DNA of 64,000 nucleotides from Halovivax ruber XH-70 (GTDB lineage: Archaea > Halobacteriota > Halobacteria > Halobacteriales > Natrialbaceae): the NCBI RefSeq assembly GCF_000328525.1, contig NC_019964.1, forward strand, positions 744,001-808,000, written 5' to 3'. The position numbers and the translations under genes were made by a program. The notes beneath the pieces are model-generated. The model did not search any database, was not told the origin of the DNA, and was given only the letters and a program-made list of their open reading frames with translations. The number at the start of each line of letters is the position of its first letter. The first letter of the stretch is position 1. This document shows, one piece after another, positions 1 to 64,000 of the stretch.

Positions 1-791
1 AGGACGACAATGCCGAGGCGCCCGCCGAACTCATCAAGATCTACACCTCCGGCTCCTTCTTAGACGAGCGCGAGGTTGGTGCCGAGACTCGCCGGGCCAT
101 CGCCGAGACGTTCGCCGACCGCGAGCGAATCGTCGTCGAATCGCTCCCCGATTTCGTCGACCGCGAGAAAATCGCTGATTTCACCCAGCACGGCATCGAC
201 ACGGACGTCGCTATCGGCCTGGAGACGGCCACGGACCGTGTGCGCCACGACTGCGTGAACAAGTACTTCGACTTCGCCGACTTCGAGGCCGCCTGCGCGG
301 AGGCAGCCGTGGCGAACGCCGATGCGGATGGCGATACCGAAGCCGGCATCAAGGCCTACCTCCTGATGAAGCCGCCGTTTCTCGCGGAATCGGAGGCCGT
401 CGAGGACATGATCTCGTCGATCGAACGCTGTGCCGACGTCGAGGGCTGTCACACCGTCTCGATGAACCCGTGTAACGTCCAGCGCTACACGATGGTCGAC
501 GACCTCTACTTCAACGACGGCTACCGCCCGCCGTGGCTCTGGTCGGTCGCCCACGTTCTCGAAGAGACCGCCGACGTCGACGCCATCGTCGTTTCCGACC
601 CCGTCGGCCACGGCTCAGATCGTGGGCCACACAACTGCACGGAGTGCGACGATCTCGTCCAGAAGGCGATCAAGGACTTCGACCTCCGGCAGGATCCCAC
701 CGTCTTCGAGCAGGTCTCCTGTGAGTGCGAGACGACCTGGGAGACGGTGATGGAACAGGAGACGAGTTACAACATGCCGCTGGTTCGGTGA
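1..791 (+). CDS. archaeosine biosynthesis radical SAM protein RaSEA (5' truncated by window)
   Basis: The open frame runs in from the left edge (first full codon at 3), leaving about the last 262 residues. This part resembles the C-terminal half of RaSEA, the radical SAM enzyme that works with ArcS to turn the preQ0-lysine adduct at tRNA position 15 into archaeosine. Visible landmarks are the stretch GIDTDVAIGLETATD, the segment MNPCNVQRYTMVDDLYF, and a Cys-rich tail (CTECDD, then CECETTW). The radical SAM CxxxCxxC cluster would lie upstream of the window, so it cannot be checked. Family assignment is from recognised sequence. The gene ends just before an abrupt drop in GC content. Confidence 0.8.
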   Translation, partial: DDNAEAPAELIKIYTSGSFLDEREVGAETRRAIAETFADRERIVVESLPDFVDREKIADFTQHGIDTDVAIGLETATDRVRHDCVNKYFDFADFEAACAEAAVANADADGDTEAGIKAYLLMKPPFLAESEAVEDMISSIERCADVEGCHTVSMNPCNVQRYTMVDDLYFNDGYRPPWLWSVAHVLEETADVDAIVVSDPVGHGSDRGPHNCTECDDLVQKAIKDFDLRQDPTVFEQVSCECETTWETVMEQETSYNMPLVR

Positions 792-851
792 AGATCTGTG
801 ATGATGTGAACTCTCTGTCTCTAATTTAGACTAGAATCATATATGTAAAAA

Positions 852-1094
852 TTATGCTAAAACGAATATCGCCAGTAGCCATAGGATGGCGGCAGTGCTT
901 GAAAGATACTTCGCTAACAGTTCTCGCTCAGCCGGGAGCAATGATGCAAGCCCTAAAACAACCAACGGAGGAATGGAGAGGAGGCTAATAAGTTCGTTTT
1001 TGTGGGTGTAGAGTGCCCCATTAGACATGGCAAGAAAAAAACATATTAATGCCCAAAGAATGCTTATCGGTTGATAGTCCTCAGAATGCGCCAT
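852..1094 (-). CDS. small hypothetical membrane protein in AT-rich patch
   Basis: An 80-residue protein with about three hydrophobic segments (roughly residues 10-28, 35-52 and 62-80), so probably an integral membrane protein. It starts 12 bp after the stop of the upstream gene on the same strand, which suggests a two-gene operon. Base composition is far more AT-rich than the surrounding chromosome, and codons such as ATA, TTA and AAA are common, so recent transfer is likely. I recognise no family. Confidence 0.6.
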   Translation of the reverse strand: MAHSEDYQPISILWALICFFLAMSNGALYTHKNELISLLSIPPLVVLGLASLLPAERELLAKYLSSTAAILWLLAIFVLA

Positions 1095-1106
1095 TTGTAG
1101 AGTTTC

Positions 1107-2006
1107 CTATACGGCCTTTATTTCAATATTTGTGAAATCCAGACCCCATACGCCTACAATATCCTTCATATCTACTTTGGCCTTTGATAGCCCTGTTGCA
1201 CTAATTGCACATCCGCCCATAAGAATTAACCTATATGTGTAGTCACTATCTAAATTGCCAACTGTTATGGTCTCTGAATAGTTGTTTGTGTTACTATGGC
1301 TGAAGGTCCCGGAGTCATTAAAGTCATATAAGTCACCATAATCTATGATCCGAGAGTTTGGATCGTTTGTGCTTTGGTCTATCCGGTCAATTGCATAGCC
1401 AATCGAGTAACTCCCACCCGAGTTAGTTAGTGCTGCCAATAAGCTAACAGTTCCGACTCCCAAAGCAGCAATCGGAAGTATAAGTGGGGCTCCTTTCGGT
1501 TCATATTCCTCCCCATTAACGAACGTTGTGTTTTCGCTGATAGCCTCCCCTTCAACATTATTAGTGAGATCCGCATTTGAGAGGAGGGACCACCCTTCTG
1601 CCTCTACGTTTAGATCATAGTCAATGGTCAATTCCAATTCTTCTACGTCGTTGGAGATGTCGAAATAACACCAACCTGCTCCTGCGCGAAGAGTTTGTGA
1701 ACGAATCACCTGCCCACCTGTATATAGGTCCATTGCTTGGCCTACTTCACCAACGACTGCTTTCGTGTTGCCGCCACCTTCACGCGCTACTGCGGTTCCG
1801 TGGAATTTCCAAGGGCTGATGGAGCGTCCTTCCTTTACTTTTCGAACCGTTGATCCGCCCGTTTCAACTCCACTTGGTAATTCAAATTCGGAGATCCCTT
1901 CACTACTCTGAGATTGTTCGGCTGCCACTCCTCTCATTAAACCTATGGCACCAACTGTTCCAGCCGATCCTCCGACCACGCTCTTCACAAATTTTCTTCT
2001 TTGCAT
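1107..2006 (-). CDS. Tat-signal hypothetical exported protein, AT-rich
   Basis: A 299-residue protein. I start it at the ATG at 2006 because this gives a good twin-arginine signal (MQRRKFVKSVVGGSAGTVGA, ending near Ala29); an upstream ATG at 2093 would bury the signal behind 29 residues. A second hydrophobic segment (LILPIAALGVGTVSLLAAL, around residue 175) may be a membrane anchor. The rest is rich in Asn, Ser, Thr and Gly, as in exported beta-rich proteins. The spacer upstream is very AT-rich and offers TATA-like sequence near 2030-2042. GC content and codon use differ sharply from the flanking genes. The function is unknown; the protein is probably co-transcribed with the membrane protein that follows. 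Confidence 0.65.
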   Translation of the reverse strand: MQRRKFVKSVVGGSAGTVGAIGLMRGVAAEQSQSSEGISEFELPSGVETGGSTVRKVKEGRSISPWKFHGTAVAREGGGNTKAVVGEVGQAMDLYTGGQVIRSQTLRAGAGWCYFDISNDVEELELTIDYDLNVEAEGWSLLSNADLTNNVEGEAISENTTFVNGEEYEPKGAPLILPIAALGVGTVSLLAALTNSGGSYSIGYAIDRIDQSTNDPNSRIIDYGDLYDFNDSGTFSHSNTNNYSETITVGNLDSDYTYRLILMGGCAISATGLSKAKVDMKDIVGVWGLDFTNIEIKAV

Positions 2007-2204
2007 GCTCAAGCAAATATTCGATAAATGGGTATATAATAATTTGCATTCTTGAATAGTTATAAATAATTTATATTCCAGGACGAGACCCATTAAAAAT
2101 TCGGAATTAGTAAACCGAGGGCCGATATATGTTATTATTGAATTTCATATTCAAATATATTCTCACCCCTCTCCACCCTCGATTCTATTTGTGTATGTGT
2201 TTAA

Positions 2205-2369
2205 TCACGACGGATGCTGATGCTTGAGACGCTCGCCGATCTTTCCCGGGACTGGCATCAGGCAATCCTTACACTTCCAGGTGGGATAGACGCCGCTATC
2301 CTCTTTCTTCAGGTCCTGCCGAAAGCGGAGTTCGGCACCACAGACACAGCGGTGAGTCGTCGATGCCAT
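2205..2369 (-). CDS. 54-residue zinc-ribbon-like protein
   Basis: I chose the ATG at 2369 because it starts a compact protein with two Cys pairs, CVCGAEL near the N-terminus and CKDCLMPVPGK near the C-terminus, the spacing of a single treble-clef or zinc-ribbon fold. Such mini zinc-binding proteins are common in haloarchaea and mostly uncharacterised. The longer frame back to 2459 overlaps the divergent regulatory region and looks spurious. It sits at the boundary between the AT-rich patch and normal GC-rich sequence. Confidence 0.55.
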   Translation of the reverse strand: MASTTHRCVCGAELRFRQDLKKEDSGVYPTWKCKDCLMPVPGKIGERLKHQHPS

Positions 2370-2521
2370 GACCGGGTTTCGACGTACGAGGGGATAATCG
2401 CCACGGCGAGCCGGACCCGATGAGACGAACGTCGTGGGCCACCGGTCGCAACGACACACTGGATGCGGCGAACCACCGTTCCCGACGACACCTGCGCACG
2501 ATCTGGTATCGGACGCAGAAA

Positions 2522-2532
2522 GTATTTATCCG
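2522..2532 (+). promoter_or_regulatory. TATA-like promoter of lipoprotein gene
   Basis: AAGTATTTATC lies 21-31 bp upstream of the ATG at 2553, the distance expected for a leaderless haloarchaeal transcript. It supports 2553 rather than 2463 as the start. Confidence 0.5.
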
Positions 2533-2552
2533 TGACACGAATTTGTCGAGTG

Positions 2553-3452
2553 ATGCCCTCCCGACGTCGCGTTCTCGGAACCGTGGCGGCCGGTCTCTGC
2601 GCCACGCTCGCGGGCTGTATCGACGCGACCGGCGTCCTGCAGATGGACGAGGCCACGACGGACGAACTCCTCGACCCGGCGACGGTCGAGGTCGGTCGGA
2701 CCGGTGAGGAGCGCGACATCGTCGTCGACGTTCTCGACACGGGTTCGGCGACCGTCTCCGGTGAGCGACCACCGCTCGGGGTCGATCAGCCGGTTACCTA
2801 CGACGGAGCCGTCTACGAGCTGGCTCGTACCGAGACGGGCGACCGAACTCGCACCGACTACCGAGTCGTTCTCGAGACCGATCCCGGGGCGGCCGACACT
2901 GCCGACCGCCAGTTCGACACGCTCCCGGGCGTAGACGCCGAGCGGCTCGAACCACTGCTCGCCGAGCGCACGTCGGGCGACGATGCCGTCGGCGCCGACC
3001 TGTCCTACACTGAATCGGAGCGGGCGGAATCCGCCATCGTCCCCGACCCGGACTTCGACGTCCTCGCGGTCGACGGCGACCGATTCGGCGTCGCGGTCGA
3101 GCCGATCGAGACGACGGTGACGACCTACGAGTACACGCTGGTCGACGAACTGGGGAGCGAGGGACGCTACGCCGACGAGCTGGCGGCCGACCATCGATTC
3201 GACCTCGCCGGCCTCTCCGACGCTGAACGCGACGTCGTCGAGGAGGCCATCGACGAGGGCGGTTACTACGCCGACTCGACCGACGACGAAGCGTTCGAAG
3301 GCGTCGCGCGAACGTTCTTCGATCACGACCCCTTCGCGAGCGACGACGATCGGGCCTACTGGATCGCGACCTACGAGGGGACGACGTACGTCGCGATGGT
3401 GGACCCGATCCGGTGGCGCGACCTCCGGCGCGACGTGCCGGCCGCCGAGTAA
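2553..3452 (+). CDS. Tat-exported lipoprotein, unknown function
   Basis: A 299-residue protein starting at the ATG at 2553. The N-terminus has the twin-arginine motif SRRRVLG, a hydrophobic core and a lipobox-like LAGC, so the mature protein is predicted to be lipid-anchored on the outer face of the membrane through Cys22. The remainder is strongly acidic, contains no catalytic motif that I recognise, and ends near WIATYEGTTYVAMVDPIRW. Haloarchaea encode many such lineage-specific lipoproteins. A TATA-like box sits just upstream. The gene is monocistronic and followed by a degenerate tandem-repeat spacer. Confidence 0.75.
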   Translation: MPSRRRVLGTVAAGLCATLAGCIDATGVLQMDEATTDELLDPATVEVGRTGEERDIVVDVLDTGSATVSGERPPLGVDQPVTYDGAVYELARTETGDRTRTDYRVVLETDPGAADTADRQFDTLPGVDAERLEPLLAERTSGDDAVGADLSYTESERAESAIVPDPDFDVLAVDGDRFGVAVEPIETTVTTYEYTLVDELGSEGRYADELAADHRFDLAGLSDAERDVVEEAIDEGGYYADSTDDEAFEGVARTFFDHDPFASDDDRAYWIATYEGTTYVAMVDPIRWRDLRRDVPAAE

Positions 3453-3526
3453 GTGCGTGACGGATCGACCGGCGACCGGGTGCGTGACGACCGACCACCG
3501 ACCGGGTGCGCAACGGGTCGACCGCC
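3453..3526. repeat. degenerate tandem repeat (units of about 26 bp) in spacer
   Basis: Three tandem units begin GTGCGTGACG, GTGCGTGACG and GTGCGCAACG, each continuing into a variant of GATCGACCGGCGACCGG. They lie directly after the stop codon of the lipoprotein gene. No function is evident. Confidence 0.55.
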
Positions 3527-3585
3527 AATTGATTTCCCCGGCCTGACCTGGCTCGAACGACCCGCCTTCGGCACGGACCATCAGA

Positions 3586-3594
3586 GATAAATAC
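3586..3594 (+). promoter_or_regulatory. TATA-like box for fba-fbp operon
   Basis: GATAAATAC lies 25-33 bp upstream of the ATG at 3619, fitting a nearly leaderless transcript covering the aldolase and phosphatase genes. Confidence 0.5.
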
Positions 3595-3618
3595 GCGTCT
3601 GTAGCACCACTCAAACAG

Positions 3619-4407
3619 ATGATTCCGATCGACGACTCCCCGATCGTCCGCGACGGAAAGGTACTGATTCTCGCGATGGACCACGGCCTGGAGCACGGCC
3701 CCGTCGACTTCGAGGACGTCCCGGAGAAGTTAGACCCCTCGACGGTCTTCGAGACGGCGACCCACGACGCCGTCACCGCGATGGCCGTCCAGAAGGGCAT
3801 CGCCGAGGGCTACTACCCCAGCTACGAGGACGACGTCAACCTCCTGCTGAAGATCAACGGGACCTCCAACCTCTGGATGGGCGAACCCGACTCGGCGGTC
3901 AACTGCTCGGTCGACTACGCCGCGGAACTCGGCGCCGACGCGCTCGGCTTCACTGTCTACGGCGGCTCGAACAACGAGATCGAGATGGTCGAGGAGTTCC
4001 GCGACGTGCAAGAGGCCGGACGGGAACACGATCTCCCGACCGTCATGTGGTCGTACCCGCGCGGGCAGGGACTCAAGAACGACACCAAGCCGTCGACGAT
4101 CTCGTACGCGACCCGTCTGGCGCTCGAACTCGGTGCCGACGTCGCGAAGGTCAAGTACCCCGGTAGCAAGGAGGCGATGGCCCACGCCGTCGACTGTGCC
4201 GGCGACATGAAGGTCGTCATGTCCGGCGGCTCGAAGACCTCCGACTACGAGTTCCTCTCGACCGTCGAGGCCGTCATGGACGCCGGCGCGAAAGGCCTGG
4301 CCGTCGGCCGCAACGTCTGGCAGCGTGAGGACCCGACCCACCTGCTCGACGCCCTCGAGAAGGTCATCTACGAGGGCGAGACCGCCGACGCCGCGCTCGA
4401 CGAATGA
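3619..4407 (+). CDS. fba: class I fructose-bisphosphate aldolase (archaeal DhnA type)
   Basis: A 262-residue protein of the archaeal class I aldolase (DhnA/FbaB) family, catalysing reversible condensation of dihydroxyacetone phosphate and glyceraldehyde 3-phosphate. Visible features are LILAMDHGLEHGP near the N-terminus, the Schiff-base region ADVAKVKYPG (Lys about residue 179), and the phosphate-binding VMSGGSKTS and GAKGLAVGRNVWQ. The related haloarchaeal enzyme ADH synthase (shikimate pathway) shares the fold. The overlap with fructose-1,6-bisphosphatase downstream (ATGA) favours the glycolytic/gluconeogenic role. Length is normal for the family. Confidence 0.88.
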   Translation: MIPIDDSPIVRDGKVLILAMDHGLEHGPVDFEDVPEKLDPSTVFETATHDAVTAMAVQKGIAEGYYPSYEDDVNLLLKINGTSNLWMGEPDSAVNCSVDYAAELGADALGFTVYGGSNNEIEMVEEFRDVQEAGREHDLPTVMWSYPRGQGLKNDTKPSTISYATRLALELGADVAKVKYPGSKEAMAHAVDCAGDMKVVMSGGSKTSDYEFLSTVEAVMDAGAKGLAVGRNVWQREDPTHLLDALEKVIYEGETADAALDE

Positions 4408-5312
4408 GCGAGCGCGACGGCGACGGAGCGGACGCCGAACGAGACCGCGCCGCGACGGTCGATGCGATCGTCGACGTCGTCGCGGATTCGGCCGAGGACA
4501 TCCGCAGCGGACTCGTCGGCCGCCGCGGGAAGGCCGGCCGTGAGAACCCGAGCGGTGAGGTGCAGGCCGAGGCCGACGTCTACGCCGACGACCTGCTCGA
4601 AGAACGCCTGTCGGCGATCGATGGCGTCGCCGAGTACGCGAGTGAAGAGCGCGCCGACGTGATCGACTGCGGCGGGTCGGCCGCCGACCCCGACGCTGTC
4701 GCCGTCGCCGTCGACCCGCTCGACGGCTCGTCGAACCTCGAACCGAACAACACGATGGGGACGGTCTTCGCCGTCTACGACGAGCCGCTTCCCGCGCCCG
4801 GAACGTCGATCGTCGTCTCGGGCTGGGTGCTGTACGGCCCGATCACGACGATGGCACTCGCTCGCGACGGCACCGTCACGAAGTACGAACTCTCGGGCGA
4901 CGAACCGACCGTCGTCGAGGAGGACGTCACCATTCCCGACGATCCGCTCGTCTACGGCTTCGGCGGTCGCGTCCCCGACTGGCCCGACGACTTCGCGGAC
5001 TTCGCCCGGGCGGTCGAATCCGATCCCTCGCACAAACTCCGCTACGGCGGCGCGATGATCGGCGACGTCAACCAGGTCCTGACCTACGGCGGCATCTTCG
5101 CCTACCCGGCGCTCGACGGCAGTCCCCGCGGTAAACTTCGCCTCCAGTTCGAGGGCAACCCGATCGGCCACCTCGTCGAGACGGCCGGCGGCCGATCGTC
5201 GGACGGCTCCCGGTCACTGCTCTCTGTCGAGCCGAACGAGCTGCACGATCGGGTCCCGCTCCACGTGGGCACCGCCGAGTTGATCGACCGTCTCGAGGCC
5301 ACCCTCGAGTAG
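4404..5312 (+). CDS. fbp: class 1 fructose-1,6-bisphosphatase
   Basis: A 302-residue gluconeogenic phosphatase hydrolysing fructose 1,6-bisphosphate to fructose 6-phosphate. The metal-binding signature VDPLDGSSN (about residues 108-116) and the substrate-binding KLRYGGAMIGDVNQVL are clear. The C-terminal GNPIGHLVETAGG is typical of class 1 enzymes. Its ATG overlaps the aldolase stop by 4 bp, so the two are translationally coupled and catalyse consecutive gluconeogenic steps. The N-terminal 20 residues are acidic and variable. Confidence 0.93.
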   Translation: MSERDGDGADAERDRAATVDAIVDVVADSAEDIRSGLVGRRGKAGRENPSGEVQAEADVYADDLLEERLSAIDGVAEYASEERADVIDCGGSAADPDAVAVAVDPLDGSSNLEPNNTMGTVFAVYDEPLPAPGTSIVVSGWVLYGPITTMALARDGTVTKYELSGDEPTVVEEDVTIPDDPLVYGFGGRVPDWPDDFADFARAVESDPSHKLRYGGAMIGDVNQVLTYGGIFAYPALDGSPRGKLRLQFEGNPIGHLVETAGGRSSDGSRSLLSVEPNELHDRVPLHVGTAELIDRLEATLE

Positions 5313-5347
5313 CCGGCCGGGACGCGCCGCTCGTTCTGCGATCCAGC

Positions 5348-5439
5348 ATCGTCTCGCGGTGACCGTCAGAATCGTCTCGTAGTGACCGCCAGAATCGTCT
5401 CGTGGTGACCGCCGGAATTGGCTCGCCGTGACGGTTAGA
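5348..5439. repeat. four 23-bp tandem repeats in fbp-treT spacer
   Basis: Four consecutive 23-bp units (5348, 5371, 5394, 5417) follow ATCGTCTCGNNGTGACCGNC with 1-5 differences, and a fifth partial copy starts at 5440. They fill much of the 315-bp gene-free gap between fbp and treT. I see no coding sequence there and no clear terminator. The rest of the gap holds the treT leader. Confidence 0.75.
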
Positions 5440-5627
5440 ATCACTCACTATGGCCGTCGGGCCGTCTCGACGGCGATGGCAGGTGACGCCGATACCGGAC
5501 TCAGCAAACCGGCGACCCTGTACCGGATCCGGTGTGGGCCGACGGTACCGGCTCGCCTCACTCCGTCACGACGACGTAGCGTCTCCCCCACAACTGATAC
5601 CAGCGTCGTCGTGGTACGACGTCACCG

Positions 5628-6881
5628 ATGCATCAGCCCACGCTCCCGGCGCGGTCGATCGACGCCTACGCCGCCGTAACCGATCGGGAGCGACTCGATC
5701 GGCTTCGGTCGCTGGCTGGGGCGCTGTCGGACGTTCGGGTCCTCCACGTCAACTCGACGGCGGTCGGCGGCGGCGTCGCCGAACTGCTCCGGTCGATCGT
5801 CCCGGTGAGTAACGACCTCGGTGTCGACGCTGACTGGTTGGTCATGGACGCCGACGACGAGTTCTTCGAGGTGACCAAGGCGATGCACAACGGGCTCCAG
5901 GGAGCCGACACCTCGTTGACCGAGGAGATGAAGGCGACGTACCGTGCGGTGAACGAGCGGAACGCGGCCGAAATCGAAGGCGAGTACGACCTCGTCGTGA
6001 TTCACGACCCGCAGCCGCTCGGATCGATCGATCGACTCCGTGAACGGCTGCCGGATGCGCCGATCGTCTGGCGGTGTCACATCGACCTGACCGATCCGGC
6101 GCCCGCGCATCTCGCGTTCGTCTCCGACTACGTCGCGCGGGTCGACCACGCGATCTTCAGTCGGTCGGCGTACGGGGCGCCGATCGAGATGCCGGCGGCG
6201 AGCGTCGTCTACCCCTCGATCGACCCGCTCGCGGCGAAGAACCGCGCTCTCGACGACGATACCGTCGCTGCGGCGTGCGACCGACTCGACCCCCTCTCTT
6301 TCGACGCGCCGGTCGTGACCCAGGTGTCGCGCTTCGATCCGTGGAAGGACCAGTTCGGCACCCTGGAGATCTTCCGTCGTGCCCGAGAGCAGGTTCCGTC
6401 CCTCCAGCTCGCGCTGGTCGGCAGCATGGCGGGCGACGACCCGGAAGGGCTCGCGATCTACGAGCGCGTCGCCAGGGAGGCCGTCGCCGAGCCGGACGTA
6501 TACGTCCTGACCGACCTCCCGGACGCGACGGTGAACGTCTTGCAGCGTCGATCCGACGTCGTCGTCCAGAAGTCCATCCGCGAGGGCTTCGGACTGGTGG
6601 TCTCGGAGGCGCTCTGGAAGCGCACCCCGGTTGTCGGCTCGAACGTCGGCGGTATTCCCCTCCAGATCGAGGACGGACACACCGGGTACCTCGTCGAACC
6701 CGACGACGTCGCCCGCGCCGGGGACCACGTCGTCGAGCTGCTGCAGGACGAGGAACGCCTGGCGTCGTTCGGGACGAACGCACGCGAACGCGTTCGTGAG
6801 CGGTTCCTCTTGCCTCGACAGCTCGCCGACCAACTCGCGATATACGTCGAGGTGCTGGATCGCGACGAGTCCGTGTCCTGA
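5628..6881 (+). CDS. treT: trehalose glycosyltransferring synthase TreT-like (GT4)
   Basis: A 417-residue retaining GT4 glycosyltransferase. The N-terminal domain has VLHVNSTAVGGGVAELL, the characteristic TreT start, followed by VDADWLVMDADDEFFEVTKAMHNGLQG. The C-terminal GT-B domain carries SRFDPWKDQFG and KSIREGFGLVVSEALWKRTP with the EX7E-type acid pair. TreT makes trehalose from NDP-glucose and glucose in one reversible step, giving a compatible solute. A sugar nucleotidyltransferase two genes downstream could supply the donor. Family assignment is from recognised motifs; the preferred donor (ADP- or UDP-glucose) cannot be read from sequence. Confidence 0.82.
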   Translation: MHQPTLPARSIDAYAAVTDRERLDRLRSLAGALSDVRVLHVNSTAVGGGVAELLRSIVPVSNDLGVDADWLVMDADDEFFEVTKAMHNGLQGADTSLTEEMKATYRAVNERNAAEIEGEYDLVVIHDPQPLGSIDRLRERLPDAPIVWRCHIDLTDPAPAHLAFVSDYVARVDHAIFSRSAYGAPIEMPAASVVYPSIDPLAAKNRALDDDTVAAACDRLDPLSFDAPVVTQVSRFDPWKDQFGTLEIFRRAREQVPSLQLALVGSMAGDDPEGLAIYERVAREAVAEPDVYVLTDLPDATVNVLQRRSDVVVQKSIREGFGLVVSEALWKRTPVVGSNVGGIPLQIEDGHTGYLVEPDDVARAGDHVVELLQDEERLASFGTNARERVRERFLLPRQLADQLAIYVEVLDRDESVS

Positions 6882-6974
6882 CGGAGTAGGTAACCGTCTC
6901 GACGGGGAGCCGAACGGTCCGATCCATATCGAGCCCCCTGCACCATTATCCGGTGAGGCGGTGAGTACCAACGC

Positions 6975-7853
6975 ATGGCCCGGTTCATCGAGCGAGTCCT
7001 GCTCCCGACCGACGGCAGCGATGGGGCGCTCTCCGGGGCGAGACGCGGGATCGCGCTCGCCTCGCAGACCGCCGCGTCCGTGTCCGTCCTCTCCGTCGTC
7101 GACGCGCCCGTGGTGGGCGACGACGCCGCGATCGCGTCGCTCGAGTCGCGGGCGGAGGAAGCGGTCGAGACGGTCGCGAACATGGCGAGAGACTACGACG
7201 ACGGGATCGACGTCACCACCGCGGTCGAACGAGGGACACCGTTCCAGGCGGTCAGGGAGTATGCCCACCGACACGAAATCGACGTCATCGCGATGGGCAC
7301 GAAGGGTCGGACGGGACTCGACAGATTCTTGCTGGGCAGCGTCACCGAGAACGTCCTCCGAACGGCCAGGGTGCCCGTGCTCGCTGTCCCGCCGGACGCC
7401 GACGAACCCGGGATCGCGGACGTGGCGTTCGATCGACTGCTCCTGCCGACCGACGGCAGTGAGGGGGCCGAGATCGCCGCCGAGTGGGGGGTCGCCCTCG
7501 CCGATCACCTCGGGTCCGACGTGCACTCGCTGTACGCGGTCGATCCGGCCCCTCCGCACCACGAACCGGACGCGGTGATCGAGGCACTGGAACGGCGGGC
7601 GGAGGCGGCGATCGAAGCGACGAGCGAGCGGGCCGACGCCGTCGACGTGGCGGTGACCGAATCGATCGAGACGGGATCACCCGCGAACGCGATCCTCGCG
7701 TACGCGAGCGACCACGAGGTCGACCTGATCGTCATGGGGACACACGGACGGACGGGCGTCGGCCAGTGGTTTCTCGGCAGCGTCACCGAGAACGTCGTGA
7801 GAGGGGCCGACGTCCCGGTACTTTGCGTCCCGGTCACTGCCCCGTCGCCATAG
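6975..7853 (+). CDS. tandem-domain universal stress protein (UspA family)
   Basis: 292 residues made of two UspA domains, about 1-140 and 150-290. Each begins with a VLLPTDGS-type strand and ends with the ATP-binding signature, GTKGRTGLDRFLLGSVTENV in the first and an equivalent G-2x-G-9x-GS stretch in the second. Both domains therefore probably bind ATP. Universal stress proteins are soluble and linked to osmotic, heat or starvation stress. It sits 93 bp after treT on the same strand, which fits a shared stress theme. Confidence 0.9.
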   Translation: MARFIERVLLPTDGSDGALSGARRGIALASQTAASVSVLSVVDAPVVGDDAAIASLESRAEEAVETVANMARDYDDGIDVTTAVERGTPFQAVREYAHRHEIDVIAMGTKGRTGLDRFLLGSVTENVLRTARVPVLAVPPDADEPGIADVAFDRLLLPTDGSEGAEIAAEWGVALADHLGSDVHSLYAVDPAPPHHEPDAVIEALERRAEAAIEATSERADAVDVAVTESIETGSPANAILAYASDHEVDLIVMGTHGRTGVGQWFLGSVTENVVRGADVPVLCVPVTAPSP

Positions 7854-7879
7854 CCGATCGAATCGGGTCGGTCGCCTCG

Positions 7880-8857
7880 TCACGCTCCCGCGCCCTCGCC
7901 CGGAATCTGCGTGTACGCTCCGACCATCGCGTCGACGACCTCGAGGTCGCCGAGCGACGCCCCTTCGTCGACGATCGACCGCCGGACAGTCGTCGCGGAG
8001 AGCGTCGCGTCCGGGAAGATCACCGCCCGTTCGACGTCGGCGTCGACGAGGGTCGCGTTCGGCATGACGTGAACGCCGCGGCCGACCGACGAGTGCTCGA
8101 CGGACGCCGAGTCGGCAATCAGTGATCCCCCGTCGAGATACCAGTCGACGGCGTCGAGGTAACTCGCCCGCGTACCGACGTCGAACCAGTGTCCCGCGAA
8201 CGAGTACGCGTACGTCGGTTCGCGAGTGTGGAGCCACTCGACGAACCAGCCGGGCTCGTCCGGATCGTTCCCGCCGTCGAGGTAGGTCCGAAGCGACGGC
8301 AGCGTCTCCCGGGGAAAGGCGTAGCACCCGATCGAAACGAGCGTCCCCGGGGGCTCGTCGGGTTTCTCCACGAACTCGATCACGCGTTCGTCGTCGACCG
8401 CGAGGACGCCGTAGTCGGTGGCCCGATCCGTCGAGCCGACGTCGTAGGCGGCGACGGTCGGCGCTCGCCGCCGATCGAAGTACTCGATGAAGTCGTCGAT
8501 CGCGAAGTCGAAGACGTTGTCCGCGGCGACAACGAGCACGTCGTCGTCGATCGATTCGCGCTCGACGAGGGGCGCGAGGCCGCCGACGACGCCGTGCTTC
8601 TCGGCTTCCGCTCGCGTCGACTCGATCGACAGGCGGGGTTTGTCGTAGGCCGCCTCGGCCAGGTGCGCCTCGAAGTCGCCGGCGAATCGCTCGTTCGTAC
8701 TGACGTACACCGTCTCGATCCGATTGCTCCGTTCGAGTTCGGCGTAGAGCCGGTCGATGACGGTTGTCTCCCCGAGCGGCAGGAACATCTTCGGCCGATG
8801 TTTCGTGATCGGCCACAGTCGGGACGCGTAGCCGCCGGCGAGCACGATCGCGTTCAT
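7880..8857 (-). CDS. sugar-phosphate nucleotidyltransferase (NDP-glucose pyrophosphorylase type)
   Basis: A 325-residue protein that transfers a nucleotide to a sugar 1-phosphate. I start it at the ATG at 8857, which places the nucleotide-binding signature MNAIVLAGGYASRLWPITK at the very N-terminus; the longer frame to 9064 adds 69 residues with no match to the family. The catalytic region continues with RPKMFLPLG. FVEKPDEPPGTLVSIGCYAF is the conserved product-binding segment, and the C-terminal 70 residues look like a short left-handed beta-helix. The substrate is not readable, but the position between treT and an ADP-dependent sugar kinase suggests glucose 1-phosphate. It is convergent with the UspA gene. 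Confidence 0.82.
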   Translation of the reverse strand: MNAIVLAGGYASRLWPITKHRPKMFLPLGETTVIDRLYAELERSNRIETVYVSTNERFAGDFEAHLAEAAYDKPRLSIESTRAEAEKHGVVGGLAPLVERESIDDDVLVVAADNVFDFAIDDFIEYFDRRRAPTVAAYDVGSTDRATDYGVLAVDDERVIEFVEKPDEPPGTLVSIGCYAFPRETLPSLRTYLDGGNDPDEPGWFVEWLHTREPTYAYSFAGHWFDVGTRASYLDAVDWYLDGGSLIADSASVEHSSVGRGVHVMPNATLVDADVERAVIFPDATLSATTVRRSIVDEGASLGDLEVVDAMVGAYTQIPGEGAGA

Positions 8858-9111
8858 CGACTCGTCCTCCGCGGTGACCACCGTCGGCCGGTCACGCACG
8901 TCGTCTTGACCGGTCCGAACTGCTCGTTGGTGCTGTCGGGGAACATGGCTAACTCGGCTGGGTCGACTCCCACGACGCCAGTGGTAAACCTTACACCGTG
9001 TCGACTCGTCTCGGGGTAGCGCGATCGACGCACGCCAGTACCACGATGACGGATCGATGCACACCAGTTCCCTGGTGAGTGCTGACGCACACCATTAACC
9101 TACTGGGGCGT

Positions 9112-9118
9112 GGAGGTG
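9112..9118 (+). promoter_or_regulatory. ribosome binding site deciding the start of the ADP-dependent kinase
   Basis: GGAGGTG lies 8 bp before the ATG at 9127 and supports that start over the in-frame start at 9079. Confidence 0.6.
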
Positions 9119-9126
9119 TCCGCGAG

Positions 9127-10509
9127 ATGGCCGACGCTCGCGCCCAGCTGGACGCCGACATCGATGCGCTCGAGGGCTTGCCGGTGTTCGTGGCGTACAA
9201 CGCCAACGTCGACGCGATCGTTCGCGTCGGCGAGGCACTGGCGTCGTTCTTGCCGCGCCCGGCCGACCCGGGAACCGAGGCCCCTCCGACCCCACTCGCG
9301 TCGACGCGCGATCTCGCGACCGCGATCACGCACACGATGGCGACGGGCGTGGGAGACGAGGTCGCCATGACAGATCCCCTCGCCGCGACGCTCGAAGCCG
9401 AGTTGTCCCCCGATTCGCAGCAGATGGGTGGACAGACCGGGATCATGACGAATCTCCTCACCGCGCTGGGTGCGGCACCAGTCGCGTACACCTACCTGCT
9501 CTCGGAGCGACAGCTGTCTCAGTTCGACCACCCCGGGGCAGTCCGGTATCCACGCGTCGAGGACGGCCGCGTCCGCCTGATTCCGTTGGCCGAGGCCGTC
9601 GACGCGGACCGGACGAAGATCAACTGGGTGTTCGAGTTCGGGGCCGGCGACGAACTCTTCGGGGTGCGTGCGACCGAGGACACGCGCTTCATCGCCGCCT
9701 CGCGACCGCCGGAGTTCGATCTCGTGACGGGCGATCTGGACGCCGAGATCGATCAGGTCGGTGCCGCCGTCGAGGGGGCGCTGCTTGCCGGGTACCACAA
9801 CCTGACGCCCGACCACGTCGAGAGCGGCTACGACGAGGCACTTCGTCACGCCCGGGACGTCGTTCGCCGCCTCCGCGCCGGTGGCGACGTCGACGTCCAC
9901 GTCGAGTACGCAGTGACCCACGACGACGCGCTCAGGGCGGGCATCTACGAGCGGATCCTTCCCGAGGCGGACGTCGTCGGCGTCGACGCCCACGAACTGT
10001 CGATGCTCGCCGACGACGCCGGACTCGACGTGGTCGAGGACCGTCCGAGCGAGGAGCCACCGTTCGAGGCGACCGAGATCGTCGCCCACTACCGCATGTG
10101 TTCGGCCCTGCTCGACGAACTCGACGTCGCCTGCCTGCGGCTCCACGCGATGCAGTACCACCTCGCCGTGATTGACGACTATCTGTCGCCCGACGCCGTC
10201 CGCCGGGGACTCGCGTTCGCCGCGGTCAACGCGGCGAGCAAAGCGGCACGAGGCCACATCGATTCGTCCAGTGATCTCGAGACCGGGCTCACCTACGAGC
10301 GATCGGCAGTGGGCCGCGAGGCGATCGACCGACTCGCCGCGCACGTCGGCGAACCGACCGACGACGGTGCGCTCTGCTCGCCGACCGTCGTCGCGTGTCC
10401 GAACCGCGTCGTCGCGGACCCGGCCGGCACGGTCGGCATCGGTGACATCGTCTCGTCGTCGAGCTTCGCGCTGGAGCAGGCCGTCGCCAGCGAGCGCGAC
10501 GACGCGTGA
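9127..10509 (+). CDS. ADP-dependent glucokinase/phosphofructokinase (ADPGK family)
   Basis: A 460-residue member of the ADP-dependent sugar kinase family (ribokinase-like fold), which phosphorylates glucose and/or fructose 6-phosphate using ADP. Near the N-terminus VFVAYNANVDAIV holds the sugar-binding Asn/Asp residues. GGQTGIMTNLLTALG, VGVDAHEL and the catalytic C-terminal VGIGDIVSSSSF (the GxGD base) are all present. Length matches the family. A good ribosome binding site precedes the ATG at 9127. Glucokinase versus phosphofructokinase preference cannot be decided from sequence alone. Its neighbours (TreT, nucleotidyltransferase) suggest handling of glucose released from or destined for trehalose. 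Confidence 0.85.
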   Translation: MADARAQLDADIDALEGLPVFVAYNANVDAIVRVGEALASFLPRPADPGTEAPPTPLASTRDLATAITHTMATGVGDEVAMTDPLAATLEAELSPDSQQMGGQTGIMTNLLTALGAAPVAYTYLLSERQLSQFDHPGAVRYPRVEDGRVRLIPLAEAVDADRTKINWVFEFGAGDELFGVRATEDTRFIAASRPPEFDLVTGDLDAEIDQVGAAVEGALLAGYHNLTPDHVESGYDEALRHARDVVRRLRAGGDVDVHVEYAVTHDDALRAGIYERILPEADVVGVDAHELSMLADDAGLDVVEDRPSEEPPFEATEIVAHYRMCSALLDELDVACLRLHAMQYHLAVIDDYLSPDAVRRGLAFAAVNAASKAARGHIDSSSDLETGLTYERSAVGREAIDRLAAHVGEPTDDGALCSPTVVACPNRVVADPAGTVGIGDIVSSSSFALEQAVASERDDA

Positions 10510-10547
10510 CGTACCTGTCCGTCGACTCCCTCTGTTCCTCGATTCGA

Positions 10548-10991
10548 TCAGCGGACCACGGTCACCGGAACGGTCGCCCGCTCGACGACCGCCTTCGCGA
10601 CGCTGCCGAGCATGGCCTCGGCGCGACGTGACCGTCCCTGGTGGCCGACGAAGATGGCGTCGAACCCCTGTTGGTCGGCGAAGTCGGTGATCGCCACGTC
10701 GGGATCGCCGTAGAGGAGTTCCCCCTCGGCGTCGACCCCGTCTATCGTTTCGAGCGCCGACTCGAGGACGGCCTGTCCGCGGGTCTCCGTGTCCGCGATG
10801 TTCTCGACGATCAGTCGCTGGTCGGCGTCGGAGCGCGACGAGATCGGTTCGCTGCCGCCAACGTCGTAGACGGCCGGATCGACCGCGTGGACGACGGTGA
10901 GTGAGGCGTCCATCGCTGCGGTAATCTCGGCGGCGTACGACAGGGCACGGTCGGCGGGGTCGGAGTCGTCGATTGCCACGAGGGACCTCAT
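10548..10991 (-). CDS. single-domain universal stress protein
   Basis: A 147-residue UspA-domain protein. It opens with MRSLVAIDDSDPADRALSYA and ends with the ATP-binding loop GHQGRSRRAEAMLGSVAKAV, where the first Gly is preceded by FV rather than the usual MG. It is a separate transcription unit, convergent with the ADP-dependent kinase, and is a distant relative of the tandem-domain protein at 6975. Confidence 0.88.
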   Translation of the reverse strand: MRSLVAIDDSDPADRALSYAAEITAAMDASLTVVHAVDPAVYDVGGSEPISSRSDADQRLIVENIADTETRGQAVLESALETIDGVDAEGELLYGDPDVAITDFADQQGFDAIFVGHQGRSRRAEAMLGSVAKAVVERATVPVTVVR

Positions 10992-11050
10992 AGCACACGA
11001 TACACCACCTGTGCCGATAAAGCGCTACCCGCCCTCGAAATCCGGGTCGA

Positions 11051-11269
11051 TCAGCTGTCGGCGGGTCCGGGGCCACTCCCCGTCGCCGCTCCGAAGCTCG
11101 CGAAGGCGATGGCCCCGCCGATCACCGCGACGTAGAACGCCCAGCGGGGCCAGCCGGTCGAGACGAAAAGCAGCGTGAGCCCGACCACCCAGCCGGTCAC
11201 CGTCAGTGCGAGCCACGCGAGTCGCCACAAGGCGGCACCGACTTGTTGGAGTGACAGGGTGTCGTACAT
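11051..11269 (-). CDS. small two-TM haloarchaeal membrane protein
   Basis: 72 residues starting at the ATG at 11269. Two hydrophobic helices, about residues 14-35 and 42-62 (WVVGLTLLFVSTGW, WAFYVAVIGGAIAFASFGAA), are followed by a short Gly/Pro tail. A longer in-frame extension overlaps the protease gene on the same strand and is not credible. It lies 4 bp after the protease stop, so the two may be co-transcribed. I recognise no family and cannot assign a function. Confidence 0.6.
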   Translation of the reverse strand: MYDTLSLQQVGAALWRLAWLALTVTGWVVGLTLLFVSTGWPRWAFYVAVIGGAIAFASFGAATGSGPGPADS

Positions 11270-11273
11270 TGTC

Positions 11274-12518
11274 TCAGAAGTGATAGCCGTGGGCGCTGGT
11301 GAGTGCGTGGGCCGCGATTCCCCAGCAGTGGTTCTGTCCCGGCCACCAGGTTCGGGCGCTGTTGACCGAGGCGACGAGCGCCCCGTCGACACCGGCCGGA
11401 TCCGGATCGACGGTGACGGAGCCGCTGTCGCCATTTCCGAGGGTGGATTCGTTCCCCCAGGTCACCTGTCCCAGTCGGCAGCCGTCGGCCGTCACACAGG
11501 TGGCGGCGTCGATGCCGTGAATCGGGCCCATCGTGTAGCCGGTCGAGCCGCCGACTTTCGCGAGGGAGACACCACGGGCGACGCGATCCGCCAGCCCCCA
11601 GCGCGTGAGTTGACCGCGGATCGTCAGCTGGCCTCGATTCCCCAGCACGCTTCCCGGCGTGTGGCCGTTCGCGGGTGTCCCGATCGCGACGTCGCTGTCT
11701 GCGAGCGCCGCCGACGCGTGGCCGACGGTCTCCGTCTCCGGGGGCCCGTCGATCGGCACCGAGATCGCCGTCCCGTGAAATCGATCCTGGTCTCGAAAGG
11801 CGTGGAGCGCTGTCCCGAAGGTCGGGTGTCCGTCCGCATCGTACAGCGCTGGCGTAAGCGTCGCCGCGTGGCCCCCGGTCTGGCAGCGGACGCCGCCGGG
11901 AACCGGATCTATCGACCAGCCGAGCGCGAGGTGGTCCTCGCGTTCGACGTTGGCGTCTCGAATGTCGTCGATCACCTCCGTCCGCGTGACTCGCACGCCG
12001 ATTCCCTCGAAGAGCCCGTGCCACTCGATGTCGAGCGTCGACACCAGCTCACCGATCGTCCGCGGAATCGCGCCGAGTTCATCGGGGCTGGCGTGGATCG
12101 AGATCCGGGCGGTTCCGTCCTCGTAGGGACCGGGGACGACGGCACTGTTCAGGTAACCGGGGAGGCGCGTCGCGAGCAGCCGTTCGTGGAGGTCGAAGGC
12201 GGCCTCGACTCGCGCTCGCCAGTCGGCGGGCACCGTCCGGGTCCGGGACTGGATCGCCGACGGGTCGATCCCGCCGTCTCCGGGGCCCGGGTGGACGAGA
12301 GCGGTCTCGACCGAGACGGTTCCCTCTGGCGGATCGAGGACTCGGTCCACGCCGAGGACTCGCGTCAGGCCGAGCGCACCGGCGACGCTCCCCACGGACG
12401 CGAGGACCGAGCGCCGGGAGGCGAACCGACCTGCGGCGCGTGCCGTCGACTCACTCGACGGATCGCCGTCGCGATCGGTCGCGGTAGTCGGTTCGTCGGG
12501 TGGCTCTCGGTCGGTCAT
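11274..12518 (-). CDS. Tat-exported chymotrypsin-like serine protease
   Basis: A 414-residue protein, probably exported by Tat (SRRSVLASVGSVAGALGLTR, about residues 35-54). The C-terminal half has the chymotrypsin-fold landmarks: a His in FGTALHAF (aligning with TAAH), an Asp in ADSDVAIGTP, and the nucleophile in GNGDSGSVTV. The N-terminal half of the mature protein may be a propeptide or an extra domain. Cys residues near TCVTADGCRLG may form a disulfide. Alignment of the His and Asp is my reading of the motifs and is less certain than the Ser. Start at 12518 rather than 12527 is a minor choice. Confidence 0.72.
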   Translation of the reverse strand: MTDREPPDEPTTATDRDGDPSSESTARAAGRFASRRSVLASVGSVAGALGLTRVLGVDRVLDPPEGTVSVETALVHPGPGDGGIDPSAIQSRTRTVPADWRARVEAAFDLHERLLATRLPGYLNSAVVPGPYEDGTARISIHASPDELGAIPRTIGELVSTLDIEWHGLFEGIGVRVTRTEVIDDIRDANVEREDHLALGWSIDPVPGGVRCQTGGHAATLTPALYDADGHPTFGTALHAFRDQDRFHGTAISVPIDGPPETETVGHASAALADSDVAIGTPANGHTPGSVLGNRGQLTIRGQLTRWGLADRVARGVSLAKVGGSTGYTMGPIHGIDAATCVTADGCRLGQVTWGNESTLGNGDSGSVTVDPDPAGVDGALVASVNSARTWWPGQNHCWGIAAHALTSAHGYHF

Positions 12519-12685
12519 CGGTCCCAACCCGGGTTATCGGGTCGGCGGAGAAAGGATGGCCGACTCGGTGGCAGTTGTGCTTGCGAGGTGCGGGCCACTG
12601 GGCTGCAGCGCGGGTGGTGAAATCCCTCCAGCCGTGACCAGCACGAATGGAAAACGGTTTGGCGTCGACCGCCGCAGATGGCGAC

Positions 12686-14440
12686 ATGAAAGTACGCATC
12701 GGGGCGGACGCGTCGGCTGACGAGGCCGAAGCAATCGCGTCGGCGATGGCCGAGCACGTCGGCGGAGAGGTTTCGGTCTACGTCGGTGACGACGCCGAGC
12801 CGGCCGCAGTCGAGGACGCCGCTGGTGACACCGACTCGCCATCTGGGACAGGCGGGACGACCGGTACGGTCACCCCACCGGCGGACGATCTGGGACCGAC
12901 CGACCGCGAAGCAACGCTTCGCGAGGAGATCGCCGAGATCCTCGCGGGCGGCCCGGAGAAGTACAAGGAACAACTCCCCGAGGAGGACAAACTCTTCGTC
13001 CGCGACCGGATCGATCTCTGGTTTTCCGGGGACGGGAACGACTTTCTCTTCGAGGATGGCCGGTTCGCGGAGTTCGACGCCGACGACCAGCTCCCCGCCG
13101 ACGGCCTCATCACCGGCGCCGCGACGTTCGAGGACCGGGACGTCCACTTCATGGCCAACGACTACACGGTCAAGCGCGGGTCGATGGCCGCCAAGGGTGT
13201 CGAGAAGTTCCTCCGGATGCAACAGCGCGCGCTGAAGACCGGCCAGCCGGTGGTGTACCTGATGGACTCCTCCGGCGGCCGGATCGACCAGCAGACGGGC
13301 TTTTTCGCCAACCGGGAGGGCATCGGCAAGTACTACTACAACCACTCGATGCTCTCGGGGCGCGTCCCGCAGATCTGTGTGCTCTATGGCCCCTGTATCG
13401 CCGGTGCCGCGTACACGCCGGTCTTCGCCGACTTCACGATCATGGTCGAGGGGATGTCCGCGATGGCGATCGCCTCGCCGCGGATGGTCCAGATGGTCAC
13501 CGGCGAGGAGATCAGCATGCAGGAACTGGGCGGTGCGTCGATGCACGCCCGCCAGTCGGGCAGCGCCGACCTCGTGGCCCGCGACGAGGAACACGCCCGC
13601 GAACTCGTCTCCCAGCTGATCACCTACCTGCCGGACAACGCCGACGAGCAGCCGCCCAAGACGCCCGGTCGGCAGCCGGTCGCGTCGCCGGCGGGGATCG
13701 ACTCGATCGTCCCGCAGGAACCGAATCGTGGCTACGACATGGTCGACCTGATCGACCGCGTCGTCGACCAGGGATCGTACTTCGAACTCAGCCCGGACTA
13801 CGGCAAGGAGATCATCACGGCCTACGCCCGGATCGACGGCCGGCCGGTCGGCATCGTGGCCAACCAGCCGAATCACCGCGCGGGCGCGATCTTCCCCGAC
13901 GCCGCCGAGAAGGCCGCCGAGTTCATCTGGAAGTCGGACGCGTTCAACGTCCCGATCCTCTATCTCTGCGATACGCCCGGCTTCATGGCCGGCTCGCAGG
14001 TCGAGAAGGACGCGATCCTGGAGAAGGGCAAGAAGTTCATCTACGCCACCTCCTCGGCGACGGTGCCCCAGCAGACGGTCGTCGTCCGCAAGGCCTACGG
14101 CGCCGGTATCTACGCCATGGGTGGGCCCGCCTACGAACCCGAGAGCGTCATCGGCCTTCCCTCCGGCGAGATCGCGATCATGGGTCCCGAGGCTGCGATC
14201 AACGCCGTTTACGCCCGCAAGCTCTCCGAGATCGACGACGAGGACGAACGCGCCGAGATGGAGGCCGAACTTCGCGAGGAGTACCGCGAGGACATCGACA
14301 TCCACCGGATGGCCAGCGAGGTCGTCATCGACGAGATCGTCCCGCCGAGCGAGCTCCGCACCGAACTCGCGAACCGCTTCGCCTTCTACGAAGGCGTCGA
14401 GAAGGACCTCCCGAGCAAGAAACACGGGACGGTCCTGTAG
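12686..14440 (+). CDS. acyl-CoA carboxylase carboxyltransferase (beta) subunit
   Basis: A 584-residue carboxyltransferase of the propionyl/acetyl-CoA carboxylase beta family, moving CO2 from carboxybiotin to an acyl-CoA. Both crotonase-like halves are clear: SSGGRIDQQTGFF, GPCIAGAAYTPVFADFTIMV and MHARQSGSADLV in the first, CDTPGFMAGSQVEKDAI, KAYGAGIYAMGG and the GPEAAINAVY stretch in the second. An extra N-terminal region of about 80 residues (MKVRIGADASADEAEAIASA, then an acidic Gly/Thr linker) precedes the usual start. The ATG at 12686 fits this domain best; an ATG at 12647 is also in frame. No biotin carboxylase or biotin carrier gene is adjacent, so the partner must be encoded elsewhere. 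Acyl-chain preference is unknown. Confidence 0.88.
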   Translation: MKVRIGADASADEAEAIASAMAEHVGGEVSVYVGDDAEPAAVEDAAGDTDSPSGTGGTTGTVTPPADDLGPTDREATLREEIAEILAGGPEKYKEQLPEEDKLFVRDRIDLWFSGDGNDFLFEDGRFAEFDADDQLPADGLITGAATFEDRDVHFMANDYTVKRGSMAAKGVEKFLRMQQRALKTGQPVVYLMDSSGGRIDQQTGFFANREGIGKYYYNHSMLSGRVPQICVLYGPCIAGAAYTPVFADFTIMVEGMSAMAIASPRMVQMVTGEEISMQELGGASMHARQSGSADLVARDEEHARELVSQLITYLPDNADEQPPKTPGRQPVASPAGIDSIVPQEPNRGYDMVDLIDRVVDQGSYFELSPDYGKEIITAYARIDGRPVGIVANQPNHRAGAIFPDAAEKAAEFIWKSDAFNVPILYLCDTPGFMAGSQVEKDAILEKGKKFIYATSSATVPQQTVVVRKAYGAGIYAMGGPAYEPESVIGLPSGEIAIMGPEAAINAVYARKLSEIDDEDERAEMEAELREEYREDIDIHRMASEVVIDEIVPPSELRTELANRFAFYEGVEKDLPSKKHGTVL

Positions 14441-14807
14441 CCGGTAGCTCACTCCGTCCGACTCGCCTCACTGTCTCGCCCCGATCCTTCTTCGCGACGT
14501 CGTTTCCCACGTCTCTCTGGAGCAACTCCGTAGCGGGTGACTCCACTCCCGGTCGCACGACGGGCGACTCCTCGTCCGGTTGCACGACGGGTAACTCCCT
14601 CCTACCGAGTACTCGCGGTACGGCACTCGCCCCGTAAGCACCGACTAGCGCCCCCACTATCGCCGTATCCCTGGGATAACTATTCGTCGAGCTGTGGCCC
14701 GCCTGGACGAGTCACTTCGGGGTAGCGGTGGACCCAGTTCGGGTTTCGTGGCGTACGTGTGGTCCCGTGGACCCGGCGATCGGTTCGAGTCCGGCGAAGT
14801 GGCCTCC
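14441..14807. repeat. gene-free spacer with 27-bp tandem repeats
   Basis: This 367-bp gap contains two 27-bp units (14535-14561 and 14562-14588, differing at about six positions) and a partial third to 14602, built on GGGYGACTCC and CCGGTYGCACGAC. The remainder shows no coding sequence that I can support. CCTGGGATAACTATTCG near 14669 could be a promoter-like stretch. Confidence 0.5.
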
Positions 14808-15155
14808 ATGAGCAGCCGTACGCAGCACGCCCTCGACTGGTCGCCGATGCCGACCCCGTCCGACACCGAACGCGTCCTGTGGGGCCTGGTCGCTATCGTG
14901 CTGATCGGCGACGTCGTGACGACGATCGTCGGCCTCCACCTCGGCCTCTCCGAGTCGAACCCCATCGCTAGATCGGCCATCGACGGCTGGGGCGTCGTCG
15001 GCATGCTGGCGCTGAAAGCCGGAGCGGTGGCCATCGCCGTCGCCTGTCGGGGGCTCGTTGCGCCGGCGTATCGATCGATCGTCCCCGCTGCGCTCGCGAT
15101 TCCGTGGGGCGCGGCGACGATCGTCAATCTCTACATGCTGTCGCTGGTCGTCTAG
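14808..15155 (+). CDS. haloarchaeal membrane protein, DUF5658-like
   Basis: 115 residues starting at the ATG at 14808, with three predicted transmembrane helices (about 23-42, 57-78 and 90-112). The segment DVVTTIVGLHLGLSESNPIA, an Asp in the first helix followed by a conserved SNP motif, resembles DUF5658-type proteins found across haloarchaea. No biochemical function is known. The longer in-frame extension upstream has no membrane or signal features and reads like spacer. Confidence 0.6.
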   Translation: MSSRTQHALDWSPMPTPSDTERVLWGLVAIVLIGDVVTTIVGLHLGLSESNPIARSAIDGWGVVGMLALKAGAVAIAVACRGLVAPAYRSIVPAALAIPWGAATIVNLYMLSLVV

Positions 15156-15277
15156 GTTCGCCCTCGCGTATACCGCCGCGACTCCATCTCGATATTCTAT
15201 TCGTTCCCTGAAATCGTGTCGAGAAAGTATGAATGCGAGCGGCCGGGAGTCCAGTCTCGATAGATCGAACGCGACCG

Positions 15278-16003
15278 TTAGAGTCGCGTCGCCGCGTCAA
15301 GACTGATGTCGATCGCGCGCGCGACGTTGTTCTTCGCCTTCTCCGGGAGCTCTTCGTCTTCGGTGTCCGTGCCCTTCTGGGTTCCCTCGACGAGGTTGCC
15401 GTCGACGGTGCAGATGGCGCCGGCGCGCAGGCCTTTCCGGCGGGCGAGCGTGAAGATGGCCGCCGCTTCCATCTCGACGGCGAGCATGCCCGCCTCTTCC
15501 CAGGCGGTGACGTACTCGTCCGTCTCGGCGTAAAACGCGTCGTCGGTCGCGACGGGACCGACGTGGACGTCCGCGGATTCGGCCTCGGCGGCGTCGACGA
15601 GCGCCGAGAGCACCTCGTAGTCTGGAACGGCCGGGATCGTCTGTTCTTCGTAGCGCTTGGTCGTTCCCTCGTCCTTCGCCGCACCGGTCGCGACGATCAT
15701 GTCGCCGATCTCGAGGTCCGCCTGGAGGGCACCCGTCGTTCCGACCCGGACGACCGTCTCGACGCCGACCGCGGCGAGTTCTTCGATCGCAATTGCTGCC
15801 GACGGCGAGCCGATCCCTGTCGAACAGATGGTGAGGTCGCGACCCTCGTAGGTCGCGTTGACGACCCGGTACTCGCGGTTCTCCGCGATCGTCTCGGCCT
15901 CGTCGCAGTGGCTCGCGATGCGGTCGACCCGTCCCGGATCGCCCGGAACGAGCGCGAGATCGTGGACGTCTCCCTCGTCGACCAGCAGGTGTGGCTGGGT
16001 CAT
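15278..16003 (-). CDS. udp: uridine phosphorylase (nucleoside phosphorylase family)
   Basis: A 241-residue PNP/UDP-family enzyme that phosphorolyses uridine to uracil and ribose 1-phosphate. The family signatures are LALVPGDPGRVDRIA (phosphate-binding Gly-Asp), GIGSPSAAIAIEELAAVG, RVGTTGALQ and MLAVEMEAAAIFTLA. Length fits uridine phosphorylase rather than trimeric purine phosphorylase. The ATG at 16003 is the first that gives the family N-terminus. It is divergent from the small modifier gene. In archaea such enzymes often feed ribose 1-phosphate into a nucleoside salvage route; specificity is not proven by sequence. Confidence 0.85.
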   Translation of the reverse strand: MTQPHLLVDEGDVHDLALVPGDPGRVDRIASHCDEAETIAENREYRVVNATYEGRDLTICSTGIGSPSAAIAIEELAAVGVETVVRVGTTGALQADLEIGDMIVATGAAKDEGTTKRYEEQTIPAVPDYEVLSALVDAAEAESADVHVGPVATDDAFYAETDEYVTAWEEAGMLAVEMEAAAIFTLARRKGLRAGAICTVDGNLVEGTQKGTDTEDEELPEKAKNNVARAIDISLDAATRL

Positions 16004-16155
16004 AGCCGCGGATTCGTCGCCCACCACAAAAAGGCGGCCGTCTCGCGTCGCCACCTCGTCGTGATCGAAATGCGACTCCGTTCGGTGACCGACTGAGAGA
16101 GAAATCGCCACCCGAGAGCGGTAGCTACTTTTCTTCCCGACCGAAACGGAGTCGT

Positions 16156-16434
16156 ATGGAGTGGAAGCTGTTCGCCGACCTGGCCGAACGCGCCGGCGAC
16201 AGACACGTGGCCGTCGATGTCGAACCCGGGGCAACCGTCGATGACGCCCTGCACGCCCTCCTCGACGGCCGGGGCGACCTTCGCGATCGCGTCCTCGACG
16301 AGGATGGTACCCTCAGCGATGGGATCAACGTCCTCCGCAACGGCAGCGAGATCCATACCCAGCAGGAGGGATTGGAGACGACGCTCGAAGCCGGCGACGA
16401 GCTCGCGATGTTTCCGCCGGTCAGCGGCGGGTAG
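16156..16434 (+). CDS. samp1: ubiquitin-like small archaeal modifier protein (SAMP1/MoaD type)
   Basis: A 92-residue beta-grasp protein opening MEWKLFADLAERAGDR and ending FPPVSGG. The terminal diglycine is the feature that an E1-like UbaA enzyme adenylates, so the protein can act as a protein modifier (sampylation) and as a sulfur carrier for molybdopterin. Hydrophobic spacing matches MoaD. Length is normal for haloarchaeal SAMP1. It is a single gene, divergent from uridine phosphorylase, and is followed by a structured element. Confidence 0.85.
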   Translation: MEWKLFADLAERAGDRHVAVDVEPGATVDDALHALLDGRGDLRDRVLDEDGTLSDGINVLRNGSEIHTQQEGLETTLEAGDELAMFPPVSGG

Positions 16435-16574
16435 TTCGTTCGGCGGACGGGTTCTGAATCGGTTGAGCCGTGATCCGCTGGATGCTGAGTCTCGAATGGC
16501 TGCGAATTCGCGATGCGCCTAGTTTCTGTGTGCGGTATTGTCACCCGTTCCGCGAGCGAACGCAGTGAGCGAGC

Positions 16575-16727
16575 GGGCCGACGACCCCACCGTAGGTGGG
16601 GGAGGAGTGCTTTTCATCAAAGCTAAGCGGAAGCTTCGCTTCCGCGAGGTCCAAAAGAGCCTCCGGCTCTTTTGAAGATTTTGCCGAGGGCCGGCTCCGC
16701 CGGCCCGCAGCGCAAAAGTTTGTAGTG
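16575..16727 (+). ncRNA. structured repeat element, copy 1 (hairpin-rich, unannotated)
   Basis: This gene-free stretch holds four near-perfect hairpins: CCCCACC/GGTGGGG (16585-16601, GTA loop), GCGGAAGC/GCTTCCGC (16627-16645, TTC loop), a 10-bp stem (16652-16674, TCC loop) and GGGCCGGC/GCCGGCCC (16688-16706, TCC loop). Conserved blocks shared with copy 2 (56181-56321, minus strand) are GGGCCGACGAC, GGAGGAGTGCTTTT, ATTTTGCCGAG and GCAGCGCAAAAG. TTTTGC can pair with GCAAAA, enclosed by CAAA/TTTG. Whether it acts as RNA or is a mobile DNA repeat is not known. Confidence 0.5.
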
Positions 16728-16738
16728 GGAAAAGTTCG

Positions 16739-17659
16739 TTAGTAGTTCGTCAGGTCGATCCCGAGGACGAAGTCTGGTTCGTCGGAGAGGTCGGCGCCGG
16801 CGTAGGAGGCGTCGCTGACGGCGGTGACGGTTTCGGGGATCAGCACGCGCGTCTCGTCGGCGCCGAGTTCGGCGGCGTCGCGGGCGATGGCGGCGAAGAG
16901 GGATTTCGCGGCGGGCACGTCGGCCCAGGCGCCGACGCCGTATTCGGCCCAGTGGACCGTCTCGCCGTCGTCGTTTTCACGTTCGTAGTCGCGGCATCGG
17001 TAGGCCATTCCCGAGACGCCGGTGTCGCCGTCGACGGCGAAGACGGCGGTGTCGTCGGCGAGGGTGGCGAGGTCGTCGCGGGTGAGGTCGCGCATGGCCC
17101 AGGACTCGTCGGCGTCGAGTGTGAGTCCACGGAGGTGAGTACGGGCGTCGCTCGTCGTCCAGAAGCGCCAGGCTGCGTCCGGGTCGGCCGAGACGGTGTG
17201 GGGGCCGTCGGCGTCGGGATCCGGGTCGGGCTGGGCGAAGCGGAACTCGGTTTCGGGGGCGAAGCCACCGGCGCGGGCGGCACCGAGGGCGGCGACGTTC
17301 CAGGAGAACGTCATCAAGCGCCCGACGGTCGCGCCCTGTTCGATCGCCCAGTCGAAGCCGGCTTCGTTGAGCCGGCGACTGACACCCTGTCGGCGGTACT
17401 CGGGGTTGACCCGCATGCCCTGGAACCAGGCTTCGTCGGACGAGAGCATGACCGCCTGGACGATTCCCGCCACGTCGTCGCCGACGGTCGCGAGGAACGT
17501 TCGTTTGTGGTCGTCGGTCTCGTCTTCCAGCCAGTCGTGGTAGACGTGGTGGAGGTAGTCGCCGCCGCGGTCGTCCCAGAGATCGCGGGTGAAGGCGGCG
17601 ACACCCTCGTAGTCGTCGTGCGTTGCGCGTCGGATCTCGATGTCGGTCGCGTGTGTCAT
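16739..17659 (-). CDS. GNAT-family N-acetyltransferase
   Basis: A 306-residue acetyltransferase starting at the ATG at 17659; the upstream in-frame residues lack family features. The acetyl-CoA-binding motif is GMRVNPEYRRQGVSRRLNEA (the RRQGVG type, about residues 87-106), preceded by IVQAVMLSSDEAWF. The C-terminal half may be a second, degenerate GNAT repeat. The substrate is unknown. Its stop codon is only about 12 bp from the structured repeat element, so the element lies at the 3' end of this gene in opposite orientation. Confidence 0.8.
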   Translation of the reverse strand: MTHATDIEIRRATHDDYEGVAAFTRDLWDDRGGDYLHHVYHDWLEDETDDHKRTFLATVGDDVAGIVQAVMLSSDEAWFQGMRVNPEYRRQGVSRRLNEAGFDWAIEQGATVGRLMTFSWNVAALGAARAGGFAPETEFRFAQPDPDPDADGPHTVSADPDAAWRFWTTSDARTHLRGLTLDADESWAMRDLTRDDLATLADDTAVFAVDGDTGVSGMAYRCRDYERENDDGETVHWAEYGVGAWADVPAAKSLFAAIARDAAELGADETRVLIPETVTAVSDASYAGADLSDEPDFVLGIDLTNY

Positions 17660-17750
17660 TGGGTCAGTTGTAATCGGGTGTGGGTGGGCTCGCGTGTCCC
17701 CGCTGGTGACTAGTCCGTTCGGCACCCGTAGTGCGCGGATTGTCGACGGG

Positions 17751-19055
17751 TCAGGTCCACGGCACGGATCGTTCCTGCAGTTCGCCGGCGATCGACCGGC
17801 TCATAATCTCGTCGACGGCCTCGCCGTCGGCGTTTTCGAGCGCCCACATGAGTTTCACGAGGGCGGTTTCCGGGAGGGTGTCGCCGGCTTCGACCACGCC
17901 GGCGTCCAACAGGTCGCGGCCGGTGTCGTAGACGCGATCGCAGACACGCCCCTCGAGACACTGGCTGGTCACGACGACGGTGGTTCCGTCCTCGATCAGT
18001 GCTTCGATGCGTGGGATGAAGTCGGTGTGGACGTGCCCGAGGCCGGTCCCCTCGACGACGAGTCCGTCTTTCCCCTCGACCACGTCGAGGAACGCCGGGT
18101 CCATCCCGGGCGTGAACTTGACGAGTTCGACGTCGGATTCGAGGTCGTCGGCGAGGGTGAGCTCGGTAGCACCACGCTCGCGGTAGTCGCCGTGGAACGT
18201 GACGGCGTCCGTCTCGGGGGAATCGATCGCCTGGCCGTCTTCGTCCCGCCGGAGGTCGGCAGCCCGGTAGTCGACGGTGCCGAGCGGTTCGGCGCCGACG
18301 GTCTCGAAGGCGTCCCGTCGCGAGGTGTGGTTCTTCCGGACGCGGGTGCCCCGGTGGAGCGCACAGGTGTCGTCCGACTCGCTTCCGTGCATACAGACGA
18401 GGACCTCGGCACAGTCGGCTTTGGCCGCTTCGACCGCGCAGACGGCGTTCATGACGTTGTCCGAGGAGGGTCGGTCGGCCGAGCGCTGCGAGCCGGTGAA
18501 GACGATCGGAACCGGCGTTTCGAGCATGAACGAGAGTGCGGCGGCGGTGAACTGCATGGTGTCGGTGCCGTGCATGATAACGACGCCGTCGGCGCCGGCG
18601 TCGATCTCCTCGTGGACGGCCCGAGCGAGATCCTGCCAGATCGCCGGTTCCATGTTCTCTGAGAGGATGTTCGAGACGACGCGCCCGCGGTAGTTCGCTC
18701 GCCCGGCGAGTTCGGGCACGGCGCGAAGCACGTCCTCGGCGTCGAACTGGGCGGTCACGGCACCCGTCCGGTAGTCCACGGTCGAGGCGATGGTGCCACC
18801 GGTCGAGAGCAGTGCGATCGTCGGGAGCGAGTCGTCGAACGCGATCTCGGACGTCGCGTCGTCGGCTCCGTCACCGGCCCCGACGTCGTGGACGTCCGAC
18901 TCGAGGACTTCGACGCTGGCCTCGTCGCGCTCGATGCCGACGTTGTAGCCGCCATCGAGCTTGACGACGAGGTGGTCCGGCGTACTCGAGGGAAGACAGA
19001 CCCCTTCGACGGTTCGATCCGCCCGTTCGACGCGGATCCGGTCGCCTGGATTCAT
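17751..19055 (-). CDS. gatD: Glu-tRNA(Gln) amidotransferase subunit D
   Basis: A 434-residue archaeal GatD, the asparaginase-type subunit that releases ammonia from Gln or Asn for GatE to convert Glu-tRNA(Gln) to Gln-tRNA(Gln). An N-terminal SH3-like domain of about 75 residues is followed by the asparaginase domain with both catalytic threonine motifs, LLSTGGTIAS and IMHGTDTMQFTAAALSFM, then KFTPGMDP. The usual partner gatE is not adjacent in this window. The gene is essential in haloarchaea, which lack glutaminyl-tRNA synthetase. Confidence 0.95.
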   Translation of the reverse strand: MNPGDRIRVERADRTVEGVCLPSSTPDHLVVKLDGGYNVGIERDEASVEVLESDVHDVGAGDGADDATSEIAFDDSLPTIALLSTGGTIASTVDYRTGAVTAQFDAEDVLRAVPELAGRANYRGRVVSNILSENMEPAIWQDLARAVHEEIDAGADGVVIMHGTDTMQFTAAALSFMLETPVPIVFTGSQRSADRPSSDNVMNAVCAVEAAKADCAEVLVCMHGSESDDTCALHRGTRVRKNHTSRRDAFETVGAEPLGTVDYRAADLRRDEDGQAIDSPETDAVTFHGDYRERGATELTLADDLESDVELVKFTPGMDPAFLDVVEGKDGLVVEGTGLGHVHTDFIPRIEALIEDGTTVVVTSQCLEGRVCDRVYDTGRDLLDAGVVEAGDTLPETALVKLMWALENADGEAVDEIMSRSIAGELQERSVPWT

Positions 19056-19112
19056 ACCTGGCGATTGTCTGCGCGACGACTTGAACCCACCTTTTCGACA
19101 GTGAGTGGGCCT

Positions 19113-19319
19113 TCACACGAGGGCGAGCAGTCCGTGGCCGACGAGGAGCGTGGCGAAAACCACCGCGAGCCCGGCGATGACGAGACCGATCACTCGGACG
19201 GCGCCGAACAGCGGCCCCACGGTTTCGGGCTGGCGTTCCATGGTCAGTGCCAGCCCGCCGGCGATCCCGGCGGCCGCGTAGCCGCCGAGTCCGATCACGA
19301 TCGCCACCACCCACTCCAT
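19113..19319 (-). CDS. small two-TM hypothetical protein
   Basis: 68 residues with two long hydrophobic helices (about 3-26 and 38-66) separated by the polar loop MERQPETVGPL. It lies upstream of gatD on the same strand with a 57-bp gap, so it might share a transcript. I recognise no family. The high proportion of small residues in both helices is typical of haloarchaeal membrane miniproteins. Confidence 0.55.
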   Translation of the reverse strand: MEWVVAIVIGLGGYAAAGIAGGLALTMERQPETVGPLFGAVRVIGLVIAGLAVVFATLLVGHGLLALV

Positions 19320-19489
19320 GGCCTCGGTTCGGACGCGCAGTCTCCTATACGCTGGGGCCGCCAGTCTGACCGGGAACGACGGCGACGGGAGCCGTCACCC
19401 AGCCTGATGGGACGTCACTCGGCTCGGGAGCGACACAGATCCCTCGCGTGGTGGGAAAAACCCATCCCGGTCGACGCCGAAGGAGTGGT

Positions 19490-20116
19490 ATGGCCGGCGA
19501 GTCAGAGGACACCGTCTCGGAGACGCGTTCGACGGAAGAGATTCTGGCGGAGACCGAGCAGTTGCTCTCGGAGACGGGCGCTGTCGGCGACGCCGGACTC
19601 GATTCCGCGGAAACGGACTCTGCAGCACCAGCCCACTCCGAAACGGACGCTGCCGACGCCGGACTGAATGGGGCGTTCCCCAGTGAGACCGAAGCTGACC
19701 AGTCGGACGAGCGTACGGGCGCGGGCCGCTCGTGGCGAACGCGGCTCACGCCATCGCTGCCGTCGCTCAGTCTGTCGTCGGTCTTCTCGGTTCGAGCGTT
19801 CCTCGGACTCGTCGCCGCGCTCGGTGTCGGCTACGTCGGCGGCGGCCTGACGATTCCCATCGCTGGCTCGCTCATTGGGCTGTTCGCCGTCGCGTTCTTG
19901 ATCGGCGCCGTGACGTCGAAGCGACGCTACACGGAGATGGTCGCTGCTGGAAGCGCCGTCGGCGGCGTGACGGCGCTGTTCGATTACTTCGTCGTGATCG
20001 TCGGCGGGTTCAGCAGTCGACTCGTGCTGGTCGGGCTCGCGACTGGCCTGCTCGCCTGTCTCTTTGGCTATTACTTCGGCCGAGACCTCCGTGCTGGGCT
20101 GACGCGGGAACCCTAA
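19490..20116 (+). CDS. haloarchaeal membrane protein with acidic cytosolic N-terminus
   Basis: 208 residues starting at the ATG at 19490. The first 90 residues are acidic, Ser/Thr/Ala-rich and probably disordered, with a repeated pattern (DAGLDSAETDS, DAADAGLNG). Residues about 100-200 form four predicted transmembrane helices (VRAFLGLVAALGVGYVGGG, AGSLIGLFAVAFLIGAV and two more) with Gly-rich packing like DUF456-type proteins. The function is unknown. It is a single gene, divergent from its left neighbour and convergent with the regulator to its right. Confidence 0.65.
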   Translation: MAGESEDTVSETRSTEEILAETEQLLSETGAVGDAGLDSAETDSAAPAHSETDAADAGLNGAFPSETEADQSDERTGAGRSWRTRLTPSLPSLSLSSVFSVRAFLGLVAALGVGYVGGGLTIPIAGSLIGLFAVAFLIGAVTSKRRYTEMVAAGSAVGGVTALFDYFVVIVGGFSSRLVLVGLATGLLACLFGYYFGRDLRAGLTREP

Positions 20117-20242
20117 CACGACGACTGCTGCGAGCGCAAATCCGTCGATTGTAGCGGGGAGTAACAACACGGCAACCGTGAAGAGTACGGGTCGATCGCC
20201 AGATCGGGCGGTCTATCTACTATCGTCCGTTCGACGATCGCG

Positions 20243-20911
20243 TTACGCCACCGTCGATTGCTGAGTGAGTTCCCAGCCGCGCTCGGTCCGGCGGACGATG
20301 CCCCGATCGGCCATCGCCTCCAGGAGTTCTGCGACGACCTCGCGCGGGGCGTCTAGGTCTGCGCTGATGGCGCTGACGCTCTTTGGTTCGCGGCGGATAC
20401 TCGCGAGGAGGTCCGCGTAGACCCGACTGTCACCGTTCGAGCCGACCGACTCTGAGATTTCGTCGAGTACCTCACAGAGCTGTCCCTGTACCCACCGCTG
20501 AGCCAGCGAGAGCTCGTTCTCGAGGCGTTCGAGGCGTTCGAGCTGGCCGAGGAGCCCCGAGAGCGCGTCGTCGTCTTCGCGGCCGACGTCGAGGCTGAGG
20601 TGACGACAGCTCGTGATGTCGACGTTCGTCCCTTCGGGGTAGGCGCTCTTACTGGCGAAGCCGTACGGCGAGAGGTTCACCTCGAGGCGGACGTTACGGG
20701 CGATGTGGAAGTACTTGCGTCGCTGGTCGTCGGTTCGACTCTCGACGAGGCCGGCTTCTTCTAGTTTCCGGAGGTGTTCGATGACGGCCTTGGGGCTCAC
20801 GCCCAGGTACTCGGAAATCTCGGTCACGTAGCAGGGCTTCCGCGAGAGAAGCCGGAGAATCCGCCGGCGATTCTCGTTCCCGAGCAGGTTGAGCAGAGCC
20901 GCGGAATCCAT
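20243..20911 (-). CDS. ArsR-like winged-helix transcriptional regulator
   Basis: 222 residues from the ATG at 20911. The winged helix-turn-helix is plain: MDSAALLNLLGNENRRRILR, then CYVTEISEYLGVSPKAVIEHLRKLEEAGLV and a wing with DDQRRKYFHIA. The middle (GLLGQLERLERLENELSLAQ) looks like a coiled-coil dimerisation helix, and the C-terminal 60 residues may form a second winged helix. A GTG start at 21046, immediately after the stop of the upstream lipoprotein gene, would add 45 polar residues and cannot be excluded. Close gene order with the lipoprotein suggests one operon. The regulated targets are unknown. Confidence 0.82.
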   Translation of the reverse strand: MDSAALLNLLGNENRRRILRLLSRKPCYVTEISEYLGVSPKAVIEHLRKLEEAGLVESRTDDQRRKYFHIARNVRLEVNLSPYGFASKSAYPEGTNVDITSCRHLSLDVGREDDDALSGLLGQLERLERLENELSLAQRWVQGQLCEVLDEISESVGSNGDSRVYADLLASIRREPKSVSAISADLDAPREVVAELLEAMADRGIVRRTERGWELTQQSTVA

Positions 20912-21046
20912 CTGCCCACGGGTAAGCGATGGACGCTGAAAAGCGTGTCTGCTCGACGGTCTCGGCGTGTCGTCGTTCGCCGAGTCGTCGGGACCGTCTG
21001 CTCGATTCGCTTCGTCGATATCGTTCCGGCGTTCCCTCGGGCTCAC

Positions 21047-21607
21047 TCACCCGGGAACCCCGAGGACGGTGATCTCGTAGCGATCGAGCACTGCTGGATT
21101 CTCGAGGATGATGACGGTGAACGCCCAACTGTCGCCACCGGCGAGGTCTCCGGTTCTGGCCATGTACTGCCCGAGCTGGGCCCCGGATTCGTCGTACACT
21201 CTGGTGCGGACCTCGACGAGTTGTGCCTGGCTGTCTCCGCTGTTCCTGACGGTTCCCTGAATCGTCGATCCCTGATAGCCGCCCTCGTAGACGAACGAGT
21301 GCTCGGCAAGCGAGAGCGATTCCACCGGTGAGACGCCGCTTGCGGTGCTCGTGGTCGCGCTCGCAGTCGCCGCGACCTGTTGCTGGGCGGTTCGATTACT
21401 GCCGTTGACTGCCGGGATCGAGCCGGATTCGTACGATGGCCCACCGCCCCCGAGGCAGCCGGCGAGTGTGGCCCCGACGATGCTGGCGCCGACGACGGAT
21501 AGCCAGCGACGCCTCCCGGGTCGTGGTGATTCCCCCGCGGACATCGACGGCTCCCCGTCGGGTATCGACGACTCCTCTGCGGACATCGACGACTCCCCGT
21601 TGGGCAT
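21047..21607 (-). CDS. Tat-exported lipoprotein with FxLYD-like domain
   Basis: 186 residues from the ATG at 21607. An N-terminal stretch with repeated SSMSAEES and PSMSAGES precedes a twin-arginine signal (RRRWLSVVGASIVGATLAGC), whose lipobox Cys would be lipidated. The C-terminal 90 residues (FVYEGGYQGSTIQGTVRNSG through WAFTVIILE) read as a small immunoglobulin-like FxLYD-type domain typical of archaeal surface lipoproteins. It is upstream of, and adjacent to, the ArsR-like gene. The function is unknown. Confidence 0.7.
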   Translation of the reverse strand: MPNGESSMSAEESSIPDGEPSMSAGESPRPGRRRWLSVVGASIVGATLAGCLGGGGPSYESGSIPAVNGSNRTAQQQVAATASATTSTASGVSPVESLSLAEHSFVYEGGYQGSTIQGTVRNSGDSQAQLVEVRTRVYDESGAQLGQYMARTGDLAGGDSWAFTVIILENPAVLDRYEITVLGVPG

Positions 21608-21765
21608 ACCCCTTCGACACCGCGATTCCATTTCAGTCTACAGCCTGCCCCCGCCGGATTACCCGGCTTACGGGCTGCTGGCCCATCAGACCGGAGCCGG
21701 TACGCAGCGCATGCGCACGTCGCAACGCCGAGCCTTTTGCGGCCGCCCACCGAAACTTTCCCCCG

Positions 21766-22890
21766 ATGGCCGCAGACGCCGACGACAGCGGGGCGCCCGG
21801 TCGGACGACCGGCGCGGAGTCGTCGCTCGACGACGCGTCCCCGCTCGGTCGGGTGCTGGAGTGGTTCCTGCTCGATGGCGACCGCCTCGTGGTCGCGACG
21901 GTGCTCGTTCTCGTCGTCTTGCTGGCGACGCTCGTTCTCGAGGCGATCGGGGCGATATCGTTCACCAACCCGGGCGCGATGACGCGGGTGGCGAGCGGGT
22001 TGATCGCCGGCTCGTTCTCCCTGGTGACGGTCGTCGTCTCGATCAACCAGTTGATTCTCTCGAGTGAGTTCGTCGCCGCAGGGACGGCCGAAGATCGCCT
22101 CGAGGGCGTCGAGTCTGTCCGCGACGATATCGCCGAACTCGCCGGCGTCCCCGCGGCCCCGGCGGCACCAGCGGCCTTGCTCGAGCTGCTGGTCGAGACG
22201 GTGAACCGGCGAGCGGGTGCGCTCGAATCGGCCGTCGAGTCGACGGACGCTCACGAACCGGCCGATGGATCGACGGAGGCACACGAATCTACTGCCGGGT
22301 CGGCGGGTGCGTCGACCGACCTATCGGTGCAGCGCTACGCCGCCGAGTTGCGCCACGATACGGATCGAATCGACGACGCGCTGGATTCGACCTCGTTCGA
22401 CGCGTTCGACACGCTGTCGCTCGCCGCCCGGTTCGACGACGGCTGGTACCGGTACGCCGGTGAGCACCTGCGGGCCGCACGCGAGGACACTCTCAACCCC
22501 GAGGCGACGGACGCCTTCGACGACATCCGCTCCGGGTTGCGGTTATTCGCCGTCGCCAGAGAACACGTCAAGACGACGTATCTCCAGCGGGAACTGACGC
22601 GATTCTCCCAGTTGACGATCGGCTTCGGCGTCCCGTCGATCCTCGCCGCCGTGTTACTCGGCGTCACCTACGCCGACGCGGCGGGGCCGACACTCTCCTA
22701 CACCGCGCTGCCGGCGGTCGTGAGCGTCATCGTGACGATCGCCATCGCGCCGGTGGCGCTGCTGGCCGCCTACATCCTGCGGACGGCGACGATCACGCGC
22801 CGAACCGCTTCGACCGGGCCAATGCTGCCAGCGAAGGCGGCGGACGAGGGCCCTTTCGACGTGACCGATTCGGACGACGAGGGGACCTGA
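21766..22890 (+). CDS. multi-TM membrane protein, paralogue A
   Basis: 374 residues from the ATG at 21766; the longer open frame upstream overlaps the divergent lipoprotein gene and is not credible. Two helices lie near the N-terminus (VVATVLVLVVLLATLVLEAI; SGLIAGSFSLVTVVVSINQL) and two near the C-terminus. A long acidic region between them (about 100-270) contains the tandem phrase STDAHEPADGSTEAHESTAG. The signature VSINQLILSSE and the later region REHVKTTYLQRELTRFSQL recur in the protein at 23592, so the two are paralogues. I recognise no named family. Confidence 0.75.
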   Translation: MAADADDSGAPGRTTGAESSLDDASPLGRVLEWFLLDGDRLVVATVLVLVVLLATLVLEAIGAISFTNPGAMTRVASGLIAGSFSLVTVVVSINQLILSSEFVAAGTAEDRLEGVESVRDDIAELAGVPAAPAAPAALLELLVETVNRRAGALESAVESTDAHEPADGSTEAHESTAGSAGASTDLSVQRYAAELRHDTDRIDDALDSTSFDAFDTLSLAARFDDGWYRYAGEHLRAAREDTLNPEATDAFDDIRSGLRLFAVAREHVKTTYLQRELTRFSQLTIGFGVPSILAAVLLGVTYADAAGPTLSYTALPAVVSVIVTIAIAPVALLAAYILRTATITRRTASTGPMLPAKAADEGPFDVTDSDDEGT

Positions 22891-22944
22891 TCTTCTCGCG
22901 TATCGACCTCCTACTTATCCTGCCGCGAGTCGTCGACGCGCCGG

Positions 22945-23469
22945 ATGGGGCTCAGAGACGACGTCAGTGCCGGGATCAACGTTGCCCTGCACGTTACGAT
23001 GCTCGGCGGGTTGGCCTGGGTGACCGGTCAGCCGATCCTCTTTCCGAGTCTGGGTCCGTCGGCGTACCTGCTCGCGACGGGCGAGAACCCGCGAGCGGAG
23101 GGTGCCTATCACGTCGTCGGCGGCCACGCCATCGCGGCGGTCGCCGGCCTGGCCACGTACGTCGTCTTCGCCGACGGCCTCGTCTCCGTGGACGCGTTCG
23201 AAGCGGGGACGCCGTTCTCACCAGCCGTGGGGCGCCTGGTCCTCTCGGGGCTCGTCGCGATGGTACTGACGACGATCGGCATGCTCTGGTCGAACACCAA
23301 CCACCCGGCCGCCTGCGCGACGACGCTCATCGTCGCCCTGGGGCTCATGTCGACACCGCTCGCGGTCGTCCTCATCGTCGTCTCGGTCGCGCTCTTGGTC
23401 GCCTTCCACGGAGTCGTCGTCGAACGAGTGCAAGCGCGCTACGGTGTCGAACCGACGGATCCACGGTAG
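22945..23469 (+). CDS. HPP-family membrane protein
   Basis: 174 residues with four to five predicted transmembrane helices. It matches the HPP family by FPSLGPSAYLLATGENPRAE near residues 32-51 and the NTNHPAACATTL segment near residue 116. Some HPP members have been linked to nitrite transport, but this is far from general. It is 54 bp downstream of paralogue A and 122 bp upstream of paralogue B, so all three may form one membrane module. Confidence 0.8.
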   Translation: MGLRDDVSAGINVALHVTMLGGLAWVTGQPILFPSLGPSAYLLATGENPRAEGAYHVVGGHAIAAVAGLATYVVFADGLVSVDAFEAGTPFSPAVGRLVLSGLVAMVLTTIGMLWSNTNHPAACATTLIVALGLMSTPLAVVLIVVSVALLVAFHGVVVERVQARYGVEPTDPR

Positions 23470-23591
23470 GTGTGTGACCCGCAGTTGTGAAATCCGCAGT
23501 CCGGTGCCCAGTTCGTCGGGCGAGGTATTTTGACGACGCCGGTCGTATCCGGTGACAGACCGGCCGGCAGGCCGGTATCCTCGAATTGACT

Positions 23592-24590
23592 ATGGTCTCG
23601 ACTGCCGAGGGCCGGAACGGCGGCCGCCTGCGTGGTCTCCGAGAGTACCTGTTGCTTCGGATGAATCGCTGGCTCCTCTCCGCCGTTATTCTGCTCGTCG
23701 TCTACGCCGCGCTCGTCCTGGCGAGTCGCCTCGGGCTCACGCCGCTCCGGCAGATCAACGAGGCCCAGGGTGGGATGGGTTTCTTCTTCACCGCGTTCAT
23801 CGGGGCGATCATCACCGGCACGTCCATCGTCGTCACGATCAATCAACTGGTCCTCTCGCAGGAACTCGGCGCGGTCGGCGATCAGCGCGACCGGATGGAC
23901 GCGGCGATGACGTTTCAGCGCGACGTCGAGGAGTCGATCGGAATCGATATCACCGAACCGGAGCCGTCGGTCTTCGTCAGGGAACTGCTCGCCGGGATCA
24001 GCGACCAGGCCGGGACGCTTCAGGCGGTCGGTTCGAGTGCAGACGCGGACGCCCGTGACGATATCGACGCGTACGCGACGACGCTGGGCGACGTGGCCGA
24101 CCAGGTGCACGAGATGCTCGCGTCCGCACAGTTCGGTACGTTCGACGTCATCTGGGTGATGATGCACTTCGAGTACTCGCGGCTGATCCACCAGGGGCGG
24201 TCGCTCCGGGACGAACACGAACTGCCCGACGACGTCGACGCCGAGATCGATACCGCCGTCGACCTGTTGACGTTCTTCGGGCCGACCCGCGAGCACTTCA
24301 AGACGCTTTACTTCCAGTGGGAGTTGATCAACCTCTCGCGCGCGCTGTTGTACGCCTCGATTCCGGCGCTCACGGTGATGGCGATGTTCATCATGTACGT
24401 CGACGCGGGCACGTTCGTCGGGTCGACGCTGGGCGTTTCCCACCTGGTCTGGGTCGTCAGCGCCGGGGTCGTCGTCGGGTTCTCGCCGTTCGTCATCTTC
24501 ATTACGTTCATCGTTCGCATCGTCACGGTGGCCAAGCGAACACTCGCGATGGGACCGTTCATCCTCCGCGAGACGGAACAGACCAACTGA
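23592..24590 (+). CDS. multi-TM membrane protein, paralogue B
   Basis: 332 residues from the ATG at 23592. It has the same plan as paralogue A: two N-terminal helices (WLLSAVILLVVYAALVLAS; FIGAIITGTSIVVTINQLVL), a long soluble middle, and two C-terminal helices. Shared sequence includes VTINQLVLSQE and REHFKTLYFQWELINLSRA. The soluble middle is probably cytosolic and helical. The function is unknown; the two paralogues may act as a heteromer with the HPP protein between them. Confidence 0.75.
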   Translation: MVSTAEGRNGGRLRGLREYLLLRMNRWLLSAVILLVVYAALVLASRLGLTPLRQINEAQGGMGFFFTAFIGAIITGTSIVVTINQLVLSQELGAVGDQRDRMDAAMTFQRDVEESIGIDITEPEPSVFVRELLAGISDQAGTLQAVGSSADADARDDIDAYATTLGDVADQVHEMLASAQFGTFDVIWVMMHFEYSRLIHQGRSLRDEHELPDDVDAEIDTAVDLLTFFGPTREHFKTLYFQWELINLSRALLYASIPALTVMAMFIMYVDAGTFVGSTLGVSHLVWVVSAGVVVGFSPFVIFITFIVRIVTVAKRTLAMGPFILRETEQTN

Positions 24591-24605
24591 TCGGCGGACG
24601 ACGCC

Positions 24606-24848
24606 CTACCGGTCCCGGAACGAGACGACCGTCGACACGCCGTCCTGGCCGTCGACGGCCTCCGTGGCGACGTCGACGCCGAATCGTGGTTCCTCGTCGA
24701 GTGTCTCCGCGACGATCGACCGAACCGCCTCGGCGCCCGCGTCCTCGGCGAGGACGATCCTGACGAGGTCGCGGTTCGTCGTTACCTCGCTGACGTCGTA
24801 GCCGGCGGCTTCGTACGCGGATTGCAGGTCGGCTGTGAGATCACTCAT
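24606..24848 (-). CDS. 80-residue conserved-looking hypothetical protein
   Basis: 80 residues from the ATG at 24848 (MSDLTADLQSAYEAAGYDVS). It is a small acidic alpha/beta protein with no membrane segment or Cys motif. Upstream codons in the same frame cover a spacer rich in irregular repeats and are not convincing. The gene is convergent with paralogue B. I recognise no family. Confidence 0.55.
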   Translation of the reverse strand: MSDLTADLQSAYEAAGYDVSEVTTNRDLVRIVLAEDAGAEAVRSIVAETLDEEPRFGVDVATEAVDGQDGVSTVVSFRDR

Positions 24849-24984
24849 CAGCGACCAGGTTCCGTCCGTGTCGGCATAAAATGCGGTGTCGCTCTGTAGT
24901 GGCTCCGTGTGGTTTCGCTCTGCGGTGACACCGTGTTGTGTCGCACTGCGCGGTCGCAGTTTGAAGATCGGCTCCGACACTGGC

Positions 24985-26025
24985 CTACTGCGTCCCGGCG
25001 CCGGTTCCCGGTCGATCCATCGCTTCGAGGTCGATCCGGCCACCGGGCAGCGGGACGCCATCGTACGGGTCGTCGTCGAGCAGGAGCGAGCCGTCCAGGT
25101 CGGCGTAGTCGAGCAGCGGTGCGAGGTGACAGGCCGCGGCGATCGAGGCGTTGGACTCCGACATGCAGCCGCACATCACCTGGAGCCCGTGGGCGCGGGC
25201 GGCGTGGACGATCCGTTTCGCCTCCCGGAGGCCGCCGCACTTCATCAGCTTCAGGTTCGCGACGTCACAGCGATCGGCGACCCGGGGGACGTCGTCGACC
25301 GTGATGAGCGACTCGTCGGCTGCGATCGGGAGCGGGCTGTGTTCGGAGACGTATCGAAGCCCCTCCGGGTTCTCGGCAGGCACGGGTTGTTCGACGAATT
25401 CCAGGTCGTAGGCGGCGAGCCGTTCGATCGTGCGGACGGCCTCCTTCGGCGTCCAGGCCTCGTTCGCGTCGACGTAGAGACGGACGTCCGGCGCGACGTC
25501 GCGGATGGTCTCGACGATCTCGACGTCTCTGTCGGTCCCGAGCTTGACCTTCAGCGTGTCGTGGCCGCGATCGAGCGCGATCTCGGTCTTCTCGCGCATC
25601 CGCTCGGTATCGTCGATGCCGATGGTGTACGATGAGGTGACGGTCTCGGTCGGATCGAGTCCCCAGTAGCGATAGAGCGGGACGTCGAGGCGCTTGCAAA
25701 CGAGATCGTGCAGGGCGATACTCACCGCACAGCGTGCCGCCGGATTGTCCGCAATTGCCGCACGCATCCGGCGCTCGATCCGGCCGAGCTGGTGGGGGTC
25801 GCCGACGGTTTCGACGACTTCGAGCAGCGAGGGAAGCACCGCCTCGACGGTCGCCGCCGTCTCGCCGTAGTGTGGCGACGGTGCGGCGCCGCCGATCCCG
25901 ACGCGCCCATCGTCGTCCTCGACCTGGACGATCACGTTCTCGGCCGCCGTCTGCGTCCCTCGCGCGATGGTAAAGGGGAACTCGAGGGGCAGCGAAACCC
26001 GTTCGAAACTCGTCTCGAGGCTCAT
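24985..26025 (-). CDS. dgcA: enolase-superfamily epimerase (dipeptide epimerase / DgcA-like)
   Basis: 346 residues of the muconate-lactonising-enzyme branch of the enolase superfamily. The catalytic acid/base and metal ligands are visible: KVKLG (Lys near 160), VDANEAW, EFVEQPVP, AADES and the second Lys in NLKLMKCGG. Members racemise L-Ala-D/L-Glu or, in the DgcN/DgcA pathway known from bacteria, N-acetyl-D-glutamate. Its ATG overlaps the stop of the DUF1611 gene upstream by 4 bp, the dgcN-dgcA arrangement, which favours the second role. The specificity call is inference from context. Confidence 0.8.
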   Translation of the reverse strand: MSLETSFERVSLPLEFPFTIARGTQTAAENVIVQVEDDDGRVGIGGAAPSPHYGETAATVEAVLPSLLEVVETVGDPHQLGRIERRMRAAIADNPAARCAVSIALHDLVCKRLDVPLYRYWGLDPTETVTSSYTIGIDDTERMREKTEIALDRGHDTLKVKLGTDRDVEIVETIRDVAPDVRLYVDANEAWTPKEAVRTIERLAAYDLEFVEQPVPAENPEGLRYVSEHSPLPIAADESLITVDDVPRVADRCDVANLKLMKCGGLREAKRIVHAARAHGLQVMCGCMSESNASIAAACHLAPLLDYADLDGSLLLDDDPYDGVPLPGGRIDLEAMDRPGTGAGTQ

Positions 26026-27038
26026 ACGATCGCCTCCAGGACCTCGGCCGCGTCGAAGCGGATGGGGTCGGTCGCGGGTCCACCCAGTTCGTCGGCGAAG
26101 GCGTCGACCGCCTCCCGAGCCGCGTCGTCGCCGTCGACGTTCCGCGTGTTGAGCATCCCCGCGACCACCTCGGCCTCGTTCACCGGTGCGGCGAGCGACT
26201 CGTAGAGGTCGACGTACGTCGGGATCGGCTGGAGGGCGAAGGATTCGTAGCCGTGGATCCGCTCGCGGCCGGCCTCGTGACAGAGGACGAGCCGGTCGGC
26301 CATCGCGCCGTGGAGGATGCCGCAGGTGACCGCGGAGTACGCCGGGTGGACGATGCTGCCCTGCCCCTCGACCACGAGGAGGTCGTGTTCGTCGCCCTTC
26401 TCGACGATCATCTGCTCGACGGAACCGGCGGTGAAGTCGCTGATCACGCGATCGACGGGATTACCCCAGCCTTCGACCACGATACCGGTCTGGCCCGTCG
26501 GGATGACGGCCGCGTCGTGGCCCGCCTCGCGGGCGGCCTCGACGAGTTCCATCGTGGCCGTCATCTTGCCGACCGAGCAGTCGGTGCCGACCGTACAGAC
26601 GATTTCGGCGTCGACGTCGGCCGCGACACCCTCGCTGACCGTGAGGTCTTCGGGCGGCTTCCTGACGTCCCAGATCTCGCCGCCGTGCTCGTCGGCGAGG
26701 GCGGCGAACGCCTCGTCCTCGGCGAGGAAGTAGTGGAGTCCGGAGACGACGTCGCAGCCGCGTTCGAGGGCGGCGCGGACGTCCGGTCGCCAGGACTCCT
26801 CGAAGCCGCCGCCGATCGGGGCGATGCCGATCACCAGCGCGTCGATCGACTCGTCCACGTCGTCCATCCCCGCGACGATCGGGGCGTCCTGGACGTCCGG
26901 GACGTGCTCGGCGACGCGGTCGCCGGCCGTGTCGCGGTCGAGGACGGCGACCACGTCGTAGTCTGCGTACCTGAGAATGCCCTGGGCGGTCTTGGCCCGG
27001 TCGGGAAACTGCTCGTGGGCGAGGAGTGCGACGCGCAT
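26022..27038 (-). CDS. dgcN: DUF1611 P-loop protein, DgcN-like
   Basis: 338 residues. The N-terminal Rossmann-like domain (about 1-125) ends with DVVSGLHYFLAED. The C-terminal P-loop domain carries CTVGTDCSVGKMTATMELV, a Walker A variant, then VIPTGQTGIVVEG, LLVVEGQGSIVHPAYSAVT and MLNTRNVDG. DUF1611 proteins paired with an enolase-superfamily epimerase are described as DgcN, an N-acyltransferase acting on D-glutamate. The 4-bp overlap with the epimerase gene shows coupling. The D-glutamate role here is inferred from this pairing. Confidence 0.8.
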   Translation of the reverse strand: MRVALLAHEQFPDRAKTAQGILRYADYDVVAVLDRDTAGDRVAEHVPDVQDAPIVAGMDDVDESIDALVIGIAPIGGGFEESWRPDVRAALERGCDVVSGLHYFLAEDEAFAALADEHGGEIWDVRKPPEDLTVSEGVAADVDAEIVCTVGTDCSVGKMTATMELVEAAREAGHDAAVIPTGQTGIVVEGWGNPVDRVISDFTAGSVEQMIVEKGDEHDLLVVEGQGSIVHPAYSAVTCGILHGAMADRLVLCHEAGRERIHGYESFALQPIPTYVDLYESLAAPVNEAEVVAGMLNTRNVDGDDAAREAVDAFADELGGPATDPIRFDAAEVLEAIV

Positions 27039-27133
27039 ACCGTCACATTGTCGACCCGGTACTTAGACGTTCGAGATGCGGTGACCTGTGTCACCCGTCG
27101 AAAGCCACGACGGATCTCCAATCTGCCAGTGGG

Positions 27134-28054
27134 CTAGATGACGAGCAACTCCGTCGACCAGAACGAGCGGTGGGCGTCGTCGAGGGCACGTTCCGTGTCG
27201 CCGGTCGCGTCGACCGCCGCGAGGGCGTCGGGGCCCGGATCCAGCTGGTCTGCGAGTTCGTCGAGGACGTCGCGCTGGCCGGCCAGGTAGAGGGGCAGGT
27301 CGGCCGCCTCGTCGCGAACGTCTTCGATCGCCGCCCTCGCCTGGGCGACGTGGTCGTCGATCTGTTCGTCTCGAATCCGTTCGAATCGTGCCTGGGAGAA
27401 ACCGCCCTTCGAGTGGGCGCCCTTGACGTCGCTCTCGAACCCGGCGTACTCGACTCGCTCGGTACCGTCGTAGCGCCCGATCGCGAACCGGTCGGCCCGG
27501 ACGAGCGCCAGGAGATGTGGTCCCGTCGGCCGGAAGCGAGCCGTGTCGAGCTCGACGCGGTCGCTCCAGGTCGGTTCCACGTCGACGGGAAGCGGGCCGT
27601 CGAGAGCGACCGAGACGAGGCCGGCATCGTCGGCGACGACGAGGCAGGGCGCGGCGTCGGCCGCGAGGCGGGCTCGATCGCCCAGCGCGGACGCCACCGA
27701 CTCCGGAACGGCGTCCGGTTCGACCGACGCCGTCAGGACGGATTCCGGCGCTGCACGAAGCGATTCGAGCCGGGCAAGGACGTCCGCAAGCCGGCTATCG
27801 TGGAGTGTCTCACGACGTCGGTACGTCAGGTCGTCGCCGCTGTCGTCGCGCCGCTCGAGCTCGCCCTCGAGCTGTGCGATCCGGTCTTCGAGGCGGTTTT
27901 CCCGTTCCTCGGCGGTTTGGCGTTCCCGAACCGCCTCGCGACGACGATCCGATTCGGCCTCGTAGCGCTCACGCAGGCGTTCACACTCGGTTTCGAGCTC
28001 GTCGATGCGGTCCCTGAGCGACGCCCGGCCCAGCCACTCGTCGAGCTTCGACAT
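27134..28054 (-). CDS. Vms1/Ankzf1-family peptidyl-tRNA hydrolase-like protein
   Basis: 306 residues. The first 75 residues form a charged coiled coil (LRDRIDELETECERLRERYE onward). Residues about 130-250 match the eRF1-like VLRF1 domain of archaeal Vms1/Ankzf1 homologues, with the hallmark GAHSKGGFSQARFERIRDEQ (KGxHxKGGxSxxRF type), the loop that in Vms1 contains the residue attacking peptidyl-tRNA. The usual Gln of this loop appears as the Q in FSQAR. These enzymes release stalled nascent chains in ribosome quality control. Upstream is a conserved haloarchaeal small protein. Confidence 0.82.
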   Translation of the reverse strand: MSKLDEWLGRASLRDRIDELETECERLRERYEAESDRRREAVRERQTAEERENRLEDRIAQLEGELERRDDSGDDLTYRRRETLHDSRLADVLARLESLRAAPESVLTASVEPDAVPESVASALGDRARLAADAAPCLVVADDAGLVSVALDGPLPVDVEPTWSDRVELDTARFRPTGPHLLALVRADRFAIGRYDGTERVEYAGFESDVKGAHSKGGFSQARFERIRDEQIDDHVAQARAAIEDVRDEAADLPLYLAGQRDVLDELADQLDPGPDALAAVDATGDTERALDDAHRSFWSTELLVI

Positions 28055-28134
28055 CGATCGAATCCGGGCGGCGCTGGTACTTCTAGGTTCCGACGGGCGG
28101 CGTGGCGCCGTGCGTCTCGGCGAACGTGGTGGCC

Positions 28135-28530
28135 TTACATTCCCGCCGGCGGGGTTCCGTCGGGCTCGTCCCCGCGCACTGGGGTGTCGGGATCCCAGCC
28201 CGCGAACTGGAGGAGCTGGCGAGCCCGGTCGCGACTGGCGAGAAAGACCGACGAGAGCGCTGGCGGGTTGTCGATCTCCGTCTGTTCGAGGACGGCTGTC
28301 GGGACGGCGAGCGTATTCGCCGGGAGTGATTCGGTTCCGTGAACCGGGAAGTGCTGTGTCTCGAGTTTCATCACCAGCGGCGTATCGAGTCGTTCGACGC
28401 CGTCACCGCTCGCGTACAATTGTTCGTTGACGCGCTCGTGCTGGGTTCGTTCCATGGTGACCCGGTCGGTTTCGGTCGGCGTCACGTAGAGACGACCCAG
28501 GTAGTAGTGTTGCGAAAACCGCTCGAACAT
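28135..28530 (-). CDS. haloarchaeal conserved protein, DUF5802-like
   Basis: 131 residues from the ATG at 28530 (MFERFSQHYYLGRLYVTPTE). The sequence, with HERVNEQLYASGDGVERLDTPLVMKLETQHFPVHG, is recognisable as a widely conserved haloarchaeal protein that I associate with DUF5802; the number is from memory. It is cytosolic, acidic and without known function. Further upstream codons in frame reach into spacer and lack the conserved N-terminus. Confidence 0.65.
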   Translation of the reverse strand: MFERFSQHYYLGRLYVTPTETDRVTMERTQHERVNEQLYASGDGVERLDTPLVMKLETQHFPVHGTESLPANTLAVPTAVLEQTEIDNPPALSSVFLASRDRARQLLQFAGWDPDTPVRGDEPDGTPPAGM

Positions 28531-28758
28531 GCCATATGGTAACAGGGGTCGGTCACAGATAACCGTTGTGCGGGAACCTTTACGTCGAAGGGCTTTCAGG
28601 CACTTCTTTCGCGTCCGTGAGACGAGTGAACTGCTCGATCGTCGTTCCGGACCGAGGCGACACACCCCACTCCAAATCACCGAAACCAACAGGCAGCCGG
28701 GAACGGAATCGTCGCCAGTAAACGGTGGTTCGAACGGTCTGAACGCTTCGAACGAAGA

Positions 28759-28770
28759 TTTATCCTTTTA
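28759..28770 (+). promoter_or_regulatory. TATA-like promoter of exported protein gene
   Basis: An AT-rich run, TTTATCCTTTTA, lies 27-38 bp upstream of the ATG at 28797 and stands out in GC-rich surroundings. It is the only promoter-like feature in the 266-bp divergent spacer. Confidence 0.5.
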
Positions 28771-28796
28771 TGGACGACCAGTAGAATGGACACTCG

Positions 28797-29654
28797 ATGA
28801 CGACACATCGGATCGCGCTCGTCGCTGCACTCGTCGTCGGTGCGCTTGCGCTCACGTCAGTGGGGGTCGTCGGGGTGGGGAGTGACGCGCCCGCATCGTC
28901 CGCCGACAACGAGTCGACGATGGGTGACAGTATCGGCGCGTTCATGCAGGCAAGTTCGGCGTCCGCCGACGGGAGTATCGACCGTGGGATGTTCGACCAA
29001 TCGCTCAACGAATCGGCCGACAAGGAGGCACTCGTCCGTGAGCGTATCGAAGCGCTCGAAGCGGAGTACGAGGAAGCCAGAAAGCTGTCGGCGTCGGTCG
29101 ACACGAACTCGTCGTTACCGGCCCCGGCCCGCCGGGCGACGCTGGTTCGCCTGACGATGCAACTCGATTCGCTCAACGCGTCGATCGAGGAAACTAGTGA
29201 CCACGCTCGAGCTGTCGGGGTGGACACCGAGCGTCTGGAGACACTACGGGCGAACGCCTCCGAACTGACTGGCCCGGAAGTGGCCGAAATCGCGACCGAG
29301 ATGGCCGGTGTCGACCCGCCAGGGTTGCGAGACGGCCAACCGGGAAACGGTAATTCGGGGGCCGGCGCCCCCGGGAACAGTAGCGGATCGTCGACACCGG
29401 GTGGTTCGGGAAACGGTAATTCGGGGGCTGGCGTCCCCGGAAACAGTACCGATTCACCGGGTACTGGTGGTCAGGGAAACGGTAACGGGGGAGCTGGTGC
29501 TCCCGGGAACGACTCATCAGGAGACGCCGGCGATTCACCAGGAAACGCCGATTCGGGATCGACTGATTCGGCGAACGGAACTGGTGCGGACGGAGGAGCG
29601 GACACGGATCTCCTCCGGTCGGTCGTCGTGCCGGTTGGCTTCCCGCTTTGGTGA
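28797..29654 (+). CDS. exported Gly/Asn/Ser-rich repeat protein
   Basis: 285 residues with a Sec-type signal (IALVAALVVGALALTSVGVV). Residues about 30-175 are helical and acidic (ERIEALEAEYEEARKLSASV). From about 182 the protein becomes a low-complexity Gly/Asn/Ser/Pro region with three GNGN(S/G)GAGxPGN repeats, ending in VVVPVGFPLW with no anchor or lipobox. The plan suggests a cell-surface or secreted protein with a flexible tail; NSS and NDS sites could be N-glycosylated. I recognise no family and no enzymatic motif. Confidence 0.65.
   Translation: MTTHRIALVAALVVGALALTSVGVVGVGSDAPASSADNESTMGDSIGAFMQASSASADGSIDRGMFDQSLNESADKEALVRERIEALEAEYEEARKLSASVDTNSSLPAPARRATLVRLTMQLDSLNASIEETSDHARAVGVDTERLETLRANASELTGPEVAEIATEMAGVDPPGLRDGQPGNGNSGAGAPGNSSGSSTPGGSGNGNSGAGVPGNSTDSPGTGGQGNGNGGAGAPGNDSSGDAGDSPGNADSGSTDSANGTGADGGADTDLLRSVVVPVGFPLW
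29342..29510 (+). repeat. three 66-bp-spaced in-frame repeats
   Basis: Copies start at 29342, 29408 and 29474 with GGGAAACGGTAA, followed by a Gly/Ala/Pro-coding block. The third lacks three bases near its middle but keeps frame by compensation. They encode the GNGN-GAG-PGN repeats of the exported protein. Confidence 0.75.
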
Positions 29655-29819
29655 CGAAGGCGGTCAGCAGAGCTCGGGCAGCGCCACGTCGACGTGAAAC
29701 AGTGGTTCCGTCGTCCCAGTCTGCAACCGATTCTTCTCCGCTGGTCACGGTTCATGTCTTGTACGGCCCTGTCTATTTCCGCCGAGACGGATCTCGTCGG
29801 TCTTGACAGGGACCTCGTC

Positions 29820-31013
29820 CTAGATTCCCTGTCCCATCAGGTGACTGCGCAGGACGTCGGCGTTCTTGTTCCCGGCGCCGGTGTTGACGATGGCAACCGT
29901 GTCGTCGGCGTCGAACTCACCCCGTTCGGCGAGGGCCCACGCCCCGCTCGCCGCGGCAGCACAGGTTGGCGCCATCTCGAGACCCTCGTTCTGGGCGACG
30001 GCAACCGCGGCGTCTAAGATCTCGTGGTCGTCGGTGGCGACGGCTCCGCCTCCGCTCTCGCGAAGGGCGTCCAGAATCCACCGGCTCGCACCCGGATCCG
30101 GAATTTCGATACCGCCGCAGATGGTATCCGGATTTTCGATCGGCTCGTGTTCGTCTCGGCCGGCGTCGAACGCCTCGACGATCGGCGCACAGCCCGACGC
30201 CTGCGCGGCGTAGAACGCGGGTATCTCGTCGATCAGGCCGAGTTCGCGCCACTCGCGGGCCGCCTTGTACATGCCGACGAGGCCCACGCCGCCACCGGTC
30301 GGATAGACGATCGCATCCGGCACCTGCCAGTCGCGCTGTTCGACCAGCTCGTAGAGCATGGTCTTCTTTCCCTCGTGGCGATAGGGTGTGACGAACGACG
30401 ACAGCGAATACCAGTCGTCGTGCTCGGCCATCGCGTCCGTCGCTGCAGCGCCGGCGTCGCCGATGCGGCCACCACTGACCGTCAGATCACCGCCGTGGAC
30501 GTTCACCATCGCCTTCGTCGTGAAACTCGAGCGCGACGGGAGGAAGACGTGCGCGTCCAGGCCCGCGCGAGCGGCGTACGCCGAGGCGGCTTGCCCCGCG
30601 TTCCCGGCCGACGGAAGGACGACGTCGGTCGCCCCGTGGGCCACCGCCGCCGTCACGGCCATCGAGGCGCCCCGATCCTTGAACGTGCCAGTCGGGTTTC
30701 GCCCCTCGTCCTTTATCAGCACCTCCCCGACGCCGAGTTCGTCCGCGAGCGTCTCGCACTCGACCGCCGGTGTCGCACCCTCGTCCATCGACACGGCTAC
30801 GTCACGCTCGAACGGCAGGAGTTCGGCGTAGCGCCACAGCGAGTCGAACGGGCGATCAGCCAACGATTCTCGCGTGACGTCGATCGCGTCGTAGTCGTAG
30901 GTCGGATCCAGGATCCCGCCGCAGTCCGCACAGCGGTGCGTTCCCGCCTCCGGAGCGTACGACCGATCACAGTCATGGCACTCGAGTCCGGTGAACGCCT
31001 CGGTGGTCTCCAT
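29820..31013 (-). CDS. thrC: threonine synthase
   Basis: 397 residues of the PLP-dependent threonine synthase family, converting O-phosphohomoserine to threonine. The N-terminus has a zinc ribbon (LECHDCDRSY, then HRCADCGG). The PLP lysine is in NPTGTFKDRGASMAVTAA, the phosphate-binding loop is SAGNAGQAASAYAARAG, and the glycine-rich loop is YPTGGGVGLVGMYKA. Haloarchaea often carry more than one paralogue, and some annotated ThrC proteins have other PLP functions, so the specificity is likely but not certain. No thr pathway gene is adjacent. Confidence 0.85.
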   Translation of the reverse strand: METTEAFTGLECHDCDRSYAPEAGTHRCADCGGILDPTYDYDAIDVTRESLADRPFDSLWRYAELLPFERDVAVSMDEGATPAVECETLADELGVGEVLIKDEGRNPTGTFKDRGASMAVTAAVAHGATDVVLPSAGNAGQAASAYAARAGLDAHVFLPSRSSFTTKAMVNVHGGDLTVSGGRIGDAGAAATDAMAEHDDWYSLSSFVTPYRHEGKKTMLYELVEQRDWQVPDAIVYPTGGGVGLVGMYKAAREWRELGLIDEIPAFYAAQASGCAPIVEAFDAGRDEHEPIENPDTICGGIEIPDPGASRWILDALRESGGGAVATDDHEILDAAVAVAQNEGLEMAPTCAAAASGAWALAERGEFDADDTVAIVNTGAGNKNADVLRSHLMGQGI

Positions 31014-31187
31014 ACCGTGGTGTTCGGTTCCGCGGCCAAATTCCTATCCATTGCTGTCGTCGTGAGCGTCCGGCGTCGAACACCGCTCGATCGACGGTTC
31101 GCCCACCTGCGCTTTATTTCACTGGCCGGTGAATCGCTCTCCCGAGAAACGATGGGACACGATCGCAGGAAGCGCGGTCGGTGAGCG

Positions 31188-32387
31188 ATGACGTTCGAAG
31201 ACGTGGCGATCGTCGGCATCGGCGAGACGGCAAAGCGCCGGCCGGACGATCCCGCCGAACTGCGGAGTCTCGAACGGCTGTACGCGGACGCGACCGCGAG
31301 CACGCTCGCCTCCGCCGGCCTCCCGCACGCGGCGATCGACGGCGTCGGCGTCATTCGGCCGGGGGTCGAAACCCCGGCTAACTTCGTCGGCCACCTCGTC
31401 GAGACGCTCGGCTTCGAGAACGTTCGCTGGGCGACCACGGCCGACACCGGCGGCTCGAACGCGGTCTCCCTGGTGCTACAAGGGGCGCTGGCGATCGACG
31501 CCGGTATCGTCGACACGTTCCTGTGTCTCGGCGCCGACGCACCCGTCGATCCGACGGACTCCTCGGCGGGACTGTTCGGGCGCGATCCCCGGGGATACGT
31601 GCGAAACTACATGGACCCGTTCGGCACCCAGGGGCCGAACTCTCGCCTTGCCCACGTCCAGACCGTCCATGCCGACGAGTACGGCACGACGCGGGAACAG
31701 CTGGGCCATATCGCCGTCGTCCAGCGACGCCACGCGACGCTGAATCCGCGTGCGTGGTTCGACGACCCGATCGATCTGGCGGCGTACCTGGACGCGACAC
31801 CGATCGCCGATCCGATCGGCCTGCTCGACTGCGTGATCCCGGTCAACGCGGGATTCGGCGTGGTCCTCGTGTCGGCCGAGCGGGCGTCGACGCTCGACGT
31901 CGACCCGGTCGAGATCGCCGGCTTCGGCGAGTGCTCGAACTACGGCGACTCGCGATCGCCGGACGTGACGACGACGGGCGTTACCGTCGCCGGTCGAGCG
32001 GCCTACGACCGCGCTGGCGTCGGCCCGGACGCGATCGACTGCTGGCAGGTGTACGACGATTACCCGATCGTCGTCGCGATGCAACTGGAGGACCTCGGAC
32101 TCTGTGACAAAGGCGATGGCGGGCCGTTCGTCGCCGGCACCGACCTCGGGTTCGACGGCGACGTCCCCCTGAACACGTCCGGCGGGCAACTCTCGGCCGG
32201 CCAGCCGGGGATGGCGGCCGGCTTCGTCCAGCTCGTAGAGGGAATCCGACAGCTCCGCCGCGACGCCGACGACCGACAGGTTCGGGGGGCGACCCGTGGC
32301 GTCGTCACCGGGGCTGGCGGCGTGGCGTACGGGAAAAATCTTCGGCACTGCTCCGTGCTCGTGCTCGAGCGAGGTGATCGGTCGTGA
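31188..32387 (+). CDS. thiolase-like protein lacking the usual catalytic Cys (SCP2/Ltp2 type)
   Basis: 399 residues of the thiolase superfamily, SCP2-thiolase/lipid-transfer branch, with VAIVGIGETAKRRPDD at the start. The position that normally holds the nucleophilic Cys (ACASG type) reads TADTGGSNAVSLVL, so the acyl-enzyme Cys appears absent. The C-terminal NTSGGQLSAGQPGMAAGFVQ and the GAGGVAYG region are normal for the family. The ATGA-type overlap with a DUF35 protein resembles the Ltp2-ChsH2 aldolase pair, where a Cys-less thiolase homologue carries out retro-aldol cleavage. Activity and substrate here are inference. Confidence 0.78.
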   Translation: MTFEDVAIVGIGETAKRRPDDPAELRSLERLYADATASTLASAGLPHAAIDGVGVIRPGVETPANFVGHLVETLGFENVRWATTADTGGSNAVSLVLQGALAIDAGIVDTFLCLGADAPVDPTDSSAGLFGRDPRGYVRNYMDPFGTQGPNSRLAHVQTVHADEYGTTREQLGHIAVVQRRHATLNPRAWFDDPIDLAAYLDATPIADPIGLLDCVIPVNAGFGVVLVSAERASTLDVDPVEIAGFGECSNYGDSRSPDVTTTGVTVAGRAAYDRAGVGPDAIDCWQVYDDYPIVVAMQLEDLGLCDKGDGGPFVAGTDLGFDGDVPLNTSGGQLSAGQPGMAAGFVQLVEGIRQLRRDADDRQVRGATRGVVTGAGGVAYGKNLRHCSVLVLERGDRS

Positions 32388-32794
32388 CCGACTCGCGACC
32401 GCTCCCGTCGCTCGCGGAGGCGTCGTACGCGCGCGAATTCTGGGACGCCGCCAACGAGGGGCGACTGGTCGTTCAGCGGTGTGAGACGTGTGCCACGACG
32501 CAGTACTTCCCGCGACCGCGGTGTGGGACGTGTGGGGGATCGGTCGATTGGGTCGAGGCGTCCGGGCTCGGAACGGTGTCCAGTCACGCGGTGATCCGCC
32601 GACCGGTTTCGAATCCCGCGTTCCGCGACGAGATTCCCTACGTCACCGCGTACGTCGAACTCGAGGAGGGGCCGCGGCTGTTCACGCGGATCGTCGATTG
32701 CGAGCCCGAAACGGTCGAACGGGGGTTACCGGTGTCGGTCACGTTCGAACGGGTGTCCGAGACGGTGACGCTGCCGACGTTCGAACCACGATAG
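32384..32794 (+). CDS. Zn-ribbon/OB-fold DUF35 protein, thiolase partner
   Basis: 136 residues. An N-terminal helix (LAEASYAREFWDAANEGRLV) leads to a rubredoxin-like zinc ribbon, CETCATTQYFPRPRCGTCGG, and then an OB-fold barrel (GTVSSHAVIRRPV to the C-terminus). DUF35 proteins bind acyl-CoA and form obligate complexes with thiolase-like enzymes. It starts within the last codons of the thiolase-like gene (overlap of 4 bp), so the two are co-translated. Length is normal. Confidence 0.88.
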   Translation: MTDSRPLPSLAEASYAREFWDAANEGRLVVQRCETCATTQYFPRPRCGTCGGSVDWVEASGLGTVSSHAVIRRPVSNPAFRDEIPYVTAYVELEEGPRLFTRIVDCEPETVERGLPVSVTFERVSETVTLPTFEPR

Positions 32795-32891
32795 CTTGGC
32801 GGTAGACGGATTCGCGTCGTCGGACGGATCGATTCTCACCGGATCGGCCGCGTCGGGGGGCCTATGTGACCTGATCGCAAACAGCTCCGGT

Positions 32892-34220
32892 ATGACCGAT
32901 CGCCCGTCGGTGATCGTCGTCGGTGGCGGACTCGCCGGGCTGGTGGCCGCTCGTCACCTCGCTGCGGGCGGTGCGGACGTGACACTCGTAGAGCGGCGCG
33001 ATCGCGTCGGCGGTCGCGTGGCCACCCGCGAACGGGACGGCTACCGGTTCGACCGCGGATTCCAGGTGCTGTTTACCGCCTATCCGGCCGTCCGCCGCGA
33101 GCTCGACCTGGACGGGCTCGATCTCCGGCGGTTCGCGCCGGGAGCCTGCCTCGCGCGCCCGAGCGGCCGCTCGACCCTCGCCGATCCGCTCCGGGAGCCG
33201 AGGGCGCTTCCGGCGACGCTGCGCAACACGGACGTCACGGTCGGGGACAAACTCCGCGTTCTGCGACTCCGGCTCGCGCTCGGGCGGACCGATTTCGCGG
33301 ACATCTTCGAGGGTCCCGATGGCGATATCGAGGCGTTCCTCGCCAAGCGCGGCTTCTCGGCCCGCTTCAGGAATCGGTTCGCGGCACCCTTTCTCGGCGG
33401 GATCACGCTCGACCGCTCGCTTTCGACCTCTGCACGGGTGTTTCGCTACGTCTACAAGGCCCTCGCCGAGGGTCACACCGCCGTCCCCGCGTCGGGAATG
33501 GGCGCGATCCCCGCGCAGTTGGCCCGAGGCGCACGGCGCGCGGGGGCGACGATCGAGACCGACACGGCGGTCGACCGCCTGGAGCCCGCCGCAGAGACGG
33601 TCGACGGCGCCGGCGGGACTGGCGGCGTCGAACTGTCGATCGGCGGCGAGACCCGCCTCGCTGACGCGGCGGTAGTCGCGACCGAACCGCCCACCGCCCG
33701 CGAGCTGACCGCCGTCGACGCCATCCCGACCGACGGACGGGGCTGTGTCACCCAGTACTACGCGCTCCCGGGCGGCGAACTGGACGTCGGCCGTCGGTTG
33801 GTGCTGAACGCCGACCCGCCCTCGGAGCGCGGGGAGGGCGAAGCGTGGCCCAACCACGTCGTCCCACACAGCGCCGTGGCGCCGTCGTATTCGCCGGATG
33901 ACGTCGCGCTGGTCAGCGCGACGTACCTGGGTGTTCCCAACGCGACCGACGCGGCCCTCGCCGAGCGGAGCCGCCGCGCGCTCGAATCGTGGTTCCCGGC
34001 ACGTCGGTTCGACGGCCTCGAACGCCTGCACACCGACCGGATCCCGTTCGCCCAGTTCGACCAGCCGCCGGGGATCCACGACCGGTTGCCCGACGTTCGC
34101 GCCCCCGACGGCCCCGTCTACCTCGCCGGTGAGTACACGCGCTGGTCGTCGATCCAGGGGGCGATGGCAAGCGGACGGGACGCGGCGGCTACGCTGCTGG
34201 CGGATCTCGGCTCGGGGTGA
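32892..34220 (+). CDS. FAD-dependent oxidoreductase (amine oxidase/phytoene desaturase-like)
   Basis: 442 residues from the ATG at 32892. The dinucleotide-binding motif VIVVGGGLAGLVAARHLAAG opens the protein, followed by the second FAD motif RVGGRVATRERDGYRFDRG. The C-terminal VYLAGEYTRWSSIQGAMASG closes the FAD site. The family includes amine oxidases, protoporphyrinogen oxidases and carotenoid desaturases; nothing adjacent fixes the substrate. Upstream codons in frame lack conserved features. The next gene is convergent. Confidence 0.82.
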   Translation: MTDRPSVIVVGGGLAGLVAARHLAAGGADVTLVERRDRVGGRVATRERDGYRFDRGFQVLFTAYPAVRRELDLDGLDLRRFAPGACLARPSGRSTLADPLREPRALPATLRNTDVTVGDKLRVLRLRLALGRTDFADIFEGPDGDIEAFLAKRGFSARFRNRFAAPFLGGITLDRSLSTSARVFRYVYKALAEGHTAVPASGMGAIPAQLARGARRAGATIETDTAVDRLEPAAETVDGAGGTGGVELSIGGETRLADAAVVATEPPTARELTAVDAIPTDGRGCVTQYYALPGGELDVGRRLVLNADPPSERGEGEAWPNHVVPHSAVAPSYSPDDVALVSATYLGVPNATDAALAERSRRALESWFPARRFDGLERLHTDRIPFAQFDQPPGIHDRLPDVRAPDGPVYLAGEYTRWSSIQGAMASGRDAAATLLADLGSG

Positions 34221-34239
34221 TAGACGGCGCCCGCGGCGG

Positions 34240-34983
34240 TCAGAGGGCGTGTCGACACTCGTCGAGTGGCGGGAACCAGAGCGTCTCCTCACCGTCGACG
34301 TCCCTGACGGCCGGTGAGGCCCCGCCGACGCCGGTCACCAGCGGCGACTGGAAGTCCCGGGCGCGGCGCGTGTTGATCGTCGTTCCGCGTGCGAGTTGCG
34401 AGAACGCCGGGAGAACGAGTAGATCGCCGCTTACCGCGGCTTCTTCCGAGGGAACGGACAGAAAGCAGGGATACTTTCGCCCGTCGATCGAGAGCGCGGG
34501 GTGGTCGTGGCCGATCACGTACAGCGACGGCGGTGAGCTGCCGGTGGACACGCACTCGGTGGGCGGTCGTTCGTGACCGTGACAGACGACGGTTTCCCCG
34601 TCGTCGAGCTGGAACGCGGCCGCGGTCTCGCCGTCGAACGCTTCGTCGAGGACGCTATCGTGATTGCCCGGCGTACAGACGAGCGACGCCTCGGCGCCAG
34701 CGACGACTCGTTCGATCTCGGCGACCGTCTCGCGAACGCCGTCCGGGATCCACGAGAACGAGTGGAGCAGATCACCGGCGACCACGACCGTCTGCGGGTC
34801 GAACCGACCCAGGAGGTCCTCCAGGCGTCCGACGGGGTCGTCGGCGGCGTCGATCGGTGCGTCGACGGCTGACGACGCCCCCCGACCGAGGTGAACGTCT
34901 GCGAGGACGAGCGTCTCGGCGGGCTGGACGTAGACGGCACGTTCGGCGAACGACAGGGGGTGTCCCCCCGCTTGCATCATCAC
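34240..34983 (-). CDS. calcineurin-like metallophosphoesterase
   Basis: 247 residues. The dimetal-site motifs appear in order: LADVHLGRG (D-x-H), VVAGDLLHSF (GD), TPGNHDSV (GNHD), then CHGHERP and VIGHDHPAL (GH and GHxH-like). Archaeal proteins of this type lie next to DNA repair helicases in some genomes; here the neighbour is archaeosortase A. The in-frame ATG triplet at the start (MMM) leaves the exact start ambiguous by two residues. The physiological substrate is unknown. Confidence 0.88.
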   Translation of the reverse strand: MMMQAGGHPLSFAERAVYVQPAETLVLADVHLGRGASSAVDAPIDAADDPVGRLEDLLGRFDPQTVVVAGDLLHSFSWIPDGVRETVAEIERVVAGAEASLVCTPGNHDSVLDEAFDGETAAAFQLDDGETVVCHGHERPPTECVSTGSSPPSLYVIGHDHPALSIDGRKYPCFLSVPSEEAAVSGDLLVLPAFSQLARGTTINTRRARDFQSPLVTGVGGASPAVRDVDGEETLWFPPLDECRHAL

Positions 34984-34989
34984 CAGCCG

Positions 34990-36012
34990 TCAGTCACCTG
35001 CGGCCTTGCCCGTTTCGGATTCGGGTCCGAACACCTCGGCCAGGTCGTACTCGGTCCCGGTGAGGACGAACAGCACCTCCTCTAACGGCTCGACGACCTC
35101 CGGGACGATCCTGATGACGATGTAGGCGATCCCGACGAGCGCGATCACCGCGCCCGGCTGGAAGATGACGTTGTGCGAGATCAGAAACGAGGTGCGCTCG
35201 GGAACGGCCCCCATCCACTCGGTCGCGAGGTAGACGAAGAAGTCCTGCTGGAACCAGCCGTACGGCGTGGCGAGCGAGATGAAGACGTTGCGGACGAGGT
35301 TCAGGAACCAGATGATCCCGACGGCGACGACGAAGCCTGCCGCTTTGCGACGTAGCGGCGCGCGGACGGCGGCGATGAGGCCGCCGAAGATGGCCATGCT
35401 CCCGATGCCGGTACACGCGAGCACGATGTAGGTCGTCCGTCCGGTGGGGACGGTGTCGGTGTCGAAGGCGAACCGGCTGTGGTAGCCGTTGCCGCCGGTT
35501 TCGAGGCCCGGACTCTCCGCGACGATGTCCATCGCGAGGTGGGTCTGGTACGCGGTCGTCTCGATGAGCCACTGGCGGGCGAGCGGGATCGTCTCGACTG
35601 GCAGGTAGATGATCCCCATGACGGCGACGGCACGGACGAGGATGAGCATCGACTCCCGGCCCTGGAACAGGAGGTACGTGGCGTACAGACACAGCGGGAA
35701 CGCTGCGAGGGCGAGCATCGTCTCGAGCGGACTCTGCATCTCCGTCCAGTAGTAGGGGACCATCGCCAGCCAGAAACTCCCGAAGAGGACGCTGGCGACG
35801 GCGCCGACGTAGCGGGCGGCGTCGATCTCGTCTCGCCACTCCAGCGCGATCGCGACGAGGAACGCGGCGATCGAGATCCACGCGAGGTAGTCGACGGCGC
35901 CCATCGTCGCGTTCGCGGCCGACAGCGGCAGCCGCGGGATCGACTCGGCCACCCCGGTGACTGCGGTCACGCTGTGTCGGCCGGCCTGAAGTATCGCGTC
36001 CGGGTCACTCAC
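34990..36012 (-). CDS. artA: archaeosortase A
   Basis: 340 residues and about eight transmembrane helices. Exosortase/archaeosortase catalytic residues are recognisable: Cys in LACTGIGSMAIF, Arg in FLNLVRNVFI and His in SFLISHNVIF. ArtA processes S-layer glycoprotein and other proteins with a PGF-CTERM tail, removing the C-terminal helix and linking the new end to a membrane lipid. An internal ATG at 35904 (MGAVDYLAW) gives a length nearer to characterised ArtA, so the first 36 residues may be untranslated. No PGF-CTERM substrate gene is adjacent. Confidence 0.88.
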   Translation of the reverse strand: MSDPDAILQAGRHSVTAVTGVAESIPRLPLSAANATMGAVDYLAWISIAAFLVAIALEWRDEIDAARYVGAVASVLFGSFWLAMVPYYWTEMQSPLETMLALAAFPLCLYATYLLFQGRESMLILVRAVAVMGIIYLPVETIPLARQWLIETTAYQTHLAMDIVAESPGLETGGNGYHSRFAFDTDTVPTGRTTYIVLACTGIGSMAIFGGLIAAVRAPLRRKAAGFVVAVGIIWFLNLVRNVFISLATPYGWFQQDFFVYLATEWMGAVPERTSFLISHNVIFQPGAVIALVGIAYIVIRIVPEVVEPLEEVLFVLTGTEYDLAEVFGPESETGKAAGD

Positions 36013-36127
36013 GGGTACTGATGAATAGCTAGGACGGTCGCACTATCAACTTGACGCACTGGATCGGGCGGGGCCGCTTTCGTGGCCGGCCGCCTACATT
36101 TTTGTGGGTTCGGGCGAACAGTCGGCC

Positions 36128-36736
36128 GTGACGACCCTGTTCCCGGACCAACTCGAGACCGACCGCCTCCGACTCGACGTCGTGGACCCGGCGTCGACGG
36201 ACGCGTTCGAGCACTACGAGGCGTTCGCGGACGATCCAGACCCGGAGACGGTCTACGAGTACGTGCCGGTCTCGGAGCCGGCCACACCCGACGAATCCCG
36301 CGCCTTCGTCGAAAATGCCGGCTCGAACCGGGACGACGCCGACGCGGTCACCTACGCGATCTACCCGACGGGTGACGAACCGATGGCAGGCACCCTCGCC
36401 GGCACGACGACTCTGTTCGTCGAGTGGGACCGCGAGGCGGCTTCCTCCGCGATCGTCCTGCGAAAACCGTTCTGGGGACGGGGCTACTCCGGCGAGCGGG
36501 CGGGTGCACTGCTCGAGCTGGCGTTCGGTCGACTCGACCTGGCTCACTTCGGGGTGTCTTGCGTCGCCGGGAACGACCGGTCGAAACGCGCGATCGAGAA
36601 ATACGTCGAGGCACACGGTGGGCGGTACGACGGCCGATTGCGTCACGCCCACGCGATCGACGGGGAGCCGGTCGATCTCCACTGGTTCTCGATCTCCCGG
36701 AGCGAGTACCGGGCTGCAACTGACGACGCCGACTAA
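36128..36736 (+). CDS. RimJ/RimL-type GNAT acetyltransferase, paralogue 1
   Basis: 202 residues from a GTG at 36128, chosen because the result (VTTLFPDQLETDRLRLDVV) aligns end to end with the start of the neighbouring paralogue; a GTG at 36104 would add eight residues. Features are ETDRLRLDVVDP, RKPFWGRGYSGERAGALLEL (acetyl-CoA site) and NDRSKRAIEKYVEAHGG. Members acetylate protein N-termini, ribosomal proteins or antibiotics; the target is unknown. Tandem duplication with the next gene is evident. Confidence 0.82.
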   Translation: MTTLFPDQLETDRLRLDVVDPASTDAFEHYEAFADDPDPETVYEYVPVSEPATPDESRAFVENAGSNRDDADAVTYAIYPTGDEPMAGTLAGTTTLFVEWDREAASSAIVLRKPFWGRGYSGERAGALLELAFGRLDLAHFGVSCVAGNDRSKRAIEKYVEAHGGRYDGRLRHAHAIDGEPVDLHWFSISRSEYRAATDDAD

Positions 36737-36798
36737 CCGATCATCGACACCAGGGTTTATTCTGTCCGCCGAGAACGACGTGGGTACGTGTTCGACCG

Positions 36799-37425
36799 AT
36801 GACCGACCTCTTCCCCGATACGATTCGCACCGATCGGCTCCGGCTGGACGTCGTCACCCCGGAGACGGTCGACCTCTTCGAGTTCTACGACCACGCCGGT
36901 ACCGATCCCGATATCGAGGAAATCACGCGGTATCTCACCTGGGAGCCCCACGAGACGCCGAAGGCGACGCTCGAGTTCGTCGAGCACGTCGGCGAGCAGT
37001 ACGGGTCCGGTGAGGGCGCGACATACGTGATCCGGCCGCGCGATGGAGAGGACGGTGCCGGCGAGTTCGCCGGCGTCGCCGGGTTCGACGTCGACTGGGA
37101 CCGCAAGACGATGACCCTCGGCACCTGGCTCCGGAAGCCGTTCTGGGGCCGGGGCTACTCCGGCGAGCGCGCCGCGGCGATGATGCAACTGGCGTTCGAC
37201 TGCCTCGATCTCGACATGGTCGCTGTCACCGCCCACGTCGACAACGAGAAGTCGAACCGGGCGATCGAGAGATACGTCACGGCTCACGGCGGGCGGAAAG
37301 AGGGAACGCTTCGCAACTGGGACACCTTTGGTGACGAACTCGTCGACGTGGTTCGGTACACCGTTTCGAGTGACGAGTGGGTGGCCAATCGCGACGACGC
37401 AGTTGCCGAATTCGACGGTTTCTGA
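36799..37425 (+). CDS. RimJ/RimL-type GNAT acetyltransferase, paralogue 2
   Basis: 208 residues. It shares TDRLRLDVVTPETVD, LRKPFWGRGYSGERAAAMMQ and VDNEKSNRAIERYVTAHGG with the gene 62 bp upstream, so the pair arose by local duplication. The ATG at 36799 gives MTDLFPDTIRTDRLRL, the conserved family start. Its stop codon lies inside a 30-bp tandem duplication that extends into the convergent neighbour's 3' end. Confidence 0.85.
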   Translation: MTDLFPDTIRTDRLRLDVVTPETVDLFEFYDHAGTDPDIEEITRYLTWEPHETPKATLEFVEHVGEQYGSGEGATYVIRPRDGEDGAGEFAGVAGFDVDWDRKTMTLGTWLRKPFWGRGYSGERAAAMMQLAFDCLDLDMVAVTAHVDNEKSNRAIERYVTAHGGRKEGTLRNWDTFGDELVDVVRYTVSSDEWVANRDDAVAEFDGF

Positions 37426-37475
37426 GGCGGCCGGTCCGATTCGTTCGGTTTCTGAGACGACCGGTCCGACCCGTT
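37416..37475. repeat. 30-bp tandem duplication spanning a stop codon
   Basis: Units 37416-37445 and 37446-37475 share CGGTTTCTGAGRCGRCCGGT with few differences. The first contains the last codons and TGA of the acetyltransferase gene; the second reaches the stop of the convergent oxidoreductase gene. Confidence 0.75.
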
Positions 37476-38481
37476 ACTCGGCGAGTGATGCAATCGCCGA
37501 GAGCGACCGCTCTCTGTCCGCTTCGTCCATCCCGTCGACGAACGTGACCTGGACCGCGTCCACGCCGTCGATGGCCGCGTAGTCGGCGACCCACTCGCGA
37601 ACCTCGTCCGGCGTCCCCGTCGCGGCGAGTTCGTCGAGCAAGTCGTCCGGCAACGCGTTCGCCATCGCGTCGGTGTCCCGTTCGGCCCAGGCGTCTCTGA
37701 TCGCCTCGACGACGTCCGGATAGCCCTGTTCGGCGACGGACTTGCCGTAGAATGGGCCGTACGCGCCGAGCATGAACGCGACGGCGGATCGGGCGAGCGA
37801 TCGGGCCCGGTCGGGATCGTCGTCGACGACGCACCTGACGATCGGCGCGACGCGGACGTCGTCGATCGTTCGATCACCCAGGTTCGCGCCCCGGCGAAGA
37901 TCCTCGAGGCGGGTCTCCAGTCCGTCGCGGGTGAACAGCTGGGGCAGCCACCCGTCGCCGAACCGGCCGGCAAGCTCGGTCGCCGTCGGCCCGAGCGTGG
38001 CCAGGTCGATCGGTGGCGGCGATTCGGGCAGTGGTCGCTCGAACGCGAGGCCGTCGACGTCGATCACGTCGCCGTGGTAGGCCGAGGTTCCCTCGGTCGA
38101 AATCGTCCGGACGAGCTCGACGGTCTCGCGGAGCCGGCGCAGCGGGCGATCGAACGAGCGGCCGTGCCAGCGCTCGGTGATCGCGGGCGAACTTGGCCCG
38201 AGACCGAGTCGGAATCGCCCGTCCGACGCGTCGGCGAGCGTCAGTGCGGTCTGGGCCAACAACGCCGGCGACCGTCCGTACGGCGACAGCACCGCTGTCC
38301 CGATGTCGATCTCGTCGGTTCGGTCGGCGATCAGCGAGAGCGCCGGGACGACGTTCCAGCCGGTCGTCTCGCCCACCGTGACCGTCCGGTAGCCGAGTTC
38401 TTCCGCGCGGGCGGCGCGCTCGGCGACAGCCTGTGGCCGATCGTACTGAGAGACGTCGAGAAACCAGTCCAGCTCGGGCAT
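37474..38481 (-). CDS. LLM-class F420/flavin-dependent oxidoreductase
   Basis: 335 residues from the ATG at 38481, which opens MPELDWFLDVSQYDRPQ. It has the luciferase-like TIM-barrel pattern: AARAEELGYRTVTVGETTGW, IDIGTAVLSPYGRSPALLAQ and DGRFRLGLGPSSPAITERWH. Haloarchaeal members of this class generally use coenzyme F420 and resemble methylene-H4MPT reductase-type enzymes, but the substrate is rarely known. The 27 in-frame residues upstream have no family match. Confidence 0.82.
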   Translation of the reverse strand: MPELDWFLDVSQYDRPQAVAERAARAEELGYRTVTVGETTGWNVVPALSLIADRTDEIDIGTAVLSPYGRSPALLAQTALTLADASDGRFRLGLGPSSPAITERWHGRSFDRPLRRLRETVELVRTISTEGTSAYHGDVIDVDGLAFERPLPESPPPIDLATLGPTATELAGRFGDGWLPQLFTRDGLETRLEDLRRGANLGDRTIDDVRVAPIVRCVVDDDPDRARSLARSAVAFMLGAYGPFYGKSVAEQGYPDVVEAIRDAWAERDTDAMANALPDDLLDELAATGTPDEVREWVADYAAIDGVDAVQVTFVDGMDEADRERSLSAIASLAE

Positions 38482-38571
38482 CGACCGTGAACGGAACGGC
38501 GAGGATAATAACGATGGCTGTTCGAACCCCGCAGGCGGCGGCTGGTCGTTACCGACGAGCACTCCGGTCGA

Positions 38572-38697
38572 TCAGAACGGGAGGCTCACGACGAGCAGCA
38601 GGCCCGCCAGGACGACGAGGCCGAGCCAGCCGAAGAAGATCGCAACCGCCTGTTTTCCAGTCAGTGCTTCTCCATCCAGTACTTCCCCGAGTGACAT
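38572..38697 (-). CDS. 41-residue single-TM miniprotein
   Basis: A short frame from the ATG at 38697 reads MSLGEVLDGEALTGKQAVAI and continues as one transmembrane helix (FFGWLGLVVLAGLLLVVSLPF) to a TGA at 38572-38574. The amphipathic head plus single helix, clean ATG and position in an otherwise empty gap support a real gene. A TATA-like box is not obvious. Homologues would be needed for certainty. Confidence 0.5.
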   Translation of the reverse strand: MSLGEVLDGEALTGKQAVAIFFGWLGLVVLAGLLLVVSLPF

Positions 38698-38838
38698 TAC
38701 GGAATCGAAGGGCCCGACGAGGCGTGCTGCTTTCGCCGATTCTCGCACTGTGGGAATCGGCGACCCACCTGCAGGGTCCCTTGACGAGGCGAAGTCACTG
38801 TTCTGGGCGGACGAACGGGTGGGCGGGTAGAATGGACG

Positions 38839-39444
38839 TTACGATCGGGGATCGTCGGGCGGACTGGTATCACGGACGAGCAGTGCGACCCCGACGGCGA
38901 TACCGGAACAAACCATGACGATTCCGAGAATCGCGAACGGTCCCTCGACGACGGCTGCCGTGGCGAGTCCCACGAGGAGTGCGAGGGTGGCGAGTCCACC
39001 CAGCGCGATCGTTTCGGGTCCGATCGCGTCACCTATCCGATCGAGCGGGTGGTCGGTAGACCGGTCGTCGGTCGCGGGCGTCGCGAGCCGTTCGTCGACG
39101 TCGACGCGGCGGTCGTCACCGACGCCACCGGTCAGCGTGACGTCGATCGCCGTCGAGTTGGCGCCGAATCGCGTTTCGAGCGAGAGCGTTCCGGACAGCG
39201 GTCCGTCGTGCCCGTGGACCGAAATCGGCACAGTGACGGTTTCGTCGGCGTCGACGTACGTGTTCGGACGCTGGACGGTGAGTGTGTCGGCGAGTGTCGA
39301 CCCTGGACTGACGTAGAGGTGGACCGGATCGCCGTGGTTTTCGACGCTCAGCTCGAACGCACGGTCGGTCGAGAGTGTCGACTGGCCGACGTCGATCGTC
39401 CCGTGGCCGGACCGGTTGACGTAAACGCTGATCGACTCGGGCAC
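38839..39444 (-). CDS. haloarchaeal membrane-anchored beta-rich protein
   Basis: 201 residues. The N-terminal 105 residues are a beta-rich domain without signal peptide (MPESISVYVNRSGHGTIDVG, FELSVENHGDPVHLYVSPG), resembling an immunoglobulin-like fold. Two transmembrane helices follow (IALGGLATLALLVGLATAAVV and FAILGIVMVCSGIAVGVALLV). The N-domain is probably exported by the first helix or cytosolic. A 12-bp gap to the Trm112-like gene upstream on the same strand suggests a shared transcript. The function is unknown. Confidence 0.65.
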   Translation of the reverse strand: MPESISVYVNRSGHGTIDVGQSTLSTDRAFELSVENHGDPVHLYVSPGSTLADTLTVQRPNTYVDADETVTVPISVHGHDGPLSGTLSLETRFGANSTAIDVTLTGGVGDDRRVDVDERLATPATDDRSTDHPLDRIGDAIGPETIALGGLATLALLVGLATAAVVEGPFAILGIVMVCSGIAVGVALLVRDTSPPDDPRS

Positions 39445-39456
39445 GTGTGTGACACC

Positions 39457-39648
39457 TCAGGCGGGTGTCTCTTCTCGCATGTCCGGGGGCAGGAGGTTCG
39501 GAATCCCGTCCTCGATCGGATATCGTTCGCCGCACTCGGTGCAGACGAGCGTCCCGGATTCGACGTCGTCGTCACCGACTGCGTCCTCGAGTTCGAGGTC
39601 GTGTTTGTCGAGCGGACAGCAGAGAACGTCGAGCAGTGACTCCTTCAT
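39457..39648 (-). CDS. Trm112-family methyltransferase activator
   Basis: 63 residues from the ATG at 39648. The zinc-ribbon LLDVLCCPLDKHDLELED, then GTLVCTECGERYPIEDGIPNLLP, is the Trm112/YcaR signature. In archaea this subunit stabilises several SAM methyltransferases acting on tRNA, rRNA or release factor. A Trm9-like methyltransferase gene lies at 55236 in this window and is a plausible but distant client. The preceding nine in-frame residues lack conservation. Confidence 0.88.
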   Translation of the reverse strand: MKESLLDVLCCPLDKHDLELEDAVGDDDVESGTLVCTECGERYPIEDGIPNLLPPDMREETPA

Positions 39649-39793
39649 GGCTGATATCCGGTTGGGGGAGGCCAAAAGGTTTCGGGAACGCCACGTGTCT
39701 CAGCTCACCAATCGGGCCCCAATCGCCGGTCGACTCACGAACCATCGGCATTCAATTCGGATACAACGGTAGTCCGTTCGGCAGCCGGCACGG

Positions 39794-39807
39794 GTGATAT
39801 TTATCAC
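39794..39807 (+). promoter_or_regulatory. palindromic TATA region of histidine kinase gene
   Basis: GTGATATTTATCAC is a perfect 14-bp palindrome centred about 31 bp before the ATG at 39832, where a TATA box should lie. It could serve as both TATA element and operator. Confidence 0.5.
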
Positions 39808-39831
39808 ACATCCCCGATAATACAGTTGCAG

Positions 39832-41703
39832 ATGGCGGACGGAACTGCGGCGGACGTGATCGAGGACGTCTCTCACCCTGGACTGGCCGACCGAGTGACA
39901 CGACTGCGTACGCTCGCGGACTCGATCGAGGCCTGTGAGTCCGCAGACGAGCTCTACGAGCGGTGTGTCACTCCTGATGGGCACGTCCTCGACTTCGACG
40001 CGGCGATCGTTGCGACCGCCCAAGCGGACGTCTTCGTTCCACGGGCCGCGTACGCGGCGCAACTCCGGCCAACGGAGCCGCTGGCCGACGATAGTGGTAT
40101 TGCCGGTACCACGCTTGCGTCCGGAACGACGACCGTCGTCGACGACGTTCGAACCGAGGCCGCCGCCAGCCCGACCGGCCCGTACCGGTCTGTCCTCTCG
40201 ATTCCGTTCGGCGAGGCCGTCTTACAATTTCACCACCACGAGCCCGGCGCGTTCTCCCAGGTCGATCGGGAGTTCGGTGAACTCTTCGTCTCGATCGCGA
40301 CCAGCGCCCTCGATCGGATCAGGTACGAACGAGCGCGCGATCGGGAACGCGACCAGTTCGCCGCGCTCTTCGAGAACGTTCCCGACGCGGCGCTGTCCTA
40401 CCGCGTCGAAGACGGCGTCAAGACGATCCAGGCCGTCAACTCCGCGTTCGTCAGCGTCTTCGACGTTACCGGCGCAGACGTCGTCGACGAACCCGTCTCG
40501 TCGGTCGTCTGCCCGTCGGCGACAGACTCGATTTCGGAGCCGCACTCGACTGACGAGATCGGCCGTCGGACCGACGTCGAAGTGACCAGGCAGACCGTGG
40601 ATGGGCCGCGACCGTTTCTGCTCCGTAACGTCCCGATGCGGTCGGACGACGAGGTGACCCGCGGCTACCTGATCTACACCGATCTCGAGGCGCTCAAAGC
40701 CCGCGAACGAGAACTCGAACGAAAGAACGAGCGCCTCGATCAGTTCGCCAGCATGGTGAGCCACGACCTGCGAAACCCGCTCAACGTCGCCGCTGGCTAC
40801 CTCGATCTCGCGCGGGAGCAACACGACTGTGCAGAGCTCCGCTCGATCGAACAGGCACACCGCCGGATGGAGCGACTCATCGAGGACCTGCTGTCACTCG
40901 CGCGGGCCGGTGACACCGTCGACGAGGTCCAGCCCGTCCACCTCGGAACCGTCGCCAGGGAGGCCTGGGACAACGTCTCGACGACCGACGCCGAAATCGA
41001 GATCGACGGCGACGCCATCGTCGAGGCCGACCCCGGACAACTGCTGGGGCTTCTCGAGAACCTCTTTCGAAACAGCGTGGAACATGGTTCCACGAGCAGT
41101 CGGCCGAAGGCCGACGACAGTGTCGAGCACGGCTCGACAAGCAGTCAGGGCGGTTCCCGCCCTGACGACAGCGTGGAACATGGTTCCACGAGCAGTCGGC
41201 CGAAGGCCGACGACAGTGTCGAGCGCGACTCGACGTACCAGTCGACGACTAGCGAATCCCCGGGGACGGACGACCACCCGGGGACGGACGACCACCCGGG
41301 GACGGACGACCACCCGGGGACGGACGATCATCCATCGACGGACGATGGGGTGGATACTACCGTTTCGGTCCGACTCGGTTCCACACCGGACGGCTTCTTC
41401 GTCGCGGACGACGGACCGGGTATTCCACCCGAAGACCGTGAGCGGATCTTCGAATCCGGATACACGACGGCCGAGGAGAACACCGGACTCGGCCTCGCGA
41501 TCGTCGACCAGATCCGCGAGGCACACGACTGGGACGCGACCGTCGGCGTCGGGGTCGATGGCGGGGCCCGATTCGACTTCGTCACCGGTGAGCCGTCGTT
41601 CGACCTGACCGACACCGAAACAGGCGAGTCATCGTCCGATTCGATCGATACCGACGAGTCGCCGTTCGATTCGACCGACACCGAAGTCGGTGAGTCGCCA
41701 TGA
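39832..41703 (+). CDS. soluble GAF-PAS sensor histidine kinase with repeat insert
   Basis: 623 residues from the ATG at 39832, with no transmembrane helix, so cytosolic. Domains are a GAF-like sensor (about 30-165), a PAS-like domain (about 180-290, FAALFENVPDAALSYRVEDG), HisKA with phospho-acceptor His311 in MVSHDLRNPLNVAAGYLDLA, and HATPase_c. In the ATPase domain the N-box NLFRNSVEHG is separated from the G1 box (DDGPGIPPEDRERIFESGYT) by about 100 residues of VEHGSTSS- and GTDDHP-type repeats. The tail is acidic. The gene overlaps the next by 4 bp. No response regulator is adjacent. Confidence 0.85.
   Translation: MADGTAADVIEDVSHPGLADRVTRLRTLADSIEACESADELYERCVTPDGHVLDFDAAIVATAQADVFVPRAAYAAQLRPTEPLADDSGIAGTTLASGTTTVVDDVRTEAAASPTGPYRSVLSIPFGEAVLQFHHHEPGAFSQVDREFGELFVSIATSALDRIRYERARDRERDQFAALFENVPDAALSYRVEDGVKTIQAVNSAFVSVFDVTGADVVDEPVSSVVCPSATDSISEPHSTDEIGRRTDVEVTRQTVDGPRPFLLRNVPMRSDDEVTRGYLIYTDLEALKARERELERKNERLDQFASMVSHDLRNPLNVAAGYLDLAREQHDCAELRSIEQAHRRMERLIEDLLSLARAGDTVDEVQPVHLGTVAREAWDNVSTTDAEIEIDGDAIVEADPGQLLGLLENLFRNSVEHGSTSSRPKADDSVEHGSTSSQGGSRPDDSVEHGSTSSRPKADDSVERDSTYQSTTSESPGTDDHPGTDDHPGTDDHPGTDDHPSTDDGVDTTVSVRLGSTPDGFFVADDGPGIPPEDRERIFESGYTTAEENTGLGLAIVDQIREAHDWDATVGVGVDGGARFDFVTGEPSFDLTDTETGESSSDSIDTDESPFDSTDTEVGESP
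41072..41349 (+). repeat. in-frame minisatellite in kinase ATP-binding domain
   Basis: Two identical blocks of about 57 bp start at 41072 and 41168 (96 bp apart), with two related half-units between and after. From 41260, four 18-bp units based on CCGGGGACGGACGACCAC and a fifth degenerate unit (41332-41349) follow. All keep the reading frame. Confidence 0.85.
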
Positions 41704-43775
41704 CCGAGACGGCGGCCAGCGATCGACTGATCGACGAGTCCGACAGCCCCGTCGACATCGAACTGCAGGGGACGAGCCTTCGAGCGACGGATAGCGCCGG
41801 AAACGTCTTTACCTGTGACCTCACCGGCTTCAGTGAACTCTCGTGGACCCACTCGTTCGAGGAACCGATCGACGCGACGCTCTCCGGGCGCGTCTCCGAG
41901 TTGCGATGTGACCTCAGGAACGTGATCGCGCTCGAACGTCGTGACGCCCCGCTCCGCTTCGTCGATCGGGACGAACCGATCGAGGGCGAACACTTCGACA
42001 TCGGATTCGAGGACGACGTCACCGTCCGACTGCCGGCCGGTGAGTACTACTGCCAGTACGACTGCGAAATATTCGCACGGATCCGGTTCGACGGTGAGGC
42101 GCGGATCCGAAATCGGTCCCAGGGCGAACTCTCGATCACCTTTCCACACCCGACCCCACTGACGATCGGATTCAAGTCGACGGTCGAGGTCCCGCGAGAC
42201 CGGCTCACGATCGAACCGACGACGACCGGTCTCGCGACGGCGATCACGAATCTGTCCGCTGCGCTCCGGACCACGGGGCCCTCGCGCGTCCACCGGAGTC
42301 ACCGGGGGTACCCACCGCTGGTAGGCGTCGGCGACGAGACGGTCGTCCCCGAGTCGGTGCGTGAGAACCGGCCGGAGACGGGACTCGACCTGTTCGTTCC
42401 CGACACGATCGACGCGATCTACACCGCCGCCCCGGTCGCGTACTTCCTGGGTGCACGAGTCGTCCCGACGTCGGATCGGTCCCCGCGGCTCGTCGCCGAG
42501 GCGGCTGACTTCTCGTACCAGATCCCGACCGACCCGTCGCTCGCTACCGGGATCTCCACGGTACTCAGACGGACGTTCTTCCTCGACCTGCTGGTCGACT
42601 GGATTCAACCCGACGCCCCGACGCTCGCCGAACACACCCAGCTGGCGGAGGCTGGTATCGACCTCGAACCCTGTCGGGATCGATCGCTCGCCGACCGCGT
42701 CGCCACCTATCTCGACCTCCCCGCGGATCCCGTCGACGAGATCCTCCCCGGCTGGCCGTACCGGATGACGATGGCCCCCGACCCGTCGTACGCGCCCGCA
42801 CTACCGCACCTGTGTTACGATCTGGCGGCAATCGACACGCCCCAGACGAGTCAGGGTCACGGGACCTCGGCCCCCGTCGAGTCGAAGCCACCGCAGCAGG
42901 CGCTGCTCGACACGCAGCCACTGCACGGAACTGTCGGCAGCGTCGATCGGGAGGCCGACTTCGAGGCCAGGCTTGCGGCCTACGAGAACCGGATCCGCTC
43001 GCTCGAACGCGGAACCGAACGAAGGTCGATCGTGGTCGCGACCGGTCCATCGGTCGACCCCGCGCTCGGTGCGGAACTCGCGGCGGCCTACACCGATCGC
43101 GAGGAGACCGTCCCGACGACGGTCGAGACACTCGCCCAACCGACGCGGGACACGCTTCGTCGAGCGCTCACCGGCGGCGCCGACTTCTTCCACTACGTCG
43201 GCACGTGTACGGACGGTCTCGGCTGTCTGGACGGGCCCCTCGACCCGGAATCACTCTCCGAGATCGATCCCACGGTCGTTCAACTGGACGGTCCCGGTGC
43301 GCGATCGGTGGCGGACGCGTTCGTGACCGCCGGCGCCGTCGCCGTCGCCAGCCGTGACCGGGTGCACGAGGGCCGGGCGGGATCGCGGCTCGGGACGCTC
43401 CTCCTGTACGGTCAGAGCGTCGCGACGGCCGCTCAGTGTAGCCAACTCGTCGACTTCGATCCGACGCTTTCGGTCGTCGGTGACGGAGCCCACCGCTACG
43501 TGGCGAAGTGGAAACCGACCGCCATCCAGACCGTCTCGGCAGACGCTGCGGACTCCCTCGAAGTGACCGTCGTCCCGTTCTCCGTCGATCCCGTGGGGGC
43601 CCACTGGCGACCTGACTACGACTCCCGCATCCACCTCATGCCGGCGGCCTACTCGTACGACGTCGAGGCCAGCGCGTACAGCCAGCACTTCCTCCACAAC
43701 AATCAGCCAGTCCTGCTCGACGACGGGCTGTATTTGCCGGACGAACAACGCCGGTTGCTGTATCCGATCGCGTGA
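41700..43775 (+). CDS. CHAT-like (caspase-family) protein without visible nucleophile Cys
   Basis: 691 residues. The C-terminal part resembles the CHAT caspase-like domain of haloarchaeal proteins: ADFFHYVGTCTDGLGCLDGP carries a candidate catalytic His (residue 498). However, the strand that should end with a nucleophile (LNACxS type) reads VVQLDGPGARS around residues 528-536, with no Cys. The following AGAVAVASRDRV and LGTLLLYGQSVATAAQ keep the family layout. The N-terminal 160 residues are a beta-rich acidic domain. Overlap with the kinase gene (ATGA) indicates coupled expression. The CHAT assignment is from motif reading, not a search. Confidence 0.6.
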   Translation: MTETAASDRLIDESDSPVDIELQGTSLRATDSAGNVFTCDLTGFSELSWTHSFEEPIDATLSGRVSELRCDLRNVIALERRDAPLRFVDRDEPIEGEHFDIGFEDDVTVRLPAGEYYCQYDCEIFARIRFDGEARIRNRSQGELSITFPHPTPLTIGFKSTVEVPRDRLTIEPTTTGLATAITNLSAALRTTGPSRVHRSHRGYPPLVGVGDETVVPESVRENRPETGLDLFVPDTIDAIYTAAPVAYFLGARVVPTSDRSPRLVAEAADFSYQIPTDPSLATGISTVLRRTFFLDLLVDWIQPDAPTLAEHTQLAEAGIDLEPCRDRSLADRVATYLDLPADPVDEILPGWPYRMTMAPDPSYAPALPHLCYDLAAIDTPQTSQGHGTSAPVESKPPQQALLDTQPLHGTVGSVDREADFEARLAAYENRIRSLERGTERRSIVVATGPSVDPALGAELAAAYTDREETVPTTVETLAQPTRDTLRRALTGGADFFHYVGTCTDGLGCLDGPLDPESLSEIDPTVVQLDGPGARSVADAFVTAGAVAVASRDRVHEGRAGSRLGTLLLYGQSVATAAQCSQLVDFDPTLSVVGDGAHRYVAKWKPTAIQTVSADAADSLEVTVVPFSVDPVGAHWRPDYDSRIHLMPAAYSYDVEASAYSQHFLHNNQPVLLDDGLYLPDEQRRLLYPIA

Positions 43776-43933
43776 GTTCGGCCCGTCAGTTGGTATTCCG
43801 ACGTCTCGAGAGGGCACTCGATGGGGAGCGTGTCGTGGTGAATTTCGGTCGATCGGATCGATACCTCTCTCGGCGACGGATGGGTCGGTGCTGTCGGACT
43901 GATCGGATCGGTCCGGAAAAACGAGGGCGTGGC

Positions 43934-45310
43934 TCAGGCGAACGGATCAGACCGAACGACGGTCTGGTCGCGGCCGGGGCCGACGCCGACGGCGTAGATC
44001 GGGACGTCGAGTTCGTCTTCGATGTAGGTGAGGTACGTCCGCGCAGCCGCCGGCAGGCCCTCCCAGCCCTCGGTTGCGACGGCGTCCCAGTCGACGTCCG
44101 GCCAGCCCTCGAACGTCCTGAGGGTGGCTTCACACCGGCCCCACTGCTCCGTCGTGGGCGGCATCACGTCGCGTTCGACGGTGTCGCCGTCGCGGGTCGT
44201 CATCGTGTACGTGTGACCGACCGCGACCTCGTCGAGGCCGGCGAGCGTGTCGACGTGGTTGACGACGAGCCCGGTGAACCCGCTCGTCCGGGCTGCGTGG
44301 CGCAACATCGGCATATCGAGCCAGCCGACGCGTCGAGGTCGGCCGGTTACGGTGCCGTACTCGCCGCCCTCGTCGCGGATCCAGGTCGCCAGTTCTTCCT
44401 CGTCGTCGGGTGCGGAGCCGGGTTCGTACGCCGGCGTCTGTCCCTCGACGCCGCCCAGTTCGGTTGGTAGTGGACCGGTCCCGACTCGTGAGAGGTAGGC
44501 CTTCACGATCCCGATGACCTCGCCGTCGCCGACGACCGAGGGGGCCACGCCGGCGCCGACGGCGACGCCGCCGGCGGTCGGGTTCGAGGACGTGACGTAC
44601 GGGTAGACGCCGTAATCGATGTCGAGGGCCGTCCCCTGCGCGCCTTCGAACATGATCTCCTCGTCGTTGTCGAGGCGATCGGCGAGGAAAGCGCCGCAGT
44701 CGACGACCATCTCCTCGGTGTCGAGTCGGTCGCCGTATTCACGACAGGTCTCGTAGAGTTCCTCGATGTCGAACGCGTCGTCGAGTTCGGCGCCGTAGAC
44801 GTCGCGCGCCAGCGCTCGCTTCTGCGGGACGACGTACTCGAGACGCGATCGAAGCACCTCCGGATCGAGGAGGTCGCCGACGCGGATGCCGCGCCGGCCG
44901 GCCTTGTCCTCGTAGGTCGGACCGATCCCGCGCTTGGTCGTTCCGGCCGCGAGATCTGCCTTCTCGGCTTCTTCGATTCCATCGAGAACGCGGTGGTACG
45001 GGAGGATCACGTGCGCCCGGGCGGCGACGCGCACGTCCGGATCGAGCCCACGCGATCTGAGCTCGTCCAGTTCCTCGAACAGTGTCTCGGGGTTTACCAC
45101 GCAGCCGTTGCCGAGGACCCCGACCTTGCCCCGGACGGCACCGGAGGGAACGAGCGAGAGCTTGTACGTATCGCCGTCGGAGACGACGGTGTGGCCCGCG
45201 TTGTCTCCGCCCTGATACCGGACGACGACGTCTGCTGCCTCACCGTAGATATCGACGACGCCGCCCTTCCCTTCGTCGCCGAGCTGTGACCCGACGATAG
45301 TGACGGTCAT
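43934..45310 (-). CDS. purA: adenylosuccinate synthetase
   Basis: 458 residues from the ATG at 45310, catalysing GTP-dependent formation of adenylosuccinate from IMP and aspartate in AMP synthesis. Signatures are VGSQLGDEGKGGVVDIYGEA (P-loop region with catalytic Asp), YQGGDNAGHTVV, TTKRGIGPTYEDKAGRRGIR, FEGAQGTALDIDYGVYPYVTSS and TGRPRRVGWLD. Archaeal length and conservation are normal. It is a single transcription unit divergent from the small HTH gene, with its own TATA-like box. Confidence 0.96.
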   Translation of the reverse strand: MTVTIVGSQLGDEGKGGVVDIYGEAADVVVRYQGGDNAGHTVVSDGDTYKLSLVPSGAVRGKVGVLGNGCVVNPETLFEELDELRSRGLDPDVRVAARAHVILPYHRVLDGIEEAEKADLAAGTTKRGIGPTYEDKAGRRGIRVGDLLDPEVLRSRLEYVVPQKRALARDVYGAELDDAFDIEELYETCREYGDRLDTEEMVVDCGAFLADRLDNDEEIMFEGAQGTALDIDYGVYPYVTSSNPTAGGVAVGAGVAPSVVGDGEVIGIVKAYLSRVGTGPLPTELGGVEGQTPAYEPGSAPDDEEELATWIRDEGGEYGTVTGRPRRVGWLDMPMLRHAARTSGFTGLVVNHVDTLAGLDEVAVGHTYTMTTRDGDTVERDVMPPTTEQWGRCEATLRTFEGWPDVDWDAVATEGWEGLPAAARTYLTYIEDELDVPIYAVGVGPGRDQTVVRSDPFA

Positions 45311-45333
45311 GACAGCGACGGCTTCTTTCCCGG

Positions 45334-45342
45334 TCGATAAAC
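45334..45342 (-). promoter_or_regulatory. TATA-like box of purA
   Basis: On the minus strand this reads GGTTTATCG, 24-32 bp upstream of the ATG at 45310, fitting a leaderless transcript. With the opposite box at 45582 it accounts for the divergent promoters in the 305-bp gene-free gap (45311-45615); nothing else is evident there. Confidence 0.45.
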
Positions 45343-45581
45343 CGATTACGATCCCTCCGCCGACGCACCGTCGACGAGCAGTTCTGTTCTGTGGCGATTT
45401 CGTACCACCGAGCAACTACAGACTCTCTCTTCGTGGTGTTGTCACGGCTTGAGGGAACCACCGCCCTGGTACACGATCCGATGGCTCGCCGTCGCCGACT
45501 CCAGTCCCGTCACGACCAGAAGTGTTAACCCCTGCCACGTCGAAGTATTTCCTATCGTCTCGCGACCGCCCCGACGAAAAG

Positions 45582-45589
45582 CTTTAAAA
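45582..45589 (+). promoter_or_regulatory. TATA box of small HTH gene
   Basis: CTTTAAAA lies 27-34 bp upstream of the ATG at 45616, an excellent fit to a haloarchaeal promoter and leaderless transcript. Confidence 0.6.
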
Positions 45590-45615
45590 GGGGCAACGAC
45601 AAGTTAACAAATGCC

Positions 45616-45921
45616 ATGATAGACCGACTGGAGAAGGAGGTAGACATGCTGGAACGACATTTGCAGGTCCTGAAAATGGTTCTCGAGAACGAACCCATCG
45701 GGATCGTCAAGATGTCGAACGAGACCGGCTACCCCCACCACAAAGTTCGCTACTCGCTGCGCGTCCTCGAAGAGGAGAATCTCATCGAGCCGTCGAGCCA
45801 GGGAGCGATCAAGACCGAGGAGACCGAAGACTTCGTCGCCGACCTCGACGACAAGATCGACAGCATCTCGGAGACCCTAGAACGGATGAAGATCGAGAAC
45901 ACCGCCGAAGCCGAGAACTGA
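45616..45921 (+). CDS. small haloarchaeal winged-helix regulator
   Basis: 101 residues. A short helical lead (IDRLEKEVDMLERHLQVLKM) is followed by a winged helix-turn-helix, IGIVKMSNETGYPHHKVRYS then LRVLEEENLIEPSSQGA, and a C-terminal coiled coil (DDKIDSISETLERMKIENTA). The sequence is highly conserved among haloarchaea in my recollection, which suggests a core role, but no target is known. The GC-rich region suddenly uses an AT-rich promoter, consistent with strong expression. Confidence 0.8.
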   Translation: MIDRLEKEVDMLERHLQVLKMVLENEPIGIVKMSNETGYPHHKVRYSLRVLEEENLIEPSSQGAIKTEETEDFVADLDDKIDSISETLERMKIENTAEAEN

Positions 45922-46073
45922 TATTCTCCTGGCCGCCGACGGCCGCTTTGCTCTCACCGATTTTGCGTCCCGATTGGGGCAGCCGTACTCCCGAGTCTCG
46001 GAAACGACTCTGCGCGAACGATCGGTGTCGTCGGAGACGGTTCGAGGAGCGGCTGGCAGCCGAGTGAACCCCG

Positions 46074-48461
46074 TTACAGTTCGGGGACGGTCATGTGGAA
46101 GCCACCACTGCGAGATTCGACGAGACAGCAGTGATAGCCCTGTTTTCGCGAGAGATTGACGTAGCTGACCTTCGAACTGCGGCTGAGGAAGCCGCTCGTC
46201 GTCACCTCTTCGGCGAGTTCGAGCGCGCCGGGGTCGAAGAAACTGGACGTAACGACGACCGCCGCGCCGAGGTCGGGATAGTTCGCACACACAGCCGAGG
46301 CGTCGGCCTCGAGCCCTTCGAGCATCCCCTTCGTCGCCGGGTCGCGCGAATCGTTACAGTTCGCGACGACGAGGGGCGTCCCGCGCTTGTCGAACGCGGC
46401 GACGTCGAACGTCACCTGATCGGGGACGTCCGCTCTGTCGTCCTCTTCGAGCGAGACGGTCGCTGCGAGTTCGATGCGGTCGATACGCGGGATGACGTCG
46501 TAGAGGTCGGCGAGATCGGCGGCGTTGCCGGTCTCCCTGATCTCGAAGAGACAGGTTCCGACGAGCCACTCGACGAAGCGGTACTGCATGGACGCCTCGA
46601 CGAACGAGTCGTAGGGCTGTCCGTCGACGGCCGTCGTCTCGGCGTCGAACTGTGTGTGTCGTTCGAGCTGCAGGTTGCGGTCGAGATCGCCACGCGAGCC
46701 CTCGCCTTCGTGGGCCGATTCGAGCGTCGGCTGACTCTTCGAGCCGTACCGAACGAAGACGTTCGTCTGTTCGAGCGCCTGTTGCGGTGTGAGCGTGAGC
46801 TCCGGCTCACTGGACGGCGATTCGGTCGGTGTCGCCGGAGCGTCCCCACCAGTCGGTGCCGGTTGCGACCGGACTCGCTTGAGTTCAGCCTCGAGCTCCT
46901 CGATCGTCGACTGAAGCTTGGAGACCTGTGCTGTGAGGTCTTCGTTCTCGCTCTGCAGCTGGTCGCGCTCGCGCACGAGTTGCTTGCGTGTTTCCTCCAG
47001 CTCGGTCACCCGCTGGGTCAGGTGATCGATCTTGTCCTCGCGTTCGAGCATATCCGACCGGAGCGCCTGTTCGGTCGAGGCGACGTCCGCCGGTGTCGGC
47101 CCGTCTCGTGTGCGCGAGCTATCGGCCTGTGACTGCGAGCGACTCGTGTCCGACTCGGACTGGCTACGCTGCGAGCGGGCGCTGCCACGACCGGCCGAAC
47201 TCTGTTTGGTCGCGTTCTCACTCGACGATTCGGGATCGATCGAGGGGATCTGTCGGGTTTCGCGCCAACGCTCTTCTTCTTTGAGGCGTTCGTCGTGCTC
47301 GTCCGTCTCGGCGTCGTCGGTCGGCGTCGTCTCGGCCGATCCGGTATCAGACGGCGATCCGGAGACCGTTGTCCGATCGCTTCCGGCCGAATCCTCGCCG
47401 GTCGTGATGCCTGTTTCGGAGGATTCGGTGGGTTCCCGTTCGGTGGTGATCCCCGGCCGGTCGGCCGCCGGTTCGGTCGTCGACGACTCCGCCGCTGGCT
47501 GTCCACCGGCGCTCGTCGATTCGGCGGCTGCCGTCGAGTCGGCCGTCCCGGTTTCGGTGTCGCTGTAGGACACTTCGGTGTCGTCGGTCACCGACTCGTC
47601 GCCCGCCACCTTCTCGGACCGGGTCTCTTCCTGGGTCTCGGACGGTTCGGTGTCGGTTCCGGTCGCTCTCACCGTCGTCTCGTCGCTCGGCGTTCGCCCG
47701 GCGGACGACTCGTTCCGCCCGACTGGTCCGTCTGTGTCGGTCACAGCCGTCGAGGGATCGGTCGACTCGCCTGTGGAGCGCCGGTCACCGGAGCCGGTGC
47801 CCGCAACGGTGGAATCTGTCCCGGCCGCGGAATCGGCTGTGCCCGCCGCTGGGTCGGCTGCAGTGTCGTTCGTCCGCGCGTCGTCCTCGCGATTCGCGGT
47901 GGCAGTTTCGTTCGCCGACGCGTGACCGGGGACGTCGGTCACGGAGATGTCGACGTCGATGACCGAGTAGATGCCAATCTCGTCGTCGGCGCGTTCGAAC
48001 GCCTCGTCGCCGGTGAGCAGGCGCTCGGCGTTTCCGATGTAGGCGGCGGCCATGCGCTTGCCGCCGTAGTAGACGAGGTAGTAGTCGCCCGAGAGCACCT
48101 GTTCGCTCAGTTCGACGTAGCCGGTGAACGACCCCTGCTGCAGTTTGCGATCGACCGATGCGAGAGCGGTATCGTTGGTGTAGTACTGTGCTCGTGGATC
48201 GCCCCCCTGCGTTTGCATCGCAGCGAGCAGGGGAAGCGCGTCGGCGGGGGCCTCGTAGATGGTTCCGGAGGCGTCCACGAGCGTCTCGATCGAACCGTCG
48301 GCGACGCCGACGATCCGGCCGTTCAGCATGAACGCCCAGACGCCGGCCGCTGTTACGGCTCCGGAAAACGTGTCGTCGGCGAGGGTCGTGAGCGCGTCTT
48401 CTCCGCCGGAAAACGGCCGCGACTCCCACCGCTCGACGCGCTCTTTCGTGCGCGGGTCCAT
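46074..48461 (-). CDS. large haloarchaeal protein with central disordered and coiled-coil regions (DUF7527-like)
   Basis: 795 residues from the ATG at 48461. The N-terminal domain (about 1-185) contains FSGAVTAAGVWAFMLNGRIV and YVELSEQVLSGDYYLVYYGG. Residues about 190-450 are Ser/Thr/Glu/Asp-rich low complexity. A coiled coil follows (KIDHLTQRVTELEETRKQLV, about 470-535). The C-terminal domain (about 565-795) is globular, with YRFVEWLVGTCLFEIRETG, FDVAAFDKRGTPLVVANCND and FHMTVPEL; its strand pattern faintly recalls a nuclease-like fold, which I cannot support further. It is cytosolic, the DUF number is from memory, and no function is known. Confidence 0.65.
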   Translation of the reverse strand: MDPRTKERVERWESRPFSGGEDALTTLADDTFSGAVTAAGVWAFMLNGRIVGVADGSIETLVDASGTIYEAPADALPLLAAMQTQGGDPRAQYYTNDTALASVDRKLQQGSFTGYVELSEQVLSGDYYLVYYGGKRMAAAYIGNAERLLTGDEAFERADDEIGIYSVIDVDISVTDVPGHASANETATANREDDARTNDTAADPAAGTADSAAGTDSTVAGTGSGDRRSTGESTDPSTAVTDTDGPVGRNESSAGRTPSDETTVRATGTDTEPSETQEETRSEKVAGDESVTDDTEVSYSDTETGTADSTAAAESTSAGGQPAAESSTTEPAADRPGITTEREPTESSETGITTGEDSAGSDRTTVSGSPSDTGSAETTPTDDAETDEHDERLKEEERWRETRQIPSIDPESSSENATKQSSAGRGSARSQRSQSESDTSRSQSQADSSRTRDGPTPADVASTEQALRSDMLEREDKIDHLTQRVTELEETRKQLVRERDQLQSENEDLTAQVSKLQSTIEELEAELKRVRSQPAPTGGDAPATPTESPSSEPELTLTPQQALEQTNVFVRYGSKSQPTLESAHEGEGSRGDLDRNLQLERHTQFDAETTAVDGQPYDSFVEASMQYRFVEWLVGTCLFEIRETGNAADLADLYDVIPRIDRIELAATVSLEEDDRADVPDQVTFDVAAFDKRGTPLVVANCNDSRDPATKGMLEGLEADASAVCANYPDLGAAVVVTSSFFDPGALELAEEVTTSGFLSRSSKVSYVNLSRKQGYHCCLVESRSGGFHMTVPEL

Positions 48462-48547
48462 ACGCAAACAAACGGTAACCCGACCATAACCGTTTCGCCT
48501 GTCGAAGGGAAATGGGGGCGACGAACCGGCGGTCGTCCCATGTGGGC

Positions 48548-48649
48548 CAGTTGCCGGCCAGAAGCCAACTCGTCAGTTACCGGTTACGGGCCAGCTCGTC
48601 AGTTACTGGTGAGGGCCCCCAATCAGTTGCCGGTCAGGAGCCAGTTCGT
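48548..48649. repeat. four 24-26-bp tandem repeats in spacer
   Basis: Units at 48548, 48574, 48600 and 48624 follow CAGTTRCCGGTNANGRGCCA and then RCTCGT. They fill most of the gap between the large protein's start and the UPF0058 stop. Confidence 0.75.
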
Positions 48650-48653
48650 CCGA

Positions 48654-48932
48654 TCAGATCTTCGACTCGGCGTCCTCGGCGAGTTCTTTCATCCGCTTGC
48701 CGATCCGACCCGCACTCGAGAACTCGTCTTCGCTCATCGCGTTCGCCAGCGAGTTTCCGAGGACGAACACGGCGTGTTTGTGTTCGCTCTTGGATTTGTG
48801 GGCGTCGTCCGGATCTACGTCGATCTGGTGGTAGGCGTCGAAGAGCCCCTCGTCGACGCTTTCCTGTTCCGAGAAGTACTCCATGATGACCACCAGTTCG
48901 GCGTGCAATTCGAGAAGCTCGTCTTTGTGCAT
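48654..48932 (-). CDS. UPF0058 family protein
   Basis: 92 residues, MHKDELLELHAELVVIMEYF onward, matching the UPF0058 family found throughout haloarchaea and some other Euryarchaeota. It is all-helical and charged (HKSKSEHKHAVFVLGNSLAN) and without known function. Its length and the clean ATG at 48932 agree with the family. A tandem-repeat spacer lies directly 3' of it. Confidence 0.88.
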   Translation of the reverse strand: MHKDELLELHAELVVIMEYFSEQESVDEGLFDAYHQIDVDPDDAHKSKSEHKHAVFVLGNSLANAMSEDEFSSAGRIGKRMKELAEDAESKI

Positions 48933-48990
48933 ACGCTCGCTACGGACGGTTCCATGTTAAGCGTTTTGCGCCGTGGGGGCGTCTCCCTAC

Positions 48991-50157
48991 TCAATCGGCC
49001 GAATCGGCGCTCTCTCGCTGGTCGGCGGGGAACCAGGCGAGTTCGTGATCGGCCGTCACCCGGACGCCGACGCGCTCGCCCAACTGGATGCGATCCGAGT
49101 GGTTGTGCATACACTCGATCGTCTCCCCATCGTCGAGTTCGACGCGATACAGGACTGTCGGGCCGAGGTAGCGACGATAGATCACCTCTCCGTCGGTTTC
49201 GGCGCCGGTCGCCGGGTAGGCCGTCACGTCGTCCGGCCGAACGAGGAGATCGACCTCCGTGCTGTCGTACGCTTCGACGAGGCCACCGACGTCGTCACGG
49301 AGAACGCGACCGAGTGCGGTGTCGACGTGATCGCCGGTGACGGTCCCCGAGAGGAAGCTCGCGTGACCGAGAAAGCCCGCGACGAATCGGGAGGTCGGCT
49401 GCTGGAAGACCGTCTCGGGGATGCCGACCTGCTCTAACTGCCCGTCGTACATGACGGCGACCCGATCGGAGATCGAGAGCGCCTCCTCCTGGTCGTGTGT
49501 GACCGAGATCGCCGTGACGCCGGTCTCTTTGATGATGCGCCGGACCTCTTCACGCATCTCCACGCGGAGATCGACGTCCAGGTTCGAGAAGGGTTCGTCG
49601 AGCAAGAGCAGGTCGGGTTCCGGGGCGATCGACCTGGCGAGGGCGATCCGCTGTTGCTGGCCGCCCGAGAGCTCCCCGGGATAGGCGTCGGCCTGATCGG
49701 CGAGCCCGACGAGGTCCAGCAGTTCGGCGACGCGTTCGTCTCGTTCGTCCGTCGGCCAGTCGTCGATACCGAATCGCACGTTCTCGGCGGCGGTGAGGTG
49801 GGGGAATAGCGCGAAATCCTGGAAGACAACGCCGACGTTGCGATCTTCGGGTGGCTCCGATCGGTCGCTGTCGGCGACGACCGTCCCGTGGAGCTGGATC
49901 TCGCCCGCGTCGGGTGACTCGAGCCCGGCGATGAGCCGGAGCGTCGTCGTTTTTCCACAGCCGGATGGACCGAGCAGCGTGAGGATCTCGCCGTCGTATA
50001 CCTCGAGCGAGTACGACTCGACGACGCACTCGCTTCCATAGCTGTGTTCGATTCCCTCGAGCGAGAGGACGGGCTCGTCCTGGCGCTCATCGGATATTTC
50101 CTGCGATGACGCCGTCTCCGTCGTGATCGTCTCCGTACGTCCCGTACTCTGAGCCAT
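48991..50157 (-). CDS. ABC transporter ATPase, iron/ polyamine-type (FbpC/PotA-like)
   Basis: 388 residues from the ATG at 50157. The nucleotide-binding domain has Walker A GPSGCGKTTTLRLIAG, Q-loop VFQDFALFPHL, signature ELSGGQQQRIALARS and Walker B LLLLDEPFSNLD, with the switch His in SVTHDQEEALS. A C-terminal TOBE-type domain (about 280-388) fits the Fe(III)/spermidine/sulfate importer class. No permease or binding protein gene is adjacent, so it is an orphan subunit here. A DtxR-like operator at its promoter points to iron. Confidence 0.88.
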   Translation of the reverse strand: MAQSTGRTETITTETASSQEISDERQDEPVLSLEGIEHSYGSECVVESYSLEVYDGEILTLLGPSGCGKTTTLRLIAGLESPDAGEIQLHGTVVADSDRSEPPEDRNVGVVFQDFALFPHLTAAENVRFGIDDWPTDERDERVAELLDLVGLADQADAYPGELSGGQQQRIALARSIAPEPDLLLLDEPFSNLDVDLRVEMREEVRRIIKETGVTAISVTHDQEEALSISDRVAVMYDGQLEQVGIPETVFQQPTSRFVAGFLGHASFLSGTVTGDHVDTALGRVLRDDVGGLVEAYDSTEVDLLVRPDDVTAYPATGAETDGEVIYRRYLGPTVLYRVELDDGETIECMHNHSDRIQLGERVGVRVTADHELAWFPADQRESADSAD

Positions 50158-50197
50158 GGGTGTCTCGAACTGTCCGGTCGGGTCCGGCACTCGTCTA

Positions 50198-50213
50198 TTT
50201 AGGTGGCCCTAAA
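50198..50213 (-). promoter_or_regulatory. DtxR/Idr-like operator (inverted repeat)
   Basis: TTTAGGTGGCCCTAAA is a perfect 6-4-6 inverted repeat resembling the TTAGG-type sites of DtxR-family metal-dependent repressors. It lies between the TATA-like box and the ATG at 50157, where a bound repressor would block initiation. Confidence 0.6.
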
Positions 50214-50216
50214 CAA

Positions 50217-50225
50217 CTTATAGTT
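50217..50225 (-). promoter_or_regulatory. TATA-like box of ABC ATPase gene
   Basis: On the minus strand this reads AACTATAAG, directly upstream of the inverted repeat. The start codon is about 60 bp further downstream, so the transcript would have a leader. Confidence 0.5.
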
Positions 50226-50245
50226 GCCGGTTGCGACGAACCTGC

Positions 50246-50716
50246 TCAGAGTTCGACGCCGCCGGGAATGAGGCTTCGCTGGCGGAGGAGGCTTCCCTCG
50301 TCGTCGTAGACGAGGAACGTCTGTTTCTCGTAACTGATCAGATGTTCGCCGTCGATCTCGATGGTGACGTCGTACCGGCCGTCGTCGTCGCTGGTGTGTT
50401 CGCCGTAGCGCCGCGCGGCCGTGATGAAGGTGAGCACGTCGTCGGCGTCCACGTTCAACTCGAGGACGAAGTCGCCGGTCAGACGATCGGTCACGCTGAC
50501 CACGCCCGTCGCGTCGGTGTCGACGGGCCCCTGCAGGCGGAGGGCGACGTCCGTCTCGTCGGCGGCGAGCAACTCGTCGCCGGGGCCTGTGAGGCGGTCA
50601 CGCAGATCCGGCCCGTCTTCGGCACAGTCGATGGTGACCGACGGTTTTCGGGGGTCGCCGTCGGCGTCGACCCACTCGACGTCGTCGACGGAGAGCGTGA
50701 TGTGTTCGCGCCTCAT
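50246..50716 (-). CDS. haloarchaeal conserved protein, DUF5793-like
   Basis: 156 residues from the ATG at 50716 (MRREHITLSVDDVEWVDADG). Recognisable conserved phrases are TGVVSVTDRLTGDFVLELNV, DADDVLTFITAARRYGE and LLRQRSLIPGGVEL. I associate this sequence with DUF5793, common in haloarchaea; the number is from memory. It is soluble, acidic and beta-rich, with no catalytic motif. The 42 in-frame residues upstream cover spacer. It is about 90 bp upstream of the ABC ATPase gene, with the operator between them. Confidence 0.7.
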   Translation of the reverse strand: MRREHITLSVDDVEWVDADGDPRKPSVTIDCAEDGPDLRDRLTGPGDELLAADETDVALRLQGPVDTDATGVVSVTDRLTGDFVLELNVDADDVLTFITAARRYGEHTSDDDGRYDVTIEIDGEHLISYEKQTFLVYDDEGSLLRQRSLIPGGVEL

Positions 50717-50864
50717 TCGATACCCGATGTTGGGTCCCCGGCGGTATGAACGTAACGCCCACGGCCACCGAAACGAATCGGACTGCTCGCTGATCGGTTC
50801 CGTTTCGGACCAGTCCGTTTCGTGGGGTATCGGCCAGGACACTGCGGCCTCCTCGCCACCACGA

Positions 50865-50909
50865 TCGAACGCACCTCACTTGCTGCCCTCGAACGCACCT
50901 CACTTGCTG
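50865..50909. repeat. 21-bp direct repeat in divergent spacer
   Basis: TCGAACGCACCTCACTTGCT plus G occurs at 50865-50885 and again, identical, at 50889-50909. It lies in the 311-bp gap before pilB (50717-51027). The rest of the gap shows no coding sequence that I can support. Confidence 0.7.
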
Positions 50910-50966
50910 ACGTCGGGCGATCGAAGTTGCTATCGCCTCTCGACGTACGCTGATTCCCGGCCACCC

Positions 50967-50974
50967 GATTTAAG
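50967..50974 (+). promoter_or_regulatory. TATA-like box of pilB-pilC operon
   Basis: GATTTAAG lies about 54-61 bp upstream of the ATG at 51028, implying a leadered transcript for the secretion ATPase gene. Confidence 0.4.
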
Positions 50975-51027
50975 AGGTCACCACCCCCATATCGGAGACA
51001 GTCACCCGAGACGTCCCGTGACCCCCG

Positions 51028-53070
51028 ATGGACCAACACGATCCCAGTCAGCACGCCGACGATCCGGCGTCCGACCCGTCGTCGATCCGAGCGACACTCA
51101 GCGACCGCTTCGACGACGTTCGACGCTCACTGTCGGCGCTGGGCGACGTGATCCGGGGCACGCGAATCGACGTGGGCCGATACGATCCGACCGTCCACGA
51201 ACCGCTCGTCGCCTTCGACGGCGTCGAGGGAACGATCGAACGCGAACGCTACTGGGTGAACGCGCCCTTCGCGTTCGTCGCGATCCTCGAGGATCCGGCG
51301 CGGAACGCCTTCCAGTACCACGTCGTCGAACCGTCGCTCTCGACGGACGAGCGCGCCCTCCTCGATACCGTCCTCGACGACATCCGCGATCCGCTCATCT
51401 ATCGCGACGGCGGCGACGTCGACCCCGAAACGCGGCTTCGAGAGGCCCTGCTGGAACTCCTCGAACGCTACGGCGTCGACGTCTCCGTCGAGCGCTTCTA
51501 CCGCCTCTTTTACTACGCTCACCGGAACTTCCTCGGCTACGGGCGGCTCGACCCGATCATGCACGACCCGCACGTCGAGGACATCTCTTGCGACGGCTAC
51601 GACCTCCCGATCTTCGTCTATCACGACGACTACACGGACATCGAGACCAACGTCTCGTTCGACGCCGACACGCTGGATCAGTTCGTCGTCCGCCTCGCCC
51701 AGCGCTCCGGTCGTCACATCTCGATCGGCGACCCGATGGTCGAGACGACCCTGCCCGACGGCTCGCGCGCGGAACTGGCGCTCGGCCAGGAGGTCACGCC
51801 GCGGGGGTCGGCCTTCACCATCCGGAAGTACTCCGACGAACCGTTCACGCCGGTCGACCTGATCGAGTACGGAACGTTCGACGTCGCCCAGCTCGCGTAC
51901 CTGTGGCTGGCGATCGAGCACAACAAGAGCCTCATCTTCGCCGGCGGCACCGCGTCGGGGAAGACGACGAGCATGAACGCCGTCTCGATGTTCATCCCGC
52001 CCCGCTCGAAGATCCTCACGATCGAGGACACCCAGGAGCTCCAGCTCTATCACGACAACTGGCTCTCGTCGGTCACCCGGGAACGCATCCACGAGGGGAC
52101 CGACGTGACTATGTACGACCTCCTGCGCTCGGCGCTGCGCCACCGCCCCGAGTACATCGCCGTCGGGGAGGTCCGCGGCGAGGAGGCGATCACGCTCTTC
52201 CAGGCGATGAACACCGGCCACACGACCTACTCGACGATGCACGCGGACTCCGTGCAGACAGTCATCAATCGCTTAGAGAACGAGCCGATCAACGTCCCGC
52301 GGGCTATGGTCCAGAGCCTCGACATTCTCGCCGTCCAGACCCTCACGCGCCTCGAGAACGGAGAACGCGTCCGCCGAAACGACACGCTGGCCGAGATCGA
52401 AGGCATCGACCAGCGGACCGGCGAACTCGACTACTCCACCGCGTACACCTGGGACGGCGAGACCGACACCTTCTCCGAATCGGGCAGCTCGATCCTGGGG
52501 GACATCCGCGAGCAACGCGGCTGGACCGAACGCGAGCTGCGAGTCGAACGAAAGAATCGCGAAGCCTTCCTCGAGTACGTCCACGACCGCGGCCTCTCGG
52601 ACTACCGGCGCTTTACCGCCCTCGTCAACGAGTACTACGCGGACAAACCCGCCGTCCTCGAGCGCATCGGTCGTGACGACGCGATCGAGGCGAGTCCGGC
52701 CGGCCGAACGGATGTTGGCGACGAATCTGACGACGATGGAACCGACGCAGCCGCGATCGAGGCCGACGACGATTCGAACGACGACCGCACCGACGTACCC
52801 GCTGCCCTCGCCCAATCGAGTGACGATCTGACCGACGGCGCGTCGTCGTGGGACCTGGCGGAATCGTCCCCACTCGCCGGCGATTCAGCGCGTTCCGGCT
52901 CCGGATCCGATGGGGTCCCCGCCGATGAATCGATTGACGCCTCAACTGACGAATCAACCAACGTTTCCATCGACGAACAGACCGTCCACTCCATCGACGA
53001 ACAGACCGACCCCTCCATCGACGAAGCGACGGATACACCGGATGATGCGTCGGCGGAGTCCGACCGATGA
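51028..53070 (+). CDS. pilB: archaeal type IV pilus assembly ATPase
   Basis: 680 residues of the archaeal type II/IV secretion ATPase family. The N-terminal domain contains YGRLDPIMHDPHVEDISCDG. The core has Walker A GGTASGKTTSMNA (near residue 306), the Asp box ILTIEDTQELQLYHDNWLSS, Walker B and arginine region RPEYIAVGEVRGEEAITLFQ, and the His box MNTGHTTYSTMHA. The last 120 residues are an acidic, disordered tail with SIDEQT repeats encoded by 24-bp units (52966, 52990, 53014). The gene overlaps the F-family membrane protein by 4 bp, the usual pilB-pilC order. No prepilin gene is in the window. Confidence 0.93.
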   Translation: MDQHDPSQHADDPASDPSSIRATLSDRFDDVRRSLSALGDVIRGTRIDVGRYDPTVHEPLVAFDGVEGTIERERYWVNAPFAFVAILEDPARNAFQYHVVEPSLSTDERALLDTVLDDIRDPLIYRDGGDVDPETRLREALLELLERYGVDVSVERFYRLFYYAHRNFLGYGRLDPIMHDPHVEDISCDGYDLPIFVYHDDYTDIETNVSFDADTLDQFVVRLAQRSGRHISIGDPMVETTLPDGSRAELALGQEVTPRGSAFTIRKYSDEPFTPVDLIEYGTFDVAQLAYLWLAIEHNKSLIFAGGTASGKTTSMNAVSMFIPPRSKILTIEDTQELQLYHDNWLSSVTRERIHEGTDVTMYDLLRSALRHRPEYIAVGEVRGEEAITLFQAMNTGHTTYSTMHADSVQTVINRLENEPINVPRAMVQSLDILAVQTLTRLENGERVRRNDTLAEIEGIDQRTGELDYSTAYTWDGETDTFSESGSSILGDIREQRGWTERELRVERKNREAFLEYVHDRGLSDYRRFTALVNEYYADKPAVLERIGRDDAIEASPAGRTDVGDESDDDGTDAAAIEADDDSNDDRTDVPAALAQSSDDLTDGASSWDLAESSPLAGDSARSGSGSDGVPADESIDASTDESTNVSIDEQTVHSIDEQTDPSIDEATDTPDDASAESDR

Positions 53071-55169
53071 ATCCCGTGACTCTGCTGCCGCTCACCGTTG
53101 CCGTGCTGTGTACGCTCCCGTTCGCCCTGGCGCAGGTGTTGCCCCCGGTAGATCGGGTTCTGACCCGACTGTCGATACACGCCTTCGGCGGCTACGTCGA
53201 CGAGTTCCGGAGCGAGCACCCGCAGCGCCAGGCGGCGCTCCGGGCGGCACACGCGCCAGCGAGTTATCGTGAATACGGGGCTCGGTCGTTCGTCTACGCG
53301 CTTCTCGGTGGGTTCGTCGGCAGCGTCACTGGCGTCTACCTGATCTGGGCGGTTCTGACCGTCCTCTCGATCGATGCGGCGACGCTCAGCAGTTCGTTGC
53401 CCGATCTTCTCGCCCCGCTGTCGGCGATCGCGGCTGTGGGGAGCGCCGCGCCGACCACGCTGCTCGGACTCCTCCTCGTCTCTGGCCTCACGCTCGGCGT
53501 CGTCTTCGGGGGCGTCACCTACTGGTTGCGCTGGTGGTATCCGGGCTACGTGGCCTCCCGGCGGGCGCGCGCCATCGAGGCGTCGTTGCCGTCGACGGTC
53601 GCCTTTTGCTACGCGCTCTCGCGAAGCGGGATGGAGTTCACCGAGGCGATCCGAATCGTCGCTCGGAACGGTGACGCTTACGGACAGGCGGCCGCGGAGT
53701 TCGACGTCGCCGTCACGAACATGGACGCCTTCGGGATGGACGTCACCGCGGCGTTGCAGTTGATGGGGCGGCGAACGGCCAGCGACCAGTTCCGCGAATT
53801 CACCGAGAATCTCGTGAGCGTCCTCCAGAGCGGCCACAGCCTCTCCGACTTTCTGGAACGGCAGTACCACGACTTCCAGGAGGAGGCCGAATCACAACAA
53901 GAGAGCATTCTCAACATGCTCGCGACGCTGGCCGAGGCCTACGTCACCGTGCTGGTCGCCGGCCCGCTCTTTCTCATCACGATCCTCGTGGTGATCGGCT
54001 TCTCCGTCGGCGACACGGTCGACTCGCTCCGGGCGGTCATCTACGTCATCCTTCCGTTCGGCAACCTCGCGTTCGTGGTCTACCTGAGTACCGTCACCGA
54101 TTCGATCAACCCCGGTCGGTCGAATCAGCCGAGCGAGGGGGCACTCGGCCCCGGTTCCCGTGCGACCCTCCCGGACGGTGGGTCCGTCGTGACGGGCGCG
54201 TCGGCGCTGGGCGATGGCGACGTCGATCCCACAGACGGACACCTCTCACCGACGCGACATCGGCTGGCGATCTACGAGCGCTTGCGCTGGGTTCGAGGGG
54301 TGCTCGCCAGCCCGTTCCGAACGCTGCTCGACCGGCCGGACCGCCTCCTGTGGGTGACGCTTCCGCTGGCGGCCGTGATCGTCCTCCTGTTGATTCCGCG
54401 AGCGCTCGAGGCGGGCATCACGGCGATCGAAGACGCGCTGGTCGTGCTCGCACTCGTCGTGATGGGCTCGTACGCGGTGGTCTACGAACGCCATCGGTAC
54501 CGGATCAGCGCGATCGAACGGGCCGTCCCGGACCTGCTCGATCGTCTCTCCAGCGTGAACGAGGCCGGGATGTCGGTCATCGCCTCCGTCGATCGCGTTC
54601 GTCAGTCCGACCTCGGCGTGCTGGACGACGAACTTGATCGCGTCTGGGCGGACGTCCGCTGGGGTGCCGACCTCCAGACGTCGCTGTGGCGATTCGAGCA
54701 TCGCGTTCGCACCCGCGCCGTCTCCCGTATGGTGACGCTCCTGACCGAGGCGATGAACGCCAGCGGCGACCTCGCGACGGTACTGCGGATCGCCTCCCGA
54801 CAGGCCTCGGCCGATCTGCGCCTCGATCGCGAGCGCAAGCAGGTGATGACCGAGTACATGGTCGTCGTCTACGTCTCCTTCCTCGTCTTCATCTTCATCA
54901 TCGCCGTCCTCTCGGCGTACCTGCTCCCGAGTCTCCCCACGGAGTCGGTGACGGAAGCGACCGGTCAGCAGCTCGACGGGCCGATCGCCGCGCTCGGGAC
55001 GACCGACACCGACGTCTACATGACGCTGTTTTACCACGCGACGGTGATCCAGGGGGCTACCTCCGGCTTCGTCGCCGGCCAGCTCGCCTCCGGTGACCTT
55101 CGCTCCGGGGCGAAGCACGCGACGCTGATGACGCTCATCGCGTTCGTCCTCTTCACCTTGGTCCTCTAG
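53067..55169 (+). CDS. pilC: archaeal type IV pilus membrane platform protein (type II secretion F family)
   Basis: 700 residues with two type II secretion F domains, the archaeal double-length form. The first domain spans about 165-350, with AIEASLPSTVAFCYALSRSG and FRECTEN-like FREFTENLVSVLQSGHSLSD; the second spans about 480-640, with RAVPDLLDRLSSVNEAGMSV and RAVSRMVTLLTEAMNASGDL. About nine transmembrane helices are predicted. It forms the inner-membrane platform on which the PilB ATPase acts. The ATG lies within the end of pilB. Confidence 0.92.
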   Translation: MNPVTLLPLTVAVLCTLPFALAQVLPPVDRVLTRLSIHAFGGYVDEFRSEHPQRQAALRAAHAPASYREYGARSFVYALLGGFVGSVTGVYLIWAVLTVLSIDAATLSSSLPDLLAPLSAIAAVGSAAPTTLLGLLLVSGLTLGVVFGGVTYWLRWWYPGYVASRRARAIEASLPSTVAFCYALSRSGMEFTEAIRIVARNGDAYGQAAAEFDVAVTNMDAFGMDVTAALQLMGRRTASDQFREFTENLVSVLQSGHSLSDFLERQYHDFQEEAESQQESILNMLATLAEAYVTVLVAGPLFLITILVVIGFSVGDTVDSLRAVIYVILPFGNLAFVVYLSTVTDSINPGRSNQPSEGALGPGSRATLPDGGSVVTGASALGDGDVDPTDGHLSPTRHRLAIYERLRWVRGVLASPFRTLLDRPDRLLWVTLPLAAVIVLLLIPRALEAGITAIEDALVVLALVVMGSYAVVYERHRYRISAIERAVPDLLDRLSSVNEAGMSVIASVDRVRQSDLGVLDDELDRVWADVRWGADLQTSLWRFEHRVRTRAVSRMVTLLTEAMNASGDLATVLRIASRQASADLRLDRERKQVMTEYMVVVYVSFLVFIFIIAVLSAYLLPSLPTESVTEATGQQLDGPIAALGTTDTDVYMTLFYHATVIQGATSGFVAGQLASGDLRSGAKHATLMTLIAFVLFTLVL

Positions 55170-55235
55170 TCGGGCGCCGAACGGGCGTCGTTGCGGATCG
55201 AATCCGTTATCGGTCCGTCCGCCCCACGCGGAGAC

Positions 55236-55904
55236 ATGTCCCGCCGGCGCGACGTCCGCGACACGTACGAGCGCATCGGGCGTCACTTCGCGACGACGCG
55301 CGAGTACGCCTGGCCCGAGGTGGAGGACTTCGTCGCCCGGGTCACCGCCGACCGGTCGTTCGACCGCGGCCTGGACCTCGGCTGTGGCAACTGCCGGCAC
55401 GCGGAGGTCCTCGCCGACCACGTCGAACACGTCGTCGGCCTCGACGCGAGCCGTGCGCTCCTCGATACCGGTCGCGACCGCGCCGCCGAGCGCGACTTCG
55501 AAGCCCCCCTCGCTCTCATCCAGGGCGACGCCGCGAACCTCCCCCTCCGCGACGACTCGGTCGACTTGGCCGTCTACGTCGCCACGCTGCACCACCTGCC
55601 GACCGAGGCCGATCGCCGCCACAGTCTCGACGAACTCGGGCGCGTTCTCACACCCGACGGCCGGGCACTCGTCAGCGCCTGGAGCACGGCCCACGACCGC
55701 TTCGACGACGCCACCGAGGCGGACCAGACCGGCTTCGACAGGACGGTCGAGTGGACCCTCCCCGGCGGCGAGCCTGTGGACCGGTTCTACCACATCTACG
55801 CCCCCGACGAGTTCGAACGAGATCTCGAAGCGAGCGCCCTTGAGCTGCTGGAGTGGGAGGTTTCGAGCGGGAACTGCTACGCGACGGTCGCAGGAAGCCA
55901 GTAG
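55236..55904 (+). CDS. class I SAM methyltransferase, Trm9/ALKBH8-like
   Basis: 222 residues from the ATG at 55236. SAM-binding motif I is LDLGCGNCRHAEVLAD, followed by VVGLDASRALL (motif II), LIQGDAANLPLRDDSVDLAV and YVATLHHLPTEADRRHSLDE, then ALVSAWS. This order and the RRHSL phrase resemble the Trm9/ALKBH8 tRNA wobble-uridine methyltransferases, which depend on Trm112. The role is inferred; archaea use many related enzymes. It ends 82 bp before tRNA-Gly. Fifteen in-frame residues upstream lack conserved features. Confidence 0.78.
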   Translation: MSRRRDVRDTYERIGRHFATTREYAWPEVEDFVARVTADRSFDRGLDLGCGNCRHAEVLADHVEHVVGLDASRALLDTGRDRAAERDFEAPLALIQGDAANLPLRDDSVDLAVYVATLHHLPTEADRRHSLDELGRVLTPDGRALVSAWSTAHDRFDDATEADQTGFDRTVEWTLPGGEPVDRFYHIYAPDEFERDLEASALELLEWEVSSGNCYATVAGSQ

Positions 55905-55986
55905 GTCATTCACCAATCCGCCCCGGTCAACCCCCTTCCGAGAAAAGAGAACTCTCTTAACCGAGCACCAACAACCGGGGGATGGA

Positions 55987-56057
55987 GCGCGGATGGTCTA
56001 GTGGTAGGACCTGAGCCTTCCAAGCTCATGGCGGGGGTTCAAATCCCCCTCCGCGCA
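55987..56057 (+). tRNA. tRNA-Gly(TCC)
   Basis: The acceptor stem is GCGCGGA (55987-55993) with TCCGCGC (56050-56056), discriminator A at 56057, and no encoded CCA. The anticodon arm is TGAGC-CTTCCAA-GCTCA, giving anticodon TCC, which reads GGA/GGG. The T arm is GGGGG-TTCAAAT-CCCCC. The D loop is short (AGTGGT type). All helices pair well. It is 71 nt with no intron. Confidence 0.95.
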
Positions 56058-56182
56058 TTGCTGCTGCGAGCAAATCCGCGAGCAGCAGCAATCGTCCGAG
56101 GGATTTGAATGAGAGAAGTCGCAGCCCGCGCAACGAAGTGAGCAGGACCGTCTTCGCGTGGTTCAAATCCCCCTCCGCGCAT
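56036..56182. repeat. duplicated 3' end of tRNA-Gly (att-like direct repeat)
   Basis: The 23 bp from the T loop to just beyond the tRNA end (56036-56058) occur again, identical, at 56160-56182. The 101 bp between contain a 10-bp hairpin stem (56058-56067 with 56082-56091) and an inverted copy of part of the T arm (GGATTTGAA, 56101-56109). This is the pattern left by tRNA-targeting integration, but no integrase is present. Confidence 0.7.
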
Positions 56183-56321
56183 CAACCTTTTGCGCTGCGC
56201 TATTTCCGCGCCGGGAGCGCTATCGCGCTCCACGGCGCGTAGACGCTCGGCAAAATGTTGATCAAAAGCACTCCTCCTTCCTCGCCGCTCGCTTCGCTCG
56301 CTTTGAGTCAGTCGTCGGCCC
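56181..56321 (-). ncRNA. structured repeat element, copy 2
   Basis: Read on the minus strand, it contains the same blocks as copy 1: GGGCCGACGAC (56311-56321), GGAGGAGTGCTTTT (56264-56277), ATTTTGCCGAG (56246-56256) and GCAGCGCAAAAG (near 56187-56198). ATCAAC-A-TTTTGC pairs with GCAAAA-G-GTTGAT as a 6+6-bp stem with one mismatch, enclosing a long GC hairpin (56207-56239). Its 3' end abuts the duplicated tRNA-Gly end. Expression is unknown. Confidence 0.5.
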
Positions 56322-56600
56322 ACTCACTCGGCCTTCGGCCTCGCTCGTGGTAGAGTACAGTACAGGGTCAGCCACCGGAATTCAGGTCCGTAATTCCGTA
56401 GCGGCGCAATCGCTTGGGTTCACTCCCTCCTTCATACTAACCGTTGTGTGGGTAGTCGTATCAGCGAAATCCTTTTCCGAATTGTAGCCGCTTGCACTGT
56501 GGATCTTGTTCGCTGGATGTCCATCATGTTCTGTACTTTGTGTTCAACCAACGAACGCTCACCTCGCTTCATTCTACTTATTCCGGACAAAACTAGTTAG
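56322..56600. other. gene-free, AT-richer spacer
   Basis: No reading frame here looks coding. Composition becomes more AT-rich after about 56380, as expected for a recombined or acquired segment near a tRNA gene. I see no complete tRNA, transposase or clear terminal inverted repeat. Confidence 0.45.
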
Positions 56601-56601
56601 T

Positions 56602-56608
56602 TATTTAT
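56602..56608 (+). promoter_or_regulatory. TATA-like box of small zinc-protein operon
   Basis: TATTTAT lies 67-73 bp before the ATG at 56675, within an AT-rich run. It is the best promoter candidate for the next two small genes. Confidence 0.4.
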
Positions 56609-56674
56609 CCTATCAGATAGAACCCTCCCACCGGAAGCCACGCTGTCCATCTCGTGCGGGGACATGCCTCAGAA

Positions 56675-56866
56675 ATGTCCCGGGTGCTGGAACCACCCGA
56701 GACGTGGCTTCCAAGCGAGCGCTTGGTCACCATGATTCGAAATACACCACCGAGACAAAAACGTCTCGCCAGCGGGTTGCATAATCAGCGACTGCACTGC
56801 TCGATTACGCTCTCCGGTCTCAGTGAGGTGGGGAGTATCGACGCTGTCTATTCGGAGGGCCGGTGA
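56675..56866 (+). CDS. 63-residue hypothetical protein
   Basis: Starts at the ATG at 56675 (MSRVLEPPETWLPSERLVTM); a GTG at 56654 would add seven residues. It is basic compared with most proteins here (RNTPPRQKRLASGLHNQRLH) and has no membrane segment. Its TGA shares a base with the ATG of the next gene, so the two are probably translationally coupled. That overlap is the main evidence that it is real. I recognise no family. Confidence 0.45.
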   Translation: MSRVLEPPETWLPSERLVTMIRNTPPRQKRLASGLHNQRLHCSITLSGLSEVGSIDAVYSEGR

Positions 56867-57087
56867 TGGGTCGCTACGACTACGACGAACCCACGCCGAA
56901 CCCGGCGTGTGAGCGCTGTGAGGTGGGTCTCACGGCGGATCACTGGGTCCGGCTCGAGGCGCTCCATCAGGGGACGCTGTCGGACCAGTACCAGGATTCG
57001 GAGAAGCTGATCTGCGTGGATTGCGTGGCCGCGCTCGGGATGCTGGAGTTTTCCACGGCGAACACGTCCGAAGGTCGGTCTACGTAG
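56866..57087 (+). CDS. 73-residue zinc-binding miniprotein
   Basis: Starts at the ATG at 56866, one base inside the upstream stop. Two CxxC pairs, CERC (in NPACERCEVGLTADHWVRLE) and CVDC (in KLICVDCVAALGMLEF), are about 30 residues apart and should bind one zinc. It resembles the many haloarchaeal zinc-finger miniproteins that often lie beside accessory genes. It is the last gene before the DUF4157 array; whether it regulates that array is not known. Confidence 0.65.
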   Translation: MGRYDYDEPTPNPACERCEVGLTADHWVRLEALHQGTLSDQYQDSEKLICVDCVAALGMLEFSTANTSEGRST

Positions 57088-57173
57088 GTAGTGAACCTTC
57101 CAATTCTCTTTCCTTTATGGTAGGAAAACAATTATGATAGAGAAAATTGAACTACATAGATATGAAAAGTACG

Positions 57174-57193
57174 ACTGACCTGGCTCGGTCAGT
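57174..57193 (+). promoter_or_regulatory. inverted repeat in leader of DUF4157 gene
   Basis: ACTGACC-TGGCTC-GGTCAGT is a perfect 7-bp inverted repeat with a 6-bp loop. It sits between a TATA-like stretch (57155-57163, CATAGATAT) and the ribosome binding site, so it may be an operator or a leader hairpin. Confidence 0.45.
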
Positions 57194-57211
57194 AACCCTT
57201 TCTCAGCCAAC

Positions 57212-57216
57212 GGAGG
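57212..57216 (+). promoter_or_regulatory. ribosome binding site of full-length DUF4157 gene
   Basis: GGAGG lies 8 bp before the ATG at 57225 and fixes that start. Most other genes here lack such a site. Confidence 0.6.
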
Positions 57217-57224
57217 ATGGCTAG

Positions 57225-58388
57225 ATGGGTCGGAAGAAGGATCGCCGACGGAACCGCAGAAGCGGCGAGCGACGGGAGCGTGGGCGGGACGACCGTCGCG
57301 AAGAAAGCCGTGAAGACGACCAGCAGGCGTTCGCTCCCATGGGAATGCCCGATGCGCCGATTCCCGACGCGCCAGTCCCGGACGCGACACCACCCGATGC
57401 CACGCCGTCGGTCGGCCTGCCAGCAATGGAGAACGTGGATCCGGTTCCGCGGACAGACCGGGTGCCGATGGCCAGTCGCGGCTACGGGCACGAGGCGCAG
57501 GAACACATCATGCGCGCGACGGAGGGGACGGAGACGGATCCGCACGACATCCCCGATCCGGTGCTCGACGTACTCGAAACTGGTTCTGGGAAATCGCTCG
57601 ACGCCTCGATTCAGCGCGCGTTAGAAGAGCGGATGGACGCCGACTTCTCTACTGTGGAAATCCACACGGGTCCAGAAGCGGCGACGGCTGCCGACGCCAT
57701 CGACGCACGAGCGTTCACCTGCGGTAACGCCATCGTGTTCAACGACGGCGAGTACGACCCGGAGAGCGCAGAGGGGCAGCATCTGCTGGCGCACGAGTTG
57801 GCGCACGTGAAACAACAGACCGGGGCGGTGATTTCGATGATGCCGCAGCCGGACGCCGACCTGGAGATCGATCCCGATCCGCAGTTAGAGCGGGAAGCGG
57901 AGCAGGCGGCCGAGGAGGCGCTGTCGGGCGAGGAACCGCTGATCGTCAACCGGCTGGGCACGAACGTTCACATCCAGCGGGCCGAGAAAACACGTCGAGA
58001 AGTCCTCAACGGCGACTTTTCGACGACTGAAATCGCCGCAGGTATCGAAGAAGCTTCCCTGTTGAGCGTTGATCCCGGCCAATTCCGCGACGCGTACAAG
58101 TTCGCGGAGCACGCAGCTACGCTCAGTGGGACCAATGCAATTGTCCAACCGCTAGTCTCTGAATTCGGACTCAGTCGGCCGGAGGCGTTGGCAGTGACGT
58201 TCGCGGTCGGCGGATCAATCCATGTTGGAAAGGATCGACTCCACCGCGAAGACATCTATCTGACGCTCGAAATCGCCCGGCTGTTGGGCGTTGAGGAGCG
58301 GGCTATTACGCTCTTCGAGAGGTTAGATATCGAGATACCAGAGGACAAGGAGCGTCCGGAAAGTGTTCCAGCGCCCAACGAGGTGTGA
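57225..58388 (+). CDS. full-length DUF4157 (eCIS_core) protein, putative effector
   Basis: 387 residues. The first 40 are Arg/Asp/Glu-rich and disordered, followed by a Pro-Asp-Ala repeat stretch (MPDAPIPDAPVPDATPPDAT). Residues about 124-245 are the DUF4157 domain: an ARAFTCGNAIVFNDGEYDPE segment and HELAH (190-194), a zincin-type HExxH site. The region from about 253 to 387 is a distinct, mostly helical C-terminus. DUF4157 proteins are known companions of contractile injection systems and of polymorphic toxins, and often process or carry variable C-terminal cargo. The partner starts 2 bp after its stop. Confidence 0.85.
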   Translation: MGRKKDRRRNRRSGERRERGRDDRREESREDDQQAFAPMGMPDAPIPDAPVPDATPPDATPSVGLPAMENVDPVPRTDRVPMASRGYGHEAQEHIMRATEGTETDPHDIPDPVLDVLETGSGKSLDASIQRALEERMDADFSTVEIHTGPEAATAADAIDARAFTCGNAIVFNDGEYDPESAEGQHLLAHELAHVKQQTGAVISMMPQPDADLEIDPDPQLEREAEQAAEEALSGEEPLIVNRLGTNVHIQRAEKTRREVLNGDFSTTEIAAGIEEASLLSVDPGQFRDAYKFAEHAATLSGTNAIVQPLVSEFGLSRPEALAVTFAVGGSIHVGKDRLHREDIYLTLEIARLLGVEERAITLFERLDIEIPEDKERPESVPAPNEV

Positions 58389-58390
58389 CA

Positions 58391-59428
58391 ATGGAGGCCA
58401 GAATTGGTGACGAAGACGAAGAGGGAGTGGGTTTGAGAATAATTGATAACAACGGTGTTAGTCACGGAATCCACGTGAGTTTTGACGGGGAAATCACCTA
58501 CCACGAGCAGGACGCGTACCCTACTAGCGCGACGAAGCAGACAGCCGACGAGTCGGTCCGCCTGCGACAGGCGCAAGAATATGCCAGGTACATGGTCCAG
58601 CGCGAATTGGGGTATCAGACGCTCCAACCACGGTTAACGCCGGAATGGCTACCGTACGCACTGGGTTCGGTGTTCGGACTGTCGTTCGACGCGTTCGAAG
58701 ACCGTTTCGGACACTACGCCCAGCAGTACCACAGCGCGCTTCGGCCAACGATCGATCCGGTTATTGAGTTGCCTGACGAAGATGCCCCGGTCGGAGGGAT
58801 CACCTACCGTGCGGATGTGTTTCTCGGGCTGGACTTCGAGGCCTACCTCGACGATCCGGCAGCGGCGTCACCAGTGGACGCAGTTGCGGGGATCACAGAC
58901 GCATACGCTTTGTACGAGGTTCTGAGCGAGGAACTGTCCGACCGGATCACCGACGACGCTGCAGCGATCAAAGAGGTGTCGGCGCTGGATCTACAATACC
59001 AGCGACGGGCCAGCGACGGACGCGTCGAGGAACCCGTCGTGGGCGAACGGAGCTACACCAGCGAGGGGCCGCCCGACGCCCAGTTGCAAATGACGCCGCC
59101 CCAAACTAGCATCGAGTCTACCCTTACGACCGAAATCATCCAGGGACTGGTCTGTCACCATCTCCAGTGCCAGGTCCGTGACGCCTACCTCCGCCTGGGG
59201 CTCGAACCGCCGGAACCGTTCCGGGTACTCGGCCAGGGTCTGGCCGAGCAGACAATGCACTACCAGCACGCCGACTGCTACCCGGAGTACCACCTGACTG
59301 ACGCCGATATCGAGGGGTACCGCCAGCCAGGCGTCGAAACCGGTGCACTTGGAGTCGGGGAGATCGAGCCCGGTTCTGAGCTGTCGTCGTTGTCGACCCG
59401 CCTCAAGCGTGCACTGTTCGGCGGGTGA
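58391..59428 (+). CDS. DUF4157 cassette partner, copy A
   Basis: 345 residues from the ATG at 58391, 2 bp after the stop of the DUF4157 gene. It is soluble and acidic, with no signal peptide. Its start (GVGLRIIDNNGVSHGIHVSF then DGEITYH) and end (VCHHLQCQVRDAYLRLGLEP then PEPF) are shared with the protein at 60462, so the two are paralogues. The central part differs. Always following a DUF4157 gene, it is a candidate immunity protein, chaperone or loading factor. I recognise no named family. Confidence 0.75.
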   Translation: MEARIGDEDEEGVGLRIIDNNGVSHGIHVSFDGEITYHEQDAYPTSATKQTADESVRLRQAQEYARYMVQRELGYQTLQPRLTPEWLPYALGSVFGLSFDAFEDRFGHYAQQYHSALRPTIDPVIELPDEDAPVGGITYRADVFLGLDFEAYLDDPAAASPVDAVAGITDAYALYEVLSEELSDRITDDAAAIKEVSALDLQYQRRASDGRVEEPVVGERSYTSEGPPDAQLQMTPPQTSIESTLTTEIIQGLVCHHLQCQVRDAYLRLGLEPPEPFRVLGQGLAEQTMHYQHADCYPEYHLTDADIEGYRQPGVETGALGVGEIEPGSELSSLSTRLKRALFGG

Positions 59429-60459
59429 CCGTGGCCGATCCCTGCTGGCATCTCTGCGAGAGGAACGACACCCGGGCGTTCACCTGCGGCAACGCGATCG
59501 TCTTCAACGATGGGGAGTACGACCCCGAGAGCGCGGAGGGACAGTACCTGCTCGCTCACGAGTTGGCCCACGTGAAGCAGCAGACGGGCGGCGCGAACGG
59601 AGTGAGGGCCGCCGGAGTAGCGAGCGGGAGCGAAGCGACACACGAGACGGGCGCGGCGATCTCGATGATGCCGCAGGGGGACGCGGATTTAGAGATCGAT
59701 CCGGATCCGCAGTTGGAGCGCGAGGCTGATCAGGCGGCCGAAGACGCGCTGTCCGGGGAGGAACCGCTGGTCGTGGACCGGCTCGGTACGGACGTTCACA
59801 TCCAGCGGGTACCGGAAAACAAGGTGTTCGAGGCGATGGCGCTGTTCGAGGCCGAGAACGAGAGCGGCGAGATCAGCGACTTCCGTGAGGACCAGAACGA
59901 AAATCGGCTTGCGTATCTGCACGGAGTGGCTCAAGACGTTATCGAGAAGCAGCAGAAGGAATCCGAGCTAGCCTCGAAACAGGAGTTACAGAATTCGCCG
60001 TCGAAGGCTGCACAGGAGGTGGCCAAACGCGGCCCGTCGCAGGCGGATATCAAGACGCAAATCGAGAACCTCAAATCGGACATCGATGTCGACCTGAGCG
60101 ACGTGGCGCTGACGGAGGATCAGCGAGAGTTGCTCGACGGTAACGTCGAGATCAGCAAGTGGGACAAAGCGTCGTGGGGGTTGATCAAGAAGATCCTGTC
60201 GGCGACGACGATTCCTGCGCTCATTTCGTTAGCTAACCTGGGTTCGAGTGCCGCCGATTACGACATCGACAAACGTGGGTCACAGACGATCGGCCAATTT
60301 CGACAAGGCAAGATAACGAGTCTCGACGATCTGAAGGATATCTGGCGACAGACGAATGGGTCGTTGGAGGAGCGTGCAAAACAGATCGAACAGGAGATTC
60401 GGGAGGGCACGTGGCTCGAGGATCAATCACGTGGCCTGTCACACAGCACACAAGAATAA
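59425..60459 (+). CDS. N-terminally truncated DUF4157 protein with different C-terminus
   Basis: 344 residues from a GTG at 59425 overlapping the partner's stop (GTGA); a GTG at 59431 is an alternative. It begins near the middle of the DUF4157 domain: residues 17-55 (RAFTCGNAIVFNDGEYDPES to HVKQQTG, with HELAH at 45-49) match the full-length protein from residue 162 onward. After a 21-residue insert they continue to match until VHIQR. From about 129 the C-terminus is unrelated, with a helical linker and a hydrophobic stretch (LIKKILSATTIPALISLANL). It lacks the 160-residue N-terminal region, so it may be an orphan cassette. Confidence 0.75.
   Translation: MTVADPCWHLCERNDTRAFTCGNAIVFNDGEYDPESAEGQYLLAHELAHVKQQTGGANGVRAAGVASGSEATHETGAAISMMPQGDADLEIDPDPQLEREADQAAEDALSGEEPLVVDRLGTDVHIQRVPENKVFEAMALFEAENESGEISDFREDQNENRLAYLHGVAQDVIEKQQKESELASKQELQNSPSKAAQEVAKRGPSQADIKTQIENLKSDIDVDLSDVALTEDQRELLDGNVEISKWDKASWGLIKKILSATTIPALISLANLGSSAADYDIDKRGSQTIGQFRQGKITSLDDLKDIWRQTNGSLEERAKQIEQEIREGTWLEDQSRGLSHSTQE
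59582..59653 (+). repeat. 63-bp in-frame insertion with 9-bp direct repeats
   Basis: AGACGGGCG occurs at 59582-59590 and again at 59645-59653. The full-length gene has only one such site. The inserted 63 bp contain GCGAACGGAGTGAG and AGCGGGAGCGAAGCGA, resembling the GAGCGAACGCAGTGAGCGAG flank of the structured element at 16.55 kb. Confidence 0.65.
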
Positions 60460-60461
60460 TT

Positions 60462-61358
60462 ATGGATGCAACTATCACAGGAGAGAAGGACGATGCAGTT
60501 GGGTTAAGCGTTATTGACAATGCTGATGTGGAGCATTTGGTCGAGATGGAGGCTGATGGGGAGATTTATCATCACACTTGCGACGAAATAGCGAACAACC
60601 CGGCTAAACGGACACGAGAAGAGTGTGAGCGCGTCGATCAGGCCCGTCGATTCGCCCGCTGGCACGTCTACCGCGAACGCGGATACGACACGGTTCCACC
60701 AACCGAAAACCCCGACCGCCTCGTGGCTGGCCTGCTGGCCATCACCATGCTCTCCGAAGGCGAGTTCGACGACTATTTCGGCGATCTCCACGCCAAACTT
60801 CGTCGCCACTACGACGGATTCGGCGTCGAATTGCCGTTCGACGACGCAGATCCCGACGACGCCATCGTCTACCAGAAGGACGTCTACCTGCAACCCGATC
60901 CGGTCGATTTCGACCCGCCGGTCCTCGAGCAATTCCTCGGTCGGTTCGACGGGGATGCCGATTCACCGGCCGTCGGCGACGGCGACATCCCGTTCGACGA
61001 GATGGACGAACTCGATTTCGAGCTCGAAGCCGTCTCGGGGATGCACGTGTTGCACAACGACGGGCAGGGGAACGAGCAGGTATCCCACGGCGAACACCCA
61101 CTCGATCGCGACCCGGACGTTCGCGTCGAACTGATGGCGTTCGATCCTGCGTCGGTTGACTCGTTCCAGCACTACGTCGTCTCGAATCTCGCCTGCCAGA
61201 TTCGCGACCGGTTCCTGCTGATGGGCGTGAAACCACCGGTTCCGTTTCGCGCACAAGGGTGGGGAACCTACGAGGGCTTCCAGAGCCAGAAGTTCTGCTC
61301 GTTGTACGACGAGTACTGGTCGAGCGAAGCGGCTGTCTCGTCCTGGGAACCCTGGTAA
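60462..61358 (+). CDS. DUF4157 cassette partner, copy B
   Basis: 298 residues from the ATG at 60462, 2 bp after the truncated DUF4157 stop. Shared features with copy A are VGLSVIDNADVEHLVEMEAD, the central FARWHVYRERGYDT and DDYFGDL segments, and the C-terminal ACQIRDRFLLMGVKPPVPFR. It lacks about 45 residues found in the middle of copy A. It is soluble and acidic. The same gene order as copy A indicates duplication of a two-gene module. The function is unknown. Confidence 0.75.
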   Translation: MDATITGEKDDAVGLSVIDNADVEHLVEMEADGEIYHHTCDEIANNPAKRTREECERVDQARRFARWHVYRERGYDTVPPTENPDRLVAGLLAITMLSEGEFDDYFGDLHAKLRRHYDGFGVELPFDDADPDDAIVYQKDVYLQPDPVDFDPPVLEQFLGRFDGDADSPAVGDGDIPFDEMDELDFELEAVSGMHVLHNDGQGNEQVSHGEHPLDRDPDVRVELMAFDPASVDSFQHYVVSNLACQIRDRFLLMGVKPPVPFRAQGWGTYEGFQSQKFCSLYDEYWSSEAAVSSWEPW

Positions 61359-61482
61359 CGCCCCATACGATTCTCGGTGTTTGCGTCGACATCACTGGTC
61401 CGTTCCCGTGTCTGACGACGGCCCGTGAACGCGAACTTCCTTATGGAGGGGTTGCGAACCGTCGGCCAGATCACACGTCGCC

Positions 61483-62976
61483 ATGGCGGGGTCCAAGCTC
61501 GAGCGGATGGCCGGCACGATTGGCGATGATACGACGGCAGCCACGGCGCTCGCTCGACTCCGCACGCGGCTCGGAATGGACGTGCGGGCGATCGCCTCGT
61601 TTCGCATCGGCCTCGGGCTGGTGGCGCTCTTCGATCTGCTCGCCCTCCGACTCCCGGGTCTGGTGACGTTCTACACCGATCGCGGCGTTCTCTCGCGCGC
61701 CGCGCTTGCGGAGGTGTCCCCGACGCTCGCGCAGTGGTCCCTCCACGCCCAGAGCGGGGCAGCGTGGTTTCAGGGACTCCTGCTCGGCGTGACGGTACTC
61801 GCCGCCGTCTGCGTGCTCGTCGGCTACCGATCCCGGGTGGCGGCCGTCCTCCTCGCCGGATTGCTGGCATCGATGCACGCGCGAAACCCGTACCTCGTCA
61901 ACGGCGGCGACACGATCCTCATCTCGCTGTGTCTCTTCGGTGCGGCACTGCCACTCGACGCACGCTGGGCGATCCGCCCCCGCGGGAACTGGACGACCGA
62001 GCGGATCGTCTCTACGGGAACGGCGGTACTCAGTTTGCACGTCGTCAGCATCTACGCCATCAACGCGCTCCTCAAACTCCAGAGCGACGCCTGGATGCGC
62101 GGTGACGCCGTCCCGCGCATCTTCCAGCTCGAGGACTTCACCTTCCTGCTCGGCCCGACGCTCTCGGCTCACCCGTCCGTGCTCACGGGGGTCAACTGGC
62201 TCTGGGTGGTCACGATCTCGGTAGCGGTCGGGCTCGTGGTCCTCACCGGCTGGGCACGTCTCGCCGTCGTCGCCGCCTTCGTCTGCGCCCACCTCGGCAT
62301 GGCGATGACACTCCGACTGGGCGCCTTTCCGTTCATCATGTGCGTCGCGCTCGTGCCCTTCCTCCCACCGCTCGCCTGGAATCGGGTCGAGCGCACCCTC
62401 GCAGTGCAGCACCTTCCCTCCCGCCTGTCCGCCTTCGCGAGGGCCACCGGATTCGAACCGCGGGGAACGAACATGCGCCCTGTCGTTCCAGCGTCCATCC
62501 AACGGCGCCTCGAGGTCGCAGGTACCCTGGCTCTCGTCGGTGCGTTCGTCGCCGTCTTCGGCTGGCAAGTCGCTGCGGCGGATCTGACCGACCCGTCTGC
62601 AGTGGACGACGGCCCCTTCGAGGGGGCGAGCTGGGAATTCTTCGCACCCGACCCACCTTCGTCGTACAGCTGGTACGTCGCCGAGGCCGACCGCGACGGC
62701 GGGGAGTCGATCGATCTCGTCGACGGCGGCCCCGCGGCGTTCGACCGGCCACCTGACGCTATGGACCGCTATCCCTCGACGCTCTGGAAACGATACGGAT
62801 CCAAAGGGAAAGGATCGGGTCCCGCGGTCGCCGAATCGGCGGCGCGGTACGCCTGCGGCCAGGCACCGGCGACCGTCGAGTCCGTCACGCTCTATCGTGT
62901 CGATCAGCCGGTCGACGAGTCGGGACCAGTCGGAGAACCGGTCGTCGATCGGCTCGCGTCGTACACCTGTGACTGA
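61483..62976 (+). CDS. HTTM-domain membrane protein (vitamin K gamma-carboxylase-like)
   Basis: 497 residues with about seven to eight transmembrane helices between 40 and 370. The HTTM domain is suggested by IASFRIGLGLVALFDLLALR, FYTDRGVLSRAALAE, HARNPYLVNGGDTILISLCL and LHVVSIYAINALLKLQSDAW. Such proteins are related to the membrane part of vitamin K-dependent gamma-glutamyl carboxylase, but archaeal members lack a known substrate. The C-terminal 110 residues are probably extracytoplasmic. It lies 124 bp beyond the DUF4157 array and has normal GC content, marking the end of the accessory region. Confidence 0.82.
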   Translation: MAGSKLERMAGTIGDDTTAATALARLRTRLGMDVRAIASFRIGLGLVALFDLLALRLPGLVTFYTDRGVLSRAALAEVSPTLAQWSLHAQSGAAWFQGLLLGVTVLAAVCVLVGYRSRVAAVLLAGLLASMHARNPYLVNGGDTILISLCLFGAALPLDARWAIRPRGNWTTERIVSTGTAVLSLHVVSIYAINALLKLQSDAWMRGDAVPRIFQLEDFTFLLGPTLSAHPSVLTGVNWLWVVTISVAVGLVVLTGWARLAVVAAFVCAHLGMAMTLRLGAFPFIMCVALVPFLPPLAWNRVERTLAVQHLPSRLSAFARATGFEPRGTNMRPVVPASIQRRLEVAGTLALVGAFVAVFGWQVAAADLTDPSAVDDGPFEGASWEFFAPDPPSSYSWYVAEADRDGGESIDLVDGGPAAFDRPPDAMDRYPSTLWKRYGSKGKGSGPAVAESAARYACGQAPATVESVTLYRVDQPVDESGPVGEPVVDRLASYTCD

Positions 62977-63081
62977 GCACTCACTGTGTGGGGAGAAAAC
63001 CGAAGAAACCGCGATCGCGACGCCGACGACGCCAGGGCGTTTTCGGCGGCCGAGTCGATCCGTCGCCTCGCTCGGGACCGA

Positions 63082-63282
63082 TCAGGCGTTGTTCATGCGC
63101 TGGCTGTCGCGGTGGCCACAGCGCTGGCACTCGGTGACGCGGTAGGGTTCGCGAGAGAACGCCGCGTTCTCGGCTTTCGAGCTTTCGGTTCGAAGCTGTA
63201 CCGAAACTTCGTGCAGCGTATCCAGGTCGCATTCCTGACAGTGTTCCGTAAGTCCGTCAAAGGCGTCGTCGGTGGTTGCCAT
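63082..63282 (-). CDS. 66-residue zinc-ribbon miniprotein (DUF7835-like)
   Basis: Starts at the ATG at 63282 (MATTDDAFDGLTEHCQECDL). Two CxxC pairs, CQEC and CQRC, flank LHEVSVQLRTESSKAENAAF and SREPYRVTE. The sequence is conserved among haloarchaea in my recollection and I associate it with DUF7835. It probably binds one zinc ion. Eight in-frame residues upstream are not conserved. It is convergent with the HTTM gene. Confidence 0.75.
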   Translation of the reverse strand: MATTDDAFDGLTEHCQECDLDTLHEVSVQLRTESSKAENAAFSREPYRVTECQRCGHRDSQRMNNA

Positions 63283-63462
63283 GGCGGATAATTGGAATCT
63301 CACCATGTTATACCTTTCTATTGGAGAAATTCACTCCGGGAAGAAGGCCGCGACGGTGATTCCCAAAACGAATAAACGCGATGGGAAGCCGATCAGTCGA
63401 GCACATGATTCACGACAGCCCGATGAGCGAACGTTTTCCGTCGGGCGACCGTCCGTCGAGTC

Positions 63463-64000
63463 GTGGAGGCCGAACTACTCGGGTGGCCGGCCGACGGACC
63501 GACGCTCAGACTCGACTACGAGCGCTTCGCCTACGCGGGCAAGTTCGTCATGTCCTCGACCGGAAAGGCCGTCGCCCGCGAGGACGGCGAACTCGTCGGA
63601 GCGGTCGCGTTCAACGCCGATCGGACCGACGAGACCGTCTGCTGGCTCCGCTACGTGACGGTTCGCCAGGATCGGAAGGGCGAGGGGATCGGGCCGCGTC
63701 TCTGCAGATTCGTGCGAGATCGGGCGCTGGAACGAGGCTACGAGGAGTTGCGGATCGCGGTCAACAATCCCTACGCGTACGAAGCGTTGCATCGCGCCGG
63801 CTTCGGATTCACCGGCGAGACGACCGGGATCGCCGAACTCGTCCTCACGTTCCCATCGGAGGATGCCGTCGACGAGCGCTATCGCGAGGGACTCGAACGC
63901 TTCCGCGACCGCGAGCTCACCGACGCGGAACGATCCTTCGTCTCGGAGTGCCTCGAGCGTGGTCAACCGGCCGAGTCAGACGATCGCGCCCGCCGGACGG
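63463..64000 (+). CDS. GNAT-family N-acetyltransferase (3' truncated by window)
   Basis: 179 complete codons from a GTG at 63463, open to the window edge; an in-frame stop at 63424-63426 and the absence of any other start codon in between make this GTG the only choice. The acetyl-CoA-binding motif is VTVRQDRKGEGIGPRLCRFV (R/QxxGxG/A type), followed by GYEELRIAVNNPYAYEALHR and AGFGFTG, the classic GNAT C-terminal strand-helix. The remaining sequence is acidic and helical (ERYREGLERFRDRELTDAER). The substrate is unknown. Confidence 0.8.
   Translation, partial: MEAELLGWPADGPTLRLDYERFAYAGKFVMSSTGKAVAREDGELVGAVAFNADRTDETVCWLRYVTVRQDRKGEGIGPRLCRFVRDRALERGYEELRIAVNNPYAYEALHRAGFGFTGETTGIAELVLTFPSEDAVDERYREGLERFRDRELTDAERSFVSECLERGQPAESDDRARRT

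Follow-up and report, generated by a model that had tools for sequence, protein, structure and literature searches.

Two distant spacers in one stretch of the Halovivax ruber genome carry related sequences that appear to fold alike, which raises the question of whether their pairing is selected, on which strand, and with what consequence for the genes beside them. The stretch analysed, here called the window, comprises 64,000 nucleotides (positions 744001–808000 of a single contig of 3,223,876 bp).

Two copies of a folded element in the window

The initial annotation described four blocks of 11–14 nt that copies 1 and 2 share in the same order, and re-reading the sequence bore this out. It also held that helix pairing was preserved despite sequence change. 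In copy 2, on the minus strand, ATCAAC (56262–56257) indeed pairs with GTTGAT (56186–56181) around TTTTGC (56255–56250) and GCAAAA (56193–56188); in copy 1, CAAA (16618–16621) pairs with TTTG (16719–16722) around TTTTGC (16679–16684) and GCAAAA (16712–16717), and the exchange of a C-G for an A-T pair between the copies is matched on both sides. The reported junction insertion in copy 1 consists of two hairpins (16622–16678), as described. The element reaches beyond the limits first noted, back to about 16550 in copy 1 and to about 56350 in copy 2.

Homology to some 20 copies in the genome delimits copy 1, of the type we call class 1, at 16550–16738, with the plus strand as the structured strand. 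Read 5' to 3' on that strand, a class 1 element comprises an optional GGCC..GGGGAAAGGCTGG domain, a hairpin whose GC pairs alternate with tandem G.A steps, the block GGGCCGACGAC, helix 1 with its hairpin, the block GGAGGAGTGCTTTT and helix 3. In copy 1 the 5' hairpin (16550–16577) reads CCGC-GA-GC-GA-AC / GT-GA-GC-GA-GCGG, a design repeated in other copies and in the copy 2 fold. It runs into GGGCCGACGAC (16575–16585), near-invariant in the alignment, and then into the helix 1/2 hairpin CCCCACC-GTA-GGTGGGG (16585–16601), which is evident in the sequence and the alignment and covaries. GGAGGAGTGCTTTT (16601–16614), exact at 13 genome sites, holds the first T-run of the plus strand. Helix 3 has the general form CGAA-g-TTTTNC ... 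GNAAAA-g-TTCG and encloses CCGAG-hairpin-CGCAGCG; in copy 1 its covarying arms are the CAAA and TTTTGC given above, the latter forming the second plus-strand T-run, and GCAAAA-g-TTTG (16712–16722). A second, duplicated tail, GGAAAAGTTCG (16728–16738), adjoins a stop codon and places a T4 on the strand of the gene concerned; similar tails occur at five other loci (L026, L320, L335, L337 and L350). Unpaired blocks are near-invariant across genera in the alignment, and hairpins and whole two-hairpin modules are swapped at variable positions. The junction insertion of copy 1 is one such module, recurring in loci L002, L003, L005 and others.

The gene abutted by copy 1 encodes a GNAT acetyltransferase (16739–17725, minus strand; PF00583, 2.9e-12), with its stop codon at 16739–16741. 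Convergent to it lies a gene for a SAMP1 ubiquitin-like modifier (16156–16434, plus strand), and copy 1 occupies most of the spacer between the two. Copy 2 (56181–56350), also of class 1 and with the minus strand structured, is defined by its sequence, by genome matches to the model described below and by its fold, and its helix 3 domain, ATCAAC-a-TTTTGC ... GCAAAA-g-GTTGAT, lies at 56181–56262. It abuts a 22-nt fragment (56160–56181, plus strand) identical to the 3' end of an intact tRNA-Gly(TCC) at 55987–56057 (plus strand; Rfam tRNA match), and the last base of the fragment is common to helix 3. The interval from the intact tRNA gene to copy 2 (56058–56181) contains a hairpin together with an inverted pair, GGGATTTGAA...GGTTCAAATCCC, followed by the tRNA-end copy. 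The same layout is found at a second tRNA and in the Halovivax sister genome, which matches contigs of Halovivax asiaticus and where the arrangement beside copy 2 is repeated (L358, L359, L363); judged from the sequence, it looks like the remnant of an integration at a tRNA.

A haloarchaeal family with selected pairing

A covariance model, R1, was built from 14 of the genome copies. The search of haloarchaeal genomes with such a model, proposed by the initial annotation, found the family in 26 of 41 genomes (that of H. ruber included), with 1 to 29 copies in each and with E-values that are to be taken as rough. R1 matches spread over several haloarchaeal families; among the 157 genomes sampled from the phylum, none fell in those listed outside the order. 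The named matches listed for an exact pattern are nearly all from Natrialbaceae, plus one Halobacterium, and the carriers among them include Natrinema, Haloterrigena, Natronorubrum, Natronococcus, Halostagnicola and others. Viral contigs and phages held no match to the family, and the plasmid matches are confined to five haloarchaeal replicons. This is a large family of folded haloarchaeal elements, and, given its size, its conservation and its ties to the ends of core genes, it is notable that no family of Rfam 15 matched it (the window and class 2 loci at the gathering cut-off, class 1 loci at a permissive E-value) and that no description was found in open-licence papers. The sole Rfam matches in those loci were tRNA and a weak part of a neighbouring SRP RNA.

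Two copies alone are insufficient to show selection on structure; the family shows it. In a MAFFT alignment of 14 copies with the structure drawn by hand, 37 cells carried changes on both sides of a pair compared with 12.4 in shuffles, and controls in which the partners were slid collapsed. Among 107 distinct sequences, we counted 317 paired double changes against 78 ± 6.5 in shuffles, with a covariation score of 0.365 against 0.116 and double changes at 20 of 21 pairs; here too, sliding the partners abolished the signal. The 14-copy test is the cleaner of the two because the 107-sequence alignment was fitted to the model, and neither the shuffled nor the slid control fully removes relatedness. 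At the variable position N of TTTTNC/GNAAAA in helix 3, all four Watson-Crick pairs occur.

The pairing is also asymmetric between strands. On the structured strand, G.U outnumbers A.C by 83:3 in helix 1 and by 28:7 in helix 3, and stands at 12:11 in the local hairpin, these figures being cells and not independent events. In 125 of 128 copies the structured strand has the lower predicted RNA fold energy, a difference owed mainly to the 5' domain. Together, the G.U/A.C counts and the folding energies point to selection on one strand, opposite to the abutting gene; because both favour that strand, selection on a fold within the 3' UTR of the gene itself was rejected as the main form. The short hairpins taken alone have little strand bias (74 G.U, 54 A.C), and part of their pairing may stem from template-switch mutation. 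The initial suggestion of selection on RNA or single-stranded DNA structure thus finds support, as regards selection, in the family's covariation and consistent strand bias.

Position at gene 3' ends and turnover

Copies of the family mark the 3' ends of genes. A gene-like ORF on the opposite strand stops 0–6 nt past the 3' end of the element in 76 of 114 testable copies, compared with 18 of 2,280 random positions (0.8%), in a test based on third-position GC and not on annotation. All copies share one orientation relative to the gene they abut, and the position holds for examples in distant haloarchaeal families. RNA genes are marked as well: one copy ends 1–2 nt from the predicted 3' end of an SRP RNA, and two loci, copy 2 of the window included, lie flush with a tRNA gene 3' fragment in both Halovivax genomes. 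The abutted genes recur across genera and include those for thermosome subunits (element at +2 nt in 11 of 11), L10e, eIF1A, IF2, gyrB, PolD subunits, PAN, TFS, ilvE, PstB, PurF and mvaD. Profiles identified PolD, PAN (residues 24–190), EF-2, GDH, ilvE and TFS (residues 1–31), and the other genes were named by eye. TAA serves as the stop codon of the abutted gene in 53 of 76 cases; among the window's gene-like ORFs it does so in 12 of 54. The spacer between ilvE and DUF502 holds a pair of elements, one in contact with each gene, an arrangement common to relatives.

Weak R1 matches led to a shorter relative, class 2, with the layout GC hairpin-GGCC-TTTTT-CATCGAAG-TTTTT...AAAAA-g-TTCG-stop, in which the GC hairpin sits directly before TTTTTC. 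It adjoins TFS, EF-2, GDH, RadA, IscU and other genes (L070, L072–L076 and L078 among the loci). The L10e gene is marked by class 1 in Halovivax and, in a genome of another family (G030), by class 2 at gap 0; TFS has a class 2 element in Halovivax and a class 1 element in Natrinema. It follows that what is conserved is the gene end that is marked, and that the class of element can change. The class 2 model, R2, whose E-values are likewise rough, has matches in 28 of 37 genomes, some of which are class 1 copies. Many R2 matches outside Halovivax have no adjacent stop by the third-position-GC ORF test, so class 2 is less uniform. Class-2-like elements in other genera (L404, L406, L408, L409 and L414) that lack an adjacent stop continue as AAAAAGTTCG-GAGTGATTCG or similar, and on their sequences are possibly a third class.

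Elements also appear to turn over at a given site. At eIF1A, five genomes have the element, two retain a decayed form and close relatives lack it, and other genes likewise show presence, absence and remnants among relatives, the 5' boundary of the element being known approximately. Several copies, copy 1 of the window among them, have the duplicated tail adjoining the stop codon. Similarity between elements at the same site in different genera barely exceeds that between other elements (0.488 vs 0.454). Recent intragenomic transposition was rejected as the main history, since the nearest neighbour of a copy is usually found in a different genome and at a different site. An autonomous version was looked for, and in the loci examined the stretch from the 5' core to the 3' core held no ORF.

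Proposed termination and alternative readings

We tentatively read the element, with a probability of roughly 0.45, as a structured bidirectional transcription terminator or insulator that is fixed to gene 3' ends and has a mobile-like turnover. From the family, its covariation, strand bias, position and T-runs we infer termination itself, with protection of the gene end as its probable benefit. On the gene strand, a T4–T5 run about 5–11 nt past the stop codon, or right after the end of the mature SRP RNA, would end transcription of the gene. The opposite strand would yield a folded RNA, 100–200 nt long, that leads into two T-runs (GCTTTT and TTTTNC), and these would stop oncoming polymerases before they enter the gene. 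Only polymerases coming from the opposite side would transcribe the fold before any T-run, which would account for selection on pairing in that strand. T-stretches are known to terminate transcription in Haloferax volcanii, where a reporter gave 95% efficiency for T5C (PMC7237163). In the family, T-runs are conserved on both strands of helix 3 in both classes; the A4/T4 arms are kept 0–6 nt from the stop and supply T4–T5 on the gene strand, and in the window only 1 of 54 gene-like ORFs has a T4 within 12 nt of its stop. Termination or insulation is the simplest reading that accounts for position, generality over protein and RNA genes, fixed T-runs and strand bias. The marking of the same genes across genera, the interchange of classes at L10e and TFS, the GC hairpin set just ahead of TTTTTC in class 2, and the ilvE/DUF502 spacer with one element per gene also speak for it. 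Against it, the fold is bigger than a terminator requires; upstream neighbours are not convergent in every case, so that opposite-strand traffic is not obvious; and in close relatives the same gene can be without both the element and any obvious substitute T-run. Moreover, helix 3 covaries outside the T-runs, and termination leaves this unexplained because on that strand helix 3 forms only after read-through of both.

The covariation of helix 3 beyond the T-runs is the reason for keeping in view a mobile or RNA-guided origin. A non-autonomous mobile or homing element could target conserved gene 3' ends, perhaps with the flanking antisense gene sequence as its guide; insertion just past a gene would be harmless, by a logic like that of Tn7 at glmS or of omega-RNA homing. 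We consider this unlikely as the main account, even if such a past would make sense of the turnover, the orientation and the preference for conserved targets. Fixed orientation, 0–6 nt precision at conserved genes, SRP RNA and tRNA ends, presence/absence and remnants among relatives, tail duplications by the stop codon and modules shared between loci all fit it. They are countered by the lack of an ORF-bearing version in the loci examined and of matches in phages or viral contigs, by the scarcely greater likeness of same-site copies across genera, by long retention at the same genes and by sites without the element, which show no common motif; R1 also has no match at the genome's six TnpB-domain loci. 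A bolder form, in which a protein-free folded RNA takes the antisense of a conserved gene end as guide, relies on a trans-acting nuclease or reverse transcriptase, inserts precisely after the gene and spreads through haloarchaea while capping host gene ends, strikes us as quite improbable.

Alternatively, the structured strand could give rise to independent small or antisense RNAs that work via a bound protein or target the abutted gene. Such RNAs would account for the strong RNA-like conservation and strand bias, and the structured strand does run antisense toward the gene. This is doubtful given that no conserved promoter-like sequence was seen upstream by eye, that in places the gene upstream stops about 10 nt short of the element, and that little beyond a hairpin and its T-runs is left in class 2. 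A recombination or replication site recognized as a folded DNA strand, by a logic like that of attC, would share the strand-specific folding and the position by the stop codon, and DNA also forms G.T wobble and sheared G.A pairs. We regard it as very unlikely: the conserved T4/A4 tracts and two T-runs suit transcription better, the marked genes remain at their loci, and no recombinase has been linked to the element. Least credible is a set of decaying repeats whose arms are complementary only through template-switch (quasi-palindrome) mutation. Such mutation would give the weak strand bias of the short hairpins, but not the near-invariant unpaired blocks across genera, the strong bias in helices 1 and 3 or the position fixed to gene ends; together with the covariation, these findings already disfavour the reading.

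Several known systems share some of these properties. Pairs of DNA uptake sequences in Neisseria and Haemophilus serve as terminators, and are repeats placed after genes with a mobile-like spread; our element resembles them in its repetition after genes, its mobile-like spread and its proposed terminator role, yet such a pair is a short inverted repeat without a complex fold or gene-fixed orientation. Integron attC sites are strand-specific folded sites directly past a stop codon, with structure kept over sequence, as in the element, which by contrast marks scattered, fixed core genes and RNA genes and conserves T-runs. REP/BIME and MITE repeats are likewise multi-copy intergenic palindromic DNA; the element differs in covarying over a long range, in the conservation of long unpaired blocks and in its strict orientation and 0–6 nt position. 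The T-stretch terminators of haloarchaea (PMC7237163) also put a T4–T5 run, in many cases with a C after it, shortly past the gene, but are short motifs with little structure, unlike a covarying fold of 100–200 nt that has T-runs on both strands at a fixed distance from the gene end. The omega-RNAs of TnpB in IS200/IS605 elements, described in haloarchaea (PMC12558985), are structured non-coding RNAs followed by flanking sequence as a possible guide; the element has no linked TnpB and occurs as about 20 solo copies at core genes. An origin as a TnpB omega-RNA was rejected, as the model's genome matches fall outside all six TnpB-domain loci.

If the element terminates transcription, archaea would fence key genes from opposing transcription with large folded modules and not with bare T-runs alone; if guide-driven movement is true, it would be a new kind of mobile RNA. 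Either reading lends itself to clean tests in haloarchaea that grow in culture, and the covariance models are ready for direct use in annotation.

The two-hairpin module, GTGGTTCGA-hairpin-TCGTCATCAC-hairpin-CGAACGAC, also recurs in either orientation in the interiors of unrelated elements (L003, L041, L100 and L143). In the module of copy 1 and its relatives, GCTAAGCGG...CCGCGAGGTC has what we take to be a resemblance to the UAA/GAN RNA loop motif.

Follow-up and report, generated by a model that had tools for sequence, protein, structure and literature searches.

What does the second copy of the tRNA-Gly(TCC) 3' end record? Within the window studied here, a stretch of 64,000 nt of Halovivax ruber XH-70 (below, the window genome), a first-pass annotation had described 23 bp of this tRNA end recurring 124 bp downstream, and had read them as the scar of a tRNA-targeting integration. 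The repeat is exact (56036-56058 and 56160-56182, with 124 nt from start to start and 101 bp between the copies). The strong hairpin and the inverted piece of the T arm that had been described between the copies were both recovered (Table 1). Hairpin A has a folding energy of -21.4 kcal/mol (z -4.6), and folding indicates a second hairpin closed by T-bar and T'. In the lowest-energy RNA fold of 55987-56182, the tRNA's 5' acceptor strand is base-paired to the distal copy's acceptor strand, so that the entire unit lies inside an enlarged tRNA. ARAGORN found tRNA-Gly as the sole tRNA of the window. When Rfam models were run at their gathering scores, only tRNA was matched in the window, with no match to rtT or to any known RNA family.

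Table 1. Features of the tRNA-Gly(TCC) locus in window coordinates.
Feature	Position	Strand	Basis
tRNA-Gly(TCC), host gene of the array	55987-56057	+	ARAGORN; Rfam tRNA, 71.6 bits
T: tRNA positions 53-73, T-loop GTTC to discriminator base; source of the duplicate	56037-56057	+	
Hairpin A: stem, tandem G.A, short stem, loop; begins directly behind the tRNA	56058-56091	+	
Linker; family-wide weak complement to tRNA positions 69-73	56092-56099	+	
T-bar, GGGATTTGAA: reverse complement of tRNA positions 54-63, tRNA-specific	56100-56109	+	
Hairpin B: covarying stem, U.U mismatch, variable tip	56110-56160	+	
T': exact second copy of tRNA positions 53-73; G56160 and T56182 match too	56161-56181	+	
Separate structured element abutting T'	56183-56345 (right end approximate)	.	

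A past integrative element or satellite that used the tRNA-Gly end could have left T' as an att copy. Duplication of a tRNA 3' end is the usual att signature, and tyrosine recombinases are present. In the 64-kb window, however, the 21-nt core T recurs only as T' at up to three mismatches (0 in 100 shuffles), and the further att copy that had been suggested is therefore absent inside it. The first-pass annotation had also held that retention at this tRNA in all relatives, regardless of the downstream DNA, would count against such a scar, and retention is largely what we saw. Among named organisms, Halovivax asiaticus has the closest relative of the methyltransferase encoded nearby (93% identity). 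This species keeps the unit and the start of the abutting structured element, at about 93.6% identity, up to window position 56304; the DNA beyond about that point differs except for one 422-bp match. The unit thus persists while downstream DNA changes. Retention is not universal: the tRNA-Gly(TCC) loci of 74 named relatives, sampled via the methyltransferase and hence selected independently of the unit, carried one or two copies in 38 cases and none in 36.

The structured element had likewise been tied to the duplicate, possibly as a satellite using tRNA ends. It does begin within about 4 nt of T', but as the cause of the duplicate it was rejected, since units at other tRNAs mostly lack it. 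Its other window copy lies near 16.5-16.7 kb (about 16500-16720) on the minus strand and the window holds no second tRNA, indicating that the element is a repeat in its own right, with the core AACCTTTTGCGC ... GATCAAAAGCACTCC. It lies directly against the last copy at Gly-TCC and also, slightly altered, at Leu-TAG in both Halovivax genomes; one 15-mer of it stands unchanged behind the Leu-TAG array of H. asiaticus. Further downstream, 57225-61358 holds two tandem gene pairs, the first gene of each with an eCIS core domain (PF13699); the partner genes matched no Pfam family.

The suggestion to check other tRNA genes for a similar arrangement proved key. BLAST of the spacer and copy against their own genome gave 34 matches, many of them weak. 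A tRNA scan of 22 BLAST loci found a tRNA at 21, representing 15 different tRNA genes, and side-by-side comparison revealed tandem units of a common plan behind them. Each array reads tRNA(T) - hairpin A - T-bar - hairpin B - T' - next unit, the unit being gene-less, about 124 bp long and often tandem. In the window genome, 23 of 42 tRNA genes are followed by a copy of their own 3' end (Rfam-model set, first threshold). Under a rule that also requires the inverted piece, applied to the ARAGORN set plus the intron-bearing tRNA-Arg, units stand behind 24/42 tRNA genes in the window genome, 25/42 in H. asiaticus and 22/40 in a third Halovivax genome, of whose 41 tRNA genes 40 were taken in. The duplicated Gly tRNA end belongs to a large family of hairpin repeat arrays that are anchored at tRNAs and extend across this haloarchaeal order. 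One integrase with one core cannot serve a gene-less unit family behind more than half of the tRNA genes. This family, together with the mere 101 bp between the copies and the lack of a cargo element, refutes a single-locus integrase scar, and we regard an ordinary integrase scar of any kind as very improbable. What stands of the original claim is a duplication targeted to the tRNA 3' end; no large element left it as a scar, and it instead forms the 3' border of a hairpin unit found at many tRNAs.

From 18 units a covariance model with 17 base pairs was built for hairpin B, and it matched 27 places in the window genome. At 26 of these the match lay on the 3' side of a listed tRNA, on the same strand and within 900 nt, and the 27th stands behind the intron-containing tRNA-Arg(CCG). 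Matches were likewise placed 3' of tRNAs in three other genomes, at 38/41, 27/31 (two of the four misses being opposite-strand echoes) and 9/13 (two misses being B-like hairpins without T arms). At E 1e-4 across 392 genomes of the phylum, the model was matched in 76 of 81 genomes of its own order (the window genome included) and in 0 of 311 elsewhere; the filters were strict, leaving absence from the five negative genomes of the order uncertain. Among 50,697 records of known phages there was no blastn match at E 0.01, ruling out carriage of the units by known phages, and a 26-letter pattern picked up 10 stretches in viral contigs of which none matched the covariance model. A plasmid search returned seven records. 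Six were inspected: one match lay beside a tRNA-Glu-like sequence, and in the other five a B-like hairpin was seen but no tRNA. At about 1350-1455 of a Natrinema thermotolerans plasmid, a unit stands behind a tRNA-Glu-like sequence that contains an insertion. Hairpins closely resembling B, without T arms or a detected tRNA and in another inverted context, were seen on haloarchaeal plasmids and one chromosome; hairpin B may be a module of several repeat families. We found no description of the arrays in the open-access literature, subscription papers lying outside the search.

Each copy matches the tRNA that it follows. Identity of T' to its own tRNA was 0.94-0.99 at positions 54-73 in the 149 of 185 copies with at most two mismatches, a selection that inflates the values inside the copy and not those at its edges. 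Random tRNAs gave 0.36-0.60 at nine of the ten positions 64-73 and 0.87 at position 72. Outside the copy, identity was near background, at 0.74 against 0.67 for random tRNAs at position 52 and 0.60 against 0.52 at position 74. These sharp falls define the duplicated stretch as tRNA positions 53/54-73, across tRNAs of different sequence. Mismatches within the copies were more frequent at 64-73 than at 54-63 (97 vs 39, p 7e-7), as for a scar with an unconstrained outer half. Copies reading TTCACAATC, with one additional C, were found at the Lys, Thr-CGT, Phe and Pro-TGG arrays.

T-bar also follows its own tRNA. It is complementary to positions 54-63 and tRNA-specific at 57, 59, 62 and 63 (position 57: 0.84 with the local tRNA, 0.61 with other tRNAs), positions 54-58 being partly conditioned because the anchors were picked on a TTGAA-like motif. 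In 159 units selected by a fair match to 54-63, a weak extra complement to positions 69-73 was detected (3.24 vs 3.01 matches, 0/500 permutations), and complement to 64-68 showed no tRNA-specific match (104/500 permutations).

The two hairpins differ in their mobility. Among 109 units from the three Halovivax genomes, 29 of 60 similar B pairs joined different tRNAs, against only 1 of 29 similar A pairs (threshold 0.8; the trend holds at 0.6 and 0.7 too). One A module can also be paired with different B modules at one tRNA across species. These results indicate that hairpin B, lying between T-bar and T', is the exchanged part.

The arrays also changed between sister species of Halovivax, whose tRNAs are mostly identical: unit number differed at many loci. 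In the Phe, Glu, Met and Cys arrays of the window genome and H. asiaticus, shared units were retained and clean extra units were tRNA-proximal. The order of two units was swapped at Lys-TTT, Ser-TGA, Val-CAC and Ser-CGA and, judged by eye, at Arg-GCG between H. asiaticus and the third genome. Tandem duplicates were present at Met-CAT of H. asiaticus. Rapid change at positions 64-73 of shared units (21/120) seemed apparent, although on inspection the figure was inflated by small indels.

Such changes raise the reading that there is no mobile element at all: inverted template switching and unequal recombination would have made T-A-Tbar-B-T, and gene conversion would homogenise the copies and swap B between tRNAs. 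The order swaps of whole units, the tandem duplicates and the movement of B without A are all in keeping with this, as is the order T - T-bar - T, which is that of a small inverted triplication whose turns each hold a hairpin. By contrast, recombination on its own does not supply the hairpin B that a fresh array has at its T-loop end, and requires an independent start at each of many tRNAs; nor does T-bar copy T in full, positions 64-68 having no tRNA-specific match. We consider recombination as the sole source unlikely.

Two further comparisons bear on how arrays grow. Filled and empty sites differing by exactly one unit plus copy were found at Ala-CGC, at Leu-CAA and at Gly-TCC of two Natrinema hispanicum strains. 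In the Leu-CAA unit the unusual T-loop of that tRNA is copied exactly, and T-bar fits it. The Ala-CGC difference is probably a precise loss in the window genome, since the A module of this site is common to H. asiaticus and the third genome. In arrays of at least two units, the first copy resembled the tRNA sequence more closely than the last did in 22 of 48, less closely in one and equally in 25, and last copies averaged 1.02 mismatches (118 copies) against 0.30 (54 copies) for the rest. Recombination could yield both the degenerate last copy and the tRNA-proximal extra units.

The explanation we favour, tentatively and with a confidence just short of even, is that gene-less hairpin units insert at tRNA 3' ends, duplicate the target and are later reshuffled by recombination. 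Insertion at a tRNA gene's 3' end would create a unit and duplicate a fixed target of 20-21 bp, the cuts falling between positions 53 and 54 and between 73 and 74. As T-loop and acceptor are constant in length, these cuts would suit every tRNA and each copy would fit its own. Newcomers would enter beside the tRNA, making the last copy the oldest. Recombination between T copies would then delete, duplicate and reorder units, and hairpin B would be exchanged via the short T-bar/T' flanks held in common. Insertion with fixed-target duplication would account for the own-tRNA fit, the constant ends and the most worn last copy. Several observations count against it. Recombination between T copies would produce identical filled and empty sites; simple transposition of the whole unit would not move B independently of A; and plain target duplication leaves a T-bar fitting each tRNA unexplained. 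For the matched T-bar and the movement of B, back-copying or later exchange would have to be invoked. We found no insertion in the act, no enzyme and no intermediate, and the strand preference of the fold would equally suit an RNA role.

That strand preference brings in a different reading, in which the units are working RNA. Hairpins A and B would form in the trailer, cleavage by the tRNA 3' processing enzyme would follow each T', and selection would act on tRNA maturation or on released small RNAs. Position 73, where the copies stop exactly, is the tRNA 3' processing site, and tRNA and unit together fold with a z of -6.0. Covariation was seen in hairpin B: in 81 distinct aligned matches, an alignment fitted to the model and including two opposite-strand echoes, 13 of 17 pairs of its arms changed on both sides (112 cells vs 30.5 in shuffles, 0/500 as high). 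Most of this covariation comes from the inner stem, which is not tRNA-derived. The strand evidence on the units is mixed. With echoes and duplicates removed (179 of 200 rows kept), G.T exceeded A.C mismatches in the outer stem (72 vs 31), as an RNA role would have it, whilst in the inner stem the two were equal (11 and 12), which argues against it. The tRNA-sense strand folds better as RNA than its complement for hairpin A (121 vs 30) and for T-bar-B-T (117 vs 35). The units behave in this much like tRNAs themselves (72 vs 30), and the difference probably comes largely from G.A pairs that turn into T.C on the other strand. An RNA role must also contend with the 18 of 42 tRNA genes in the window genome that have no unit, under the rule including the inverted piece, and with unit number and order differing between sister species despite mostly identical tRNAs. 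We judge it unlikely as the main explanation, on a par with recombination alone.

Candidate enzymes for insertion were sought in ten array-bearing genomes. Cas1 was present in four, the window genome and H. asiaticus being among the six without it; an IS200-type (Y1) transposase was present in six, a reverse transcriptase (PF00078) in none and tyrosine recombinases (PF00589) in all ten. As each of the first three is missing from several or all of these genomes, none is an obligatory present-day driver. Cas1 and the IS200 transposase were accordingly rejected in that role, as was retro-insertion by an RVT_1 enzyme. All three Halovivax genomes have a tyrosine recombinase match in a 339-residue open frame (G000:C1:1410172, G362:C6:148904 and G250:C1:3165307), which is a candidate. 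A more specific proposal, which we hold to be rather improbable, is a haloarchaeal machinery for which the tRNA gene serves as both the leader and the first repeat while the array grows: it would recognise the T-loop, cut at fixed distances, insert a hairpin unit, duplicate positions 53-73 and copy the T-loop back as the inverted piece. If true, units would be acquired with a geometry like that of CRISPR, but with neither Cas1 nor foreign spacers.

If insertion with target duplication is right, essential genes in most haloarchaeal genomes are accompanied by a repeat system that is undescribed and changes fast. In the three counted genomes its arrays stand behind over half of the tRNA genes and are reshuffled between species with mostly identical tRNAs. 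They would confuse calls of att sites and genomic islands at tRNAs, the Gly(TCC) duplicate being an example, and would provide a natural setting for asking how a repeat keeps in step with its host gene's sequence. Their study may bring to light a new recombinase or a new layer in the biology of tRNA trailers.

Several known systems resemble the arrays in part. An integrase att scar also repeats the tRNA 3' end; unlike these units, it marks one element with its own core, at one tRNA and with cargo between the copies, compared with 101 bp and 24 of 42 tRNAs here. The tyrT repeats of Escherichia coli, source of an rtT RNA that is co-transcribed with the tRNA and freed during processing, are reportedly 178-bp units at one locus, each with about 19 bp of the tRNA. 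They too are said to be tandem units downstream of a tRNA, each with its 3' end; the present arrays differ in occupying many tRNAs per genome, and they contain a covarying hairpin as well as a T-loop piece in inverted orientation. In CRISPR arrays, growth takes place at the leader end and the last repeat is degenerate. Here the last copy is degenerate and extra units are tRNA-proximal, but recombination could give the same, and six of the ten array-bearing genomes have no Cas1. Integron attC sites form a hairpin with an outer box, an unpaired spacer, an inner box and a variable tip. Their layout and the reordering of their arrays are alike, and the PF00589 recombinases in all ten genomes are a match at family level, not specific to IntI. 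Integron cassettes should move whole, however, and a cassette model was rejected since the A and B modules dissociate and the unit contains no gene. A retroelement is at odds with the lack of PF00078 reverse transcriptase in all ten genomes. IS605-type elements and PATEs make no target duplication and obtain TnpA from the genome; the units here have a duplication, and the Y1 transposase is absent from four of the ten.

Casposons and short haloarchaeal elements offer parallels in targeting and in form. Casposases insert at the extreme 3' end of tRNA genes, with duplication of the target (PMC6977970). Casposons have terminal inverted repeats, a Cas1 enzyme and a duplication of 14-15 bp which in the Methanosarcina mazei case extends past the tRNA (PMC6977970). 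The units share the target at the tRNA 3' end and its duplication; they differ in a 20-21-bp duplication stopping at position 73, in their gene-less related hairpins and in that six of the ten array-bearing genomes have no Cas1. Haloarchaeal PATEs, MITEs and SMRs are short gene-less mobile elements with palindromes or inverted repeats (PMC3119063, available part). In that part PATEs and SMRs have no target duplication and are not placed at tRNA ends, tRNA duplications being named only for prophages and a possible integrative plasmid (PMC3119063). The units described here are, like PATEs and SMRs, short gene-less haloarchaeal elements, and, unlike what that part describes for PATEs and SMRs, they sit at tRNA ends with a duplication.
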